The notes under the pieces were generated by a model. The model was not told the DNA's origin. It searched no databases and saw nothing but the letters and a program-made list of their open reading frames with translations. This document shows, piece by piece, positions 1 through 64,000 of a DNA stretch of 64,000 nucleotides. The stretch is taken from positions 1 through 64,000 of the forward strand of contig DATMBG010000017.1 of assembly GCA_035559535.1 (NCBI GenBank), in the 5' to 3' direction. Position 1 is the first letter of the stretch. Every line of letters starts with the position of its first letter. Source of the DNA: Candidatus Limnocylindrales bacterium (GTDB taxonomy: Bacteria > Moduliflexota > Moduliflexia > Moduliflexales > JAUQPW01). The translations under genes and the position numbers were made by a program.

Positions 1-142
1 CCCCGTCCCAAAGTCAGGTCACTCACGTGTTACTCACCCGTCTGCCGCTTTACTAGGGAGTTGCCTCCCGTTCTCGCTCGACTTGCATGTGTTAGGCACG
101 CCGCAAGCGTTCGTTCTGAGCCAGGATCAAACTCTCCGTAAA
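1..142 (-). rRNA. rrs: 16S ribosomal RNA, 5' end (partial)
   Basis: Read on the minus strand, the universal 5' motif GAGTTTGATCCTGGCTCAG lies at 134-116. It is followed by the GCCTAACACATGCAAGTCGA block and the GACGGGTGAGTAACACGTG block, which are hallmarks of the first 120 nt of bacterial 16S. Only this 5' part is in the window; the gene continues off the left edge. The mature 5' end is placed about 8 nt before GAGTTTG by analogy with E. coli, so it is accurate to a few bases. No 23S or tRNA is visible because the operon runs leftwards out of the window. Confidence 0.97.
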
Positions 143-220
143 CAAACTCTTAAAAAATTAAAAAGTTTGATACGGGGTAGTTACGATCTCACTCAAAGGC
201 TGAAACTTCTTCCGTTCGAT

Positions 221-232
221 TTTCAAAGAGCA
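221..232 (-). promoter_or_regulatory. boxA antitermination site in the rRNA leader
   Basis: The minus-strand sequence TGCTCTTTGAAA lies in the leader between the rRNA promoter and the 16S 5' end. It matches the bacterial rRNA boxA consensus (TGCTCTTTAA-A) bound by NusB-NusE. Its place about 80 nt before 16S is as expected. Confidence 0.75.
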
Positions 233-249
233 ACTTACCTTGCACTATT

Positions 250-278
250 ATTATAAGAATCCCCTTTCAATTTGTCAA
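250..278 (-). promoter_or_regulatory. rRNA operon promoter (consensus -35/-10)
   Basis: On the minus strand TTGACA (278-273) is followed by a 17-nt spacer and TATAAT (255-250). This is a perfect housekeeping-sigma promoter. Transcription would start near 243, about 100 nt before 16S, with boxA in the leader. Confidence 0.9.
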
Positions 279-402
279 GAACTTCCTCAAAAACCTGTCT
301 TTGAATTAAATTTTAATAGAAATTCTCTTGCTATAGGAAGATAAAAACCCTAAGGTTCTCTAGAACCTAACCCTATCTTTTATCCTTTGAGGAGGTAACC
401 CT

Positions 403-1356
403 ATGATCAAAATTGTAATTCCAGATGATTTCCCTTCTGTTATTTCCGGTACCCCCATGTTGGAGAGGCTTAAACCCTATGGAGAGGTTAAGGTCTGGAC
501 GACCAGGCCGGAATCTACCGAAGAGCTTATTCGGCGAATGCAAGGGGCAGAGGTCGTTATTAATATTCGGGCTTATTGTAAATTTACTGAAGAAGTTTTT
601 CAGAAATCTCCCTCCCTTCGACTCATCTCCATTTGGGGAACCGGTGTGGATAATGTAGATCTGGAGGCGGCCCAACGGTACGGGGTCACTGTAACAAATA
701 CTCCCAACACCTCCACAGAATCCGTTGCAGAACACGCTTTAGCCCTTATGTTGGCCGTAGCCCGACAGATCCCCCACCTTCATACCCAGATGAAAAAAGG
801 GGTCTGGACCCGGGGTTTTATTACCCAGCTTTTCGGTAAAACAGCCGGAATTATCGGCACCGGAGTTATCGGCCAGCAAACGGCCAGGTTATGCCGTGGA
901 ATTGGTATGCAGGTTCTTGCCTGGACCTACCATCCTTCTGAAGAAAAAGCCAGAGAAATCGGGTTTACCTACGTTCCATGGGAAACCCTTTTAAGACAAT
1001 CTGACGTGATTTCCCTCCACCTGAGACTTTCAAAAACCACCGAAGGTCTGATCGGAAAAAAGGAATTTGGCCTTATGAAACCTTCTGCTATTTTTATCAA
1101 TACCGCTCGGGGAGCTATTGTGCAAAAAGAAGCTTTACTGGAAGCTCTTAGAGAAAAAAAGATTGCCGGAGCGGGTTTGGATGTTTTTGATAAGGAACCT
1201 ATCGATCCCGATGATCCCCTCCTGGCATTAGAGAATGTGGTAGTAACCCCTCATTGCGCGCCTTCAAGTCCAGAGGTCCTGGAAAGGGGCCTCAGTATGG
1301 CCGTGGATAACGTGATAAGCTATCTGGGTGGGACCGTAAAAAACAGGGTCGTTTAA
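403..1356 (+). CDS. D-2-hydroxyacid dehydrogenase, NAD-binding
   Basis: This 317-residue protein belongs to the D-isomer-specific 2-hydroxyacid dehydrogenases (phosphoglycerate, glycerate and formate dehydrogenase relatives), which oxidise or reduce 2-hydroxy/2-oxo acids with NAD(P). The nucleotide-binding loop GIIGTGVIGQQTARL lies near residue 147. The later signature with FINTARGAIV and the GAGLDVFDKEP block are typical, and the catalytic His is in TPHCAP. The start is supported by a strong Shine-Dalgarno, GAGGAGGT, 8 nt upstream. It lacks the ACT domain of long SerA forms. Substrate cannot be told from sequence; serine-biosynthesis-like or glyoxylate/hydroxypyruvate reductase roles are both possible. 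It stands alone, divergent from the rRNA operon. Confidence 0.93.
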   Translation: MIKIVIPDDFPSVISGTPMLERLKPYGEVKVWTTRPESTEELIRRMQGAEVVINIRAYCKFTEEVFQKSPSLRLISIWGTGVDNVDLEAAQRYGVTVTNTPNTSTESVAEHALALMLAVARQIPHLHTQMKKGVWTRGFITQLFGKTAGIIGTGVIGQQTARLCRGIGMQVLAWTYHPSEEKAREIGFTYVPWETLLRQSDVISLHLRLSKTTEGLIGKKEFGLMKPSAIFINTARGAIVQKEALLEALREKKIAGAGLDVFDKEPIDPDDPLLALENVVVTPHCAPSSPEVLERGLSMAVDNVISYLGGTVKNRVV

Positions 1357-1390
1357 TGGGAAAATAAGTAAGGGGAAAAACAGAGGGTTT

Positions 1391-1439
1391 AAATAAAATA
1401 AAAAATCCCGGCAAAAGTTTATAAACTTTTACCGAGATT
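1391..1439 (-). terminator. rho-independent terminator of the cold-shock gene
   Basis: On the minus strand a stem of about 17 bp (1439-1423 with 1420-1404, two G-T wobbles) has a very short loop and is followed by a T-rich run (1409-1391). It lies just past the cold-shock gene stop codon. The wobbles pair only on this strand, which supports minus-strand use. Confidence 0.85.
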
Positions 1440-1482
1440 CCTCCAGGATTTTATAATAAAATTAAAATTCCTATAAAAACTA

Positions 1483-1692
1483 CTAAGATTGGAGTTTGAT
1501 TACATTGGCGGCCTGGGGGCCTTTCTCGCTCTCAATGACCTCAAACTCTACGGTTTGACCCTCGCTGAGAGTCTTAAACCCTTCTCCCTGGATAGCTGTA
1601 TAGTGCACAAAAACATCGGTATCATTTTCACGTTCAATGAAGCCATAACCTTTTGCTTCATTAAACCATTTGACACGTCCTCGTACTGACAT
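1483..1692 (-). CDS. csp: Cold-shock domain protein (CspA family)
   Basis: A 69-residue single cold-shock domain, the standard length. It has RNP1 (KGYGFIE) and RNP2 (VFVHY), the aromatic patches that bind single-stranded RNA/DNA. Such proteins act in the cytoplasm as RNA chaperones that melt mRNA structure. The start ATG follows a near-perfect ribosome site, AGGAGG, 5 nt upstream. A terminator lies right after the stop, so it is monocistronic. A TTGACA element on the minus strand at 1771-1766 could belong to its promoter, but no convincing -10 was placed. That would give a leader of 50 nt or more, common in cold-regulated csp genes. Whether this copy is cold-induced cannot be seen. Confidence 0.96.
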
Positions 1693-1804
1693 AATAACCT
1701 CCTGGAAAAAAAACTTATCCTACAATGTATAAACGACATGCCCAGTAAATACAGATTTTAAAATTTGTCAAGAAATTTTTTTTCTTATTAAGAAAATTTT
1801 TTAC

Positions 1805-1833
1805 TTGATTTTTGCCTTTTCTTCGTATTAATT
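1805..1833 (+). promoter_or_regulatory. Candidate lexA promoter
   Basis: TTGATT (1805-1810), a 17-nt spacer and TTAATT (1828-1833) lie about 105 nt before the lexA ATG. Between them and the gene are two inverted repeats: TGAGGA/TCCTCA (10-nt spacing) and TTAAGAAT/ATTCTTAA. Either could be an operator. Neither matches the GAAC-N4-GTTC or CTGT-N8-ACAG LexA boxes. Confidence 0.35.
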
Positions 1834-1939
1834 AAAGTTAGGATGGTCAGACAGGGAGGAAATAGATAAAGATCCTAAGCTGAGGAAACTTAAGAATCCT
1901 CAGGATATTTAAAATATTCTTAACCAAAAGGAGAATACT

Positions 1940-2554
1940 ATGAAAGCCCCGGTTCTCTACAGACGTCAGAGAGAAATTTTAGAATATATTAAAGCGTTTA
2001 TTAAAGCCAATGATTCGGCCCCTTCTTTAAAAGAAATTGCCGATAACTTTGGACTTTCTTCTCTGGCTACGGTTCATAAGCATTTAGGAGCTTTAGAGAA
2101 GAAAGGCTTGATAAGACGAACCAGTCAGGCCAGATCCATTGAAATTATAGAAAGCGATGAGAACTTTGTTTCGCTTCCTTTAAAAGGTCTTATTGCTGCC
2201 GGTAAACCCATTGAAAATTTCGATGATCCCCAAGAAACCCTCTCCATCCCCATGGAACTTATATCGGGAAAAGATCCTAAGAAGTTGTATGTGCTAAAAG
2301 TTCAAGGAAACAGTATGATTGATGAGTTTATCAACGATGGAGACTATATAGTAGTCGAAGAAAAAAATCATGCCAACAATGGAGAGACGGTGGTTGCTTT
2401 CCTCTCCGATGGAGGAGTGACCCTAAAAAAGTACTACAAGGAAAAAGATCATATTCGATTACAACCGGCTAACCCGGAATTAAAACCCTATATTCTGAAA
2501 GAAGATGTTCATATCCAGGGTAAGGTGATTGCAGTTTATCGAAAATACAATTGA
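1940..2554 (+). CDS. lexA: LexA repressor, SOS regulator
   Basis: The 204-residue protein has an N-terminal winged helix-turn-helix (about residues 1-65; LKEIADNFGLSSLATVHKHL) and a C-terminal S24 self-cleaving domain. The scissile Ala87-Gly88 pair is in LIAAGKP, the catalytic serine is Ser125 in QGNSMID, and the lysine is Lys163 in GVTLKKYY. So RecA-stimulated autocleavage should work. It represses DNA-damage genes and normally itself. The ribosome site AAAGGAG sits 7 nt before the ATG. It is monocistronic here, followed by the lone 5S rRNA. The DNA-binding helix and upstream DNA give no recognised operator, so this lineage may use a non-canonical SOS box. Confidence 0.97.
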   Translation: MKAPVLYRRQREILEYIKAFIKANDSAPSLKEIADNFGLSSLATVHKHLGALEKKGLIRRTSQARSIEIIESDENFVSLPLKGLIAAGKPIENFDDPQETLSIPMELISGKDPKKLYVLKVQGNSMIDEFINDGDYIVVEEKNHANNGETVVAFLSDGGVTLKKYYKEKDHIRLQPANPELKPYILKEDVHIQGKVIAVYRKYN

Positions 2555-2616
2555 GGGTTTTGGTTCGGCTTTGGAATCCGGTGCATAGACTATCCCCGGA
2601 AGGGATAAAGGGATAC

Positions 2617-2645
2617 TTGACAAATTTTGTTCCTTGCTTTATATT
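2617..2645 (+). promoter_or_regulatory. Promoter of the isolated 5S rRNA
   Basis: TTGACA (2617-2622), a 17-nt spacer and TATATT (2640-2645) form a near-consensus sigma-70 promoter. The predicted start is near 2652, about 135 nt before the 5S helix I. No ORF intervenes. Confidence 0.8.
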
Positions 2646-2785
2646 TTACTCCAGGAAAGTAGGCACTTCGTAGATAATTAACTTGGTAGAACCATCTTTT
2701 ATCTAACCGGTTTTCTTCCTTTCAGGAAAAAAGAGGTCTTCTGATATACAAGAATAAGCAAACACATCAAAACTTTAGGGCAGAA

Positions 2786-2908
2786 AATTCCCAGTGACTA
2801 TAACAAAAGGGAAACACCTGTTTCCATTCCAGGTACAGAAGTTAGGTCCTGTAGGGCCTGCGGTCCTATAGGGCGGATTCTGTGGGGAAGCGAGTCGTTA
2901 CTGGGAAT
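2786..2908 (+). rRNA. rrf: 5S ribosomal RNA, unlinked copy
   Basis: The sequence aligns along its length with 5S rRNA. It has GTGACTATA after helix I, the GGGAAACACCTGTT block, CAGAAGTTAG in loop B/helix III, and CTGTGGGGAAGCGAGTCGTTACTGGG at the 3' end. Helix I pairs 2786-2798 with 2896-2908 with one wobble. Helix IV/V forms between CCTATAGGG and ATTCTGTGGG using G-T wobbles. Helix II has two mismatches relative to consensus, so this copy is divergent. A run of seven T at 2908-2914 follows helix I directly and acts as terminator. The mature ends may be 1-3 nt inside the stated limits. It is opposite in strand to the 16S gene and has its own promoter. Confidence 0.88.
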
Positions 2909-2988
2909 TTTTTTGTTCTTTAGTTTTTAAAGCCTTGTAAAGTCTGCTCATAGGCTTGTTGCCGTGTTAGATAAGGAAAAGGGGATCT

Positions 2989-4032
2989 ATGCACTGGAAA
3001 GGTATTCAAAAACCTAAAGAACTTAAATGCGACTATGAAACGTTAACCGGAACATACGGACGTTTCTACGCCGAACCCTTTGAGAGGGGATTTGGAATTA
3101 CCATTGGAAACTCTCTGAGACGTATTCTCCTGGCCTCTCTACGTGGTATAGCGGTAACCTCTGTCAAGATCGAGGGAGTTTTACATGAATTTTCAACTAT
3201 TCCGGGAGTTGTAGAAGATGTATCTGAGATTATTCTTAATATAAAGGAGCTCATTTTAAAACCGCGTTCCGATAACCTGGAGTACCCACGGAAGCTCTAC
3301 CTCAAAGTCTCCAATTCCTCTTCAGAAAGTAAAGAGGTCACGGCTAGGGACATTCAAGGAGATCCGGATATCGAAATCCTGAATCCTGACCTGCACATTG
3401 CAACCCTGAGTAAAGAAGGGTCCCTGGATATGGAAATGGAAGTTCAGTTGGGTCGGGGTTATGTACCCAGTGAGCTCAATAAGAGAGAGGATCAGCCCAT
3501 CGGGGTTCTTCCCATCGATTCTATTTTTACACCGATTAAAAAGGTCACTTATGATGTGGATGCTTCCCGCGTTGGAGGTCGAACCGATTATGATAAATTA
3601 ACCCTGGAAGTCTGGACCAATGGGACCATATCCCCGGCCGATGCCATTGCCCACGCCGCTAAGATTCTGAAGGATCAGTTAAATATTTTTATTAACTTTG
3701 AAGAAGAACCCGAGGTTGAGGAAAAAGAGGTTGATGAAGAAGAGGAGAAATTTAATGAAAATCTCTTGAAAAGCATTGATGAATTGGAGTTATCGGTTCG
3801 ATCCAGCAATTGCCTGAACAATGCCAATATCCGGACTATAGGAGAACTGGTTCAGAAAACGGAAGCTGAACTGTTAAAAACCAGAAATTTTGGGAAAAAA
3901 TCCCTCAATGAAATTAAAACGATTCTTGCTGAAATGGGTCTGTCCCTGGGTATGAAGTTAGAGAATTTCCCACCTAAAAATAAAGGAACTTCCAAGAAAA
4001 AATCCACCACCAAGGTAGGAACATCTGAATAA
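2989..4032 (+). CDS. rpoA: RNA polymerase alpha subunit
   Basis: The alpha subunit nucleates polymerase assembly and its C-terminal domain contacts UP elements and activators. The N-terminal dimerisation domain (about 1-235) shows [20 protein letters not shown] and the later [15 protein letters not shown] block. An acidic linker follows, about residues 240-258, rich in Glu. The alpha-CTD (about 258-325) has [19 protein letters not shown] and a helix-hairpin-helix, GKKSLNEIK. At 347 residues it is slightly longer than usual, with a Lys/Ser-rich tail. It is not next to rpsD, rpsK or rplQ as in most bacteria. It lies just downstream of the 5S gene and ends with a strong terminator. Confidence 0.98.
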
Positions 4033-4057
4033 AAGAGATGGGGAAGAAGAGGTGAAA

Positions 4058-4116
4058 GGGAGAACAGGAGAGGGGAGAATTCTTATCTTCCCCTCTCCTG
4101 TTCTCCCGCTTTTTTT
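4058..4116 (+). terminator. Strong rho-independent terminator after rpoA
   Basis: An 18-bp perfect stem (4058-4075 with 4090-4107) is followed by seven T (4110-4116). The arms are purine-rich/pyrimidine-rich and look like the octamer-type repeat also seen inside glgC, so the terminator may have been recruited from a repeat. Confidence 0.9.
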
Positions 4117-4121
4117 ACTCC

Positions 4122-5060
4122 TTATTTCCATCGCTCCAGAACCTGGCCGGCACCTTGTGCAAGGAGTCGCTCTGCCAATTGGATCCCGAGTTTTTCTTCC
4201 TGTTGGCCGTTTTCCCACTCTCCTACCTCACCACTTACCTGATCCCGAATCATCCATTTCCCGTCTGGTGTACTAATTAGACCTGTTAAACGGAGAATAT
4301 GGGCCTGTATCTCCCCGTGACAGGCAATGGGGACTTGACAACCCCCTTCTAGCCTTCGTAAAAAAGCCCGTTCTGCTGTAACAACCCGGGCCGTCAAGCT
4401 ATGGTTCAAACGAGCGACCATTTCATTGATGATCCCATCCTCCCGACGGCATTCAATCCCCAGGGCGCCCTGTCCAATAGCCGGTAAACTAATATGGTAA
4501 GGAAGATACTCGGTAATCCTGGCTTCCCAGCCCATTCGTTTGATACCGGCTGCGGCCAAAACAATGGCATCTAAATCCTCCTGCTCCAATTTACGTAATC
4601 GGGTGTTTACATTTCCACGAAGGGGAACTATCCGAAAATCCGGTCGATAATGGAGGAGTTGAGATTGTCTGCGCAAACTGCTGGTTCCGATCCTGGCCCC
4701 TGGAGGTAAATCGGCTAAGGTTAGATTTCTTTTAGAGATAAGTACATCCCGGGGGTCTTCTCTTTCTGTGATAGCCGGAATCCACAGCGGTTCTGGAATC
4801 TCCATAGGGACGTCTTTCATACTATGAACGGCCAGATCAACGCGATTTTCCAGGAGTGCCTCTTCGATTTCCTTAACGAAGAGCCCTTTACCACCCACCC
4901 GGGCCAGGGGAGTATCCAACAGGATGTCCCCCCGGGTCTTAATAATTTCCAGAACTATTTTTTGATCCGGGTACAGGCCTTCCAACCGGTTCTTGACCCA
5001 GTTAGCCTGCCAGAGAGCTAGCTGGCTCCCACGTGTTCCAATCCTTACAACCGATTTCAT
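4122..5060 (-). CDS. hemC: Hydroxymethylbilane synthase (porphobilinogen deaminase)
   Basis: This enzyme polymerises four porphobilinogens to hydroxymethylbilane in tetrapyrrole synthesis. The family motifs are intact: GTRGSQLALWQA at the N-terminus, KTRGD, VGGKGLFVKEIE, AVHSMKDVP, RIGTSSLRRQ and LRGNVNTR. The dipyrromethane-cofactor cysteine is in EGGCQVPIA. Length (312-316 residues) is normal. The start is taken as the ATG at 5060; a TTG at 5072 would add MLDN, which happens to resemble the E. coli N-terminus, so the upstream start cannot be excluded. No other hem gene is adjacent. It converges on rpoA with only 5 nt between the terminator and its stop. Confidence 0.97.
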   Translation of the reverse strand: MKSVVRIGTRGSQLALWQANWVKNRLEGLYPDQKIVLEIIKTRGDILLDTPLARVGGKGLFVKEIEEALLENRVDLAVHSMKDVPMEIPEPLWIPAITEREDPRDVLISKRNLTLADLPPGARIGTSSLRRQSQLLHYRPDFRIVPLRGNVNTRLRKLEQEDLDAIVLAAAGIKRMGWEARITEYLPYHISLPAIGQGALGIECRREDGIINEMVARLNHSLTARVVTAERAFLRRLEGGCQVPIACHGEIQAHILRLTGLISTPDGKWMIRDQVSGEVGEWENGQQEEKLGIQLAERLLAQGAGQVLERWK

Positions 5061-5410
5061 ATTATCCAACAATAAAAATGGACCCTTTCTTGTTCCGGTC
5101 GGTTAAAATTCCCTCATAGAAAATTGCCCATGGAGAAGATCCACAACTTTACGATAGAGTTGAAAGAAATTCCAGTTGGGATTACGGTCCAGCCGGATCC
5201 AATACCAGTTGGAAAGACGCATCAGGTTCTTTTTCCGAAATTGTAAACATCGGGTAGGATCGGCTACCTTTCCCAACTTTATGGGACCATTACGGTAACG
5301 CGGATAAATCGGTGACACAACTCCGACCTGTGAAGGTAATAACGACCTTCTTATGTTTCTCTTCCTGGAGAACGACCCAGGTCGTTACCACGAACTTTCT
5401 TCCTGACGTA
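5061..5410. other. 350-bp spacer between hemC and the DUF3352 gene
   Basis: No gene is firmly supported here. A 71-codon minus-strand frame (5318-5103, GTG start with GGAG 6 nt upstream) encodes a basic, Trp-rich peptide that resembles no family I know. It may be a small gene or a remnant. A 16-nt palindrome-like hairpin (AACGACC / GGTCGTT, 5374-5389) lies between it and the upstream gene. Confidence 0.4.
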
Positions 5411-7549
5411 TTAATCCCTAACTCCAGGCCCCGCAATAAATTCACCATTTTCGATAACAATATCGGCATTAAAACCTTCTCCCCCTTCGACCCCATCTTT
5501 TCCCAGGGAGATGAGAGAATAAGTCTGATTGTCCTCTCCAACTTCGTAGATAAATTCATTTCCCCAACCATCCCTAAGGGGAATTTCCGGAAGGTATTTT
5601 GGGACCAGCTCTTCTAAGGTTTCCGGCGGTGCACCTTTTTCAGCTATGTAGCTCTCAATGGCCGTCGTCAGAACTCTCATATCGGCCAGGGTCTTGGCCT
5701 GCTTGGCATTATCATCGGAGGACTTCAGGGTTGTGGATGATGACAGGGCTCCGACAAGCCCCCCTGCCAGGGCTAAACTCATAAAACCCCCTACCGGGGA
5801 ATAAGCCTCTGAAACAAATCCATCCTCCCGGGTTGTAGAAACCATCATCATCCCGAATAGGGTTTCGGCTATTTTACTTAACTCGGGGGGCTTCACCTGA
5901 TCCAGACCCGGCGCGGTTTCTTTCATTTGTTGTGCTAAGGAAGCCATCCCCTTATCGGCTAAAGGAGCCATCAGCTTTAAAATATCTTTAAGATTAATAT
6001 AAACACGCCCGATTACCTTTTCTTCCGAGAAATGAGTTTTAAGCTCTTTATAATCTGGAGCGTTTGCCAGGGCCGTATCTCCCTTTAAGGCGTGATTGAC
6101 TTCGCCTATCATGGATTTGGAAAGGCTGAGAACCCAAAAATCATTAATAAACGCATAATTAAGCCGAACCGGAAAATCAGGACTGGGAATATCCAGATAC
6201 TGAATAGGGGTATCTCCGATCTTGTCTCGCTTAAATTGCAACTGGAGAAGGGTTCCTATTTGCGTAAGGGTCTGTTGAAGGCCAGAAGGATTTTTGAGCT
6301 TCAACATAAACAGGAAGGGGAAATTATCCGGAGAAGGTTTCCCACCGGCCGTTAACTCATTTAACCCTTTTACATTTAAAGCCAGAACCACTTCATTTCC
6401 CAAATATTCCAGAAGATTTTTCTCTGGATCTAATTTTAATCCATCTCGCAGAAAAGCCAGACCTAATTCAAACTTCTGATATTCTTGCGGAGGCATGGTT
6501 TCCTGAAAGACCGTCAGGAGATAGCGCCAGAGTTGTACCCAATTAATCAAGCTACTCTGGTAATAAAGAATATCAGCCGGAATCATAGACTCGGAGGTTA
6601 TTGAACTTCCTTCTAAATCTTTAAGCATCTGAGTCCAGAAACCCTTCTCAGAAGGATAGGTTTGAATAAAAAACCGATCTTTCAATCCGGCCCCTTCTAC
6701 CGCTAAACTCCAGCTCAAGGAGTTCAAATTGTAGTAGTCCAAAAATTTGAGGGCTTGCTGATCAGAGGGTTTGCCGGTAGTACGTATCTGCTTTTTAGCC
6801 AGATCCAAAACCTTTCGCATATCCATATACAGATGGAATTCGCTTTTATCCCGTGCAATGGCTTCGGCTACTGATTGGTAAGAAGCATTACTGGCCATAC
6901 TTTTCTTTCCCCCCTGACCGCTCTGAAGGTCGACAACCCTTTTCATCAGGGAAGGTTTTAACGAAACGGCAAAGGTGTTACCCAGAAAAGCATAACTGAT
7001 GGCTTCTCCTTCTTTATTGGTAAGGGTCGTTAGTGAAACGGTTTTATACTTTTCTGTGGTAACCTGGGTTTGGGAATCCTCTCGCTTAATTTTAGGAAGG
7101 ATCTTCTTCTCCAGGAGATCCTTCAGTTGATCTTGATTTTTGCTTACATCGGCCAGAATAAGAACCTCCGGAAGGGCTTGTGATCCTTTTTTATTTAATT
7201 CCTCCAGGTCTAAGTTCACCAATGCAAAGGTCAGTTTCCCTCCGAAAATATCCAGAAGTTCCGTAGGCTCAAAGCCCATCTCCTCGACAAATTTGGAACG
7301 GAACTCCTCATAGCTCTTACTTATTACTTTCCAAAACCCGGAAGTGTTCTCAGATAGCTCTGGGGATTGAAGAATCTTAAAAAGGGCTGTTCCCTGAAAT
7401 TTCTCCAGGGATTGTTTTAATCCCTGAAAAGAAATCAATCCCAGACTCCCATCAGGAACAAGCCGTTCTAGAGGCTCTTCGGCTATAGAGAGTCCAGATA
7501 GCCAAAAGATCAAAATTAAGAATAAAAGACCGGCCGTAAGTTTTTTCAT
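5411..7549 (-). CDS. Exported DUF3352-type protein with GspG-like C-terminal domain
   Basis: The start is taken at the second in-frame start, an ATG (7549), giving about 712 residues. It opens with a signal peptide (MKKLTAGLLFLILIFW then SIAEEP). The body (about 20-600) resembles DUF3352 proteins: large, low-specificity beta/alpha surface or periplasmic proteins with repeated 'SFALN/LVNLDLE' type strands. The last 90 residues, from about DMRVLTTAIESYIAE to DGVEGGEGFNADI, match the soluble C-terminal part of type II secretion pseudopilin GspG. That part includes the DGWGNEFIYE and SLGKDGVEGG calcium-loop region. The pseudopilin N-terminal helix is absent. Function is unknown. No secretion-system genes are adjacent. 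Confidence 0.75.
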   Translation of the reverse strand: MKKLTAGLLFLILIFWLSGLSIAEEPLERLVPDGSLGLISFQGLKQSLEKFQGTALFKILQSPELSENTSGFWKVISKSYEEFRSKFVEEMGFEPTELLDIFGGKLTFALVNLDLEELNKKGSQALPEVLILADVSKNQDQLKDLLEKKILPKIKREDSQTQVTTEKYKTVSLTTLTNKEGEAISYAFLGNTFAVSLKPSLMKRVVDLQSGQGGKKSMASNASYQSVAEAIARDKSEFHLYMDMRKVLDLAKKQIRTTGKPSDQQALKFLDYYNLNSLSWSLAVEGAGLKDRFFIQTYPSEKGFWTQMLKDLEGSSITSESMIPADILYYQSSLINWVQLWRYLLTVFQETMPPQEYQKFELGLAFLRDGLKLDPEKNLLEYLGNEVVLALNVKGLNELTAGGKPSPDNFPFLFMLKLKNPSGLQQTLTQIGTLLQLQFKRDKIGDTPIQYLDIPSPDFPVRLNYAFINDFWVLSLSKSMIGEVNHALKGDTALANAPDYKELKTHFSEEKVIGRVYINLKDILKLMAPLADKGMASLAQQMKETAPGLDQVKPPELSKIAETLFGMMMVSTTREDGFVSEAYSPVGGFMSLALAGGLVGALSSSTTLKSSDDNAKQAKTLADMRVLTTAIESYIAEKGAPPETLEELVPKYLPEIPLRDGWGNEFIYEVGEDNQTYSLISLGKDGVEGGEGFNADIVIENGEFIAGPGVRD

Positions 7550-8131
7550 ATTTGCTTTTTGAAAGTGGCTCAAGCCTGGCCAGAGAACCTAGCTCCAACC
7601 CCCTCAAAAAATTTAGAAACCCTATCTGGTTTTTAGATACTTTTCCTTCTATAAAAATCAATGTTCTCTAAAGGGATAAATATTTCTCAAATCCTTACAA
7701 AGGCTTAAAGAGACTTCTTTTAATTTAATTACTATACCTTACGTTTTAAAAAACACAACTTTTTTTAGATATACCTGTAAAGATTTTATTAAAATTCTAA
7801 TCGATCTGGGTCAAAAAGTCGTCTTCGTACGCCCTGTTCACCTGGGCAAAATCCAGGGACTCAACGGAAAGGAGGGGAGGCTCAAAAAGATACCCCTAAG
7901 GACTGCCCTTCTCTCCCAAGGCTTTGGGAAAGGGACCGGGGATGAGGGCAGAGAGGTTTCGGACTTACAAAGAACCTATGAAACGGTGTTATTTTTGACC
8001 TTTTCTTTCAAAACGAGTAAAGTTCTTTGGCAAGAGATATGCAAAAATTATCTTCAGGTTATTCAGAAACCCATTTTCCCGGAAAGTGGATTTCTGAGGG
8101 AAAAATACTTTTTAAAAGGTGTTGATAAAAT
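7550..8131. other. Intergenic region with a REP-like hairpin and fadD promoter
   Basis: No ORF is supported. The left third is AT-rich. A hairpin at 7903-7951 (CTGCCCT / AGGGCAG, with inner CCCAA/TTGGG) resembles the dispersed CCC-aag-gcTTTGGG repeat that recurs at about 13.57 kb. Confidence 0.5.
7995..8023 (+). promoter_or_regulatory. Candidate fadD promoter
   Basis: TTGACC (7995-8000), a 17-nt spacer and TAAAGT (8018-8023) lie about 110 nt before the fadD start. It is a plausible sigma-70 promoter by sequence alone. Confidence 0.5.
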
Positions 8132-9781
8132 ATGGAAAAGCCCTGGTTAGCCCATTATCCAGAAGATGTACTTCAAACAATCTCCTATCCGGAGGAATCC
8201 CTTTATCAAATTCTTCATCGTTCTGCTCAGAAATATCCCGATCATCCGGCGATTATTTTCTTTGGGAACCGGATAACCTATCGGGAATTGCTTGAGCAGG
8301 TAGATCGCCTGGCGACAGCTCTCCATAAGCAAGGGGTTCAAAAACAGGATCGGATAGCTCTCTTCTTACCTAACTGTCCACAAAGTGTTATCGCTTACTA
8401 TGCGGCCCTCCGACTGGGAGCCATTGTGGTTCAGGTTAATCCCCTTTACGTGGAAAGGGAATTGAAATATCAATTGGAAGATGCCGGGGTGGAGGTTTTG
8501 ATTGCCCTGGATTTACTTTACCCAAAAATCCGTAATATTCGAGAAACAGTCCCTCTCAGGCAGGTTATTCTAACAAGTATCAAAGACTATCTTCCTTTTC
8601 CCTTAAATCGGCTTTATACTCTCAAACAGTTTAAAGATCGAAATCGAGTTAAGATTCGTAAAGAGGAAGAAGTCCTCTATTTGACAGAGCTTATCAGAGA
8701 GCATCCTTCGGCACCTCCCAATATAGAAGTAAAACCGCAGGATATAGCCCTTTTACAATATACGGGAGGAACCACAGGAACTTCCAAAGGAGTTATCCTG
8801 ACCCATCGAAATCTTGTAGTTAATGCCGTTCAGTGCAGGAACGGGCTTCCCAAGCTTCGAGACGGAGAGGAAACAGTTTTGGCAGTTCTCCCTTTCTTTC
8901 ATGTTTTTGGAATGACGGTTGCCATGAATTTAGCTATTTATGCAGGATTTTCCATGATTCTCCTTCCGCGTTTTGAAGTGGTCAGGGTTCTTAAAGCCAT
9001 CGATAAGTATAAACCGACCTTCTTTCCAGGAGTTCCAACCATGTATGTGGCCATCAATAATTATCCAAAACTGCATCGCTATGACCTCTCCTCCCTCAAG
9101 TTTTGTTTAAGTGGAGCGGCCCCTCTTCCTTTAGAGGTTATGGAACGATTTGAAGCGATTACTGGGAGTCGGATCGTAGAAGGCTATGGATTGACCGAAG
9201 CATCTCCCGTTACACACTGTAATCCGGTTTGGGGACTCAGGAAGCCGGGGAGTATTGGATTTCCTTTTCCCGATACCGAGGCAAAGGTAGTAGATCCTGA
9301 TACAGGGGCTGACCTGCCCGTCGGTGAAATCGGCGAATTGGTTATCCGGGGGCCTCAAGTTATGCAGGGTTACTGGCATCGGGATCAGGAAACGGAAAGT
9401 ACTTTAAAGGAGGGATGGCTTTTTACAGGTGATCTGGCTAAAATGGATGAAGATGGATATTTTTATATTATAGATCGAAAAAAGGACCTGATTATTGCAA
9501 GCGGCTTCAACGTCTATCCCCGAGAGGTAGAAGAAGTGCTCTATGAACATCCCAAAATTCTGGAAGCCGCCGTGATCGGAATTCCAGATCCGTATCGTGG
9601 AGAAACCGTTAAAGCCTTTGTTGTTCTTAAAAAAGATCAAAAGGCCACAGAGGAGGAAATCCTGGATTTCTGTCGAAAAAATTTAGCGGCCTATAAAGTT
9701 CCTACTCAGATAGAATTTAAAGATCAGCTACCCAAAACCTTGGTGGGGAAGGTATTACGCAGGATGTTAAGGGAAGGATAA
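8132..9781 (+). CDS. fadD: Long-chain fatty-acid--CoA ligase (AMP-forming)
   Basis: This is a 549-residue member of the ANL adenylate-forming superfamily. It activates a carboxylic acid with ATP, then transfers it to CoA, feeding beta-oxidation or lipid synthesis at the inner membrane face. The P-loop YTGGTTGTSKGVILTHRN (near residue 209), the GYGLTEASPV motif, the FTGDLAKMDEDGYF hinge and the C-terminal GKVLRR with the catalytic Lys are all present. The fatty-acyl linker motif (VDRLAT..., HVFGM) favours medium or long chains over acetate. The ribosome site is weak (AAAGGTG, 11 nt upstream). It is monocistronic, with its own promoter candidate. The exact chain length is not determinable by eye. 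Confidence 0.93.
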   Translation: MEKPWLAHYPEDVLQTISYPEESLYQILHRSAQKYPDHPAIIFFGNRITYRELLEQVDRLATALHKQGVQKQDRIALFLPNCPQSVIAYYAALRLGAIVVQVNPLYVERELKYQLEDAGVEVLIALDLLYPKIRNIRETVPLRQVILTSIKDYLPFPLNRLYTLKQFKDRNRVKIRKEEEVLYLTELIREHPSAPPNIEVKPQDIALLQYTGGTTGTSKGVILTHRNLVVNAVQCRNGLPKLRDGEETVLAVLPFFHVFGMTVAMNLAIYAGFSMILLPRFEVVRVLKAIDKYKPTFFPGVPTMYVAINNYPKLHRYDLSSLKFCLSGAAPLPLEVMERFEAITGSRIVEGYGLTEASPVTHCNPVWGLRKPGSIGFPFPDTEAKVVDPDTGADLPVGEIGELVIRGPQVMQGYWHRDQETESTLKEGWLFTGDLAKMDEDGYFYIIDRKKDLIIASGFNVYPREVEEVLYEHPKILEAAVIGIPDPYRGETVKAFVVLKKDQKATEEEILDFCRKNLAAYKVPTQIEFKDQLPKTLVGKVLRRMLREG

Positions 9782-9958
9782 ACCTGGTTCCTACCCTCTA
9801 CAGAGGGTTGAAGGAGAAGCAGACAGAAAGGTTAACCGACGTTGTGGAAGAGAGTAGGGACTTTTTTCTTGACTTTTGTTTTTAAACAGGGGATATTTAT
9901 TTTCTTAAACTCATAAAGGCCATCGATAAAATTTTAAACAAGAAGGAGGAGGTAAAGG

Positions 9959-10345
9959 ATGGTAACCCCACATGATATAGAAATTTATCTGGATGACAGT
10001 GGGTTCCCTTTTGAAAGAATCAGTGAAGGGGTTTGGCGTGTAGAATCCCCTGCCAACAAAGTAACCAATATTATTATGAGCGTGGTGGAACCCATTTTGG
10101 TTCTACGAATCAAACTCATGCAGGTGCCGGAAAAAAATCGAGAACAGTTTTATGAACATCTTCTTAAGCTTAACGCAAAGGACATACCTCATGGAGCTTT
10201 TGGAGTGGAAGACGGCCAGGTTGTTTTGATTGATTCACTTCAAATGGAAAATCTGGACCGTAATGAACTTCAGGCATCCATAGAATCCCTCGCTTTTACG
10301 GTAGCTCAATACTATAACGAGCTGAAAGAATATTGTGAGAAGTAG
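9959..10345 (+). CDS. YbjN/CesT-like small protein (type III chaperone fold)
   Basis: A 128-residue acidic protein resembling the YbjN/CesT-like group, small alpha/beta proteins with the type III secretion chaperone fold. Features are the N-terminal IEIYLDDSGFPFERISEGVW, a beta strand rich in I/V, and a C-terminal helix (ESLAFTVAQYYNELKEY). Such proteins occur next to PspA in several phyla; a chaperone or partner-binding role is inferred. The ribosome site GGAGGAGGT is excellent. It starts a four-gene run with pspA, the HPt-like gene and the receiver-PP2C gene (gaps 73, 10 and 5 nt). It has no signal peptide. Confidence 0.7.
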   Translation: MVTPHDIEIYLDDSGFPFERISEGVWRVESPANKVTNIIMSVVEPILVLRIKLMQVPEKNREQFYEHLLKLNAKDIPHGAFGVEDGQVVLIDSLQMENLDRNELQASIESLAFTVAQYYNELKEYCEK

Positions 10346-10418
10346 ACTTAAATCAAAAAGATAATGGGAAAGAGGCGAGTTCTAGATTCTTACCTGCTTA
10401 AAGGGAGGAGAAAAGGAT

Positions 10419-11111
10419 ATGGGAATTTTTAAAAGAATGGCTGACATTCTTAAGTCCAACATAAATGATTTGATCAGCAAAGCAGAAGATCCGGCTAAGA
10501 TGTTGGATCAAATCATCCTGGAGATGCAAGAGCAATTGAGGGATGCTAAAATTCAGGTTGCTAAAGCAATTGCCGATGAAAAAAGGCTCAAACAACAGCT
10601 GGATCAAAATCTTGCCCAGGCTCAGAACTGGGAGAGCAAAGCAGTTCTGGCGCTGCAGAAAGGGGATGAGGAACTGGCCAGAGAGGCTTTGAAACGAAAG
10701 AAAAGCTATGCAGACATTGCGACGACCCTGGAGCCTCAGTGGAAAGATCAAAATGAAGTGGTGAACAAGCTGAAAGAGAGTCTCCGAGCCCTGGAAGCCA
10801 AAATCGATGAGGCCAGAAGAAAAAAAGAAGTGCTTATTGCTCGTCAGAAGAGGGCCGAAGCCCAGAAGAAAATTCAAGAGGTCATGATAGGTATGTCGGA
10901 TACCAGTGCCTTTGATAACTTTGCTCGAATGGAACGGAAAGTTGAGGAAATGGAAGCCCAGGCGGCGGCTGCCGTAGAACTCAGTACCAATACCCTGGAA
11001 GATAAGTTTAAGGCTTTGGAATCCGATGCTGGTGTCGATGCTGAATTGGAGGCTTTGAAGGCGAAGTTAGCCCTCAAGGGAAATACCGAATCAAACCCAA
11101 AAGCCTCTTAA
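10419..11111 (+). CDS. pspA: PspA/IM30 (Vipp1) family membrane-stress protein
   Basis: This 230-residue almost all-helical coiled-coil protein starts with the PspA signature MGIFKRMADILKSNINDLIS, an amphipathic helix that binds stressed inner membranes. Long Ala/Lys/Glu-rich coiled coil covers about 25-185 (EDPAKMLDQIILEMQEQL). It forms ESCRT-III-like rings that protect the membrane and proton-motive force. No pspF, pspB or pspC is nearby and no sigma-54 -24/-12 element was seen upstream. Regulation is therefore probably not of the E. coli type. The co-transcribed partner-switch-like genes downstream suggest a different stress input. Confidence 0.93.
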   Translation: MGIFKRMADILKSNINDLISKAEDPAKMLDQIILEMQEQLRDAKIQVAKAIADEKRLKQQLDQNLAQAQNWESKAVLALQKGDEELAREALKRKKSYADIATTLEPQWKDQNEVVNKLKESLRALEAKIDEARRKKEVLIARQKRAEAQKKIQEVMIGMSDTSAFDNFARMERKVEEMEAQAAAAVELSTNTLEDKFKALESDAGVDAELEALKAKLALKGNTESNPKAS

Positions 11112-11121
11112 TGGGATTATA

Positions 11122-11883
11122 ATGAACAAAAAGCTGGATAAAGCCCTGTTTATAAACCATTTTAGAGAAGAAACGACCCGCTACATTCATCAGATCTGTC
11201 AGTGGCTCCTTCAACTCGAGAACGATCCCGACAATAACAGGCTTGTCAGCGATGTAGTTCGAGAAATTCGTAGTCTTAAGGGCGCTGCCCGATTATTAGG
11301 TTACTATGATATTAGCTCTTTAGCCCAGAAAATCGAAGAAATTGTGGTGGCCGTACAGGTTAAAAGACTGAATTTAAACCGCTCGGTTATGACGGTTCTG
11401 GTATACGCCTTAAGCATATTAGATGATCTTATCGAAGGGATTTACCAGGGTATTTCCAAAACACTTGATCTCAACGCCATCCATCGTCTTATCGATACGC
11501 TCCTGACCAAACGGGAAATCGATATAACTTACCTTTCGAAAATCGGCGGAAACTTTAAACTATCTTTCAGTAAACCCATGAGTCCATCCCTGCAATCCCA
11601 AACAGAAGTCACAAATCGACCTCCAGTACTCTCTCAACCTTCTGTACAGACCTCTGTACAGACCTCATCCCAACCTTCCGTATCGGTTTCAGATTTTATC
11701 CCCATTCAGGTAAATGATCTCTATGCGATCCTGGGCCTGGCCCAGAAGTTAGTGACTTTGACCCAGACTCTCAATAAGGACCACGAAGAAGCGCTTCAAC
11801 TGAGTCAGGCTCTACAGAATCAAATTCTACAGATTCGCCGACGCATGGAAGAATATAAAGAAAGCGGCGGGAATCGAGTCTAG
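11122..11883 (+). CDS. HPt-like domain protein lacking the phospho-histidine
   Basis: The N-terminal 110 residues form an HPt-type helical bundle like the P1 domain of CheA. The core motif normally reads H-S/T-L/I-K-G-A/S, but here it is IRSLKGAARLLG: the phospho-accepting His is Arg50. A Ser/Thr/Gln/Pro-rich linker follows (about 155-190) with a short repeat SVQTSVQTS. A C-terminal coiled-coil segment follows (about 195-250), with heptads such as LYAILGLAQKLVTLTQTLN. There is no kinase ATPase domain. It is 10 nt after pspA and 5 nt before the receiver-phosphatase gene. A docking or scaffold role for the neighbouring receiver is inferred; phosphotransfer through this site should be impossible. 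Confidence 0.75.
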   Translation: MNKKLDKALFINHFREETTRYIHQICQWLLQLENDPDNNRLVSDVVREIRSLKGAARLLGYYDISSLAQKIEEIVVAVQVKRLNLNRSVMTVLVYALSILDDLIEGIYQGISKTLDLNAIHRLIDTLLTKREIDITYLSKIGGNFKLSFSKPMSPSLQSQTEVTNRPPVLSQPSVQTSVQTSSQPSVSVSDFIPIQVNDLYAILGLAQKLVTLTQTLNKDHEEALQLSQALQNQILQIRRRMEEYKESGGNRV

Positions 11884-11888
11884 AGATT

Positions 11889-13556
11889 ATGAATACCAAA
11901 AAGGTTTTAGTTGTCGATGATAGCCTGATTGTCAAGGAGATCCTGACCTATTTGCTGACCGATCTGGGTTGTGAAGTCATTACTGCACAGGACGGGATTG
12001 AAGCCATTGAAAAGGTCTACCAGGAAAGCCCAGACCTCATTTTACTGGATGTTATGATGCCTCACATGAATGGTTATCAGGTTTGCCGATTGCTGAAAGA
12101 TGATAAAGATACCCGCCATATTCCCGTCGTATTTCTCACAGCCCAGGATCAACCCGCAGACCGATACTGGGGATTTATGGCCGGAGCCGATGAATATCTC
12201 ATCAAGGATCTGGAACACGAAAACCTCATCGAGCGGATCGAGAGTATTCTGAAACAGGTAGATACGACCGAGGAGCGGGCTCTCCGAAAGAAACCCCGTC
12301 AGGTAACCTCTGTGGATATTCTCTCTCAGGTAAATAATTTACTGGACCGTAAACTCTATCAGTCTACCATTGTAAACGAAATCAACCAGCTCGCCGTTTC
12401 CATGCAGAATTTTGAGGAGACTTTGAAATCTGTCTTTCAACTGTTAAGTCGAATTATACAATTTCAGATCGGCGTGGTTTCCATCATCGGACCTGATCTT
12501 CAAAAAATTTACCTCTACGTCCAGGATACTCTCCATCCTTCTTTATTAAATCAAATAAGTGCCTTGTTCCAGGAAGATAGTAAAAGTAAACAAACTTTCC
12601 TGGAGTTAAAAGGTCGTATTACAGAAACCTCATCACTTCGGACCCTTGCCAGCTATTGCAAAGTTCCCCTCATCAGTAAAGGGGGTCAGATTGGAAGTAT
12701 TCTGCTCGGGGATTCCAAGACGGGGAAGTTACTGGAGGAAGATCAGAACATTCTCAAAATAGCAGCCAAAGAAGCCGCGGTGGTGATCGATAATGCCCGA
12801 CTCTATGATTACAATGCGCAACTTTACATGGACCTGGAAAAAGAAATCCAGCAAATTTCCAGTATTCAAAGATCCCTCCTTCCCCATACCAACCCCCTGG
12901 AGCAATGGGTTGAGATCCAGTCTGTCATGATCCCTGCCCGTGAGGTTGGAGGGGATTATTATGATTACTTCCTCTTAAACGATCACAAACTGGCTATTAC
13001 CATTGGAGATGTCACAGGAAAAGGAGCACCGGCCTCTCTGCTGATGGCCATGGTGAAAACCGCTCTTCAGGTTAAAGTCAGTATAACTTCTGAACTTCCG
13101 GAACTACTCTCCTTTCTCAATGCATTTGTCCGGGATCAACGGGCAGGCCAGTATATGACCTTATTTTTTGGAATTCTGGATTTATCCCACCAGGTTTTCA
13201 CTTACGTGAATGCGGGTCATAACTTTCCGTATTTAGTCTCTCCATCAACTCAGAAACTCCAATTCCTGGAATCCAGCTTTCTACCCCTGGGACTCGAAAA
13301 GTCCGGTAAATATAGGGTTTCTAAACAGAAGATAAACCCGGAGGATTTTCTATTCTTTTATACCGACGGAATCGTGGAAGCCATGGATGAAAACAGGGAG
13401 TTATTCGGCTATGAACGGCTGGAAGAGATTCTTCTGAAGAACTGTCGGTTATCTTTAGAAGAGATTAAGCAACACGTCCTGGAAGGTGTTCAGGCTTTCT
13501 GTGGAACTGCACCTGTGGGGGATGACAGGACTTTGGTTTTGGTAAGATGCAAATAA
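11889..13556 (+). CDS. Receiver-GAF-PP2C (RsbU/SpoIIE-type) phosphatase
   Basis: A 555-residue regulator. The CheY-like receiver (1-125) has the acidic pair VVDDS, phospho-acceptor Asp54 in LLDVMMP, Thr in FLTAQ and Lys in YLIKDL, so it looks functional. A GAF-like sensor domain (about 165-310) follows. The C-terminal PPM/PP2C SpoIIE phosphatase (about 330-555) has EVGGDYYDYF, IGDVTGKGAPASLLMAM, YVNAGHNFPYL, FFYTDGIVEA and the final DDRTLVLVR. Such proteins dephosphorylate anti-sigma antagonists in partner-switching pathways. No STAS or HPK-type anti-sigma gene is in the window, so the target must be elsewhere. It is the last gene of the pspA operon. Confidence 0.93.
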   Translation: MNTKKVLVVDDSLIVKEILTYLLTDLGCEVITAQDGIEAIEKVYQESPDLILLDVMMPHMNGYQVCRLLKDDKDTRHIPVVFLTAQDQPADRYWGFMAGADEYLIKDLEHENLIERIESILKQVDTTEERALRKKPRQVTSVDILSQVNNLLDRKLYQSTIVNEINQLAVSMQNFEETLKSVFQLLSRIIQFQIGVVSIIGPDLQKIYLYVQDTLHPSLLNQISALFQEDSKSKQTFLELKGRITETSSLRTLASYCKVPLISKGGQIGSILLGDSKTGKLLEEDQNILKIAAKEAAVVIDNARLYDYNAQLYMDLEKEIQQISSIQRSLLPHTNPLEQWVEIQSVMIPAREVGGDYYDYFLLNDHKLAITIGDVTGKGAPASLLMAMVKTALQVKVSITSELPELLSFLNAFVRDQRAGQYMTLFFGILDLSHQVFTYVNAGHNFPYLVSPSTQKLQFLESSFLPLGLEKSGKYRVSKQKINPEDFLFFYTDGIVEAMDENRELFGYERLEEILLKNCRLSLEEIKQHVLEGVQAFCGTAPVGDDRTLVLVRCK

Positions 13557-13841
13557 AGTTGTAACAGACCCTCATCCCTAGTCCTTCACCCAGGGCTTTG
13601 GGACAATGGCCTTAAGTGAAGGAAGGGGCGGTTCATGAACCGCCCGTACTAAGGTTAAAGGCGTCCTCATCCTGTCCCTCCCCCGTTTCACAGGGGAAGG
13701 GATTTTGACTGCAACGTTCCTTCCCCTGCGAAGCGGGGGAAGGTCAGAAAGGGGGCCTTAACTTAATGTCGTTGGGGCTTCGGAAGAGGGATCTGGGATA
13801 AGGGTGAACAATTCACCCTTCCTTACTTTTGATTGAATTCT
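13557..13841. repeat. Cluster of REP-like palindromes
   Basis: Three hairpins fill this spacer. There is a perfect 20-bp palindrome GGGCGGTTCATGAACCGCCC at 13626-13645. A 21-bp imperfect inverted repeat has arms 13680-13700 and 13719-13739, mostly G-T wobbles. A 21-nt palindrome AAGGGTGAA-caa-TTCACCCTT lies at about 13800-13820, 21 nt before hisB. The segment 13565-13610 resembles the CCC-GGGCTTTGGG repeat of 7.9 kb. No ORF is seen. Confidence 0.7.
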
Positions 13842-14429
13842 ATGCGGATCAGTAAAATCGAACGAAATACTTTAGAAACTCAAATAAAGGTGGAACTCAA
13901 CCTCGATGGTCGAGGAGACAGTATCATTCACACGGGTATAGGTTTCCTTGATCACATGCTAACACTGTTAGCCAGACATGGTCTCTTCGATCTTCAGATA
14001 GAAGCAAAAGGGGATTTGGAGATCGATGACCATCACACCGTAGAGGATATTGCCATTGCTCTGGGGCAGGCCTTCAAAGAAGCTCTGGGAAATAAGAAAG
14101 GCATCCATCGATACGGTCATGTCCTTCTTCCCATGGATGACGTACTCGTCCTGGTTGCCATAGATCTCAGCGGAAGACCTTACCTGGTCTTCGACGCCAG
14201 CTTCCATCGAGATAAGATCGGAGATCTGAGCACCGAAATGATTCCCCATTTCTTTTATTCTTTTACCATGAACGTACTTTGTAACCTGCACATCAAAATC
14301 TTCTATGGGGAATCCACCCACCATAAAATTGAAGGAATCTTTAAAGCCTTTGCCCGGGCTTTGCGGATGGCCTGTGAGTTTGATTCGAGGGCTATGGATG
14401 CTTTGCCTACGACTAAAGGGGTTTTATAG
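13842..14429 (+). CDS. hisB: Imidazoleglycerol-phosphate dehydratase
   Basis: This catalyses the sixth step of histidine synthesis, dehydrating imidazoleglycerol phosphate to imidazole-acetol phosphate. The two pseudo-repeated manganese-binding motifs are present: GFLDHMLTLLARHG with DDHHTVEDIAIALGQA, then ESTHHKIEGIFKAFARAL. The length of 195 residues is that of the monofunctional enzyme, without the phosphatase domain. The ATG at 13842 is preferred over an in-frame TTG at 13833, because MRISKIERNT matches the family N-terminus. No Shine-Dalgarno is evident. It is detached from other his genes. A palindrome immediately upstream might regulate it. Confidence 0.95.
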   Translation: MRISKIERNTLETQIKVELNLDGRGDSIIHTGIGFLDHMLTLLARHGLFDLQIEAKGDLEIDDHHTVEDIAIALGQAFKEALGNKKGIHRYGHVLLPMDDVLVLVAIDLSGRPYLVFDASFHRDKIGDLSTEMIPHFFYSFTMNVLCNLHIKIFYGESTHHKIEGIFKAFARALRMACEFDSRAMDALPTTKGVL

Positions 14430-14544
14430 GGGGCAGGGAAATCCATTGAGGATAAAGTAAACAATCCTTTCTTACCCCAGGCAGCCCCGGAAAGTTTCCA
14501 GGAGTGAAAAAAGAGGGATCGACCCTGTAACTGCACTTCCACGC

Positions 14545-16137
14545 TTAGGTATTCAAGCGTAAATCATCTATCCTCTTCATGGCTTCCATAAGGAGCTTGT
14601 GGGTTCCCATTTTAATTCGAGGTTCCCGGGTGAGAGGTTGAGGAATAAAATGGAAAGAGGCCTCTACCCAGGTTGCCAATTCCAGGAAAGCTTTTTCTCC
14701 TTGAAGATCTTTAACGGTGGCATCAATAATGTTTCCTTCCTTGATATAAATGTGACCTTCTTCGGTTTCTTTGGAAAACGTGAGGATACCGGTTTTTTGA
14801 GCGGCGTGAATGGTTTGAATAAGTTCTCCCAAGCCCATGGCGCTCAATTTCCCGGAAAAGCCTTTGCTGACTTCTTCACCGGCTTTAATGTTGGTTACCC
14901 GGAGACGTTGGGCCAGGAGTTTATGAAAGTAACGATTTAAGGCGGGAATTTCCTCCAGTATCTTTTCGAATTCGATTTTCTTAAGCGTGAACAGCTCCGT
15001 ATAAGTGGCCGCTTTAACGGTAGCCGAAGAAGGTTCTCCAGTAAGTAAAGACATCTCACCAAAACAATCCCCCGGTTTCAGAGTGGCCACCCGGGCTTCC
15101 CGAGTTCCCTCTTCGGTTAAAAGGATTTTAACAAAACCTTTTTTAATAATATAGAAGGTGCGACCCAATTCTCCTTCCTGGATAATGACGGCATCTTTAT
15201 CGAAGCTCTGAAGTTTGAGTTTTTGGCTGATCTTCTTTAAAGATTTACTGTCCAGGTTTTTAAAAATGTCATTGTTCTTTAGAATGAATTCCGGGGAGAT
15301 CTCTTTTTTATCAAATTCAGAGAACAAGTTTACAAGCTCAGCCGCCGTTTGATATCTCTGCCTGGGCTCTTTAGCCAGCATTTTTAAAATTATACCGTCT
15401 TTTTCAGAGGGAAACTTCTCATTGAGGGAAGAAGGTGGGAGGGGATTTCCTTCCAGAATGCTGGCCACCACCGATTTATAATCCTGTCCTTCAAAGGGTT
15501 TTCTCCCGGTCAACATCTCATAGAGGATGACGCCTAAAGAGAAAATATCCGATCGGGCATCGGGCGGATTTCCCTGGATCTGTTCTGGGGAAAGATAATA
15601 CAGGGTATTTCCTTCTTTGGGGGTAATGAGATTATAATCGAAAAAAGATCGGTGCAGCTCAAAATCAGTTATTTTAACTTTCTCTCCATTCCAATAAATA
15701 TTAAAGGGGTTAAGGAATTTATGGATAATACCCCGTTGATGAACATGTTCCAGAACTCTGCTGATCTGCAACGCAATATCTATAGCCTTCTCGATCGGAA
15801 AGGGTCTTTGGGATTTTAATTCATAAGCCAGGGTATTCCAGTCTATATCCTCCATAACGAGGTAGGCAAATTCCGTGTATTCAGTTTCTAAATAAGATTG
15901 TCTAAAGAACCTTCCCAGGTCATAGATCTTAACGATCTGGGGGTGTGAAAGCTTATCCGCCAGGATAACTCCCTGCTTAAACCCCTCTCGTATATTATCT
16001 TTATTCCGAATGATCGGCGTTATCCGTATAAGGACTTTCTCTTTAAGTACGGAATCAAATCCTCGATAAATGATGGAACGCCCCTCTTTCCGTAATTCTT
16101 CTATAAGCTTGTAGCGATCCGTTTGAGAAATGAACAT
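14545..16137 (-). CDS. Protein kinase-like (pseudokinase) + cNMP-binding + DUF4388 protein
   Basis: Three modules in 530 residues. Residues 8-270 have the Ser/Thr kinase fold with a clear C-lobe (SPEQIQG, SDIFSLGVILYEMLTG). Key catalytic residues are changed: the ATP-anchoring Lys is Arg38 (KVLIRI), the HRD triad reads His139-Lys-Phe141, and DFG reads DFE at 158-160. It is therefore probably a pseudokinase. Residues about 290-400 are a cyclic-nucleotide-binding domain with the FGEMSLLTGEPSSATVKA phosphate-binding cassette. The C-terminal 110 residues match DUF4388/PATAN (FSGKLSAMGLGELIQTIHA), common in bacterial signalling. The protein is cytoplasmic, monocistronic and has no membrane segment. 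It probably senses cAMP/cGMP or a related ligand and acts through protein contacts. Confidence 0.85.
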   Translation of the reverse strand: MFISQTDRYKLIEELRKEGRSIIYRGFDSVLKEKVLIRITPIIRNKDNIREGFKQGVILADKLSHPQIVKIYDLGRFFRQSYLETEYTEFAYLVMEDIDWNTLAYELKSQRPFPIEKAIDIALQISRVLEHVHQRGIIHKFLNPFNIYWNGEKVKITDFELHRSFFDYNLITPKEGNTLYYLSPEQIQGNPPDARSDIFSLGVILYEMLTGRKPFEGQDYKSVVASILEGNPLPPSSLNEKFPSEKDGIILKMLAKEPRQRYQTAAELVNLFSEFDKKEISPEFILKNNDIFKNLDSKSLKKISQKLKLQSFDKDAVIIQEGELGRTFYIIKKGFVKILLTEEGTREARVATLKPGDCFGEMSLLTGEPSSATVKAATYTELFTLKKIEFEKILEEIPALNRYFHKLLAQRLRVTNIKAGEEVSKGFSGKLSAMGLGELIQTIHAAQKTGILTFSKETEEGHIYIKEGNIIDATVKDLQGEKAFLELATWVEASFHFIPQPLTREPRIKMGTHKLLMEAMKRIDDLRLNT

Positions 16138-16426
16138 AAAGACTCTCTTTGATTCTATGCCATCCCTTTAATTAATTCTTTAATTAATTCCGGATTTTAA
16201 ACCGGGGATCTCAAATATTCAACAAAAAGATATAACTTCTCTCGACAGGAGGATATTTTTTCAATTTATTTTGAAAGCGTCAAGGGAAATTTTAGGCAGG
16301 TATTCGGAGAAGCGTGGTGTTAAACTCTGGAGCTTTGGTAACAGGCAGGCAGTCCCGGTGATTTTGATCTCCCTTAACAGTCTCGTAGTAGTGACTTGTT
16401 TCTAGCCTTCTTAAAGACATGTATTC
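16138..16426. other. Spacer with tandem 12-mers
   Basis: This lies between the divergent pseudokinase leader and the end of the transporter gene. Two exact copies of TTTAATTAATTC sit at 16167-16190. A TTGACG element on the minus strand could be a -35 for the pseudokinase, but its -10 is poor. No ORF is seen. Confidence 0.4.
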
Positions 16427-17575
16427 TTAGACCTTCAGCCACTTTCCTTGGAAGGCATGCCATAGGAATAACCCGACCAGATAGCCTACACCTATATTTA
16501 CCAGGGAGATCCCGGCGGTGAGAATCATCACGTAGAGATCTCCTTTTTGGAACCTGGACCCTTGAATCCCGGGAATCCTGACGGCCAATTCAAGGCCCCC
16601 GAACAGGAGGATCACTCCCAGAATTGGTCGGGGAAAGAGTTTAAAGAGGATGGCTATGGAATCGGCCAGGAAGAGGCCTGTAAACAGGAGAAGGCTCCCA
16701 AGGATTACCAGTGCGCCGCCGGTTCGAGCCCCAAAGCGGACATGACCGGCCATACCTCCGGCCCCATGACACATGGGAACCCCGCCAAAGCTGGCTCCTA
16801 TAAGGTTCATGATTCCATGATCGATGGCGACGGTCCGGACCGTAATGGGTCGATCTGGAAACAGGGTATTATTTTCCTCAACTATTGCAATAATCGCATT
16901 GCTTAAGGTTAAAGCGACCTTGGGAATACTTAAGACCAGGATACCGGTCAGGAAATCTTCCCACCTGAGCTGATATAAGGTAAATTGGGGAAGCTGGAAA
17001 CGGAAAGAAAGTTTATCCAGCTCTTTAAGAAGAACCGGTTCTTTAACTATAGCCAGGATAAAGCCAGAACCCAGAAGCAATAACATCGCCGGGATCCGTT
17101 GTTGGGAGAGGAGGATAAAGGTCAGGATGGCTGTAACCCCGGCCAGGAGAAGATCTGTTTCCATCATTTTAATCCCTTCTCGCATGAACCCAAGTCCCAG
17201 ACCGAGTATAAGGCCCTGGATGACCGGACGACTGGTAATCCTGGAGATCCAGGTAACTGCATCTGTCAGACCCATGATCAGCCATAAAATCCCCATAAAC
17301 AACCCCGAGACCCAAACCGCACCTGGTGTTATGGCTCCTGGATGGCTGATCACGGCTGCACCAATCAACTTCATGGGTTGAACCGGAATAGGAGTCTTAT
17401 AATAAAGACCCATTATAATTTTAAAGAATCCAAAGACCGTAAGAATACCTACAGGATTCATCTGGTTAAGGATGATATATCCCATGAGAAAAGGAATGAG
17501 AGTGCCTAAATCACCGAAAGCTCCGGCCAGCTCTTGTAAATTATATTTATTTCCTTGGGCTTTCGTGGAGATCAT
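16427..17575 (-). CDS. MOT1-type molybdate/sulfate transporter family protein
   Basis: A 382-residue integral membrane protein of about 10-11 segments. The SulP-related MOT1 signature is clear: ELAGAFGDLGTLIPFLMGYI near the N-terminus and a second conserved block, GGVPMCHGAGGMAGHVRFGA, past the middle. No STAS domain is present, as expected for MOT1. Plant relatives import molybdate with high affinity. The bacterial substrate (molybdate, tungstate or sulfate) is not known from sequence. Its ATG overlaps the stop of the upstream glycosyltransferase gene (ATGA), so the two are translationally coupled although no functional link is obvious. Confidence 0.85.
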   Translation of the reverse strand: MISTKAQGNKYNLQELAGAFGDLGTLIPFLMGYIILNQMNPVGILTVFGFFKIIMGLYYKTPIPVQPMKLIGAAVISHPGAITPGAVWVSGLFMGILWLIMGLTDAVTWISRITSRPVIQGLILGLGLGFMREGIKMMETDLLLAGVTAILTFILLSQQRIPAMLLLLGSGFILAIVKEPVLLKELDKLSFRFQLPQFTLYQLRWEDFLTGILVLSIPKVALTLSNAIIAIVEENNTLFPDRPITVRTVAIDHGIMNLIGASFGGVPMCHGAGGMAGHVRFGARTGGALVILGSLLLFTGLFLADSIAILFKLFPRPILGVILLFGGLELAVRIPGIQGSRFQKGDLYVMILTAGISLVNIGVGYLVGLFLWHAFQGKWLKV

Positions 17576-18951
17576 TTTTTCCTGTATTTGACAAAAGGTA
17601 ACTTCTTCCCTCTTCTACTTAACTGTGTAAGTTCTATTCTATCCTGAGAAGAGTTTGTTTTTAAGTAAAAAGGGCTCTGGGGGAGATCCATCATTCTTGA
17701 AAAGAAATATCCACCCAGTAACAAAAAATTTAAGATTAATTTTTGGATTAAAAACCAGCCCGGACTCAGTTTATTGTTCTTTTTATGTCCTGCCAGTTGG
17801 CTATAGAGTCGCTCATAGGCATCCAGGGTTTTTTCAAAATCATGATTTTGGATGAACTCTAAACTCTTTTGACCCATCTGTTTTGCAAGTTCCGGATTAC
17901 TCAAAATCTTCATTATCCGGTCTGCAGCTATCCGACTATCCCCGTGTGGGAAAGTGAACCCATTTACACCGTCCACCACCAATTCGGGTAACGCCATACT
18001 CTCCGATGAAACTACGGGTAGGCCGGAAGCCATGGCTTCCATGACCACCAGACTTTGCAGTTCAACAGTACTGGCAGTTGCAAAAAGATTAACTCCATTA
18101 TAGATTTTCATCAAATCTTCGTCTGGAACTCGGCCGAGAAATAAAACTTTATCTTCAAGGCCGGATCTTCTGGTCAATTCTTTAAGACGGTTTTCTTCAG
18201 AGCCAAAACCACAGAGGAACAGTTTTGCCATCATTTTTTGGTTTACTAATTTTAAGGCCTTTATCAAAACGTCGATGTTTTTTTCTTTCTCTAATCTTCC
18301 CACAAAAAGAATTTTTTTATCCTCTCCCTCCATACGGTATTTTTTTATCACCTCTTGGACCTCATGGGCCGGTCTGGGTTTGAATTTATTTAAATCTATT
18401 CCGTTAGAAATGACCTGGATCTCCTGTTTAAGGCTATTTTCCATCATTATTTTACAGGCTGTTTTAGACGGTGTGGTTATCACATCCACCTGACCGAATA
18501 CCCCTTTAAAATGTTTCCACGCCAGGGCTCTGAGTTTGTCCTCGATTTTGGGCGGTAAATTCAGGTAATGCACCAAATTATCCGGGTGAAAGTGATTCGT
18601 ACCGATAACCGGAATGGAGGCTTTTCTGGCATATTCTATGAAAGCCCAGCAGATAAAGAAATGATCCTGCACATGGATAATATCCGGTTTTATCTCCTCC
18701 CCCATCGAGGGTATAAAAAAATAGGCAAAAGGTGAAAAATAATAGTGAGGATGAAAAGGAATCGGTACGGAGCTTATCCGGAAGACTTCGATCCGATCCT
18801 CTTTAATTTTCTCTATACGAGGGCCATGACCGGAGGAAACCACAAAGATCTGGTAGCCCCTGGAAGCCAGTCCATGGGCCAGGCGATAGGTAGCATAGGC
18901 AGAGCCGGTCGTATGGGGATGATAAATTTCCGCTGCAATAAGGATTCTCAT
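17572..18951 (-). CDS. Glycosyltransferase family 4 (diacylglycerol glucosyltransferase-like)
   Basis: A 459-residue GT-B fold enzyme. The N-terminus MRILIAAEIYHPHTTGSA and the following HVQDHF and TNHFHPDN blocks resemble bacterial 1,2-diacylglycerol 3-glucosyltransferases and alpha-mannosyltransferases. The donor-binding half has FVGRLEKEKNIDVLIKAL and the EX7E motif region VVMEAMASGLPVVSSES. A C-terminal extension (about 390-459) contains a hydrophobic stretch, LILNFLLLGGYFFSRMM, probably a membrane anchor. It likely glycosylates a lipid or cell-surface acceptor at the inner face of the membrane. It is followed by the overlapping MOT1-like gene and preceded by glgC on the same strand. Confidence 0.9.
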   Translation of the reverse strand: MRILIAAEIYHPHTTGSAYATYRLAHGLASRGYQIFVVSSGHGPRIEKIKEDRIEVFRISSVPIPFHPHYYFSPFAYFFIPSMGEEIKPDIIHVQDHFFICWAFIEYARKASIPVIGTNHFHPDNLVHYLNLPPKIEDKLRALAWKHFKGVFGQVDVITTPSKTACKIMMENSLKQEIQVISNGIDLNKFKPRPAHEVQEVIKKYRMEGEDKKILFVGRLEKEKNIDVLIKALKLVNQKMMAKLFLCGFGSEENRLKELTRRSGLEDKVLFLGRVPDEDLMKIYNGVNLFATASTVELQSLVVMEAMASGLPVVSSESMALPELVVDGVNGFTFPHGDSRIAADRIMKILSNPELAKQMGQKSLEFIQNHDFEKTLDAYERLYSQLAGHKKNNKLSPGWFLIQKLILNFLLLGGYFFSRMMDLPQSPFYLKTNSSQDRIELTQLSRRGKKLPFVKYRKK

Positions 18952-19074
18952 ATTTTTCTATACCGCACGGACAAATTCTGGAATGGGGGGGGGTTATAGA
19001 TTGAGCAGCAAATTAATTCCTTTATCAGGATGTTTCAGGGTTTTTCTGGGATAAGATTCTTTTTTTTTCCAGAT

Positions 19075-20391
19075 TTAGAAGGAGTCTTTAGAGACGACGA
19101 CGATCCCACCTGGACTTACCACGAACTGCTGCCGATCTCGCTCAGGATTGAAGCCGATTTCAAATCCTTCAGGGACGATAACCCCCTTATCCAGTATGGC
19201 CCTTCGGATTTTAGCCCGACGACCAATTTGTACGCCTTCCAGAAGAACAGATTCATAAATTTGCGCATAACTGTTAACCCGAACATTGGGAGAGAGAACC
19301 GAATTTTGAACACGTCCCCCACTGATGATACATCCTTGAGAGACCATAGAGTTTAGCGCAATTCCCATTCTACCTCCCGGGTAGTCCTCTGCATGGACGA
19401 ATTTAGGAGGTGGAAATTGTTCTTGATAGGTTCGTATGGGCCAGTTTCGGTCATAGAGATTAAAGAGGGGAGTTACAGAGACCAGGTCCATATGTGCTTC
19501 CCAATAGGCATCTAGAGTTCCAATATCTCGCCAATATCCTGCATCCCCGGCGGGGGGATGGGGAGATGGAAATTCCGGGTTATGAATTCCAAAGGGATAC
19601 CCATAAACCGCGTTTTGCTCCAGCATGGCTGGAACAAATTTCTCGCCGATATCTTGGGTGCAATTTTCCACGGATTCCTCCCGTAACTTTTTAAGTAAAA
19701 CCTCTGTGCTAAAGAGATAGATACCCATGGAAACCCAACAATAGCCAGCTGATGGGGAGTAAGAAGGTGAGAAGATAGGGGAGTGGGTATCGGTTCCTTC
19801 TCTTTTCCATCCTCCTACTGTCTTATTCTCCCACGCTTCTATTTTCTCCGGCGAAGGTTTTTCCTCAAACCATAGAACCTGACCCTGGGGATTTAGCTCC
19901 ACGACTCCAAATCGGGAAGCCTGCTCCTTTTCTACTTGAGTGACCGCCAGGGTTAAATCTGCTTTTTTTTCCTTGTGGAAAAGGATCATTCGAGAGTAAT
20001 CCATCTTGTAAACATGATCCCCGGAAAGGATCAGGACATAGGAGGGAGATTCCTTTTCAATGGTATAAATATTTTGAAAAATGGCATTGACAGTTCCTTG
20101 ATACCATTGTTCTCCAACTCTTTGCTGAGGGGGGATGATATCGATATACTCTCCCAGTTGTCGACTTAGAAAACCCCATCCTTCTTTGAGATGACGATCC
20201 AGGGACATAAATTTGTACTGGGTAAGAACATTAATTTTACGGAGGTTGGAGTTAATACAGTTATTGAGAACAAAATCGATGATCCGATAAATCCCTCCAA
20301 AAGGGACGGCAGGTTTAGCCCGATCTTTCGTTAGGGGATATAGCCGACTTCCTTTACCACCGGCTAGAATCATGGTAAGAACATCTTTCAT
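19075..20391 (-). CDS. glgC: Glucose-1-phosphate adenylyltransferase
   Basis: This makes ADP-glucose for glycogen synthesis. The ATG at 20391 (MKDVLTMILAGGKGSRL) is preferred over an upstream TTG. Motifs present are LAGGKGSRLYPLT, KPAVPFGGIYRIIDF, GTVNAIFQN, SGDHVYKMDY, FEEKP and WRDIGTLDAYWEA, followed by a left-handed beta-helix C-terminus. Two low-complexity insertions interrupt the family pattern. One of about 35 residues after FEEKP (DNA 19740-19845) is rich in Ser/Pro/Thr. One of about 14 residues (about 19542-19584) precedes the WRDIG block. Their DNA looks like the purine/pyrimidine octamer repeats found between genes. The active-site segments are untouched. No other glg gene is adjacent. 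Confidence 0.95.
   Translation of the reverse strand: MKDVLTMILAGGKGSRLYPLTKDRAKPAVPFGGIYRIIDFVLNNCINSNLRKINVLTQYKFMSLDRHLKEGWGFLSRQLGEYIDIIPPQQRVGEQWYQGTVNAIFQNIYTIEKESPSYVLILSGDHVYKMDYSRMILFHKEKKADLTLAVTQVEKEQASRFGVVELNPQGQVLWFEEKPSPEKIEAWENKTVGGWKREGTDTHSPIFSPSYSPSAGYCWVSMGIYLFSTEVLLKKLREESVENCTQDIGEKFVPAMLEQNAVYGYPFGIHNPEFPSPHPPAGDAGYWRDIGTLDAYWEAHMDLVSVTPLFNLYDRNWPIRTYQEQFPPPKFVHAEDYPGGRMGIALNSMVSQGCIISGGRVQNSVLSPNVRVNSYAQIYESVLLEGVQIGRRAKIRRAILDKGVIVPEGFEIGFNPERDRQQFVVSPGGIVVVSKDSF
19740..19845 (-). repeat. Octamer-type palindromic repeat inserted in glgC
   Basis: On the minus strand a purine-rich arm (GTGGGAGA-ATAAGACA-GTAGGAGG type octamers) is followed by a pyrimidine-rich arm (ACTCCCCTATCTTCTC and onward). 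The two form an imperfect inverted repeat. The composition and 8-nt phasing match the arms of the rpoA terminator. It stays in frame within glgC. Confidence 0.55.
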
Positions 20392-20543
20392 ACAGAGGGT
20401 AAAACGCAAAAGGCAAAAGGAAGTAAGGATTCACCGCCCAGGATGGTTTGAGAGACCCCGGAACCTGGGGACACAGGGATAAGAAAACTCCTTCTGTTCT
20501 TTCGTCACCGGGTTTCCGGGAAGAGAGTTCTCACAGCTCAGGG

Positions 20544-22955
20544 TTAAACAGCTACTTTTGCCTTTGGGTGTTTGCCTTTTGGACTTTGATTTTTCTCCAA
20601 GGCAACTTCCAGGACTTCATCCATGGTTTGGACGAAGAGGAATTTAATATCTTTTTTAATATGTTCGGGGACTTCTTCCAGATCTTTTTCGTTTTTCTTA
20701 GGCAAAATAACGGTTGTAATTCCGGCCTGTTTAGCGGCCAGGACCTTTTCTTTGATTCCACCGACCGGAAGTACCTGTCCTCGCAGGGTGATTTCACCGG
20801 TCATAGCCACGTCACTTCGTACGGGCCGTCCGGTTAGAAGAGAAGCCAAAGCCGTCATCATGGTAACTCCTGCGGAAGGTCCATCTTTAGGGATGGACCC
20901 GGCCGGAACGTGGATATGGATATCGTTCTTTTCGTAGAAATCCTCCGGAATTCCAAGATCCTTTGCTTTAGAACGGATGTAACTTAAAGCGGCCTGTGCC
21001 GATTCTTTCATGACATCCCCCAGTTGCCCGGTCAGGATAAGATTTTTTCCCCCACGCATCATCGTGGCCTCTACAAACAGGATATCCCCTCCAACGGGAG
21101 TCCAGGCTAATCCGGTAGCTATACCGGGGACAGAAGTTCGTTCGGCCACCTCCGAGAAAAATTTGATAGGCCCGAGGTACTGAGGAACTTTATCCGGCGT
21201 GATAACTTCCGTGGTCTCCTTTCCCAGAGCGACTTCTTTGGCAACCCCTCGACAGATAGTTGCAATTTGGCGTTCCAGATTTCTTACCCCGGCCTCTCGG
21301 GTATAGGATCGGATAATCAAGCGAAGAGCTTCGTCCTCGACTTGGAGATGCCTAGGTTCCAGACCATGGGCTTCCAATTGCTTAGGTAATAAGTGGGTCT
21401 TGGCAATCATGAGTTTTTCTTCTTCGGTATAGCCTGGAAGATCCAGCACTTCCATCCGATCTCGGAGAGCCGGAGGAATCGTATCCAAAACATTTGCCGT
21501 AGCAATAAACATAACCTTGGAGAGATCAAAGGGAACCTCTAGATAGTGATCTGAGAAAGCGTAATTTTGTTCAGGATCCAGGACCTCAAGCAAAGCCGAG
21601 GAGGGATCCCCTCGAAAATCCGTTCCCACCTTATCGATCTCATCCAGCATAAAAACCGGATTGTTGGAGCCGGCTTTGCGAATTCCTTGAATGATACGGC
21701 CAGGCAGCGCTCCAATATACGTTCGCCGATGTCCACGGATCTCAGCTTCATCCCGGACTCCTCCCAAGGATACACGAACAAACTTACGCCCCAAAGCTCT
21801 GGCGATGGATCTACCAAGGGATGTTTTTCCAACTCCGGGCGGACCCAGGAAACAGAGAATCGGACCTTTCATATCCTTTTTAAGTTTGCGAACAGCCAGA
21901 TACTCCAAAATACGCTTCTTAACCCGCTCTAAATCATAATGATCTTCATCGAGGACTTTCTGTGCAGATTCTATATCCAGATTATCCTCCGTAGAAATAG
22001 ACCAGGGCAGCTCCACTAACCATTCTAAATAAGTACGGGAAACGGTATACTCGGCGGCAGCAGGTGGCATTTTTGCCAATCGATTCAGCTCTCTTTCGGC
22101 GGCTTCTTTGGCTTCTGGAGGCATGTTGGCTTTCTCGATTTTTTCTTTAAACTCCTCAATTTCAAGGGTTCGCTCGTCTTTCTCTCCCAACTCCTTCTGG
22201 ATAGCTTTGAGCTGTTCCCGTAAGTAATACTCCCGTTGGCTCTTATCCATCTCCCCTTTAATTTGGGATTGGATCTTTTCCCGAACTTCCATGATCTCCA
22301 GTTCTCGATTAAGGAAAAAGGTAATCCGCTCTAATTGTTGCCGAATATCCTGGAGTTCCAGAATTTCTTGTCGTTCCTGGGTCGAGATATTGATACTGGA
22401 GGCGATTAAATAGACCAGCTCACTGGGCTCTTGGATATTGAGCGCCATAATTTCAATTTCATCGGAGAGATAGGGAGCCATACTTACGACCTTTTGAAAA
22501 AGGCTCCGTACATTCATGGTGAGAGCTTCCACTCGAACGTCTTTCGTATACTGATCTGGAATCGCTTCCACCTTAGCCCGATAATAAGGCTCGGTTTGAA
22601 TGTACTCCTGGATGCGAATTCGAGAAAGCCCTTGAATTAACAAACGGAGGCTCCCATCGGGCATTTTGATCATCTTTAGGATAATGGCCGCAGTCCCAAC
22701 CGTATACAGATCTTTAATTTCCGGATTCTCTATCTTGGAATCTCTTAAAGCGGTTACCCCGATGATCCGATCCCCCATCAGGGCATCATCCACCAATTTA
22801 ATCGAGCGCTCTTTACCCACCACCAACGGTAAAACCATCTTGGGATATAAAACAGAATCCCGCAAAGGAAGTATCGCTAACGCCGGAGGTAAAACAGCCT
22901 TATCTTTTTCAGAGGGACCCAAACCAGTTGGTTCGCTGATGCCAGTTTGTTCCAT
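20544..22955 (-). CDS. lon: ATP-dependent Lon protease
   Basis: The 803-residue LonA has an N-terminal substrate-binding LAN domain ([20 protein letters not shown]), a coiled-coil middle, and an AAA+ module. The Walker A is [13 protein letters not shown], the Walker B is FMLDEID, and the sensor [10 protein letters not shown] is present. The C-terminal serine protease has catalytic Ser in [10 protein letters not shown] and Lys in [14 protein letters not shown]. It degrades misfolded and regulatory proteins in the cytoplasm. The start has GAGGAAT 6 nt upstream. It lies 97 nt downstream of hsp20 on the same strand with a heptamer-repeat hairpin between them, so the two heat-shock genes may be co-transcribed. 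Length and motifs are normal. Confidence 0.98.
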
Positions 22956-22983
22956 CCTGATTCCTCGTATGTTTTAAGAAAAA

Positions 22984-23040
22984 ATTAGAAATCAGAAGTT
23001 AGAAGCTCCTTTCTTCTGACCCCTGACTCCTGGTTATAGA
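22984..23040. repeat. Heptamer inverted repeat between hsp20 and lon
   Basis: Degenerate 7-nt units (ATTAGAA, ATCAGAA, GTTAGAA) are followed by the complementary type (TCTTCTG, ACCCCTG, ACTCCTG). They form an imperfect hairpin. The same design occurs near 37.9 and 40.7 kb. Confidence 0.6.
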
Positions 23041-23052
23041 AGTTACGGCTTT

Positions 23053-23499
23053 TTATTCTGCTAAAATTTCCACTTTCCGACTTACCGGTACATTCTGTTT
23101 AGGTAAATGGATCCAAAGGAACCCATCTTTATAAGAAGCAACAATTTTATCGTCCTGGATAGGAATCGTCAGTTTAATAACCCGCTCAAAATAACCAAAA
23201 TCGATCTCTACCTGGTGCATTTTCTGTCGGGCAACGAATTGAGTCGGATTAATCCGCTTACCTGATATAATTAACAGATCTTTATTAAACACGATCTGGA
23301 TATCTTCCTTCTTTATACCGGCTATATCTACAAGTACCACAATGTTATCAACCGTTTCATAGATATCTACCAAGGGTTTCCAGACTCTGTCGCATGAAAC
23401 ATTTACGGAACCCATTGCGCGGATATCCTTGATCATCTTCTCCATTTGATTCTGAAGATCCTCAAAATACTTGAGGTTATCCAGGTCTATGATATCCAT
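23053..23499 (-). CDS. Hsp20/alpha-crystallin family small heat-shock protein
   Basis: A 148-residue chaperone with a short helical N-terminus (YFEDLQNQMEKMIKDI) and an alpha-crystallin domain (about 45-135): VDIYETVDNIVVLVDIAGIK, then the LLIISGKR strand and FERVIKLTIPI. The family GVLxxxxPK-type end is replaced by GFLWIHLPKQ, which is a normal variant. It holds unfolding proteins for refolding by ATP-dependent chaperones. The ribosome site CAGGAGA is good. It is upstream of lon on the same strand. A TTGACA on the minus strand lies about 115 nt upstream, but no clear -10 or CIRCE element was found. Confidence 0.95.
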   Translation of the reverse strand: MDIIDLDNLKYFEDLQNQMEKMIKDIRAMGSVNVSCDRVWKPLVDIYETVDNIVVLVDIAGIKKEDIQIVFNKDLLIISGKRINPTQFVARQKMHQVEIDFGYFERVIKLTIPIQDDKIVASYKDGFLWIHLPKQNVPVSRKVEILAE

Positions 23500-23681
23500 A
23501 ACTTGATCTCCTGTTGCATTCTCTGTCTTTAATCCAGGAATGCCTGTGGGGTTTATCCTGTGATTTTAATCAGAAGGTTATAACTACACGATGAAACTAA
23601 AATCAGGTTCTGTCAATAGTTATTCTGGGTTCCGGAAGAGCCCCCTGAGTCCTCAAACTTGAAGGATCCTCTGCTTTTCCA

Positions 23682-23711
23682 TTGACAAATTTTAAACTCC
23701 TATGCTACAGT
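23682..23711 (+). promoter_or_regulatory. Promoter of the cheR operon, possibly giving a leaderless mRNA
   Basis: TTGACA (23682-23687), an 18-nt spacer and TACAGT (23706-23711) with an extended TG. The predicted start (about 23718-23720) coincides with the ATG of cheR. Confidence 0.6.
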
Positions 23712-23719
23712 CATGTCCC

Positions 23720-24583
23720 ATGACACCGTTGACTCTTAAGGAATTTGAGAAATTTCGCGATCTCATCTATCAGCATACCTCGCTTTTCTTCACGGAAAAG
23801 AAAAAGACCTTTTTAGAGAGTAAATTACGGCAACGCATGGAGATGCTGGACCTTTCTTCTTATGAAGCTTATTATCAGCTCCTAAAAGGGGAGAAGGCTT
23901 CTTCTAAAGAACTTTCGGCTTTGATAGAAACCCTGGTCATTCCCGAAACTTCCTTTTTCCGAATCCGGGGGCATTTTTTGGAACTCGAACGAAGTATATT
24001 TCCCAAGCTACTCACCCAAAAGTCCCAAGAAAGCCAGTCCCTGCCTCTACCTCAAAAACCCCAAATTCGGATATGGTCGGTTGCCTGCTCTACAGGGGAA
24101 GAACCCTATTCTATCGCCATGTCCCTTTTAGAAGTCCTTGGAGATCCTGCCGCGTGGAATATTGAGATCCTTGCTACAGATATCAGTAACTCGGCTTTAG
24201 CTAAAGCCCAAAGGGGTATTTATTCTAAGGATAAAGTAAAAAAGGTAGAATCCAGATATGTTGACAAATATTTTAAAGATCTGGGAGGGAAAGAGTATCA
24301 GATAGCCGCTGAAGTCCGGCGATGGATAAGATTTCAATACCTCAATCTCAGGGATCTGGATAAATTTCATTCTGCAAGTTATGATCTCATTTTCTGCAGG
24401 AATGTCTTGATTTACTTTGATCGAAAAGCCCAGGACCTTCTTATGGAGAGAGTGACGAATCTACTTCTTCCGGGAGGTTACCTGTTTTTAGGCGATGCCG
24501 AACCCCTCCATACCTTTCCCCAAATTGCAAGAAAGTTTGAATTTATCGAAATAGAAGATGCTATGATTTACAGAAAAAAGTAG
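23720..24583 (+). CDS. cheR: Chemotaxis-type protein methyltransferase CheR (copy 1)
   Basis: CheR methylates receptor glutamates with S-adenosylmethionine. The all-helical N-terminal domain (about 1-80) is followed by the Rossmann methyltransferase: the SAM loop WSVACSTGEEPYSIAMSLLE, acidic ILATDIS, and YDLIFCRNVLIYF. An ATG at 23702 exists, but the promoter -10 overlaps it, so the ATG at 23720 (287 residues) is chosen. The transcript may begin at or next to this ATG. A Gln/Ser-rich loop separates the domains. It starts an operon with a HEAT-repeat gene (9-nt gap), a second cheR and cheB. No receptor, CheA or CheW gene is nearby, so its methylation target is unknown. Confidence 0.93.
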   Translation: MTPLTLKEFEKFRDLIYQHTSLFFTEKKKTFLESKLRQRMEMLDLSSYEAYYQLLKGEKASSKELSALIETLVIPETSFFRIRGHFLELERSIFPKLLTQKSQESQSLPLPQKPQIRIWSVACSTGEEPYSIAMSLLEVLGDPAAWNIEILATDISNSALAKAQRGIYSKDKVKKVESRYVDKYFKDLGGKEYQIAAEVRRWIRFQYLNLRDLDKFHSASYDLIFCRNVLIYFDRKAQDLLMERVTNLLLPGGYLFLGDAEPLHTFPQIARKFEFIEIEDAMIYRKK

Positions 24584-24592
24584 GAGAGCCCT

Positions 24593-26926
24593 ATGTATGA
24601 AGATGATCTCGAACTCTTAGATTCCCCGGATGAGGATATTCGATGTGCCGCCCTGGTTCGGTTGGCCGATAGAGATGTTAACTGGATTCTCGAACCTCTT
24701 ATGTTGGCCTTAGCAGATCCCAGTTGGCGGGTTCGGAAAGCTGCTATCAAGGCTTTAGAGAAAGCGGATAAACATCGACTTATTCCCCTTCTCCTGAAGG
24801 CTCTTCGCGAGGATCATGCCGGGGTACGGAATGCTGCCATGGAGTGTTTGATAAATATCGGAAAAGAAGCGGTAAGCCCTTTATGCCAGCTTTTATCAGA
24901 TCCTGATAAGGATTTAAGGATCTTTGCCGTAAACACCTTGGGTGCCATAAGAGATCCCACGGCTTATCCTTGCCTGATCAAAGCTTTAACAGATCCTGAA
25001 AAAAATGTCTGCCACGCTGCCATCGATGCTCTGGCTAAAGTAAAAGATCCACGGGCCGTAGACCCTCTGATCCAGATTGTTCAAAGAGAGGATATTTGGC
25101 TAAAGCTTCCGGCCATAGCCACTCTGGGAGAACTCGGAGATCCACGGGCAATTCCGTATCTACTTCCCCTGGCCCAAGACTTTCTCTTCAAACAAACCGT
25201 TATAGAAGCCCTGGGGGCCATTGGAGATGAAGCCGGTATACCTCTTATGATCCCAAACCTGGAAGATCCTGACCCGGATATTCAGAAAGCCGCTCTGCTG
25301 GCTTTAAAAAAGATCCTATTCAAAACGGATCGGATCAATCGAATGATGGATAAGATCTCCCCACTTCGGCAGCAATTTAATCAGGCTTTTACCTCAGGAG
25401 CTTTAAACTACCTCATGAGGGCTATAGGGGATGAAAATCCTGAAATAGCCGAAGCTGCTGTTTTCTTGCTGGGATGGTCAGAGGCACCTGAAGCTACAGA
25501 GACTCTGCTGGAACTTCTAAACCATGAAAGGTTATCCGATTCGGCCATGGAGGCTTTACTTAATCAAGGGACTCGAATCCTCTCCGGTCTGGAAGAACGG
25601 TATGAATTTAACGAGTATGACCAGAAACTTCGTATCCTGGAGTGCCTGAATCGATTGAGCTGGAACCTCCTGTCGGATCTGGAAGAAAAGGAGCCCATCT
25701 CCAGGGACTCCGGGGACAGATTTGGAGAGAATTTTGAGTCCGTTGAAGGAATCGTTTCTGAAGGGTACTCGCAGGGACTAAAAGATGTGTTAAAAGTCCT
25801 CCAGATTTTTATAGATCTGTTTAAAAAAGAGGGGGAAGAAGAACTCCAGGCGGAGATTCTGAGAGGGCTTGCTTCAGAAAGATTTATTAAATTTCTGAAA
25901 CTTCAGACCATCTCCACGCTTCCCCTTTTCCGGGAGCTCCTTGTTTTGATTGAAGAAGCCTTGCAGTCCCAGGATGCGTTTTTACGGGCAGAAGCCATCA
26001 AACTCATGGGGCAGTTAAAAGGAGTTACCGCTTTAAACCTGCTACATCTTGCTACCAAAGACCTGGACGGAAGAGTACGGGCTGCAGCCATTACTCAACT
26101 CGGCTGGCTAGCCCGACGCGATTCCGGCTTACTGGATTCTGTTACCCTGGCTTTATCCGATGAGGATCCAAAAGTTCGTGAGCAGGCCGCTTTGGCCCTG
26201 GGATCTATTCCAGAGCCTAAAGCCTTGGAGGCTCTCCTCCAGGCCATCCAGGATGAAGATTTCCGGGTTAAACGGGCGGTCATTAATACCCTGGGAAAGT
26301 TTAAAAACCTCCGGATAATCGATACCTTAGCCGGTATCCTTCCCTACTGTAAGCGGCGAGAAGATGGGACCCTCCGGGTAGCCATTTGTGAAACGTTGGG
26401 TCGGTTTCTAAATTCGGAAAAAAGTATTACGCTTCTGAGCGAAATGCTTACGGATTACGACTTTGTAGTACGCCGGGCAGCCGTTTACGCCCTGGGGAAT
26501 ACCAAAGACCATCGTGAACGTGTTAAAGGTCTCCTGATCCAGGCTTTGGAGGACCCCCACTGGAGTGTTCAGGAAGCCGCCATAAAATCCCTTGGAAAAT
26601 TGGGGATTAAGGACTGTGAAGATCTCTTCCTCCATCTTCTGAATCATCCAAAGATAGGTCTTCGAAAAGCAGCCATTCAGGCTTTGGGAGAAATAGGTTC
26701 TGAAAAAGCTCTAGAAATGCTCATCTCCCTCCTGATAGATGAGGACCTATGCCAAGAGGCCTATCAGGCTCTTCTTATCTGGGTAGATAAAAATGATCGG
26801 TCCGATGTCCTTACACTTCTTATGGAAGAAAAAGGACGATCCCATCCAAATCCTCTGGTGTACCGTCTCGTAAAGAGTATTTTGAATAAGGGTAACCATG
26901 GAAGATCACAATCAAGAAGCCTTTAA
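24593..26926 (+). CDS. HEAT-repeat (PBS-lyase-type) scaffold protein
   Basis: The 777-residue protein consists almost wholly of short alpha-helical HEAT/PBS-lyase repeats of about 30 residues. Typical units are WRVRKAAIKALEKA, VCHAAIDALAKVKDPRAV, VREQAALALGSIPEPKAL and GLRKAAIQALGEIGSEKAL. The N-terminal array (about 15-250) and C-terminal array (about 470-760) are separated by a less regular helical region. There is no signal peptide or catalytic motif. HEAT solenoids act as protein-binding scaffolds. The ribosome site GTAGGAG precedes the ATG. It is flanked by two cheR genes and its end overlaps the second by 29 nt, so a role in a Che-like complex is inferred. Confidence 0.9.
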   Translation: MYEDDLELLDSPDEDIRCAALVRLADRDVNWILEPLMLALADPSWRVRKAAIKALEKADKHRLIPLLLKALREDHAGVRNAAMECLINIGKEAVSPLCQLLSDPDKDLRIFAVNTLGAIRDPTAYPCLIKALTDPEKNVCHAAIDALAKVKDPRAVDPLIQIVQREDIWLKLPAIATLGELGDPRAIPYLLPLAQDFLFKQTVIEALGAIGDEAGIPLMIPNLEDPDPDIQKAALLALKKILFKTDRINRMMDKISPLRQQFNQAFTSGALNYLMRAIGDENPEIAEAAVFLLGWSEAPEATETLLELLNHERLSDSAMEALLNQGTRILSGLEERYEFNEYDQKLRILECLNRLSWNLLSDLEEKEPISRDSGDRFGENFESVEGIVSEGYSQGLKDVLKVLQIFIDLFKKEGEEELQAEILRGLASERFIKFLKLQTISTLPLFRELLVLIEEALQSQDAFLRAEAIKLMGQLKGVTALNLLHLATKDLDGRVRAAAITQLGWLARRDSGLLDSVTLALSDEDPKVREQAALALGSIPEPKALEALLQAIQDEDFRVKRAVINTLGKFKNLRIIDTLAGILPYCKRREDGTLRVAICETLGRFLNSEKSITLLSEMLTDYDFVVRRAAVYALGNTKDHRERVKGLLIQALEDPHWSVQEAAIKSLGKLGIKDCEDLFLHLLNHPKIGLRKAAIQALGEIGSEKALEMLISLLIDEDLCQEAYQALLIWVDKNDRSDVLTLLMEEKGRSHPNPLVYRLVKSILNKGNHGRSQSRSL

Positions 26927-27728
26927 ACTCATTCGGGAAGTGATTTACCAATATTCCGGGATGTACTTCTCCGATGATTACCAAAAGATCTTGCTTAAAC
27001 GGCTGGAAAAGCGCCTGGATTTTCATAACTTAAGTTCCTTCTATGATTACTACTACTACCTGAAGTACAATAAAGATAGCGATCAGGAACTTAAAATTGT
27101 TATGAATCTTGTAACGATCCGGGAAACCTATTTCTTTCGAGAAGAAGGTCAATTGAAAGCCCTGGTTGAAGAGGTCATTCCGGAGATTTTGAATAAAAAA
27201 TCGGATCCGAGTCCAATCCGAATCTGGTGTGCAGGATGTTCTTCAGGAGAGGAACCCTATTCCATCGCCATACTTATTCTGGAACAGGAACTCCACCAAA
27301 GGGGCTTCAGTCTGGAAATTTTTGCAAATGATATCAGTCAGGAGGCCATTCAAAGGGCAAAAATCGGGGAATATATGAAATCGTCCTTTCGAACCATGCC
27401 GGTCTTTTATAGGGAAAAGTACTTCACCCCCAAGGGAGATAAGTATGTAATAAAAAGCGAAGTAAAATCCCTTCTGAATTTCTCCTGCATGAACTTACTG
27501 GATAGAAATAAATTGACATTTCTCCCCCTTTTTGATGTGATCTTTTGTCGTAACGTAATCATATACTTCAATAAAAAATCTAAACAGGAGGTTATCACGC
27601 AATTTCATAAATCTTTAAAAAAAGACGGATATTTATTCTTGGGGCATTCGGAATCCCTGATGGACTTTACGGATCTTTTCAAATTAAAGCATTTTAAAAA
27701 TGCCCTGGGATATGAAAAGGTTGGTTAA
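26898..27728 (+). CDS. cheR: Chemotaxis-type protein methyltransferase CheR (copy 2)
   Basis: A 276-residue second CheR. It has a helical N-domain rich in Tyr (FYDYYYYLKYN), then the SAM motif IRIWCAGCSSGEEPYSIAILIL, IFANDIS, and FDVIFCRNVIIYFNKKSKQ. It lacks the pentapeptide-binding insertion detail that could be checked by eye. The start overlaps the end of the HEAT gene by 29 nt, which suggests translational coupling. It is clearly diverged from the first CheR (different N-domain and linker), so the pair is unlikely to be a recent duplication. It probably works with CheB 51 nt downstream. Confidence 0.93.
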   Translation: MEDHNQEAFKLIREVIYQYSGMYFSDDYQKILLKRLEKRLDFHNLSSFYDYYYYLKYNKDSDQELKIVMNLVTIRETYFFREEGQLKALVEEVIPEILNKKSDPSPIRIWCAGCSSGEEPYSIAILILEQELHQRGFSLEIFANDISQEAIQRAKIGEYMKSSFRTMPVFYREKYFTPKGDKYVIKSEVKSLLNFSCMNLLDRNKLTFLPLFDVIFCRNVIIYFNKKSKQEVITQFHKSLKKDGYLFLGHSESLMDFTDLFKLKHFKNALGYEKVG

Positions 27729-27779
27729 GAAAACGGTAACCTTTCTAAGGTTTTAAATCCTTGAAAGATGGGAGTTGGA

Positions 27780-28835
27780 ATGAATTCCAAAGTAAAAGTT
27801 CTTGTTGTAGATGACTCGGCGTTTGCCCGAAGAACCCTCACCAAAATCCTGGAACAGGATCCCAGGATTCAGGTGATTGGAACAGCCTGGGATGGGCGAG
27901 AAGCCCTGGAAAAAATCCAAAGATTAAAACCCGATGTGGTCACTTTGGATATTGTCATGCCGAATATGACCGGGCTTCAAGCCCTGGATGTTATCATTAA
28001 GGAAATGCCGACTCCCATCATTGTGGTTAGTTCCTTAAATCCAGAGGTTATCAAAGAAACTTTAATGGCCCTGGAGCGTGGGGCCGTAGACTTTATTTTG
28101 AAACCCACCGAATTTGCCTCCGAAAAACTCTTCCAGATAAAAACAGAGTTGATCAATAAAGTCATTACCGCGGCTTCCCTTAAAGGGAAGGCCTTACAGG
28201 ACCGGGTGATACAACCCACCATATCCCAACAAGAGGTCAAAGTCGTTACGCGAAAGGAGAAGCCCCTCCGGATTGATTGCGTATGTATCGGTGTTTCAAC
28301 GGGGGGACCGACCGCCCTTCATCAAATTATCCCTAAATTGCCGGCAGATTTTCCGGCCAGCATCCTCATCGTTCAACATATGCCGCCGGGTTTTACGGAG
28401 TCCCTGGCAGACCGCTTAAATCGCAACAGCCAGATTGAGGTCAAAGAAGCCAAAGAAGGAGACCTGGTCAAACCGGGAAGAGCCCTTGTCGCCCCGGGGG
28501 GTTTTCACCTGAGTCTGGAAAGAAAGAAACATGCAGTTACGACCCGAATTCATCGTGAACCTTCCGATATCATTCATATTCCTTCCATTGACATTACCTT
28601 TAGTTCCGTAGCAGATATTTATGGCGAGCGCAGCTTAGGTGTTATCTTAACAGGTATGGGGAGAGACGGAATCCAGGGCCTTCAAAAAATCAAACAGAGC
28701 GGAGGGCTTTCCATTGCAGAAGATGAAAGTACTTGTGTGGTCTTTGGAATGCCTCAAGTAGCCATTAATACAGGAATCGTAGATAAGGTCGTCCCTCTCT
28801 ATGATATTGCAGGAGTAATCATGGAAATGGTTTAA
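27780..28835 (+). CDS. cheB: Chemotaxis response regulator methylesterase CheB
   Basis: CheB removes methyl groups from, and deamidates, receptors. The receiver domain (1-125) has VVDDS, phospho-acceptor Asp in LDIVMPNMTG, and the conserved Lys in ILKPTE. The esterase domain (about 160-350) keeps the catalytic triad: Ser in GVSTGGPTALH, His in VQHMPPGF, and Asp in GMGRDGIQG. The ATG at 27780 with GGAG 6 nt upstream is preferred over the in-frame ATG at 27768. It ends the cheR-HEAT-cheR-cheB operon, which is closed by a hairpin terminator. All catalytic residues look intact, so an active methylation/demethylation cycle is likely. Confidence 0.95.
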   Translation: MNSKVKVLVVDDSAFARRTLTKILEQDPRIQVIGTAWDGREALEKIQRLKPDVVTLDIVMPNMTGLQALDVIIKEMPTPIIVVSSLNPEVIKETLMALERGAVDFILKPTEFASEKLFQIKTELINKVITAASLKGKALQDRVIQPTISQQEVKVVTRKEKPLRIDCVCIGVSTGGPTALHQIIPKLPADFPASILIVQHMPPGFTESLADRLNRNSQIEVKEAKEGDLVKPGRALVAPGGFHLSLERKKHAVTTRIHREPSDIIHIPSIDITFSSVADIYGERSLGVILTGMGRDGIQGLQKIKQSGGLSIAEDESTCVVFGMPQVAINTGIVDKVVPLYDIAGVIMEMV

Positions 28836-28930
28836 ATTCCTCGCCCCCAGAGCCTGGACATTTTTAATCGGAATTTTTCCCTTTAAACCTTTTTGTTAAA
28901 ATCCTCGTCTACTACTATACCAGATATAAT

Positions 28931-28973
28931 ACCAGGCTTGAAGAGAAAAATAGGACATAAGCCAGGTTTTTTT
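28931..28973 (+). terminator. Terminator after cheB
   Basis: ACCAGGCTT (28931-28939) pairs with AAGCCAGGT (28959-28967) with one mismatch and a 19-nt loop. A run of seven T ends at 28973. It lies 95 nt past cheB and 100 nt before the next gene. Confidence 0.7.
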
Positions 28974-29075
28974 AAGATCTGTATCCATGGTAGCAATTTA
29001 ATAGGTGAAAGAAAAAACAGGTTATACTTATCAGATTGATACCGATACTTTAAAAATCCCGAATTTCAGAAAATT

Positions 29076-31085
29076 ATGGCTAAATTCAGAATTGGAGAAA
29101 TTCTTTTAGAAAAAGGTTTAATTACCGAGGATCAACTTCGACAGGCCCTCAAAATCCAGGAAATGACAGGCAAGAAACTGGGGTCGATCCTCGTCGAGTT
29201 GAAATACCTCCGTACTCGCAACCTCGGTCAGATACTTGCCAACATTTATAAAGTACCTTCCATCGATTTGGGGAATTATTCTATTAAAGTAGAGATGGCC
29301 CGTATCCTCCCAAAAGAATACTGTTATCAAAAGCATATCGTTCCATTACAAATCAAAGATAAAAATCTGATTGTAGCCATGACCAAACCTAATGATTACT
29401 CGACTATTCGGGAGGTAGAGTTTATTACAAATTTGAGGGTTACTGCGGTCGTTGCGCCAGAAACTTCCATCGATAGAGCTCTCGAGGATTTATTCAACCG
29501 GGCCCAAAAAGAAGAAGAGAAGGCTACCCTTGAGCAAACTTCCCATGAATACCGGGGGAAGCGGCTGGATAGAGATAGTTATTTGATGTTACGATCTCCT
29601 GAGGGTCTTTCCCGGGAAGATTCTTCCCTGCCGGACCAGGATCTTCCCTTTACCTATGCTCTAAACCCGTCGGAATCCCAGGTCGAGAGCGCTCCCGGAA
29701 TACCTTCTGAAAAGGCTTCTAAAGCTGGGATAACCTCGGGGGAGTCTCCAGAAGTTTTAACTTTTCAGGTGGATCAACCTGCACCTGAAATCTCTCCGGT
29801 TATTCCCGACGAGGAGTTCAAAACCTGTAGTTCGGATCAAACAGTTTCAGATAAAACCGACAAACCCTTGATAGTTGGAAAAGATGAGAAGGATCAGATT
29901 TTAAACCGGGAGCTTTCTAAAGCTATCGAAAAGGGGGCAGAGTATGTTCACCTGGAATTAAATGAACGAGGTTTTGAAATTAAAGTCCGAATCTCCGGTA
30001 AATTGGAGATTTTATCCACCTTATCCAGAGATTTATTCAGGCCCTTAATCCGGGAACTTAAAGAACTCTCCTCGGTAGATCCCATGACATGGGGATGCCC
30101 TCAAAAAGGTTTTTTTAAGTTTCCTTACCAGCAAAGTGAGATTCCCATTACTTCTCACTTCTTTCCCTATAGGGATTTAATCCGGGTGGTCCTTCATATC
30201 CAGAGACGTTTTGATTCGAGTTGGAGCCTGGATCGCCTGGGATTCTCTCCCAGCATGTATAAGTCTTTCCAGGAAGTGCTCTCTTATCCCCGAGGGATTA
30301 TTCTCTTCTCAGGCCCTCCGGGCAACGGAAAAACAACAACCATCTATACTGCCTTGAAGGAGCTTATCTCGGAAAAAAGGGCTATTGTAACCTACGAGAG
30401 TCCCATACGATACCAGTTACAAGGGGTCTTTCAGACCGAGCCGGAAAATAAATACGAAGCAAACTATATAACAGGCCTCAGTGATATCCTGGACCAAAAT
30501 CCAGATGTTTTATACGTAGATAGAGTGGTCGATCCTCAATCGGCTCAATTACTCTTTCATGAGAATTCTTCTTATGCCAAGATTTTTATTCGATCCACAC
30601 TGGATAGCTCCCTGGCAGCCCTCTCTTATTTTCTGGAATTGCTGAGAAATTCTCACGTTTTACTTACCTCTTTGAATGCCGTCCTTACCCAACGGTTGGT
30701 GAACCGCTTATGCGATCACTGCAAAAGTGCCTATACCCCTTCTCCACGAACCCAAGAACGCATCAAACAGCTTTTAGGGATTACGGATTTCGTCCTTTAT
30801 AAAAGTGATGGCTGTGAGAAGTGTCAGCATACGGGTTTTAGAGGACGAACGGCTATTTTCGAGTTGCTGGTCATGGATGATAAAGTCAGGTCCAGATTGA
30901 TCGCCGAATCCAAGGAATCCCTATCTTCCTTGCTTTCCGAGGTAACCCTCAAAAAAATCTTCTATTCACCTGAGACCGTTACTCTTATGAATGATGGATT
31001 GGGAAAGGCCTTACAAGGCGTGACAACCATTGCTGAGGTGGCTCGAGTAATAGGACTCGGTAACTATACCCGAATGCTAGGCTAG
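29076..31085 (+). CDS. GspE/PilB-like ATPase homologue with degenerate catalytic motifs
   Basis: The 669-residue protein has an N-terminal MshEN/T2SSE_N domain (about 1-135; RIGEILLEKGLITEDQLRQAL), a low-complexity linker (about 150-270) and a GspE-type ATPase core. Walker A is kept as GPPGNGKTTTIY (413-424). The Walker B box, normally V-G-E-I-R-D, reads VDRVVD (481-486), so the catalytic Glu is Arg483. The His box (normally TLHTN) reads TLDSS. The zinc motif is intact: LCDHC and CEKCQHTGFRGR. It should bind but hardly hydrolyse ATP. No pilus or type II secretion genes are near. The MshEN domain could bind c-di-GMP; a regulatory role is inferred. Confidence 0.85.
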   Translation: MAKFRIGEILLEKGLITEDQLRQALKIQEMTGKKLGSILVELKYLRTRNLGQILANIYKVPSIDLGNYSIKVEMARILPKEYCYQKHIVPLQIKDKNLIVAMTKPNDYSTIREVEFITNLRVTAVVAPETSIDRALEDLFNRAQKEEEKATLEQTSHEYRGKRLDRDSYLMLRSPEGLSREDSSLPDQDLPFTYALNPSESQVESAPGIPSEKASKAGITSGESPEVLTFQVDQPAPEISPVIPDEEFKTCSSDQTVSDKTDKPLIVGKDEKDQILNRELSKAIEKGAEYVHLELNERGFEIKVRISGKLEILSTLSRDLFRPLIRELKELSSVDPMTWGCPQKGFFKFPYQQSEIPITSHFFPYRDLIRVVLHIQRRFDSSWSLDRLGFSPSMYKSFQEVLSYPRGIILFSGPPGNGKTTTIYTALKELISEKRAIVTYESPIRYQLQGVFQTEPENKYEANYITGLSDILDQNPDVLYVDRVVDPQSAQLLFHENSSYAKIFIRSTLDSSLAALSYFLELLRNSHVLLTSLNAVLTQRLVNRLCDHCKSAYTPSPRTQERIKQLLGITDFVLYKSDGCEKCQHTGFRGRTAIFELLVMDDKVRSRLIAESKESLSSLLSEVTLKKIFYSPETVTLMNDGLGKALQGVTTIAEVARVIGLGNYTRMLG

Positions 31086-31143
31086 GTAAATCGATACTTT
31101 TGCAGTCCTTTAGGAACGAATAAAATCAAGCACCAAGGATGTT

Positions 31144-32436
31144 ATGATCGAACGTTACACCCGCCCTGAAATGGGACAGCTTTGGACTCAAGAAAATAAA
31201 TTTAAGACCTGGTTACAGGTGGAGATTCTGGTCTGTGAAGCCCTGGCGGAATTGGGAAAAATTCCTCAGGAAGCGGTAAACCGGATTCGAGAGCGTGCTA
31301 AGTTTGATGTCAAAAGGATTGAAGAAATCGAGAAGGAAGTAAGGCATGATATGATCGCTTTCCTAACCAATGTGGGGGAGTTTGTAGGAGAAGATGCCCG
31401 CTATCTCCATCTTGGATTGACCTCCTCCGATGTGATTGACACTGCGCTGGGGATTCAATTGAAACAGGCTTCGGAAATTTTAGAAAATGATATTCAACAC
31501 CTGTTGGAGGTGATAAAGAGCCGGGCCCTGGAACATAAAGATACCCTTATGATAGGAAGAACCCACGGGATTCATGCAGAGCCTATTACCTTTGGTCTGA
31601 AAATGGCCGTTTGGTATACTGAGATGAAAAGGAATCAAGAAAGGCTTCGACGGGCTAAAGAAATGGTCAGTTGTGGAAAGATATCTGGTGCCGTAGGCAC
31701 TTTCGCGAATATAGATCCTTTTGTGGAAGCTTATGTGTGCCAGAAAGCCGGGTTAACTCCGGCTCCGGTTTCAACCCAGATTGTTCAAAGGGATCGGCAT
31801 GGGGAATTTGTATCGGTCCTTGCCCTTATTGCCAGTTCTCTGGATAAATTTGCCACGGAGATTCGAGGGCTCCAGAAGACCGAAATCAGAGAAGTTGAAG
31901 AACCTTTTTATGAGGGGCAGAAGGGTTCTTCGGCCATGCCTCATAAACGGAATCCTGTTTCTTGTGAGCAAATCTCGGGTCTTGCCCGGGTCGTTCGCGG
32001 ATACGTTGTGGCAGCTTTAGAGGATATCCCGTTGTGGCATGAGCGGGATATCTCCCATTCCTCGGTAGAACGGATTATCCTCCCCGACAGTACCATTCTC
32101 CTTGACTATATGTTGACGCACTTTACAAGAATCCTTCGAGATCTGAGGGTATATCCTGAGAATATGAAGAAAAATCTAGGATTAACCCGTGGTTTGATTT
32201 TTTCTGAAAGCCTTCTGCTCCTCCTTACCACTAAAGGCTTATCCCGGGAAAGGGCCTATAAACTGGTTCAACGAAACGCCATGCAAGTCTGGGATCGAGG
32301 TGTTGAGTTTAAGAAATTGATTTTGGAAGATCCTGATATTCGCACCCACCTGACTGAAGAGGAAATCGAAGCCTGCTTCAACCTGGAACACCATCTCCAA
32401 AGGGTAGATTTTATTTTTCAGCGGGTATTTGGGTGA
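31144..32436 (+). CDS. purB: Adenylosuccinate lyase
   Basis: This cleaves SAICAR and adenylosuccinate, releasing fumarate, in purine synthesis. It is a 430-residue member of the fumarase/aspartase superfamily. The three conserved regions are present: TSSDVIDTALG, GRTHGIHAEPITFG and the signature GSSAMPHKRNPVSCEQISG. The length corresponds to the shorter PurB type found in Bacillus and Thermotoga rather than the 456-residue E. coli form. A ribosome site AAGGAT lies 5 nt upstream. No other pur gene is adjacent; it stands between the GspE-like gene and the FHA-PBP cluster. Confidence 0.97.
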   Translation: MIERYTRPEMGQLWTQENKFKTWLQVEILVCEALAELGKIPQEAVNRIRERAKFDVKRIEEIEKEVRHDMIAFLTNVGEFVGEDARYLHLGLTSSDVIDTALGIQLKQASEILENDIQHLLEVIKSRALEHKDTLMIGRTHGIHAEPITFGLKMAVWYTEMKRNQERLRRAKEMVSCGKISGAVGTFANIDPFVEAYVCQKAGLTPAPVSTQIVQRDRHGEFVSVLALIASSLDKFATEIRGLQKTEIREVEEPFYEGQKGSSAMPHKRNPVSCEQISGLARVVRGYVVAALEDIPLWHERDISHSSVERIILPDSTILLDYMLTHFTRILRDLRVYPENMKKNLGLTRGLIFSESLLLLLTTKGLSRERAYKLVQRNAMQVWDRGVEFKKLILEDPDIRTHLTEEEIEACFNLEHHLQRVDFIFQRVFG

Positions 32437-32885
32437 TCCCCTTTTAACTCCAGATCAGTTCACCTATAACCGAACCATCCTGATACCCTGAGTTTCGAGA
32501 CAAAAACATGATTTAACCCTGCCAGACCTGTCACCTTCCCTAATCCTCAGGGTTTTAAAGAAACTTTCTATTTTTTTCCATACTTCAGGACCGGGCTTTA
32601 TCCCCATCGGTATTGAAAAGGGGTATAAAGGATGGGGAACCGCGCTTCATCAGCGGGGGGACCCTGTCCTACTATAAACAGGCCGCTCCTACCAGGTTCA
32701 TCTTCTGTCAAAACTTGAGAATTCCATCAGATTTTTCTTGAACCCTTATGGGATAAGTGGTAACATAGGTAAAAACAAATGTTATTTATCCAAGACCTGG
32801 GCCGGGAGAGAGGCCCCATACATTCCAGATGAGTCCCTGCATATCCCATAGGTTTGAAAACTGAAATAATGACTCCAAAGATTTT
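32437..32885. other. Intergenic region with a repeat fragment
   Basis: No ORF is supported. At about 32625-32690 a segment with GGGGGGACC-CTGT...AAACAGGCCGCTCCT matches, in reverse orientation, the core of the dispersed repeat at 60.87 kb. It forms a hairpin (AGCGG/CCGCT and CCTGT/ACAGG). Confidence 0.45.
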
Positions 32886-35800
32886 ATGTATCGAAAGATA
32901 GAGCTTGCTTTTTTAAGCCTGGAGCATCGGATTATTGAGCTTTTCCGATTAAACCGGATGTCCCATAATTTGATCTGGCTGGCCTTGGGACTTATTTTGT
33001 TTGTCTGGTTTATAAGTAAATGGCTCTTCTCGCTGCATCCGCAACCGGATACAGAGTTTGTACTGATTCGAGATCCTTCCATAGCCAGTGGCCATGCAGA
33101 AGTGTATTATGAAGATGGCTCCTTTTATCTGAAACCCCTCCATGGAAAAGTATTCTTCAATAGCCAGGAGGTGAACCGGGCTCTTCTCTTAAAGGAAGGT
33201 GATCAGTTTATCCTGGGTCATACCATTCTTCAGCTCAGGGATACCCACGGTTGGTTACCTCAGCTTAAAGTTGTGGGGTATTATCTAAATGAGCGTCTGC
33301 TCAATTCAAAAAAAATATCGGTCGGGCGGTCCCCTCGTCCGGAGGAGGAAAATAAATGGAAGCCTAATGATATTGTGGTTTCGGATACCTTCTTTGAACC
33401 GGTTCAGTTCTGGATTTTTCCCATAAAAGGAACCTCCGAAGCAACAGCTCCCTTAAGTTTTTTCATTGAAAACCGGGGTAAAAAAAGTATCGAGATTGAT
33501 CATGGGGATACCCAGGGTTGGAGTTCTGTTCGCAATAAGCAGCCCCTTAAAATGGGAGATAAAATCAGGGTCGGTGAAACCATCCTTCAGTTTGTTCCCG
33601 GTAGAACTGGAAGGGGAGTCGAATTGAAGATCCTTCGAGGTCTCACCCCAAGTTTTCGAGTTTATCTTGATAAACGCACGATTTTAAGCGGTTCAGATAC
33701 CATCCCGGGAGGATATATTCCCGATGCCCTGGTGGATGAAGAATTCCTGGAGAATGTTCGAAGGTGTATTGAAGCCCGGCTTATTTATCTCGTACACGAG
33801 ACCCAGAAACCTACCTCGGACCGAAGCGAAGGGGCAGAAAGAAAAAGATGGACGCAAGAAGGTGAAGGAGAAGAATCCTTTCTGAGTTTTCTACGGGTTA
33901 AAGGTTTTACAAAAGAAGGAAAACTCATGGCACCGGAGTTTGATGCGCTTACCAAGCGAGAAAAGCAACTCCTAGAAGGGGTATTTCGATTTTCCCCTAA
34001 AGAGGGCTCCCGACTCCGATGGAAAAGACCTTTTAATCGAAATCAAGAAGATCCCCACGTGTTTGACGGCACCGAACTGGAGAACTTTATCATAAAAGAT
34101 GATGAGCTAAAAGGAATTTATAATTTTGCAGCCCGACTATCCAATCCCCATAAACTTCAGAAGGAACTTCTGGTCCGAAGGGGTGTAATATATGATCGGG
34201 ATCAACAGACGCTCCCCCGATTGATTTTATCCAATCCCCAGGTATTGGAAAAGGTTCAACTGGTCAGTCAAAGTTCAGCCGGGGCCAATGCGGTCCCAAT
34301 CAAAGGACCTGTCCAGTTCTTATTGATAGATTATGACGATCCGAATACCGTACTTGAAATCAATCTAAATAAACCCCTGGAGAGTAAGATATATGTGGGT
34401 AGTGGCTATTTATTTATCCCTGGGGTAGGAAGGGGTTTAAAACCCGACCTTACGACAGAGATCCCCAAAACTCCCCCGACCTCGAAGGAGCGTATCATTG
34501 TCAGACGAATAGCAAACCAGGTTAAATTGGCATTGGGTTGTTTATTCAGCCGGCCGTCTGGACAAGCTGGGACCCGGCATATGCCCCCTCCACTCCCGTC
34601 GGATGGGGTAACAGATGGAGAATTTCCCGGTTCAAGTCTGTTACCCAATTATACCTGTACAGAAGAGAAGGAATTGGCGGACGGGGAAACCTTTGAGATA
34701 GGAGACTTAAGTTTTACTTATCAAAAGGGAGGTTCAGGACTTCTAGCCGGAAATAAAGAGTCTGATCCCGATAGACCAAAGGCCCAAGACGGGGGACAGA
34801 CCCGATATTATCCTTTAGGGGAAAAGCTGGTCCATGTGATCGGCTATGATTATCCCCGAAGTAATTTTAAAGCAAATCTGGAGGATATTTTTGATCAGGT
34901 ATTACTCGGGGAAGAGCGTAAGAAACCCTGGTATATGTTTACTTCCAGGTCAGACAGGCGGGTAGGGAACAACCTCATTCTGACTTTAGATGATGATCTT
35001 CAGCAGATTATTTATGAAGCTCTGAAGAAAAAACTGGATGAATTAAATCGGCGGGTAGAGGAGGGAAAGCAGAAACCCGATGAGCCGGAAATGAAGGATG
35101 AAGGTCCTGATGTAGAGAGCGAGGAATATTCCAAAGAAGCTGTCTTTCGGGGTGCTGCGGTTGCCATCAATTCAGACGGAGAGATTCTGGCTTCTGTGAG
35201 CCTTCCAACTTATAATCCTCACAATATCCATAGTATTCTGGCTGCCTTAAAAGAATCTTCTTTAGATAACTGGAATAGCTCTTTTATCAATAGAGCCTTT
35301 CACAAAACCTATCCGCCGGGATCAACCTTCAAACTCATCATGTCCTCCCTGGCCCTTGAGAACAAAGATCGGTTCCTGTGGGAAAATAAAAATTACTTGA
35401 TTAGAGATGGGGCTGGAGGATTTTACTGTACCGGAGTTTTGAGTAGTTTTGAAGGGGTCCGTATCGGTAAACCCATACCGGACTTTCGAGGTGGAAAGCA
35501 TGGAGGACCCTTGCATTTGGAAGATGCTCTGGCCCAATCTTGTAATAATGCCTTTGCTTTCCTGGCTCTAAAGGCTGGAAGTGACCTTATTACCCAGTAT
35601 GCCGAGCGATACGGGTTCAATCAACAGGACGATCTTTTACCTTTATCGGTATTTGAAGGGGATGTAAAAGCCATCGGACGTATCAACCGTGAAGAAGGGG
35701 ATACTCTATTTGCTCTTAAAAGCCAGGTACCCCTCCCGGAGGAAGATCTCCAGATGTCAAAGGTGGCCCGAATGGGGATTGGACAGTGGGAGATCCAGGC

Positions 35801-36344
35801 GACCCCCCTGGAGATGGCTTTGGTAGCTATGACCATTGGAAACTCCGGCTTGCGCCCTTATCCCCACCTGATCAAAGGAATCCAGGACGGGGAAACCGGG
35901 CAGATAAAATATTTCCACTACCCGGATAAAAAACGGGTTCTCTCTAGGGAAGCGGCTGAAGCCTTGAAGCCTATGATGCAAAAAGTCGTTCAGGAGGGGA
36001 CGGCCATTCGGATCTCCCTGAGTAAAATTCCCTACTACTCTTTAAAACACCATGTATTTGGGAAAACCGGTACTGCCGAAGTCCAGGGGGAAAACGGAAA
36101 AAAATCCAACATCGCCTGGTTTTTGAGTGTAGCCCCCATAGAAAACCCTAAGATAGCCATTGCCCTTGTCATCGAAAAAGGGGCCATCATCTCCCGAGAA
36201 CCTGTGATGGTTGCCCGAGATATTTGGGAAAAAACCGTGTTGCTCTACCACGATCAATTTCTCCCGGATAACGTTGAAACTCTTAAACCTTCCGAGCATC
36301 CAACGCTTCAGAAGCCTAAAGAACCGAAGAGTTTGAGAAGATAA
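32886..36344 (+). CDS. FHA-domain class B penicillin-binding protein (transpeptidase)
   Basis: The 1152-residue fusion has a single N-terminal membrane anchor (about 28-50) preceded by basic residues, so everything after it should be extracytoplasmic. An FHA domain follows (about 57-118; Arg62, Ser65 and His70 of the phospho-Thr pocket in LIRDPSIASGHAEV). A second FHA-like segment lies at about 140-237, and possibly a third ends near 612. The PBP dimerisation motif RRGVIYDRD starts at 431. The transpeptidase domain (about 690-1120) has Ser813 in STFK, SCN at 885 and KTGTAE at 1060, all intact. It cross-links peptidoglycan. It leads a cluster with a Ser/Thr kinase and PP2C phosphatase. Confidence 0.9.
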   Translation: MYRKIELAFLSLEHRIIELFRLNRMSHNLIWLALGLILFVWFISKWLFSLHPQPDTEFVLIRDPSIASGHAEVYYEDGSFYLKPLHGKVFFNSQEVNRALLLKEGDQFILGHTILQLRDTHGWLPQLKVVGYYLNERLLNSKKISVGRSPRPEEENKWKPNDIVVSDTFFEPVQFWIFPIKGTSEATAPLSFFIENRGKKSIEIDHGDTQGWSSVRNKQPLKMGDKIRVGETILQFVPGRTGRGVELKILRGLTPSFRVYLDKRTILSGSDTIPGGYIPDALVDEEFLENVRRCIEARLIYLVHETQKPTSDRSEGAERKRWTQEGEGEESFLSFLRVKGFTKEGKLMAPEFDALTKREKQLLEGVFRFSPKEGSRLRWKRPFNRNQEDPHVFDGTELENFIIKDDELKGIYNFAARLSNPHKLQKELLVRRGVIYDRDQQTLPRLILSNPQVLEKVQLVSQSSAGANAVPIKGPVQFLLIDYDDPNTVLEINLNKPLESKIYVGSGYLFIPGVGRGLKPDLTTEIPKTPPTSKERIIVRRIANQVKLALGCLFSRPSGQAGTRHMPPPLPSDGVTDGEFPGSSLLPNYTCTEEKELADGETFEIGDLSFTYQKGGSGLLAGNKESDPDRPKAQDGGQTRYYPLGEKLVHVIGYDYPRSNFKANLEDIFDQVLLGEERKKPWYMFTSRSDRRVGNNLILTLDDDLQQIIYEALKKKLDELNRRVEEGKQKPDEPEMKDEGPDVESEEYSKEAVFRGAAVAINSDGEILASVSLPTYNPHNIHSILAALKESSLDNWNSSFINRAFHKTYPPGSTFKLIMSSLALENKDRFLWENKNYLIRDGAGGFYCTGVLSSFEGVRIGKPIPDFRGGKHGGPLHLEDALAQSCNNAFAFLALKAGSDLITQYAERYGFNQQDDLLPLSVFEGDVKAIGRINREEGDTLFALKSQVPLPEEDLQMSKVARMGIGQWEIQATPLEMALVAMTIGNSGLRPYPHLIKGIQDGETGQIKYFHYPDKKRVLSREAAEALKPMMQKVVQEGTAIRISLSKIPYYSLKHHVFGKTGTAEVQGENGKKSNIAWFLSVAPIENPKIAIALVIEKGAIISREPVMVARDIWEKTVLLYHDQFLPDNVETLKPSEHPTLQKPKEPKSLRR

Positions 36345-36402
36345 AGTATAAACCTGTTAAAAGGATTAAAGACGGGTTTTTTGAAAAGACCTATGAGGAA
36401 TT

Positions 36403-37872
36403 ATGACTATCGAGGCTTTTATTACTGCAAAATCCAAAGGCCGCTATCAGGACATTACCGAAATGCACTATGAAGAGGGCGGCTTTGGCAGGCTTTATAA
36501 AGCTAAAGATTCTCATCGAAATGGAGCGGAAGTTTGTATTAAAGTCATTAAACCCAATTTGCCCCGGGATCTTCAATTAAAACTCTGGCAGGATGAAGTT
36601 CGTGCGCTCAGCAAGTATGCCAGACGCTCGAATATAGCCAACCTGGTCGACAAACCTTACGAATTTACAGACCAGGATCCTTACCTGTTTTTTGTTATGG
36701 AATATGTGCACGGAGACCGGTTGGGTTCCAGTAAGTATAAGATCGAGCTAAATTTGGAACAAGACCTTGCCGTGCTTGCACTCTTCCAGCTCTGTTCCGC
36801 AGTTTATAGTATTCACCAGCGGGGGGAGTACCATCAAGATATTTTTCCAGATAACATTAAAATGGACGGAGATAATCTGATTCTGTTGGATATGGGAGGT
36901 ATGCGGGAAGCTGCAAGGCGGTCCGGCACGGTTATCTTTGGAGGGGAAATCTATTCGGCTCCAGAAGTATCCCCTACCCGACTTAGAATCAAAAAATTCC
37001 GAACTCTGCGAAAAAGTAAAATGGGGAGTTTCGAAACAGCCGATATTTTTTCTATTGGAGCTATTTTTTATGAAATGATCACGGGGAAAACTTTTTTTGA
37101 CAACCCCGATGAGTCCAATCAATTGAAAGAATTTATTTATGATTACTACGCTGAGTTGCCCGAGATTACTCCGCCGGCCGGTGTAGATATCAAGACCCAT
37201 AAGGCCGAACTCATCAAGCAGCTCATCAAAATGAAACAGGAATACGGAAGTATTATCCGGAAATATGTTCAAAGAATGGAGAACTACAAAAATTTCCTGG
37301 ATAAGCAAGGGTTTTCTCAGACACTGGCCGAGCTTCTTACCAATACCTTATCCATATTCCCACCGGAACGTCCAAAAGCAGAGGAAATTCTTACGGCCCT
37401 TTTCTCCTATTTGATGAAACAGGCAAAAAAACATTTCTCAAAAGGGGATTGGGAGGCGGCTCTCCGGGACTTCAAACATCTCGAACGGCATTTTGATGAA
37501 ATCGCTTTGGAAAGCGAGGATGAAGATCCCCTTTTTAGGGAGCGGATGATCCGACACTTGCAGACTCACCTGGACTTGTATTTGAAGGTCTGTCTGGGGT
37601 CCGGTGCGACGCTCTTTCACTCGGGCTCTTTCACCCTGGCAAGGGATAAATTTCTCAAAGCCGAAACTATCCTGATGCAACAATCCCAGGTTCTTTCGGT
37701 TAAAGCACGAGAAACCTATATTTTGAAGATTCGTAACAACTTAGCCGCCTGTACCTTTATGTCCGGTCAGATTAAAAAGGCTACGGAAGAGTTTGAGCGT
37801 CTTTTAAAGGCGGTAGAAGGGACCAGTCCAATTGTACGAAATAATTTGGCAGTTTGTGCCAGGTATCAATGA
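36403..37872 (+). CDS. Ser/Thr protein kinase with C-terminal TPR-like region
   Basis: Residues about 10-330 form a eukaryotic-type kinase domain: glycine loop EGGFGRLYKAKD, Lys in VCIKVIKP, and catalytic loop HQDIFPDNIKM (HRD written HQD, Asp and Asn kept). The metal motif reads LLDMGG and an APE-like SAPEV is present. It looks active. A long insertion follows in the C-lobe (DYYAELPEITPPAGVDIK...). Residues about 345-489 are helical TPR-like repeats (FSKGDWEAALRDFKHLERHF). There is no transmembrane segment or PASTA domain, so the kinase is cytoplasmic. It sits 58 nt after the FHA-PBP gene and before the PP2C gene. Confidence 0.92.
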   Translation: MTIEAFITAKSKGRYQDITEMHYEEGGFGRLYKAKDSHRNGAEVCIKVIKPNLPRDLQLKLWQDEVRALSKYARRSNIANLVDKPYEFTDQDPYLFFVMEYVHGDRLGSSKYKIELNLEQDLAVLALFQLCSAVYSIHQRGEYHQDIFPDNIKMDGDNLILLDMGGMREAARRSGTVIFGGEIYSAPEVSPTRLRIKKFRTLRKSKMGSFETADIFSIGAIFYEMITGKTFFDNPDESNQLKEFIYDYYAELPEITPPAGVDIKTHKAELIKQLIKMKQEYGSIIRKYVQRMENYKNFLDKQGFSQTLAELLTNTLSIFPPERPKAEEILTALFSYLMKQAKKHFSKGDWEAALRDFKHLERHFDEIALESEDEDPLFRERMIRHLQTHLDLYLKVCLGSGATLFHSGSFTLARDKFLKAETILMQQSQVLSVKARETYILKIRNNLAACTFMSGQIKKATEEFERLLKAVEGTSPIVRNNLAVCARYQ

Positions 37873-37873
37873 A

Positions 37874-37944
37874 GATCCGTTGTGTGTTGTCTGTTGTTTT
37901 TTGTTACGGTATCAAATAACGGACAACGGATAGCGGACGACGAA
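37874..37944. repeat. Heptamer inverted repeat between kinase and PP2C genes
   Basis: Left arm units of CCGTTGT, GTGTTGT and CTGTTGT face right arm units TAACGGA, CAACGGA and TAGCGGA with 7-nt phasing. The TTG start of the phosphatase lies immediately downstream. Confidence 0.6.
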
Positions 37945-37946
37945 GC

Positions 37947-38711
37947 TTGCTTTCTTTTCAAAGTTACGTGAGTAGTCAGCCGGGACCAAAAAGGGCTTTC
38001 AATGAAGACAGTTATCTGGTAAGTACAGAACTGGGTCTTCCTAAAGATCTTTTGACGCGGTGTGGAATCCTCTACGCTGTGGCCGATGGAATGAGTGGTC
38101 ATGCGGCGGGTCAGGTGGCAAGCAAATTGGCTGTAACCACACTGAAAGAGTATTACACTCAACCCAATTTTAATTTATCCCCTCTAAACAGATTGGAAGC
38201 TCTTTTTCAGAATGCCCACGAGAAAATATTAGCAACTGCCTATCGTAACGCGGCCTATAAGGGAATGGGCACGACCCTTACGGCAGTGGTACTTAAAGAG
38301 GGTTGGCTTTATTACGGACATGTAGGAGATAGTCGACTGTATCTTATTACGGGTGCTACGGGAAGGTTGGAACAGATAACCTATGACCATACGCTGGTCG
38401 CCCGATACCTTCGAGAAGGAAAATTAAGTGCGCAAGAAGCTGAACAAGAAGACAGTAGCATTTTGGAACAGGCCCTGGGATTTACCCGAAACGTGAAAAT
38501 CGATTTGGGCCAACTGGCTATCAAATCCGGAGACTATATTATCCTGGCGACCGATGGTTTAACCAAATCGGTATCGGTATCTAAGATGAAATCGATTGTC
38601 TTAAACTCTCAGGATGCTGAAGATATTTGTAAAAAGCTGGTTAGAAAAGCCACCGAGAATGGGTTAATCGATGATATCACAGTTATTGTCATTGAGGTTG
38701 TGGGAGATTGA
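37947..38711 (+). CDS. PP2C-family Ser/Thr protein phosphatase
   Basis: A 254-residue stand-alone PPM phosphatase of the Stp/PstP type. Motifs in order: RAFNEDSYL, AVADGMSGHAAGQVAS, GMGTTLTAVVL, GHVGDSRLYLI, ILATDGLTKSVS and DDITVIVIEV. All metal-binding aspartates are present. It should reverse the action of the kinase encoded just upstream. The start is uncertain: TTG at 37947 fits the family N-terminus (a beta strand before the NED motif), while a GTG at 37968 would remove that strand. It is cytoplasmic, with no membrane segment. The next gene begins 1 nt after its stop. Confidence 0.93.
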   Translation: MLSFQSYVSSQPGPKRAFNEDSYLVSTELGLPKDLLTRCGILYAVADGMSGHAAGQVASKLAVTTLKEYYTQPNFNLSPLNRLEALFQNAHEKILATAYRNAAYKGMGTTLTAVVLKEGWLYYGHVGDSRLYLITGATGRLEQITYDHTLVARYLREGKLSAQEAEQEDSSILEQALGFTRNVKIDLGQLAIKSGDYIILATDGLTKSVSVSKMKSIVLNSQDAEDICKKLVRKATENGLIDDITVIVIEVVGD

Positions 38712-38712
38712 A

Positions 38713-39372
38713 ATGCTGCCGATTTTAATTCCTCTTGTGACCATGATTCTGGCGGGGGTTTTAATCTTTATCTTCCTGAAAGATCGGGAAGCCAATCTGG
38801 CCATCATTTACTATAATACCGGCGTTTCCTATCTCCAAACAGGAGAGGCCGATAAGGCCATTGCTCAGTTTCAGAAAGCCCTGGAAAAAAATAAATCTTT
38901 ACTGGATGCGCATTATGGTCTTGGACTTGCATATGCTTCTGAAGAAAAATACCCGGAGGCCATTCAAGAGCTTGAATTTGTCCTCAGACAAAAACCTATG
39001 AACCCGGTCATTTATTACAATCTGGGAAGCATATATCTATATGCCGGAAATTATAACCAGGCCCTGGCCAATTTTGAAAAGGCCGTGGCTTTAAAGCCCC
39101 GAATCAAAGAACTTTACTTTAATTTGGGATGGATTTTGAGAGAAAAAGGCGACTGGGCCGGAGCCAGGGAAAACTTTTTAAAGGCTCTGGAACTGGATAG
39201 TCAATATCAGAAGGCCCAGAATTATTTAAACCTCCTGGAAACCCTGGAAAAGGAAAAGAAAAAAGCCGAAATACCCGTGATCCTCAAACACTTTGACAAA
39301 GCAGATACGGAATTTATGATTCAGCTCGATCCCGATCGAAAACCCGAAGGCCCGCGAACTATCGCCTTTTAA
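38713..39372 (+). CDS. Membrane-anchored TPR-repeat protein
   Basis: The 219-residue protein begins with a membrane segment (MLPILIPLVTMILAGVLIFIFL) followed by about four TPR units: YYNTGVSYLQTGEADKAIAQ, AHYGLGLAYASEEKYPEAIQ, IYYNLGSIYLYAGNYNQALA and LYFNLGWILREKGDWAGARE. A charged tail follows. The ATG at 38713 with GGGAG 8 nt upstream is chosen over the overlapping ATG at 38671, which would only add residues shadowing the phosphatase end. It is tightly coupled to the PP2C gene. It probably acts as a protein-interaction anchor for the kinase/phosphatase system at the membrane. Confidence 0.88.
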   Translation: MLPILIPLVTMILAGVLIFIFLKDREANLAIIYYNTGVSYLQTGEADKAIAQFQKALEKNKSLLDAHYGLGLAYASEEKYPEAIQELEFVLRQKPMNPVIYYNLGSIYLYAGNYNQALANFEKAVALKPRIKELYFNLGWILREKGDWAGARENFLKALELDSQYQKAQNYLNLLETLEKEKKKAEIPVILKHFDKADTEFMIQLDPDRKPEGPRTIAF

Positions 39373-39477
39373 AAGGACTATGCAAGGAGGAAAGCATGGG
39401 GAAGTAGGAATGTGTAGAGAGGGAATCTATTTTTCTCTACTTCCACAAGCTTATCCTTTTTATTTATTTTGCTTATA

Positions 39478-40626
39478 ATGAAGGATTACGAACCTTTAAT
39501 TATTGACTTAAAGAAGAGCGATCCTATACGGAGTGCGCGCGGCTCTCTCACTTTGTTTTTGCTGGCTTTACTGATGGGGATTGTGAGTGCTACGACGTTT
39601 TTAATCTTTACGCTTTATAAAACCCCTTCTCTAACCCCTTCTTCAGAAATCATCCATCTTAAAACGGAAGGACCGACTGGAAAGGTTGCTGCAAAACAGG
39701 AATCTCCTCCTTTACTACCTACCGAGACTCCCAAGGCAGAGTCTATGCAACAAGCTGCCCGGGGTTCAGATTCTGGAAGTTCAGATCGCAAAGACTCTTC
39801 CACCCGACCTCCAGAACCTAAGCTTTCCCCAAAGCCGACAGAGGAGGCTTCTGCCGGGTTGGACAAAACTATTGCCGCCACTCCAATTCCTAAGAAAGAT
39901 AAAGGAACGGGCTCCCGCCCAGGGGATAAACCTTCCCCGGCAGGGGAGATGAAGGTCTCAGAACTGAAAGGCAATTCCGAAGAGTCTTCAGAACGTATAC
40001 GCTCCGATAGGTTTTCTTTATGGGGCGAAATTAAAGCGGCAGAACAGAAAGGGGGCCTGGGAGACCGTACCGAGCGGGGACGCCCCGATAGAAATCGGAT
40101 ACCAGAACCCATGGGTTTCGGATTTATAACCGTTCGCACCATACCGGAAAATGTTTCGGTTTATCTCAATGAAAGGTTAATAGGCATCACCCCTCTCATC
40201 GAATTCCAGGTCCCGGCCGGCCGACATGAACTCAAACTCATTTACAAGGATGCGCCCCCGATTTCTCAATTGATTACCGTGAATCCTTTAGATACGGTTT
40301 CGGTTTTCCAGAGATTTGAGAACATGGGAACCCTTATTATAAATTCCTCAAGTTCTGGAGCCGAGGTTTCTTTAGACGGAACCTATCGAGGCCAGACCCC
40401 TCTGACTATTGAAGATTTGCCCACGGGAACTTATCGGCTAATGGTCCGAAAGGATGGATTTGAGACGGTTACACGGACCATTGAAGTCGTTGATGGAAAA
40501 GCAACCGAAGTATTTGTAACCCTTAAACGTCTGGGAGTGCCCTATCCCGATCGAAGACCTTTCCCGCGTATGGGATTTCCCAATAGATTTCCAGGAGAAC
40601 GGCGTCCGGAAAGACCTTACCGATAG
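39478..40626 (+). CDS. Membrane-anchored PEGA-domain protein
   Basis: About 382 residues. A cytoplasmic stub is followed by a transmembrane helix (about 25-45; FLLALLMGIVSATTFLIFTL), a Pro/Ser/Lys-rich disordered region (about 50-215), and two PEGA beta domains. The first has TIPENVSVYLNERLIGITPL, and the second begins LIINSSSSGAEVSLDGTYRG and continues to TPLTIEDLPTGTYRLMV. PEGA domains usually lie outside the membrane and often occur next to bacterial Ser/Thr kinases. The ATG at 39478 is preferred over a TTG at 39469. The proline-rich spacer would let the PEGA domains reach into the wall. It closes the FHA-PBP/kinase/phosphatase cluster. Confidence 0.88.
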   Translation: MKDYEPLIIDLKKSDPIRSARGSLTLFLLALLMGIVSATTFLIFTLYKTPSLTPSSEIIHLKTEGPTGKVAAKQESPPLLPTETPKAESMQQAARGSDSGSSDRKDSSTRPPEPKLSPKPTEEASAGLDKTIAATPIPKKDKGTGSRPGDKPSPAGEMKVSELKGNSEESSERIRSDRFSLWGEIKAAEQKGGLGDRTERGRPDRNRIPEPMGFGFITVRTIPENVSVYLNERLIGITPLIEFQVPAGRHELKLIYKDAPPISQLITVNPLDTVSVFQRFENMGTLIINSSSSGAEVSLDGTYRGQTPLTIEDLPTGTYRLMVRKDGFETVTRTIEVVDGKATEVFVTLKRLGVPYPDRRPFPRMGFPNRFPGERRPERPYR

Positions 40627-40629
40627 AAA

Positions 40630-40718
40630 CTGGAGACTAGAAGTAAGAGGCAAGAGGCAGGAGGCAAGAAACTCGGCTTCTTGCTTCTTACTTCTTACTT
40701 CTTGCTTCTTGCTTCTAG
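40630..40718. repeat. Heptamer inverted repeat before the aminotransferase gene
   Basis: The left arm has purine-rich heptamers (AGTAAGA, GGCAAGA, GGCAGGA, GGCAAGA). The right arm has CTTCTTG/CTTCTTA units five times. Together they form a hairpin of over 30 bp with mismatches. It ends 5 nt before the ATG at 40723. Confidence 0.75.
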
Positions 40719-40722
40719 TTAT

Positions 40723-42078
40723 ATGGAACAAAATTTTTACCCTCAGATAAAAACCCAGCTTCCAGGTCCTAAAGCCCGGAGGTTGATAGAAGAAGATCAC
40801 CGATTTGTATCCCCGTCTTATACGCGATATTACCCCTTAGTAGCCGAAAAAGGCGAAGGGTTCGTGGTTGAAGATGTAGACGGAAATCGATTTTTGGACT
40901 TTACCGCCGGGATCGCTACCTGCTCAACCGGCCATTGCCATCCAAAAGTGGTAGAAGCGATAACCAGACAGGCCCAAAAGCTCATTCACATGTCTGGAAC
41001 CGATTTTTACTATCAACCCCAGATCGAATTGGCTAAAAAATTAGCTCAACTCTTTCCAGGGCGAGGACCGGCTAAGGTTTATTTTGGAAATTCCGGCACC
41101 GAAGGTATCGAAGCTGCCATGAAATTGGCCAGATACCATACACGACGCCAATATTTTATCTCCTTTTTGGGAGGATTTCATGGGCGAACCTATGGATCCT
41201 TATCCTTAACCGGTAGCAAAGTAGTCCAAAGAGAAAGATTCGGTCCTTTAATTCCAGGAGTTGTTCAAGCTCCCTATGGTTATTGTTACCGTTGTCCCTA
41301 TAACTCAAATCCGGAAAGCTGCAGGATAGATTCTGCCGAATGGATTGAAGAGGTTTTATTTCGAACCATCCTTCCCGCAGAGGAAGTAGCCGGTATTGTC
41401 GTCGAAACCATCCAGGGAGAAGGCGGTTATGTGGTCCCTCCGCTCAACTTTCATCAGAACCTTTCCAGGCTGGCCCAAAAGTATGGAATTCTCTATATTG
41501 TAGACGAAGTCCAGTCTGGTATGGGTCGTACCGGTAAAATGTTCGCCATTGAGCATTACGGAGTCCAGCCCGATATTGTGGTAACGGCCAAAGGAATCGC
41601 TTCCGGTCTCCCTCTGGGAGTCATGATCGCCTCGGCGTCCATTATGGATTGGGGACCCGGTTCCCACGCCAGTACTTTTGGTGGGAATCCCGTTGCCTGC
41701 GAGGCAGCATTGGCTACCATCGAGCTATTAGAAAACGGACTTATGCAAAATGCCGCCGATGTGGGAGCCTACCTGCTGGATAATTTGAAAAAACTACAAA
41801 TCCAACATCCTTTAATTGGAGATGTCCGGGGTATGGGACTCATGATCGGTATAGAGTTGGTTCAAAACTTAGAAACCAAAACTCCGGCAATCCAACAAAG
41901 GGACAAGCTCATCCATAAGTGTTTTGAAAAAGGCCTGCTGATTCTGGGATGTGGTCTAAGTGTAATCCGCCTTGCTCCCCCTCTTATTATCTCTCGCCAT
42001 GAGGCCGATGTGGCCTTAGCTATCCTCGAAGAGAGTTTAATAGAAGTGGAGAAAGCTATGGAGGGCACGGGATCCTAG
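40723..42078 (+). CDS. Class-III PLP aminotransferase (GABA/acetylornithine type)
   Basis: A 451-residue fold-type I enzyme. The PLP lysine lies in VVTAKGIASGLPLG, and the cofactor-binding NSGTEGIEAAMKLAR, GGFHGRTYGS and IVDEVQSGMGRTG blocks are clear. A cysteine-rich insert (YGYCYRCPYNSNPESC) is typical of bacterial and archaeal 4-aminobutyrate / 5-aminovalerate-type aminotransferases. It uses pyridoxal phosphate to move an omega-amino group to 2-oxoglutarate; the exact substrate is uncertain. The ATG at 40723 is chosen because an earlier TTG lies inside the heptamer repeat. No Shine-Dalgarno is visible there. Its last 23 nt overlap the convergent coaE. Confidence 0.9.
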   Translation: MEQNFYPQIKTQLPGPKARRLIEEDHRFVSPSYTRYYPLVAEKGEGFVVEDVDGNRFLDFTAGIATCSTGHCHPKVVEAITRQAQKLIHMSGTDFYYQPQIELAKKLAQLFPGRGPAKVYFGNSGTEGIEAAMKLARYHTRRQYFISFLGGFHGRTYGSLSLTGSKVVQRERFGPLIPGVVQAPYGYCYRCPYNSNPESCRIDSAEWIEEVLFRTILPAEEVAGIVVETIQGEGGYVVPPLNFHQNLSRLAQKYGILYIVDEVQSGMGRTGKMFAIEHYGVQPDIVVTAKGIASGLPLGVMIASASIMDWGPGSHASTFGGNPVACEAALATIELLENGLMQNAADVGAYLLDNLKKLQIQHPLIGDVRGMGLMIGIELVQNLETKTPAIQQRDKLIHKCFEKGLLILGCGLSVIRLAPPLIISRHEADVALAILEESLIEVEKAMEGTGS

Positions 42079-42718
42079 AAGAGGGAGAGGCCTGTCCGGG
42101 GGTCCCTAGGTCCATTAACTTTTTATAAACCTCCTCTACCTGTCTTCGCGTTTCCTCCAGGGAACCTCGATTGTCTATGACATAATCCGCATACTTAACT
42201 TTCTCCGATAAGGGCATCTGAGAGCGGATACGGGCCCAGCCCTCTTCGGCTGAGATACCGTCTCGAAGCATCAACCGATGCAATTGGGTCTGCTCGTCTA
42301 CATAAACAACAATGAGCTTATGGAATCGTTGATATGATCCCGATTCAATCAACAGGGCCGCGTCTACAATAATTAAAGCCTCGGGATATTGACGGCGAAG
42401 TTCCTGATAAAGACGTTTTTCCTCTTCAAAAACTCTGGGGTGAACAATCCGGTTGAGAACTTCCCGTTTAGCCGGATTTTGAAAAACAATAGCCCCAAGT
42501 TTTTTCCGGTCAATGCTCCCGTCGGGAAGGAGAATATCCCTTCCAAAAGAATTTACGATATCCTGCCAGGCCGGTTTTCCAGGTTCTACAACCTGTCTGG
42601 CCAGGACATCGGCATCGATAACCTGAGCGCCCAGAGAACGGAAAATGTGAGACACAGTACTTTTTCCACTGGCAATCCCACCGGTTAACCCGACCACTTT
42701 AAAATCTTCAACCGTCAT
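42056..42718 (-). CDS. coaE: Dephospho-CoA kinase
   Basis: This performs the last step of coenzyme A synthesis, phosphorylating dephospho-CoA at the 3' ribose hydroxyl. It has P-loop GLTGGIASGKSTVSHIF near residue 10, the substrate DAD motif (VIDADVLARQVV), and the RIVHPRVF and VDAALLIESG blocks of P-loop kinases. The 220-residue length is slightly longer than the usual 200, with a short Pro/Ser-rich tail. AAGAAGGT precedes the ATG. It is convergent with the aminotransferase gene and overlaps its end by 23 nt. It diverges from the metallophosphoesterase gene. Confidence 0.97.
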   Translation of the reverse strand: MTVEDFKVVGLTGGIASGKSTVSHIFRSLGAQVIDADVLARQVVEPGKPAWQDIVNSFGRDILLPDGSIDRKKLGAIVFQNPAKREVLNRIVHPRVFEEEKRLYQELRRQYPEALIIVDAALLIESGSYQRFHKLIVVYVDEQTQLHRLMLRDGISAEEGWARIRSQMPLSEKVKYADYVIDNRGSLEETRRQVEEVYKKLMDLGTPGQASPSSRIPCPP

Positions 42719-42743
42719 ACCTTCTTATTTCATAACTTTTTTA

Positions 42744-42772
42744 TTGACGCAACAGTTTTTTCAAGGTAAAAA
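42744..42772 (+). promoter_or_regulatory. Candidate promoter of the metallophosphoesterase gene
   Basis: TTGACG (42744-42749), a 17-nt spacer and TAAAAA (42767-42772) lie 46 nt before the ATG. The -10 is weak, so this is tentative. Confidence 0.35.
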
Positions 42773-42817
42773 CATTTTAACTTAAACCAACTTGAAAGGC
42801 TTAAAAGGGGGACAGGC

Positions 42818-44047
42818 ATGCTGGTTTGTATCAGTGATTTACATCTTACTGACGGTTCCACCGGTCGGTATAACGTGGATGTGACGACCTTTAGTAATTT
42901 CTGGGATAAAATCCTTGAGATTGCCCAGAATTTTAGTATCAAAGAAATCGAGCTGGTCATCGTAGGAGATCTTTTAGATCTTCTTCACTCCACGAGATGG
43001 CTGGAAGGTCCGGAAGAAGCCAAACCATGGTTTGAGAAAGGAGAAGAACAATTTAAAGTTGTAGAAGACATTTTAAACCGTATCTTTCAAGAAAACCAGG
43101 AGCTGATTACCTATCTGGCAGATACACCCCGGTCCGATGAGGTAAATATTAAAATCGGGTATATTCTTGGAGATCATGACTGGCTTATCAATCGATATGA
43201 GAGTTTGCGAGAAAAGGTCTGTAAAGAGCTTCAGCTAAACCACAACCCGACCGAACGGTTTCCTTCCTTCATTCGAAGGGAAGAATATCATGTCTTTGCC
43301 CGCCATGGTCATGAGTATGATACCTATCACTTTGAAGGGGATTATGATGCGCCTTCCATAGGAGATGCTGTGGCTATCGAGTTAATCAGCCGATTTCCAC
43401 AAGCACTGGTGAAGACGCTGGGGGAGAAAGTCGATGAAAAGATCCTCCAGAAATTGAGGAAAATTGAAGATGTTCGACCTCTTTTGGAGGTACCCAATTG
43501 GATATCTGCTGTAGCCGATGAGTCCACTACGCCGGAGTTAGCAAAGGCTATCAAGAGGTGTTGGGATGATCTTGTAGACCAGTTTAACAACCTGGCCTAT
43601 GTGCAACAGTGGTATAAAACCCACCATAGTTGGGCCCCTCTGGATGAAGCGGATCGATTAAAAGATTTGCTGAAAACAACCGCTTTTTCCTCTAAAACCT
43701 TCGTTGGAAAGCAGATACCTTTATCTAAAGCCATGAGCCAGTTTATTCGAGGGGAAGATCGGCATCCTCGAGAGGCCTATAATGAGGATTTTATACGACT
43801 GGATCCGATTCAATATATTGTTTCAGGGCATACCCATCAAAGTCGCCTTTTGTCTATGGATCGTATTAACGGAATCGAAAAACTTTATTTCAACACAGGA
43901 ACATGGCGCAGCGTACATACCCGAAATAAATTTGGAAGGGATAGGGTTCTGTTTACCTCCTGGCAAACCCTCAATTATGCCATTTTCTATAAGAAGGGAG
44001 AGCATCCCAGTCGGGAATTTGAGTTTTGGAGCGTCGCTTTAAGATGA
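42818..44047 (+). CDS. Calcineurin-like metallophosphoesterase
   Basis: The 409-residue protein carries the full set of di-metal phosphoesterase motifs: SDLHLTDGS at the start, VIVGDLLDLL, LGDHDWLIN (the GNHD motif as GDHD), ARHGHEYD and VSGHTHQS. Large helical insertions (about 60-110 and 175-290) distinguish it from short nucleases and UDP-diacylglucosamine hydrolases. The substrate is unknown; cytoplasmic location is expected, since there is no signal peptide. The start has a good AAAAGGGGG ribosome site. It is monocistronic, with no obvious functional neighbours. Confidence 0.88.
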   Translation: MLVCISDLHLTDGSTGRYNVDVTTFSNFWDKILEIAQNFSIKEIELVIVGDLLDLLHSTRWLEGPEEAKPWFEKGEEQFKVVEDILNRIFQENQELITYLADTPRSDEVNIKIGYILGDHDWLINRYESLREKVCKELQLNHNPTERFPSFIRREEYHVFARHGHEYDTYHFEGDYDAPSIGDAVAIELISRFPQALVKTLGEKVDEKILQKLRKIEDVRPLLEVPNWISAVADESTTPELAKAIKRCWDDLVDQFNNLAYVQQWYKTHHSWAPLDEADRLKDLLKTTAFSSKTFVGKQIPLSKAMSQFIRGEDRHPREAYNEDFIRLDPIQYIVSGHTHQSRLLSMDRINGIEKLYFNTGTWRSVHTRNKFGRDRVLFTSWQTLNYAIFYKKGEHPSREFEFWSVALR

Positions 44048-44139
44048 ACCCGGTAGATTTAAGCTCTTTCCAGGGGAATAGGGAAGACTTACCCGGGAAG
44101 CGATCCGGTGAAGCAGGAATACAATAAGCTCTGGGAAAA

Positions 44140-45783
44140 GTGAGGATATCAGATCAGAAAGGAACTTGGGATATGAAGGGTATGATTGTAGCTCCTCAAC
44201 CCGTTGCGGTTGAGGAAGGAATTAAGGTGTTAAGAAAAGGCGGAAATGCCATGGATGCAGCGGTTACCACCGCACTGGTTCAGGGCGTGGTGGATCCCCA
44301 GATGTGTGGTATAGGGGGTTTTGGAACGATGCAGGTTCATATGGCCAGGACCGGAGAAGAAAAAATGATCGATTTTCATGCAACGGCCCCTTACCTGGCA
44401 TCTCCGGATATGTGGAAGGATTTGGTTATTGGAATGGCTAAGGACGGTTTTGGCTATCTCCTCAAAGGGAATGTTAACGACGTAGGATATCTTTCGATTG
44501 CCGTACCCGGAACCGTCCTGGGACTTTACGAAGGATTAAACCGGTACGGAACCTGGAGTTGGAAGGAAGTCATTCAACCGGCCATTCGCTATGCAAGGGA
44601 AGGGTTTCGGGTTACTCCGAGCTTAAAGAACTGGTGGCTCAGTAAAACAGATTCCGGGCGGGTTAATTTTTGGGAAAGAATACAAACCACGGCTGCCTCG
44701 GCCAGGCTTTACACCAAAGGCCCCCAAGAATGGTACGAGGAGGGTGAGATACTCACCAATGAGGATATGGCCCACTCCCTCGAGAGAATAGCCGAGGAAG
44801 GTCCTGACGTCTTCTATCGTGGCGATATAGCTCGGGCTATTTCACAAGATATGGAAAAGAACGGGGGGCTTATTCGGGAAAAAGATCTCCAGAACTACCA
44901 GGTCGTCTTTACAGAACCCCTACGAACCACCTACCGGGGATATACCATTAAAACCAACCCTCCCCCCGGTGGAGGAATTACCTTGATCCAGATCCTCAAT
45001 ATATTAGAAGGATACGATCTGGATAAGCTGGGTCATAATACTGCCCGATATATTGACCTGGTATCTAAAGTCATGCGAATCGCCTTTGCTGACCGGGATA
45101 AGTGGGTCGGAGACCCTGCTTTTGTCCAGGTTCCCATAGAAAAACTCATTTCTAAAGAATACGCCGACGATTGTCGAAGGAAGATTCAGAATCCAAAAAC
45201 TAGTTCTTCAACTTCAAAACCGGTCTTCGATTCTCCGGATACGACCCATGTGTCCGTCCTGGACAAAGACGGGAATGTCGTGGCCCTGACCCATTCTTTG
45301 GGTATGTCTTCCGGCGTGGTTACGCCGGGATTGGGATTTACCTACAATAATGCCATGATTGCCTTCGATCCCATACCCGGCGGCGCAAATTCCATTGCCC
45401 CCGGTAAACGTCGTGTGACCGGTATGTGCCCCACCATTGTCTGGAAGGGACGGGAACCTTTTCTTATCCTGGGTGCCCTGGGAGGTGCCCGCATTATTAC
45501 GGGGGTTCTTCAGGTCATCCTGAATGTCATCGATCATAAAATGAGCCTGGTAGAAGCCATTGTAGCTCCTCGATTTGATTGTCAACGCGGACCAATTATC
45601 CTGGAGGCAAGGATTCCCTATGATGTTTGTGAAGAACTGCAAAGAATGGGAAATCAGGTGGAACGGACGGTCAAGAGCTATGGGACTGTAGCCCGTGTGC
45701 ATGGAATCTGGATGGATAAATCCCGTGGAATCTTACAAGGTGGTGCAGATCCGGCAGGGGATGGGGTAGCCTTAATGGCTTAA
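44140..45783 (+). CDS. ggt: Gamma-glutamyltransferase-family Ntn hydrolase
   Basis: A 547-residue homologue of gamma-glutamyltranspeptidase, which cleaves gamma-glutamyl bonds of glutathione and related compounds after self-processing. The large-subunit start GMIVAPQPVAVEEGIKVLRKGGNAMDAA is in family style. The autocatalytic Thr begins the small subunit in DTTHVSVLDKDGNVVALTHS. No signal peptide is seen, so it is probably cytoplasmic, unlike E. coli Ggt. The GTG at 44140 is used; an ATG at 44173 with AAAGGA 10 nt upstream is an equally plausible start. Some members hydrolyse cephalosporin or oxamate-type amides, so the true substrate is open. Confidence 0.87.
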   Translation: MRISDQKGTWDMKGMIVAPQPVAVEEGIKVLRKGGNAMDAAVTTALVQGVVDPQMCGIGGFGTMQVHMARTGEEKMIDFHATAPYLASPDMWKDLVIGMAKDGFGYLLKGNVNDVGYLSIAVPGTVLGLYEGLNRYGTWSWKEVIQPAIRYAREGFRVTPSLKNWWLSKTDSGRVNFWERIQTTAASARLYTKGPQEWYEEGEILTNEDMAHSLERIAEEGPDVFYRGDIARAISQDMEKNGGLIREKDLQNYQVVFTEPLRTTYRGYTIKTNPPPGGGITLIQILNILEGYDLDKLGHNTARYIDLVSKVMRIAFADRDKWVGDPAFVQVPIEKLISKEYADDCRRKIQNPKTSSSTSKPVFDSPDTTHVSVLDKDGNVVALTHSLGMSSGVVTPGLGFTYNNAMIAFDPIPGGANSIAPGKRRVTGMCPTIVWKGREPFLILGALGGARIITGVLQVILNVIDHKMSLVEAIVAPRFDCQRGPIILEARIPYDVCEELQRMGNQVERTVKSYGTVARVHGIWMDKSRGILQGGADPAGDGVALMA

Positions 45784-45969
45784 GCCTCCGGGTTGGGTAT
45801 GCTTTTGAATCCAGAAGGGAGGCCATTTCTGATTCATCCCTCTTTCTCTTTTCGGCCTCCCAGGGGCCAGGATAAAGTCAAATATTCCCACCCTACTCCC
45901 TTTGAAAGCAAATCCGTATCAGGAGAATTACCTGATCCGACATTGGAGAAACCTAAAGGAGGTTAATCA

Positions 45970-46944
45970 ATGAGAGCCTGGCAAGTGCAGGATTGGGGAG
46001 AACCCGAGCAAATGAAGCTGGTAGATATTCCAAGACCGGAGCCTCGACAGGGAGAGGTTCGGATACGGAACCGGGCAGCAGCCCTCAACTTTTTTGATAT
46101 TCTTCAAATTCAGGGAAAGTATCAGGTGAAACCACCGTTACCTTTTATACCTGGAGCAGAAGTTGCAGGCACAATTGATGCGATAGGTCCCGGGGTTACC
46201 CAATTTTCCATTGGAGACCGGGTACAGGCCCTGGTCTCCACCGGTGGGTATGCCGAATACTCCCTGGCTTTAGCCGGTAAGACCTTTCCTATTCCCTTAA
46301 AGATGAGTTTTGAAGAAGCCGCTGCAATGATTATTACTTATCAAACTTCTTATTATGCCCTGAAGTATCGAACGGTCCTCAAACCCGGAGAATGGTTGCT
46401 CGTCCATGCAGCCGCCGGAGGCGTGGGTACCTCTGCCGTGCAAATCGGTAAAGCCTGGGGCGCTCACCTCATTGCTACAGCCGGTAGTCCGGATAAGCTG
46501 AATTTCTGTTTAAGCCAGGGAGCTGACCATGCCCTGAACTATCGCGATACAAACTGGGTGGAGGAGGTCAAAAAGATCACAGATGGACGGGGAGCCGATG
46601 TAATCTATGATCCCGTAGGAGGGGATATCTTTGATCTCTCAACCAAATGTATCGCAGTTGAAGGACGGCTCCTGGTGATCGGCTTTGCCGGCGGTCGTAT
46701 TCCAACCCTTGCAGCCAATCGGATTCTGCTTAAAAATATATCTGTCATCGGATGCTATTGGGGTGGTTATGTGGAACACCATCCCGAATTCCTGGGAAAG
46801 GCCCAGGCAAACTTGCTTGCCATGTATGAAGCCGGTCAGATTAAACCAGTCGTCTCCCAAACCTATCTGCTATCTGAGGCCGTTATCGCTTTAAGAGCCC
46901 TTGCAGAGCGAAAAACATACGGTAAAGTAGTTCTTCTCATGTAA
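45970..46944 (+). CDS. Zinc-free MDR oxidoreductase (NADPH:quinone reductase type)
   Basis: The 324-residue medium-chain dehydrogenase/reductase has an N-terminal GroES-like part (GEVRIRNRAAALNFFDIL, then PFIPGAEVAGTIDAIG) and an NADPH-binding Rossmann part (VHAAAGGVGTSAVQIGKAWG). The zinc ligands of alcohol dehydrogenase are absent, placing it with quinone oxidoreductases/enoyl reductases. The C-terminal LLSEAVIALRALAERKTYGKVVL is typical. A very strong ribosome site, AAAGGAGGT, precedes the ATG. It leads a same-strand run with the APH-like kinase and acyl-CoA dehydrogenase, so it could reduce an enone or enoyl intermediate of that pathway; this is an inference. Confidence 0.92.
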   Translation: MRAWQVQDWGEPEQMKLVDIPRPEPRQGEVRIRNRAAALNFFDILQIQGKYQVKPPLPFIPGAEVAGTIDAIGPGVTQFSIGDRVQALVSTGGYAEYSLALAGKTFPIPLKMSFEEAAAMIITYQTSYYALKYRTVLKPGEWLLVHAAAGGVGTSAVQIGKAWGAHLIATAGSPDKLNFCLSQGADHALNYRDTNWVEEVKKITDGRGADVIYDPVGGDIFDLSTKCIAVEGRLLVIGFAGGRIPTLAANRILLKNISVIGCYWGGYVEHHPEFLGKAQANLLAMYEAGQIKPVVSQTYLLSEAVIALRALAERKTYGKVVLLM

Positions 46945-46994
46945 GAAAGTAAAAGGGTATTAAGGGGTCTGAGGATAAGAGACCCTTAGGAGTA

Positions 46995-48071
46995 ATGATC
47001 GAGTATCTGGATAAAACACAACCTGTTCGGAGGGGTGAAGAATTAGATCTTCATCGCCTTGAGCCCTACCTGCGAGAGCATCTACCGGATTTCTCCGGAC
47101 CGCTTAGGGTCGAGCAGTTTCCCGGAGGTCACTCCAATTTGACTTATCTTCTACGCTGGAATGGAAAGGAAATGGTACTGCGTCGCCCGCCATTCGGCAA
47201 TCGGGTTAAATCGGCCCACGATATGAACCGGGAGTATCGGGTGCTGAGCAAACTGTATAAGGTTTATCCACCGGCCCCACGTCCGTTCCTGTATTGTGAG
47301 GATGCCTCTATCCTCGGGGCTCCCTTCTACTTGATGGAACGAAGGTATGGGATCGTTCTCCGCCAGAGTCTGCCCCCCGGTTTTCACCTGGATCCCCAGA
47401 CCGTTCGGCGTATGTCAGAATCATTCATTGATAACCTTGCTGATTTGCATGGTATCGATTATCAAGCCGCAGGTCTGGGAGACCTGGGTCGACCCGAAGG
47501 TTATATCCGGCGACAGGTGGAAGGATGGATCCAGCGCTATAGGAATGCCCAAACCGATGAGATTCCTTATATTGGCCAGATCAGTAAATGGCTGATGGAA
47601 CGGATACCCCGGCAGGGCGGTGCCACCCTCATCCACAATGATTATAAATACGATAACCTCATGCTGGACCCCCAAGATCCTTCCCGCATTGTTGCCGTGC
47701 TGGATTGGGAAATGTGTACCCTTGGTGATCCGCTGGCGGACCTGGGTACCACATTGGGATATTGGGTCCAGGCCGATGATGAAGAGTTTCACCAGATGGC
47801 TGCCGGAGGTCCGGGCCCAACTACCTGGCCGGGCAGCATGACCCGATGTGAGCTTGCCGAACGTTATAACAGAAAAACCGGCCGTGACCTCTCAAACCTT
47901 CTTTTTTACTATTGTTTCGGACTTTTCAAGACCGCCGTCATTGTCCAGCAAATTTACTATCGCTATGTTAAAGGATACACGCAGGATGAACGATTTGCTA
48001 ACTTGCTTCAACGTGTAATTCTCCTGAGTAGAATCGCGGTTCGGGCAGCCGAGAGGGGAAAGTTTTATTAA
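46995..48071 (+). CDS. Aminoglycoside-phosphotransferase-like kinase, ACAD10/11-type
   Basis: A 358-residue APH-fold phosphotransferase. The nucleotide-binding region reads RVEQFPGGHSNLTYLLRW with Lys/Arg in MVLRRPPFG. The catalytic loop is HNDYKYDNLMLD and the metal Asp is in AVLDWEMCTLGDPLADLGT. The pattern matches the N-terminal kinase part of human ACAD11 (VLRKPP, LYC.D...G..FY.ME). In that family the kinase phosphorylates 4-hydroxyacyl-CoA. The next gene encodes the matching dehydrogenase. They are separated by a 123-bp non-coding element with inverted ends. Antibiotic resistance is not suggested. Confidence 0.9.
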   Translation: MIEYLDKTQPVRRGEELDLHRLEPYLREHLPDFSGPLRVEQFPGGHSNLTYLLRWNGKEMVLRRPPFGNRVKSAHDMNREYRVLSKLYKVYPPAPRPFLYCEDASILGAPFYLMERRYGIVLRQSLPPGFHLDPQTVRRMSESFIDNLADLHGIDYQAAGLGDLGRPEGYIRRQVEGWIQRYRNAQTDEIPYIGQISKWLMERIPRQGGATLIHNDYKYDNLMLDPQDPSRIVAVLDWEMCTLGDPLADLGTTLGYWVQADDEEFHQMAAGGPGPTTWPGSMTRCELAERYNRKTGRDLSNLLFYYCFGLFKTAVIVQQIYYRYVKGYTQDERFANLLQRVILLSRIAVRAAERGKFY

Positions 48072-48119
48072 AAAAATGATCTGTACTTGGTTATCTTGGT
48101 TTTGATAATCGGAGGATAT

Positions 48120-48252
48120 GTTATTACTTTGTAAAGTCAATTTTGGGTTATTCTCTCCCCTCTTCCCCGCCTCACCCCCTCCCTCCCCGTGGACGGGGAG
48201 GGAGGGGGAGAGGGGAGAACGGTTTTTCAAATCTAACTTTACAAGGTACTCC
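48120..48252. mobile_element. MITE-like non-coding element (short copy)
   Basis: Left end ACTTTGTAAAGTCAATTTTG and the complement of the right end, ACCTTGTAAAGTTAGATTTG, form terminal inverted repeats. The interior is a GC-rich hairpin (CTCCCTCCCC / GGGGAGGGAG). No coding capacity is seen. It sits between the APH-like and ACAD genes. The same ends bound the longer element at 60.7 kb. Confidence 0.6.
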
Positions 48253-48408
48253 TTCCTCCGTTTGCCTCGAGTCGGGTCGAGGGGTAATCCTCAACCTCTA
48301 CACCAGAGCAGATAGTCAAAGATCATTCTTCAACGCGCTCAGGACAGGTAAAGGAAGGGCCGATCCATCAAAGTCAAATAAACCAGATACAGAAATGTGA
48401 AGGGTTAT

Positions 48409-49602
48409 ATGAATTTCGATTATTCTGATAAAGTCAAGAAGCTTCAGAAACAACTTATGGAGTTTATGGAGGCCTATATCTACCCCAACGAGAGGATTTA
48501 TTACGAGCAGATTGAACGAAATCGCTGGCAACCTCCCCCCATTCTTGAGGAATTAAAGGCGAAGGCCAGGGCAGAAGGATTATGGAATCTGTTTCTGCCG
48601 GATAGTGAATATGGAGCCGGTCTTACCAATTTGGAATATGCTCCCCTGTGTGAGATCATGGGCCGATCCCCTATAGCCCCTGAGGTTTTTAACTGCTCGG
48701 CCCCGGATACGGGTAATATGGAGGTTCTAGTACGTTATGGGACCCAGGAGCAGAAGGAGCGATGGCTCAAACCCTTGCTGGCTGGGGAAATTCGCTCCTG
48801 CTTCGCCATGACCGAACCCGATGTGGCTTCGTCAGATGCCACTAATATCCAATCCAGTATCGTTCGAGATGGGGATGAGTATGTTATTAACGGTCGCAAA
48901 TGGTGGAGTTCCGGGGCCGGGGATCCTCGGTGCAAGCTTATTATCTTTATGGGTAAGACCGATCCAACAGCTCCCAAGTATAAACAACAATCCATGATCC
49001 TCATCCCCATGGACACCCCGGGGATTACCGTTAAACGGATGCTGACGGTTTTCGGTTACGACGATGCCCCCCACGGGCATGCCGAGGTTATTTATGAAAA
49101 TGTTCGAGTTCCGGTATCGAACATCTTGCTGGGTGAAGGTCGGGGTTTTGAGATTGCCCAGGGTCGGTTAGGACCGGGCCGTATCCATCATTGCATGCGT
49201 CTAATCGGATTAGCCGAACGTTCCCTGGAAGCCATGTGCAAACGTGTTAAATCTCGGGTTGCCTTCGGTAAACCCCTGGCCGAGATGGGTACCATTCGAG
49301 CAGATATTGCCAACTCACGAATAGAGATCGAACAGGCTCGACTCCTCACGTTGAAAGCCGCTTATATGATGGATACCGTGGGTAACAAAGCAGCCCGTGC
49401 TGAGATCTCCATGATTAAAGTCGTTGCTCCTAATATGGCTTTGAGGGTGATCGACCGGGCCATCCAGGCCCATGGGGGTGCCGGGGTATGTGAGGATTTT
49501 GGCCTGGCCAGGGCCTGGGCCCATGCGCGTACCCTGCGTCTTGCAGATGGACCCGATGAAGTGCATCGTGAAGCCATTGCCAGGATGGAACTGAACAAAT
49601 AA
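48409..49602 (+). CDS. Acyl-CoA dehydrogenase, ACAD11-like
   Basis: The 397-residue flavoprotein closely follows the dehydrogenase part of vertebrate ACAD11. Shared blocks include [46 protein letters not shown] and the C-terminal [14 protein letters not shown]. In ACAD11 the kinase and dehydrogenase are fused and turn 4-hydroxyacyl-CoA via the 4-phospho form into an enoyl-CoA; levulinate LvaA/LvaC of Pseudomonas act similarly. Here they are separate neighbours. The ATG at 48409 with GAAGGG 6 nt upstream is chosen over a GTG at 48397. FAD is the expected cofactor. Confidence 0.93.
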
Positions 49603-49609
49603 CCAGGGT

Positions 49610-50035
49610 ATGATTCAAATTACACCCTCTCTGGCCATTGATGAGAGCGAGATTCAGGAGGATTTCATCCGTACCTCCGGTCCAGGCGGACAGAACGTCA
49701 ATAAAGTTGCTACCGGTGTGCAACTTCGCTTCGATGTGGTTAACTCCCCTTCTTTACCGGAAGATGTCCGTAAGCGTTTAATTCATCTGGCCGGTCGACG
49801 GATCACCAAAGAGGGGATATTGAGGATCGACGCCCGGCGATTTCGTACGCAAGAACAAAATCGTCGGGATGCTCTGGATCGATTGATAGAATTAATCCGC
49901 AAAGCTTCCGAAGAGCCTAAGCCCCGTCGTAAAACGAAACCATCTCCGGCTTCAAAAGAACATCGGCTAAAGACCAAACGCCATCGAAGTGAGACCAAAC
50001 GCAGACGGAGGTCGGTTTCACCCTCGGAAGATTAA
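49610..50035 (+). CDS. arfB: Ribosome rescue peptidyl-tRNA hydrolase ArfB (YaeJ)
   Basis: The 141-residue protein has the release-factor GGQ catalytic motif in SGPGGQNVNKVATGVQLRFD. Its C-terminal tail, from about residue 103, is long and basic (KPRRKTKP, KTKRHRSETKRRRRS) and fits into the empty mRNA channel. That combination identifies ArfB, which frees ribosomes stalled at mRNA ends. It lacks the codon-recognition domains of RF1/RF2. It starts 7 nt after the acyl-CoA dehydrogenase stop and ends 3 nt before the permease, so it is co-transcribed. The Shine-Dalgarno (AGGG) is very close to the ATG. Confidence 0.93.
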   Translation: MIQITPSLAIDESEIQEDFIRTSGPGGQNVNKVATGVQLRFDVVNSPSLPEDVRKRLIHLAGRRITKEGILRIDARRFRTQEQNRRDALDRLIELIRKASEEPKPRRKTKPSPASKEHRLKTKRHRSETKRRRRSVSPSED

Positions 50036-50038
50036 TCT

Positions 50039-51352
50039 ATGCTCCAACTCAAACGAGAACTGGGAATTTGGGGGGCCATCCTCATGGGTCTGGGTTCCAT
50101 GGTTGGGACGGGAGTATTCGTGAGTATTGGTATTGCGGCAGGAATTGCCGGCCCATCGGTAATTCTGGCGGTCATATTGGCCGCAGGGGTAGCCCTCTGT
50201 AATGGATTGAGTAGTGCCCAGCTTGCTGCCAGCCATCCGGTCAGCGGAGGTACCTATGAATATGGCTATAAATACCTTACTCCCTGGTTGGGCTTTACAG
50301 CAGGTTGGATGTTTTTACTGGCTAAATCTACCTCTGCGGCAACCGCAGCTTTGGGTTTTGCCGGTTACTTGCTAAACTTTCTGGGTGTTTCGCGAGAATT
50401 TTTAATCCCCAGCGCTCTGATGGCCGTAATTCTCTTTGTTGGGATCGTCCTGGGTGGCATTCAACGCTCCCATCTTGCCAACCTCTTCATCGTGACAACG
50501 ACCCTCTTTTCTCTGGTTTTCTTTGTAATGGTCGGTCTACCCCTGGTCATCTCCGGCGGTTTTATGAATCTTACCCCTTTCTTCAAAACCTCTGGAGAAG
50601 GAAGTGGCCCCCTGGCCGCGCTATTCCATGCTACTGCCTTGATGTTTGTTGCCTATACAGGGTATGGACGGATTGCCACATTAGGTGAGGAGGTTCACAA
50701 CCCCATCCATACAATTCCCAGAGCCATTATAGCCACTATGCTGATCACCATGGGGCTATACACCGCAGTGGCACTGGTGGGTGTTGGCACCGTAGGAGCC
50801 GAAAAATTGAGTGTGGCGGCCAACACCCAGGTAGCGCCCCTGGCAGTTGCTGCACGGCAATTCAAAGTACCTTTCAGCTCTCAGATTCTGGCCATTGGAG
50901 CTATGACGGCGATGCTGGGTGTCCTCCTCAATCTCATCCTGGGTCTGTCCCGTGTACTTCTGGCTATGGGTCGTCGCCGGGACATGCCCACCTCACTGGC
51001 ACGCCTTAATAAAGCCCAAACAACACCCTACTGGGCCGTATTGGTGGTTGGCTTTGTCATTGCAGGACTGGTGCTTATCGGTAACGTCAAAACAACCTGG
51101 TCGTTCAGCGCCTTTACAGTTCTGATTTACTATGCCCTTACCAATTTAGCCGCCCTACGCCTTTCAGCAGAGCAAAGACTTTATCCACCCTGGATATCAG
51201 GCTTAGGTCTGATAGCCTGTCTTTTTTTGGCCTTCTGGGTGGAACGACAAACCTGGCTCGTCGGACTGGGGCTGATTTTCGGTGGTCTCCTCTGGCATGC
51301 TCTGGCCAGATGGATAATCCCCTTTCCCCGGCAAACCATTAGCACGGACTGA
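50039..51352 (+). CDS. Amino acid permease, APC superfamily
   Basis: The 437-residue membrane protein has about 12 hydrophobic segments. The first, with GIWGAILMGLGSMVGTGVFV, holds the G-S-M-V-G-T-G substrate loop of APC transporters. FGGTYEY-like SGGTYEYGY in helix 2-3 and VAYTGYGRIATLGEEVHNP in helix 6-7 are further signatures. It probably takes up a neutral or cationic amino acid by proton symport; the substrate is not deducible. It begins 3 nt after arfB. Its end overlaps the convergent SelW-like gene by 14 nt. Confidence 0.9.
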   Translation: MLQLKRELGIWGAILMGLGSMVGTGVFVSIGIAAGIAGPSVILAVILAAGVALCNGLSSAQLAASHPVSGGTYEYGYKYLTPWLGFTAGWMFLLAKSTSAATAALGFAGYLLNFLGVSREFLIPSALMAVILFVGIVLGGIQRSHLANLFIVTTTLFSLVFFVMVGLPLVISGGFMNLTPFFKTSGEGSGPLAALFHATALMFVAYTGYGRIATLGEEVHNPIHTIPRAIIATMLITMGLYTAVALVGVGTVGAEKLSVAANTQVAPLAVAARQFKVPFSSQILAIGAMTAMLGVLLNLILGLSRVLLAMGRRRDMPTSLARLNKAQTTPYWAVLVVGFVIAGLVLIGNVKTTWSFSAFTVLIYYALTNLAALRLSAEQRLYPPWISGLGLIACLFLAFWVERQTWLVGLGLIFGGLLWHALARWIIPFPRQTISTD

Positions 51353-51629
51353 AACGATCTGAATGCCCCAGATCTTTACCCGGGGCAACACGATCACGAA
51401 TCCGTTGTTTCAGTTCTTTTAGGTCGGGAAAGCGTCCCTGATCTTTACGTGACCAGACGGTTTCCCCGTCCACCCGTACCTCGAAAATACCCCCGGTCCC
51501 CGGAATCAAGGCAACCTCTCCCAATTCTGTCTCAAACGTCGTCAGGAGTTCTTGAGCCATCCAGGCCGCACGTAGGAGCCAGCGGCACCGGGTACAGTAT
51601 TCAATCTCTATGCGGGGTCGATTTTTCAT
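51339..51629 (-). CDS. Rdx/SelW-like thioredoxin-fold protein (Cys form)
   Basis: A 96-residue SelT/SelW/SelH-family redox protein. The motif near the N-terminus is IEYCTRCRWLLRA, a CxxC where selenoprotein forms have CxxU. GTGGIFEVRVDGETVWSRK is the family beta-hairpin with the conserved Gly-Phe region. It probably acts in thiol redox control; the partner is unknown. No SECIS or UGA is needed here. It is convergent with the permease gene and overlaps its 3' end by 14 nt. Confidence 0.88.
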   Translation of the reverse strand: MKNRPRIEIEYCTRCRWLLRAAWMAQELLTTFETELGEVALIPGTGGIFEVRVDGETVWSRKDQGRFPDLKELKQRIRDRVAPGKDLGHSDRFSPC

Positions 51630-52107
51630 GACTCGATTATCGGACCTGGGATCTAGACACCCCCTTGCCCCCCTATGCGTCAGGTTAAGCTGAAAAGCCC
51701 CATTAGGGGATTCGGAAATTCAGAATTTCTTCAAGCTTTGTAGCTGTTAAACAGGTCGCCCCGCCGAGGCTAACCCTCTTATCCTGGCACGTAGACCCCT
51801 TGCCTCCTCCAGGGGGATTTAGAAAGTTGCTCACCCCATTCCCCCCTGGAGGGAATCTTTCAAGGGAATCTTTTTTACTAACCTGGCCCTCTTCCTGCAT
51901 CGGGAAAGGGGAACTCGGGGATTGCCTAGGTCTCAATGCTCCCTCTTCCCTGGAAGGGAAGAGGAGTCAAAAGGGTTATCGTATAATGAGATCCAATCTA
52001 ATGGAGGCCATACTTAAAAACATAAAAAATCTTCCACTAATCCTTGACACAGGCGAATAGAACCTATTATGTAATAGTAGAGTCTGTTTTTACCGAAGTT
52101 TAAAGAA
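51630..52107. repeat. Dispersed repeat copy and hairpins before the glycosyltransferase
   Basis: From about 51655 to 51840 the DNA matches the interior of the 60.7-kb element. Shared blocks are AGGTTAAGCTGAAAAG, TTCAGAATTT-TTCAAGCT, TTAAACAGGT and CTTATCCTGG. Further right is a hairpin with CTCTTCCCT/AGGGAAGAG arms. A promoter follows at 52044. No ORF is supported. Confidence 0.65.
52044..52072 (+). promoter_or_regulatory. Promoter of the membrane glycosyltransferase gene
   Basis: TTGACA (52044-52049), a 17-nt spacer and TTATGT (52067-52072), or TATGTA one base further. Start would be near 52079, about 30 nt before the coding start. Confidence 0.6.
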
Positions 52108-53742
52108 TTGCGGCGATTTTCTTTAAAATCTCTTACAACTTCCAGGTTTACAACCTTTCGAGATCTTCCTCATCGATCCGATAGAAGATTTATATCCTTA
52201 TCCCGGAGTCTGAAGGACAAATATCGAACAAGCAGACACCTACAGGTCATTCTGATATTAGTTTTTATTTTTGTTAATCTTATTCTGTATATCAACCGGG
52301 TTCCTTTATTCCACGAAGAGCCAAGAAGGGCTATCATTGCCCAGGAAATGATCCTAACCGGAGACTATATCATTCCAAAAGTTTATCAAGAATTTTATCA
52401 TAAAAAACCTCCTCTACATAACTGGCTAATGGTGGCTGTTTCCATCAGAGATGGGATTGTTTCAAATTTTAATGCCCGGATAGTCTCTGTGGCTTCTCTA
52501 CTGTTGGTGGGTATAACCGTTTACCTCCTTTTGTTACGAATTTCCGTTGATATGGCCTTTGTTGCTTTTGTTGTGTCGGTGACCAATTATTCAATGTTAT
52601 ATGAGTATGGAAACAAAGCAGAGCCTGAAATCCTGCAAGTTTTGTTCACCTGGCTGGCCTATTTTTTCTATATTAAAAATCCTGCTGATATAAGATATAT
52701 TATGATCTCTTCGGTATGTATGGGGTTGGGAATTCTAACCAAGGGGGTATCACCCTTATTTTTCTATCCCGGCCTGATCCTTCACGCTCTATTGAATCCG
52801 GAGATCAGGATTAAAAGATTAAAGTCTTTATTTTTTCATTTGCTGTTCTCGTCAATACTTCCATTAACCTGGGTCGTATTATATTATTTTCGCACCGATA
52901 GCCATAGCTTTATAAATGGATTTTTATTCGAGGTGGGAGGGAGAGCAAAGGGAAATTTTAAGAAATTTTTATCTTATCTGCTGATTTATCCCTGGGAGGT
53001 TTTGGCAGCTTTACTACCCTGGTCCTTGGTTCTATTTTTTACCTTCAAAAAGGAGAAAATCAAAAACGAGGTTTACGAATCCAGTTTCCTGATCTTTGCC
53101 AGTTCGTTTTTAATTTTCATGATAATTGCCGGTAGTAGAAGCAGGCATCTGATGCCGGCATTTCCGTTTTTTGCTGTCGTAGCCGCCTTTCATATAAACC
53201 CTCCTAAGCCCTTAAACCAAACATTTAGTCGACTGTCTTTTTGGATTTTCTCAGGAGTGTGTTTATCGGCAGGAATTTACTTTTTGAGAGGGAGTTTTTA
53301 TGTTAATGGGGTTGTCTTTTTTCTATTAGCCATTATCTCCAGTTTAATATCCCGAAGACAGTACCGGATTCTGGATTACATTCTTATCCTTTCCCTCCTT
53401 TACCTGGTCGCTTATGAAAATGGGATTTATTTTCATAGGATAGAAACGCGTCCAGATTATAAAGATACGGCGGGTCTTCTTGTTAAAGACCTTGATAAAA
53501 ACAAACCTATAGTGATTGATAACGAGGTAGTCCATATGCGCCTGGCTTTAGATATTGAAAGAACCATCAGAAAGCCGATTTATTCCAGGCGTAGTGCAAA
53601 TTTTGGTGACTATTATCTGATAGCAGGGCCTCAGTCCTTGAATCCTTATTGTAGAGAGCTATCCCGGATAAATTATCCGAAAGAGATCTTACAAATAGTT
53701 TCGGTTTCTGTAGCCCATTGTAACAAAAAAAATATTCCATAA
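52108..53742 (+). CDS. ArnT/PMT-like (GT39/GT83) integral-membrane glycosyltransferase
   Basis: About 544 residues with a basic Ser/Arg-rich N-terminal tail (about 1-45) and some ten transmembrane segments. The first luminal loop has HEEPRRAIIAQEMILTGDYI, the D/E-E-P-R-R acceptor motif of ArnT and related enzymes. The next loop has HKKPPLHNW and TKGVSP. Such enzymes move a sugar from a polyprenyl-phosphate donor to lipid or protein outside the membrane. A TTG start at 52108 is used and is uncertain. The gene is more AT-rich than its neighbours, which may point to later acquisition. No LPS cluster is adjacent. Confidence 0.85.
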   Translation: MRRFSLKSLTTSRFTTFRDLPHRSDRRFISLSRSLKDKYRTSRHLQVILILVFIFVNLILYINRVPLFHEEPRRAIIAQEMILTGDYIIPKVYQEFYHKKPPLHNWLMVAVSIRDGIVSNFNARIVSVASLLLVGITVYLLLLRISVDMAFVAFVVSVTNYSMLYEYGNKAEPEILQVLFTWLAYFFYIKNPADIRYIMISSVCMGLGILTKGVSPLFFYPGLILHALLNPEIRIKRLKSLFFHLLFSSILPLTWVVLYYFRTDSHSFINGFLFEVGGRAKGNFKKFLSYLLIYPWEVLAALLPWSLVLFFTFKKEKIKNEVYESSFLIFASSFLIFMIIAGSRSRHLMPAFPFFAVVAAFHINPPKPLNQTFSRLSFWIFSGVCLSAGIYFLRGSFYVNGVVFFLLAIISSLISRRQYRILDYILILSLLYLVAYENGIYFHRIETRPDYKDTAGLLVKDLDKNKPIVIDNEVVHMRLALDIERTIRKPIYSRRSANFGDYYLIAGPQSLNPYCRELSRINYPKEILQIVSVSVAHCNKKNIP

Positions 53743-53894
53743 GATGGGTCTTGCTTCACCTTGCCGGGTAAAATTTGAAGTGGATATTCCGACCCTTTTA
53801 GTTGCAAAGAGGGGGCTATTACTATAACTTACAGGTAGTGTCTAAAACTACCCGGGATAGTCAATTTAATTGAGAATGTCTTATTCAAAATTAG

Positions 53895-54803
53895 ATGGAA
53901 AAAGGTAACAGGATGAAAGGATCCTGGTGGAAGGGAAAAATGCGTTTCAACGCAATAACTGAAGTTCTAAGAAGGGGGATTCCTGGAAGGGAAAAAATCG
54001 TTGGATACTTTCTCTATCCCATGATGTTTCTTAGTTTTATCGTGGGACTTATTTTTTCACAGGACGGGCTTTTTGCCTCTCCAACGTCCTCAACTCCTGG
54101 GGAATTTACAAACAGTATTGGCATGGAGTTTGTGTTAATTCCAGCAGGTAGTTTTTTAATGGGTGCCGATAAGAGTCGAGAAGAGGAAGCAACACGGGAA
54201 GAAATGCCTCAGCACAGGGTAACGATCAGTAAGGCATTTTACATGGGCAAATATGAGGTCACTCAGGAGCAATGGGTTGCCGTCATGGGAAAGAATCCGA
54301 GTAGATTTGAAAATCCTAAAAATCCGGTGGAGAGCGTTTCCTGGCCCGATGTTCAGGAGTTTATCGACCGGCTGAATGCCCGGGAAGGTGGAAAGCACTA
54401 TCGCCTGCCGACAGAAGCGGAGTGGGAGTATGCCGTGCGAGCGGGAACTACAACCAAGTATTTTTTTGGGGATGATAAAGAGCTGTTAGCCCAGTATGGC
54501 TGGTATGCGAAAAACTCTGGAAATCGAACCCATCCGGTGGGTCAGCTCAAACCTAATCCCTGGGGTCTTTACGATGTATATGGGAACGTATGGGAATGGT
54601 TACAGGACCTGTATGATGAGAATTATTATCAATACAGTCCGGATATAGATCCACCGGGACCGTCTGAAGGTATAAATCGGGCGGTTCGTGGGGGTGGTTG
54701 GAACGTTATCGCACGGTTCTGTCGATCCGCAAACCGGGATTGGTATGCTCCGGATAATCGTCTTGGTCGACTGGGTTTTCGTTTAGTGCGGACGATGGAG
54801 TAA
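53895..54803 (+). CDS. Exported SUMF1/FGE-like domain protein
   Basis: The 302-residue protein has an N-terminal membrane or signal segment (FLYPMMFLSFIVGLIF, about residues 36-55) and a SUMF1 (formylglycine-generating-enzyme) fold. Signatures are IGMEFVLIPAGSFLMGADKS, YEVTQEQW, RLPTEAEWEYAVRAG, DVYGNVWEWLQDLY and AVRGGGWN. True FGE has a catalytic Cys pair in the C-terminal part; here only one Cys is seen, in RFCRSANRDW. So it is probably a non-catalytic or different-function member. The start could also be the ATG at 53913. It is followed 53 nt later by a P1 peptidase gene. Confidence 0.87.
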   Translation: MEKGNRMKGSWWKGKMRFNAITEVLRRGIPGREKIVGYFLYPMMFLSFIVGLIFSQDGLFASPTSSTPGEFTNSIGMEFVLIPAGSFLMGADKSREEEATREEMPQHRVTISKAFYMGKYEVTQEQWVAVMGKNPSRFENPKNPVESVSWPDVQEFIDRLNAREGGKHYRLPTEAEWEYAVRAGTTTKYFFGDDKELLAQYGWYAKNSGNRTHPVGQLKPNPWGLYDVYGNVWEWLQDLYDENYYQYSPDIDPPGPSEGINRAVRGGGWNVIARFCRSANRDWYAPDNRLGRLGFRLVRTME

Positions 54804-54856
54804 TTCGGGTTCTTTGATCCTGTCCAACGTAACCTGATTCGAGAGGAATTAGACCT

Positions 54857-56032
54857 GTGCCAAAAATCCTAAGCTTATTTCTTGTCTTGTTCCTGGTTCT
54901 CCACACTATGTCGGTTCAGGGCAAACCCCGGGCCCGGGATCTGGGGATTCCGTTTGAAGGAACGCCAGGACCGTTCAATGCTATTACCGATGTGAAAGGG
55001 GTAGAGGTTGGACATACGACTCTCATCTTCGGTCATGGAAAACTCCAGGTGGGAGTTGGGCCTGTTCGAACAGGGGTTACTGCCATATTGCCCAGGGGCA
55101 AAAAATCCAAAGATCCGGCCTTTGCAGGCTGGTTCTCGCTGAACGGTAATGGAGAGATGACGGGAACTACCTGGGTGGAGGAATCCGGCTTTTTAGAGGG
55201 TCCGGTTATGCTCACCAATACCCATAGTGTGGGAGTCGTTCGAGATGCTGTTATAGCATGGCAGATAAAGAATGGTCTGCTGTTTCAACCCTTTTCTTAT
55301 CCGGTGGTAGCTGAAACCTATGATGGTTTTTTAAATGATATTAACGGATTTCACATTCGGAGGGAGCATGTATGGGCAGCTCTGGAAAATTCCAGATCGG
55401 GAGAGGTCTTGGAGGGGAATGTCGGCGGAGGTACCGGAATGATTTGCTACGGGTTCAAAGGGGGTATTGGGACAGCCTCGAGAAAACTTAGCGAACAATC
55501 CGGTACTTACACATTAGGTGTGCTGGTACAGGCCAATTTTGGTCGCAGGGATCAACTTCGAATTGCAGGAGTTCCGGTCGGTCTTGAGATTAACGAAGAT
55601 CCACCTTATGCTCCCAAGGAAGCTCATCTGATTCCTGAAATCGACGGTTCCATCATTGTGGTTGTTGCAACAGACGCACCTCTATTACCCCATCAATTGA
55701 AACGGATTGCTCGACGGGTATCTCTGGGCATTGCGCGAACTGGAGGGGTAGCTCTGAATAGCTCGGGGGATCTTTTTATCGCCTTTTCAACGGCAAATCC
55801 TGGAATTGCTGGCTCTGAAGGGGTTGCACCCTTAAGGATGCTTCCAAACCAACAACTGAATCCTTTCTTTGAAGCAACGGTGCAGGCAACCGAAGAAGCA
55901 ATTATCAATGCCTTAATTGCTGCAGAAACCATGGTAGGAGTTGACGATCATAAAGTAATCGCTATTCCCCAGGATCGTCTGAGAGAAGTAATGGGAAAAT
56001 ATAATCGTTTAAAGGAACCGAACCAAGAATAG
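54857..56032 (+). CDS. P1-family aminopeptidase/D-esterase (DmpA-like), exported
   Basis: A 391-residue self-processing Ntn-type peptidase. A signal peptide (LSLFLVLFLVLHTMSVQG) precedes the mature start. The DmpA/BapA patterns are present: NAITDVKGVEVGHTTL, VMLTNTHSVGVVRDA, GNVGGGTGMICYGFKGG, and the nucleophile Ser in ALNSSGDLFIAFSTAN. Cleavage before that Ser activates such enzymes. They release N-terminal residues, or D-amino acids and beta-peptides. The start is a GTG with GAGAGGAA upstream. It lies beside the SUMF1 gene on the same strand. Confidence 0.9.
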   Translation: MPKILSLFLVLFLVLHTMSVQGKPRARDLGIPFEGTPGPFNAITDVKGVEVGHTTLIFGHGKLQVGVGPVRTGVTAILPRGKKSKDPAFAGWFSLNGNGEMTGTTWVEESGFLEGPVMLTNTHSVGVVRDAVIAWQIKNGLLFQPFSYPVVAETYDGFLNDINGFHIRREHVWAALENSRSGEVLEGNVGGGTGMICYGFKGGIGTASRKLSEQSGTYTLGVLVQANFGRRDQLRIAGVPVGLEINEDPPYAPKEAHLIPEIDGSIIVVVATDAPLLPHQLKRIARRVSLGIARTGGVALNSSGDLFIAFSTANPGIAGSEGVAPLRMLPNQQLNPFFEATVQATEEAIINALIAAETMVGVDDHKVIAIPQDRLREVMGKYNRLKEPNQE

Positions 56033-56048
56033 ATTCTTGGTTCGATAG

Positions 56049-56549
56049 TCTGAAGGGAAAGAAGTTGGTACCTCACCGGAGCAAACCCTTCAAATCTTCA
56101 GTGAAACCCTCAGTCAACGTCCACCGATCGTTGCTCCGATAACCCTGGAACCCGGTGAAGCCCTTTTCTGGTCCTGGCGAACCCATACGGATCCCTTTTG
56201 GTTTCGTAGTGTTCTACCCCGTGTAGAACGTCGCCGCCATATTCGTAAATACGCAGAGGGAGAGCTTGGCCCGGATAAAAGCTTTTACTTCCGAGGCCCT
56301 GGGGGAAAACTTAATTTACGCGCCCAAAATCTCGTGCTTTTCATCCAACTGGCAGAAAGAGTCGATGATACCACTTGGCTCTACCATCTCCAAAGAGGAG
56401 ATTATTCCCGCTGGTTCCGGGAGGCAATCAAAGACGAAGATCTTGCAACCGAAGTTAGCCACATCGAGGAACAAACCAACCTTTCTCCTCAGGAAAGTCG
56501 TCATCTGATCAAAGCAGCTATTGAGAAACGCTATACGACCCCCGCCTGA
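56049..56549 (+). pseudogene. Truncated HAD-type hydrolase remnant (C-terminal part)
   Basis: An open frame of about 166 codons without a usable start reads cleanly from a stop at 56046 to TGA at 56549. Its segments RKYAEGELGPDKSFYFRGP, KLNLRAQNLVLFIQLAERVD, TWLYHLQRGDYSRWFR and IKDEDLA resemble the C-terminal region of a bacterial HAD-superfamily hydrolase group as I recall it. The N-terminal catalytic part with the DxD motif is missing, so the gene is probably decayed or 5'-truncated. An internal ATG at 56334 could still make a 71-residue peptide. It follows the P1 peptidase stop by 16 nt. Confidence 0.6.
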
Positions 56550-57136
56550 TCTCATCCAAAATCTTTCCCTTCCTTTCCAATTAACTCCAACGGTTTTGGA
56601 ATGGTTATAGACTTTCCTTCTTTAACAAAGAATTTAAATCCTAAACCATCATCCAATTTTCTTTGACACTTTGGAAGATACCTGCTAAGGTCAGATTAAT
56701 ATCCTGATGCCCATTCGTTATGAAAAGATTACCTGCTTGCGTAAGGGTGATCCTTGTAATTACCCCTGAATAGGGTAGCCAGAAGTAGAGCTACCCTCAG
56801 GGTTTATACGGTGTTTCAATGGGAAAATGGTATCATTCCATATAAAAATGTTGCTGGATGTTTAGGAACAACCTGTGGAGTCGCCCTTAGAGAAAGTAGC
56901 TATTAGATAGCGTAGCAACTGGAAGTTGTCCCTACCACTCTACAACATTTCAAGTAGAAATAGGATTAGCCTGCCTCTTTGAAAAATCCCGTTGAGGAGT
57001 TAACTCATCCCCTACTGCCGTGTTTCTAATTTTAGAAGATAAAAAACCTGAAGGATATTCAGGATAATTCAAAACCTCGAATAAATCCAATCTTGTCGTA
57101 GGTTAAACAACCTATAGACCTAAAGAAGGAGGACCT
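56550..57136. other. Gene-free spacer
   Basis: No convincing ORF is seen. A hairpin GGGTAGC...GCTACCC lies near 56778-56804 without a T-run. On the minus strand at about 56570-56760 short open stretches in two frames could be the remains of a coding sequence, but I recognise no family. A strong ribosome site (GAAGGAGGA) ends the region. Confidence 0.4.
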
Positions 57137-59047
57137 ATGAAATACTTTTTTATGCTATGGGCGCAAAAGCCCCGCTTACGAAGTTTACTGGTTTCCACCC
57201 TGGGGATGGTCCTGGTAGGGCTGCTTCTATCCCCGTATGGCTGGGCCGAAAATCCAACAGGTTATATTCCCTCTTTTAAGGCCCGGGTGACGGCCTTATG
57301 GTTTTTTGAAAGTGGGGCCACCGCACCACCTCTCAAAGAAAGGAACTATGATATTCGTTTTGGAGATTCAGAGGCACGATTCATTTTTTGGGAGCTGAAT
57401 CTTGAACATCCAGCCCCGGGTCGTCAGGTTAACCTTGCCATCGAGGCTTTCTGGTACCGTCCCGATGGAAGTCTTCTTAGAAAACAGGTTCTAAAGACTT
57501 CTATAGAACCCAATTGGACCTGGTCTTATCAAACCTTTGGTTATGGCTGGGATGAGCCGGGACATTGGGAAGCCGGTTCTTATCATGTAGATTTGTATGT
57601 GGAAGGGAATATGATCGCCAGGGGTTCGTTCAAAATATCTAAGACAAAAGATTTCGGCTTCCTGGACAATATCAGTAAAAAAATGTTCGATGAAGATACC
57701 AGTAAAAAAATGCTTGATACCTCAACACCCACGAATCTTATCCCATCTATTAAAGCCAAAGTAACTTCTTTAAAATTTTTTGAGAGCGGTTATGATATGA
57801 CTCCCCATAAGGAGAGAGTTTATAGGGATCGTTTTGCAAAGTCAGATACCAGGTACATTTTTTGGGAACTTAATCTTGAACATCCGGCTCCGGGTCGCTG
57901 GGTTAATTTGCCCCTTGAAGTTTTCTGGTACCGTATGGATACTAATCCTATTACGCTCGTTAAACGGCAGGTTCATCAAACCTCCCTCCAGTCTGACTGG
58001 ACCTGGTCTTATCATAATAACGGTTATGGTTGGGATGAGCCTGATCGCTGGGAGGCCGGCTCTTATCAGGTGGATATATTTGTTGAGGAAACGAAAGTTG
58101 CAAGTGGTACCTTTGAAATTTATGGGGCAGGTCCCTCCACCGGAAAGGTTACAGACAAGACCCCAGAACCTGAAAGCCCGGCAACTTATATTCCTTCCCT
58201 TCGGGCTACAGTAAATTCGTTGCAGTTCTTCGAGAGTGGTAAAGAAGTACCTCCCTATGGGCAAAGGGCTTATGAACATCGCTTTGCCAAATCAAAGGCC
58301 CGACTCATTAATTGGGAATTACTCCTGGATTGGGAACCTACGCCTCCTACTCAGAAACCTGTAACGGACTTTACCATTAAATCTATCTGGTATCGTCCAG
58401 ATGGCAGTGTTCTTACAAGACAACCAAAAGAAGCGCATCGAGATGCCGACTGGACCCAATCTTACCATCTCCTAGGTTATGGTTGGGAGAATCCTGGGAA
58501 CTGGGAGCCTGGCTCTTATCGGGTAGACTTATATATCGAGGGGAAGAAGGTAGCCGGTGGCTCATTTGAAATTTATGAGGATTATTCGGCTCCGACTCAT
58601 TCGGATCTTGGGGAGGAAGCTAAGAAGGCAAAGGAAAAAAATGAATCCAAAATTACGTGGTTCAGAGATCTCAATAAAGCCCTGGAAGCTGTTTTTCTTC
58701 TGGAAAAACCTCTTGTGATTATGTTCTCGGGGGGAATGAATGTGGATGGAATTATCTATGATGATAAAATGGTTGCTCTGGCCGATAAAGCGGTATTTCT
58801 CGTTGTGGATTCTGGAACGGTGACGGGTACGAAGAACACGCAAGCAGAAAGGATTGAAAAGCTCTTTGGAGTCCAGGGAACATATCCCCAGGTTCTCCTG
58901 GCAAGGGTCTACTTCGACAAAGGGCCAGATACCTCCCTAAAGTGGCAAGAAAAGCCGGGAGATGATCCGGTATGGTTCAAAGTGTTAGGATACTCAAAGG
59001 AACAGGGCGGCTATCTCGAAAAAATCGTATCGTGGCTGGGTAAGTAA
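57137..59047 (+). CDS. Exported three-repeat protein with thioredoxin-like C-terminal domain
   Basis: The 636-residue protein has a signal peptide (about 1-37, LLVSTLGMVLVGLLLSPYG). Three copies of a roughly 125-residue module follow, at 43-167, 201-329 and 351-480. Each begins YIPSxKAxV, then LxFFESG, RFxxSxARxIxWELxLE, FWYRxDG, a W-T-x-S-Y box, GYGWDEP and ends WEAGSYxVDLYVEG. They look like beta-sandwich binding modules. Residues about 505-636 resemble a thioredoxin fold (KPLVIMFSGG, GVQGTYPQVLLA), but the CxxC is absent (GMNVDG instead). I do not recognise the repeat family. It is monocistronic, with a strong ribosome site. Confidence 0.75.
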   Translation: MKYFFMLWAQKPRLRSLLVSTLGMVLVGLLLSPYGWAENPTGYIPSFKARVTALWFFESGATAPPLKERNYDIRFGDSEARFIFWELNLEHPAPGRQVNLAIEAFWYRPDGSLLRKQVLKTSIEPNWTWSYQTFGYGWDEPGHWEAGSYHVDLYVEGNMIARGSFKISKTKDFGFLDNISKKMFDEDTSKKMLDTSTPTNLIPSIKAKVTSLKFFESGYDMTPHKERVYRDRFAKSDTRYIFWELNLEHPAPGRWVNLPLEVFWYRMDTNPITLVKRQVHQTSLQSDWTWSYHNNGYGWDEPDRWEAGSYQVDIFVEETKVASGTFEIYGAGPSTGKVTDKTPEPESPATYIPSLRATVNSLQFFESGKEVPPYGQRAYEHRFAKSKARLINWELLLDWEPTPPTQKPVTDFTIKSIWYRPDGSVLTRQPKEAHRDADWTQSYHLLGYGWENPGNWEPGSYRVDLYIEGKKVAGGSFEIYEDYSAPTHSDLGEEAKKAKEKNESKITWFRDLNKALEAVFLLEKPLVIMFSGGMNVDGIIYDDKMVALADKAVFLVVDSGTVTGTKNTQAERIEKLFGVQGTYPQVLLARVYFDKGPDTSLKWQEKPGDDPVWFKVLGYSKEQGGYLEKIVSWLGK

Positions 59048-59049
59048 TA

Positions 59050-59095
59050 GTAAAAACCCAAAGTAGGGCGAAATGATGTCTCGCCCTACTTTGGG
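59050..59095 (-). terminator. Terminator between convergent genes, oriented for the NrfD gene
   Basis: A perfect 15-bp stem (59057-59071 with 59081-59095; CCCAAAGTAGGGCGA and its complement) has a 9-nt loop. On the minus strand it is followed by TTTTTA. It may also stop plus-strand transcription, though no T-run follows on that side. Confidence 0.8.
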
Positions 59096-59136
59096 CAGGT
59101 TTAAGAAAGGGGGGGTTTTGAAAGAGTTTCTTGGCA

Positions 59137-60540
59137 TTAATCTTCAATATAATCGGCCAGTTCCCTCACCTCTGCCTGGGGTAGAAGCGTTCGCATTTCA
59201 AAGATAGAAATCATGGGGAGGAATCGAATAAATAGAAACAGCAGGGCAAGAAATAAGCCGATGGTTCCTATAAAGGTTACTACATCCCATACAGTGGGAT
59301 AGTACATGTCCCAGGATGAGGGGAGGAAATCTCGATGTAAACTTGTAATAACAATAACAAAGCGCTCCAACCACATCCCCGTATTGACGATAAGTGCAAT
59401 GATAAAGAGTCCCCACACACTTGTTCTCACCCGTTTAAACCAAAGTACCTGGGGTACGACTACATTGCATGCCATAAGGGCCCAATAAAATGGGGCATAG
59501 GGTCCATAGATCCGGTTGAGAATCAGATACTCTTCGTAACGGTTCCCACTGTACCACGCCATGAAAGTCTCCATCAGATATCCGTAAGCGACCATGAGTC
59601 CGGTGGCCAGGAGGATTTTCGCCATATTCTGGAGGTGCCGTAAGGTAATGAAATCTTCAAGTCCATAGACGGCCCGAAGGGGAATGGCCAGGGTTAGCAC
59701 CATAGCAAAACCGGAATAAATGGCCCCTGCGACAAAATAAGGGGGAAAAATCGTTGCATGCCAGCCTGGAAGGATGGATATGGAAAAGTCAAAACTGACA
59801 ACGGTATGAACCGAAACCACCAGAGGCGTGGCTAATCCGGCGAGTAAAAGATACGCAGTCTCGTAACGGTGCCAGTGTCTGGCAGAACCCCGCCAGCCCA
59901 TGGCCAAAACACCATAAATAATTTGACCCAGGCGGCTTTGCGCCCGGTCGCGTAGAGTGGCTAAGTCCGGGATTAATCCAACATACCAAAATAACAGCGA
60001 TACAGTAAAGTAAGTCAGGACGGCAAATACATCCCATACCAGGGGGCTTCGAAACTGGGGTTGAATCCCCATGGTGTTTGGATAGGGAAGTAGCCAATAG
60101 AAGAACCAGGGCCGTCCAAGATGAAGAAGCGGGAAGAGGCCTGCACAGGCCACTGCAAACAACGTCATCGCTTCAGCAAAGCGGTTGATAGAGGTCCGCC
60201 ATTCTTGCCTCAACAGTAATAAAATAGCCGATATCAAAGTTCCGGCATGACCGATTCCAATCCACCAGACAAAATTAACAATGGCAAAACCCCAGGCAAC
60301 GGGAATATTTATACCCCAGATTCCAACTCCCTTTATCAGGAGATAGCCGGTTGCGAACATCAGTAGCATAACGATCATAAACGATAGCCCGAAACCCACA
60401 TACCAACCCCAGGAAACTTTACGGGTTAATACAATGGAGCTGATTTTATCTGTGATGGATTCAAAGGTATATCCCGGCTGGATGACCGGAGGAGGCCCAA
60501 CAGATTCCCGTGTTTGTTTGTGCATGCGTTCCGCCTTCAT
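59137..60540 (-). CDS. NrfD/PsrC (ActC-like) quinol oxidoreductase membrane subunit
   Basis: A 467-residue protein of about 10 transmembrane segments. Blocks [31 protein letters not shown] and [13 protein letters not shown] are typical of the NrfD family. They match best the ActC subunit of alternative complex III, which exchanges electrons between the quinone pool and periplasmic or heme partners. The usual companions (cytochrome ActA, iron-sulfur ActB, ActD/E/F) are not in this window. The stretch upstream is 870 bp of repeats, not genes. It may be an orphan paralogue or part of a split complex encoded elsewhere. The start ATG at 60540 has no clear ribosome site. Confidence 0.9.
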
Positions 60541-62504
<1,964 letters not shown>

Positions 62505-62507
62505 GGG

Positions 62508-62672
62508 ATGGAGGATGCTTCTGCAGAGACAGGCGTTCCAACCACTTTCCAACAAAGGGAGAAATATAAAGAGCTTTATCGTCCTGGGATGTTACGGTTT
62601 ATTTTCTTAGAAGAACATCCGTTATTTACTCAGGTGGATAGAATTTATCATGAAACGTTGTCCATGGGCTAA
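62508..62672 (+). CDS. Possible 54-residue small ORF before tag
   Basis: An ATG at 62508 opens a 54-codon frame after TAAGGG, 3 nt past the add stop, and overlaps the start of tag by 23 nt. The sequence (MEDASAETGVPTTFQ at the start, then charged/aromatic) resembles no family I know. It may be a real translational coupler or chance. Confidence is low. Confidence 0.2.
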   Translation: MEDASAETGVPTTFQQREKYKELYRPGMLRFIFLEEHPLFTQVDRIYHETLSMG

Positions 62673-63213
62673 AACAGAATGGTATATAGCTTATCATGAT
62701 AAAGAGTGGGGTGTACCGGTGCATGATGACAGGATCTTATTTGAGTTTCTAATTTTAGAAGGTATGCAGGCTGGATTGAGTTGGGAAACTATCTTAAAAA
62801 AACGTGATACCTATGGTATGGCTTTTGACCGTTTCGATCCACGTATCATAGCCGGGTACGATATCCATAAAGTCAACGAACTTCTTGCCAATCCGGGTAT
62901 TGTTCGTAATCGGCTCAAGATCATGGCTGCCATTCAAAATGCTAAAGCATTCCTTGCCGTGCAGAGGGAGTTTAACAGCTTTGACGCCTATATTTGGCGA
63001 TTTGTAAACGGAAAGCCCAAACAGAATAGCTGGAAAACGCTCCAGGAGATTCCGGCCCGAACACCCGAATCTGAGGCATTAAGCAAAGATTTAATACGTC
63101 GTGGCTTCAAATTTGTCGGTTCAACCATCTGCTACGCTTTTATGCAAGCTGTGGGAATGGTCAATGATCACCTGGTAGATTGCTTTCGGTATACGGAAAT
63201 AGCGAGACTTTAA
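62650..63213 (+). CDS. tag: DNA-3-methyladenine glycosylase I
   Basis: This base-excision repair enzyme removes 3-methyladenine from DNA. At 187 residues it has the standard length. The zinc ligands are Cys in MKRCPWAK, His in YHDKEWG, and the C-terminal His and Cys in NDHLVDCF. The helix-hairpin-helix region with QAGLSWETILKKR and the FDRFDP block also match TagI. It is between add and an amidohydrolase gene with short spacers, all on the plus strand. No ada or alkA gene is near. Confidence 0.97.
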   Translation: MKRCPWAKTEWYIAYHDKEWGVPVHDDRILFEFLILEGMQAGLSWETILKKRDTYGMAFDRFDPRIIAGYDIHKVNELLANPGIVRNRLKIMAAIQNAKAFLAVQREFNSFDAYIWRFVNGKPKQNSWKTLQEIPARTPESEALSKDLIRRGFKFVGSTICYAFMQAVGMVNDHLVDCFRYTEIARL

Positions 63214-63315
63214 ATCCGGACAAATCTCAAATCGAGAAGACAGATACAGATTAACCTATATGATTTTTAAAATTCCTTTTAATTCCCTTTTAGTTATGGG
63301 ATCAGGAGGAGGCCT

Positions 63316-64000
63316 ATGATACTTGTAGATACCCATGCCCATATCTATTCTGAAGATACGACGCAGTATCCTCAAATTCCAGAACCCTATTTACCACCCC
63401 CCGGTCGAGGAACCCTTGAAGATTTAAGGAACGAGATGCGTACGAGTGGGGTGGATCGGGTGGTGGTTGTGCAAACCTTCACCGCTTATGGCCATGACAA
63501 TCGTTTGATTCTTGACACTGTACGGGATAACCGGTCCTGGATGACAGGGGTTGTGAACGTTGATCCCTTCGATGTTCACTCCCTGGATATTTTGGAACAG
63601 GCCCTTTCTGTGGGAGTACGGGGTAATAGGGTATCCCAGGGATGGCCCACAGACGGTTCGGTACTTGCCGGGCATCGCCGATTATGGGAAGCGGCCAGGC
63701 GATTGAAGATGGTGGTGTGTGCTTTACTTAATCCACCGAATCTTCGATCTCTGGCCAGTCTACTCAATGAATTCCCGGATGTACCGGTTGTGCTGGATCA
63801 TTGTGCAAACCTGAAAGCTTCTGACCACCCGCAGTCGGAATATCTACAAAAGGTTCTGGATTTAGCCCGATTCGAAAATTTGTATGCGAAGTTATCATTT
63901 GTCGTTATGGGATCGGAACAAGAGTTTCCTTGCCGGGATATGTTCGAGATGACACGACAGATCATCGATGCCTATACGCCGGAGCGGTGTATGTGGGGGA
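63316..64000 (+). CDS. Amidohydrolase-family protein (partial, right edge)
   Basis: The frame opens at an ATG with AGGAGGAGG 5 nt upstream and runs to the window end (228 codons, no stop). It begins ILVDTHAHIYSED, the D-x-H-x-H metal motif of the TIM-barrel amidohydrolase-2 family. Later blocks are VDRVVVVQTF, WMTGVVNVDP, VGVRGNRVSQG, PVVLDHCANL and NLYAKLSFVV. Members hydrolyse lactones, decarboxylate aromatic acids or cleave related C-O/C-C bonds; the substrate is unknown. The C-terminal metal Asp region (family FGSD..P) is outside the window; the end CMWG fits its start. Confidence 0.9.
   Translation, partial: MILVDTHAHIYSEDTTQYPQIPEPYLPPPGRGTLEDLRNEMRTSGVDRVVVVQTFTAYGHDNRLILDTVRDNRSWMTGVVNVDPFDVHSLDILEQALSVGVRGNRVSQGWPTDGSVLAGHRRLWEAARRLKMVVCALLNPPNLRSLASLLNEFPDVPVVLDHCANLKASDHPQSEYLQKVLDLARFENLYAKLSFVVMGSEQEFPCRDMFEMTRQIIDAYTPERCMWG

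Follow-up and report, generated by a model that had tools for sequence, protein, structure and literature searches.

The closest described counterpart of the locus reported here is the actinobacterial fhaA-fhaB-pstP-rodA-pbpA-pknA-pknB locus, in which a PbpA-type transpeptidase and a RodA-type SEDS protein are accompanied by Hanks-type kinases, a PP2C phosphatase, and proteins with FHA domains, which commonly read phosphothreonine. Further points of comparison are the PASTA kinase/PP2C pairs (PrkC/PrpC and Stk1/Stp1) and the class B penicillin-binding proteins (PBPs) PBP2/MrdA and FtsI. The mycobacterial pstP gene shares a transcript with rodA and pbpA, and PbpA has been reported to be a phosphoprotein and to be dephosphorylated by PstP in vitro (PMC6554272); these data supply a precedent for a link between a kinase-phosphatase cassette and a PBP/SEDS pair. 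The candidate phylum KSB3, from which our locus comes, is reported to comprise filamentous, gliding, Gram-negative (diderm) fermenters whose genomes carry unusually numerous signaling genes (PMC4312070).

The window analyzed here, a stretch of 64,000 nt, belongs to the KSB3 genome G000. It was compared with three further genomes of the phylum, G001 from the same genus, whose proteins are about 94% identical to those of the window, and G002 and G003 from a second family of the same order. This set of four includes UASB270, one of the two KSB3 genomes in the 2015 study (PMC4312070), and DOLJORAL78_50_49, while outgroup searches covered 285 genomes from outside KSB3. Open reading frames and Pfam searches confirmed the position, strand, order, and domains of all five genes that a preliminary description had placed in one peptidoglycan-control cluster (Table 1). 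That description, however, merged two units, a kinase cassette and an FHA-bearing PBP (FHA-PBP). The reading we consider probable is that a KSB3 Ser/Thr phosphorylation cassette stands side by side with the transpeptidase of a PbpA/RodA-type synthase, as a dispersed variant of the PbpA/RodA/kinase association in which a split PEGA and TPR receptor takes the place of a PASTA kinase. Elsewhere in the window, a plus-strand gene (11889-13556) encodes a response regulator with GAF and SpoIIE-type phosphatase domains, and a minus-strand gene (14545-16137) encodes a second kinase, fused in an unusual combination to a cyclic-nucleotide-binding domain and DUF4388.

Table 1. Predicted features of the FHA-PBP gene and the adjoining four-gene cassette, in coordinates of the window.
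Feature	Coordinates	Strand	Basis
FHA-PBP, class B PBP of PbpA type, 1152 aa	32886..36344	+	ORF, Pfam, PDB matches, tree
Sole predicted transmembrane helix of FHA-PBP, aa 25-51	32958..33038	+	Hydropathy, 4/4 orthologs
FHA-like domain 1 (FHA1), about aa 58-119	33057..33242	+	Pfam FHA 37 bits, residue alignment
FHA-like domain 2 (FHA2), about aa 124-251	33255..33638	+	Pfam FHA in G002 ortholog, alignments, low-confidence model
Class B anchor motif RGVIYDR, aa 432-438	34179..34199	+	Motif scan; invariant in alignment
Third beta-rich FHA-like insert (tentative), aa 478-613	34317..34724	+	Low-confidence model strands, conserved G/L/F pattern
Transpeptidase domain, about aa 754-1121	35145..36248	+	Pfam and alignment
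Hanks-type protein kinase, 489 aa, C-terminal TPR-like tail	36403..37872	+	Pfam, hydropathy, alignment
PP2C-type Ser/Thr phosphatase, Stp1/IreP-like	37947..38711	+	PP2C_2 1e-15; 213 bits
Membrane-anchored TPR protein	38671..39372 (more likely start 38713)	+	Pfam TPR 1e-27, hydropathy, alignment
Bitopic PEGA protein	39469..40626 (more likely start 39478)	+	Pfam, hydropathy, alignment

The two units are separated by their conservation. Between 32886 and 40626 the intergenic gaps measure, in gene order, 58, 74, -41, and 96 nt, which by their length alone would be small enough for one or two transcripts; promoter and terminator scans of the cluster performed at chance level, and a terminator-like stem lies at 40659-40689, 3' of the PEGA gene. 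The preliminary description had proposed a search for conserved synteny and had named lack of conservation as a ground for abandoning its interpretation. The five-gene cluster proved to be confined to one genus, whereas the kinase-TPR, PP2C, membrane TPR, and PEGA genes are collinear and co-oriented in each of the four KSB3 genomes (the window, L022, L079, and L080), with spacings of -41 to 106 nt in the relatives. The PBP adjoins this cassette, on the same strand, only in the window and G001, two linkages that do not count as independent evidence because the PBPs are 94% identical. In G002 and G003, the FHA-PBP gene lies on a different contig from the cassette and is followed by a gene for a 354-aa protein, absent from G000 and G001, in one of whose two copies a phosphodiester-glycosidase-like domain was recognized. 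Since the PBP and kinase are linked in just two closely related genomes, the association of the two units may be accidental. A cassette unrelated to the wall that happens to adjoin a PBP in one genus would also fit a phylum rich in signaling genes, with several kinases per genome. Against such a coincidence, which we regard as unlikely though not negligible, stand the PBP-kinase gap of only 58-60 nt, within which no terminator was found, the repeated linkage of PbpA/RodA pairs elsewhere to kinase, PP2C, and FHA genes (PMC6554272; reference loci), and the FHA proteins beside the matching SEDS gene in both KSB3 families, described below.

Within the cassette, the kinase is well supported by Pfam (Pkinase, 5e-27), while the match of its TPR tail is weak. 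Its predicted catalytic set (K47, E65, HQD146 of the HxDxxxxN motif, and D163-x-G) is invariant in all four orthologs, with the arginine of the HRD motif replaced by glutamine (HQD). Identity across the two KSB3 families is about 50%, and a profile built from the four kinases scored about 900 bits in the KSB3 orthologs and about 250 bits for a paralog in the window's genus, but at most 76 bits in the 285 genomes outside KSB3, where no close relative was found. Unlike the kinases of the actinobacterial locus, this kinase is predicted to be soluble: hydropathy gave no membrane helix, and Pfam and family models gave no PASTA domain. Against the PASTA-kinase model (PrkC/PknB/Stk1) it scored 66 bits, compared with a cut-off of 450. 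Pfam and family-model searches found no PASTA domain in any of the other four proteins either, in agreement with the preliminary description. The neighboring PP2C recalls the adjoining kinase and phosphatase genes of PrkC/PrpC and Stk1/Stp1, but its 213 bits against the Stp1_PP2C_phos model fall below the cut-off of 230, and it differs from its actinobacterial counterpart in showing no membrane helix by hydropathy. A search for anti-phage defense systems with PADLOC returned generic kinase matches only, and a defense reading was rejected.

The two remaining cassette proteins, both predicted to be membrane-bound, are additions relative to the actinobacterial locus; the diderm host is a further difference. 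The TPR protein carries a single N-terminal helix and, toward its C-terminus, the conserved motif D-x-x-D-(T/A)-E-F-(L/M)-I-x-L. Because positive residues follow the helix, its TPRs probably face the cytoplasm, an orientation read from charge only. In the PEGA protein (Pfam PEGA, 6e-32, in two stretches), the predicted layout runs from a conserved cytoplasmic tail, Y-(E/D)-P-(L/M)..., through one helix and a Pro/Ser-rich linker to two PEGA domains on the outside. Sensing, which in Gram-positive PASTA kinases belongs to the kinase itself, would in KSB3 fall to this separate protein. Such parts might instead belong to a gliding apparatus or another envelope machine that the cassette regulates, with the PBP shared or unrelated; KSB3 filaments do glide (PMC4312070), and the TPR protein weakly matches TPR families of motility and envelope function. 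These matches are generic, however, and no recognizable motility gene lies beside the cassette in the neighborhoods read, in which most neighbors were judged by eye, so we hold this explanation to be improbable. Taken together, the regulatory modules, namely a soluble TPR-tailed kinase and TPR and PEGA membrane proteins without PASTA domains, look lineage-specific in these sequence comparisons.

Contig C32 of the window's genome holds a related arrangement. At about 91000-100000 (L084:7028-15990), a gene for a large FHA protein is closely followed by those for a paralogous kinase and a PP2C; farther downstream come a 445-aa protein without a Pfam match and then a protein with both TPR and PEGA domains, a few kb past the kinase-PP2C pair. 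This set may represent another version of the cassette in the window, and the proximity of its kinase-PP2C pair to a TPR and PEGA protein favors the view that the four kinds of part are functionally linked. As a separate observation, in G003 the kinase cassette is preceded, at a distance of about 530 nt, by a gene that by eye resembles one for alanine racemase, an enzyme of wall precursor synthesis (L080:7671-8804); it was not seen at this position in the other genomes.

The second unit, FHA-PBP, has the single N-terminal helix, the anchor motif, and the SxxK, SxN, and KTG motifs of a class B PBP (S813TFK, S885CN, and K1060TGT), with strong Pfam matches to Transpeptidase (9e-43) and weaker ones to FHA (4e-9). 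In the class B PBP tree, its transpeptidase domain grouped with actinobacterial-type PbpA (support 99/98), and a forced grouping with PBP2 was rejected (AU test, p=0.001). Its best relatives among solved structures include PbpA of M. tuberculosis. Each of the four KSB3 genomes encodes one copy of the protein, which in the window's genome is the third class B PBP, besides a PBP2 that adjoins RodA and an FtsI in a cluster with FtsW. The reference locus L028 served in the tree only as an actinobacterial-type reference; it bears the label of a Bifidobacterium breve MAG, yet its PbpA very closely resembles the one on a Solirubrobacteraceae contig, and the L028 contig is probably mislabeled or contaminated.

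What sets FHA-PBP apart from PBP2/MrdA and FtsI is a long FHA-like segment that separates the helix from the anchor, amounting to 330-360 extra residues relative to actinobacterial PbpA. The anchor RGxIxDR accordingly lies at aa 405-437 in the FHA-PBPs, compared with aa 52-86 in those reference class B PBPs in which the motif was found and the start is reliable. Five Lys/Arg residues precede the helix, which predicts an inside N-terminus, a pattern shared by all four orthologs, and downstream of it no segment in the four orthologs reaches the hydropathy threshold. Placed between helix and anchor, the FHA segment would share the outer side of the membrane with the transpeptidase; on the strength of hydropathy, and of a transpeptidase having to be outside, the FHA-like domains should thus be extracytoplasmic. 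FHA1 is without the GR loop, and its Ser/His/Asn binding positions are not conserved, while the degenerate FHA2 keeps an invariant GR148 and is missing the Ser/His/Asn positions. Compared with phosphothreonine-binding FHA domains, which combine Arg, Ser, and Asn/His residues with a cytoplasmic site, both domains differ in residues and in predicted topology, and neither is expected to bind phosphothreonine. The tentative third insert has no Pfam match. For the N-terminal region, searches of the 285 genomes outside KSB3 returned generic FHA matches only, and a profile of the FHA region brought no useful match among solved structures. A model of the FHA region alone (pLDDT 57) had mostly FHA domains as its top Foldseek matches, none below E=0.001; for the whole PBP, an AlphaFold2 model built on four sequences had a mean pLDDT of 36 and was set aside.

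These features bear directly on the link from kinase through FHA domains to PBP that the preliminary description had implied. In an integrated system of this kind, the kinase would phosphorylate a partner read by the PBP's own FHA domains, giving direct control of a wall enzyme, and both the adjacency of PBP and kinase on one strand in the window and G001 and the usual role of FHA domains as phosphothreonine readers would agree with it. The single N-terminal helix, however, predicts FHA and transpeptidase domains to be both outside, the residues that would bind phosphothreonine are absent or unconserved, and in the sister family the PBP gene is not linked to that of the kinase. Predicted topology and residue loss therefore contradict a direct kinase-to-FHA link, and we consider the integrated system the least probable of the explanations. 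The FHA-like tandem more probably forms a membrane-proximal pedestal or contact surface that would act independently of phosphate. At title and abstract level, the literature held nothing specific on FHA-bearing PBPs or on PEGA/TPR/kinase systems.

The preliminary description noted the absence of RodA/FtsW and suggested a search for a partner; none is indeed present in the cluster, but the genome as a whole contains three SEDS genes, one adjoining PBP2, one in the FtsI/FtsW cluster, and an orphan (SEDS3; 503 aa, contig C22) without an adjacent class B PBP. SEDS3 is of the type found in PbpA loci: it groups, with 100/100 support, with the RodAs of loci carrying FHA, PP2C, or PbpA genes. At three of those loci, PbpA adjoins the SEDS gene and FhaA-like, FHA, or PP2C matches lie on its opposite side, and L028 combines FhaA-like, RodA, PbpA, and kinase genes. 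SEDS3 is also single-copy in all four KSB3 genomes, one-to-one with FHA-PBP. From this co-occurrence and phylogeny, we infer that it is probably the glycosyltransferase partner of FHA-PBP. FHA proteins accompany it in both families: in the window's genus, an FhaA_N-FHA protein, found only in G000 and G001, lies 4.6 kb from SEDS3, and in the second family an FHA protein of 646-649 aa is encoded directly upstream. On the 3' side of SEDS3 come two further genes. The first encodes a DUF4388 protein, which in the window's genome also carries a partial response-regulator domain, and the second a product of 90-94 aa that has no Pfam match; with SEDS3 they form a trio (L021:9303-12882; equivalents in L082 and L083) conserved in all four genomes and both families.

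Set against the actinobacterial locus, KSB3 thus has the same kinds of enzyme, a PbpA-type transpeptidase, a RodA-type SEDS3, a PP2C, and a Hanks kinase, and in the window's genus the same placement of an FhaA_N-FHA protein near a SEDS gene. It differs in that the genes are dispersed over contigs, the matching RodA is not beside PbpA, and no cytoplasmic FhaA or FhaB stands beside the PBP, the FhaA_N-FHA protein being near SEDS3 instead. The parallel drawn in the preliminary description is therefore real, and closer than claimed as regards PBP and SEDS3, which are homologous to PbpA and RodA, although FhaA/FhaB, RodA, and a PASTA kinase are not in the locus; for the same reason, independent evolution does not apply to the enzymes, while the regulatory parts differ and look lineage-specific. 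The original interpretation is partly supported: the likeness, homologous core enzymes, and KSB3-specific regulators stand, with linkage at genus level only.

Under the two-unit reading that we favor, the cassette would work as a transmembrane receptor kinase split into separate proteins. The outer domains of the PEGA protein would contact and sense the envelope, the TPR adaptor would hold kinase and PP2C at the cytoplasmic side of the membrane, and the kinase would then phosphorylate cytoplasmic targets, with PP2C as its phosphatase. FHA-PBP and SEDS3 would form a third wall-synthesis pair, of PbpA/RodA type. Should the kinase control this pair, it would most likely act on the cytoplasmic face of the membrane, bypassing the FHA domains of the PBP; candidate routes are SEDS3, the FhaA_N-FHA protein, the large FHA protein by SEDS3, and the 24-residue N-terminal tail of the PBP. 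More tentatively, and with some doubt, KSB3 may have rebuilt kinase control of a PbpA/RodA pair, with a split receptor kinase and with degenerate FHA domains moved outside as an assembly pedestal. If so, these would be, to our knowledge, the first extracytoplasmic FHA folds in a PBP.

The association of PbpA, RodA, FHA proteins, and kinases is usually discussed for Gram-positive actinobacteria. That an uncultured diderm phylum has its core enzymes but other sensor and reader modules allows a natural experiment on which parts kinase control of wall synthesis cannot do without. FHA-like folds, normally cytoplasmic phospho-readers, would here lie beyond the reach of the kinase, a warning that FHA annotation alone is no proof of phospho-signaling.
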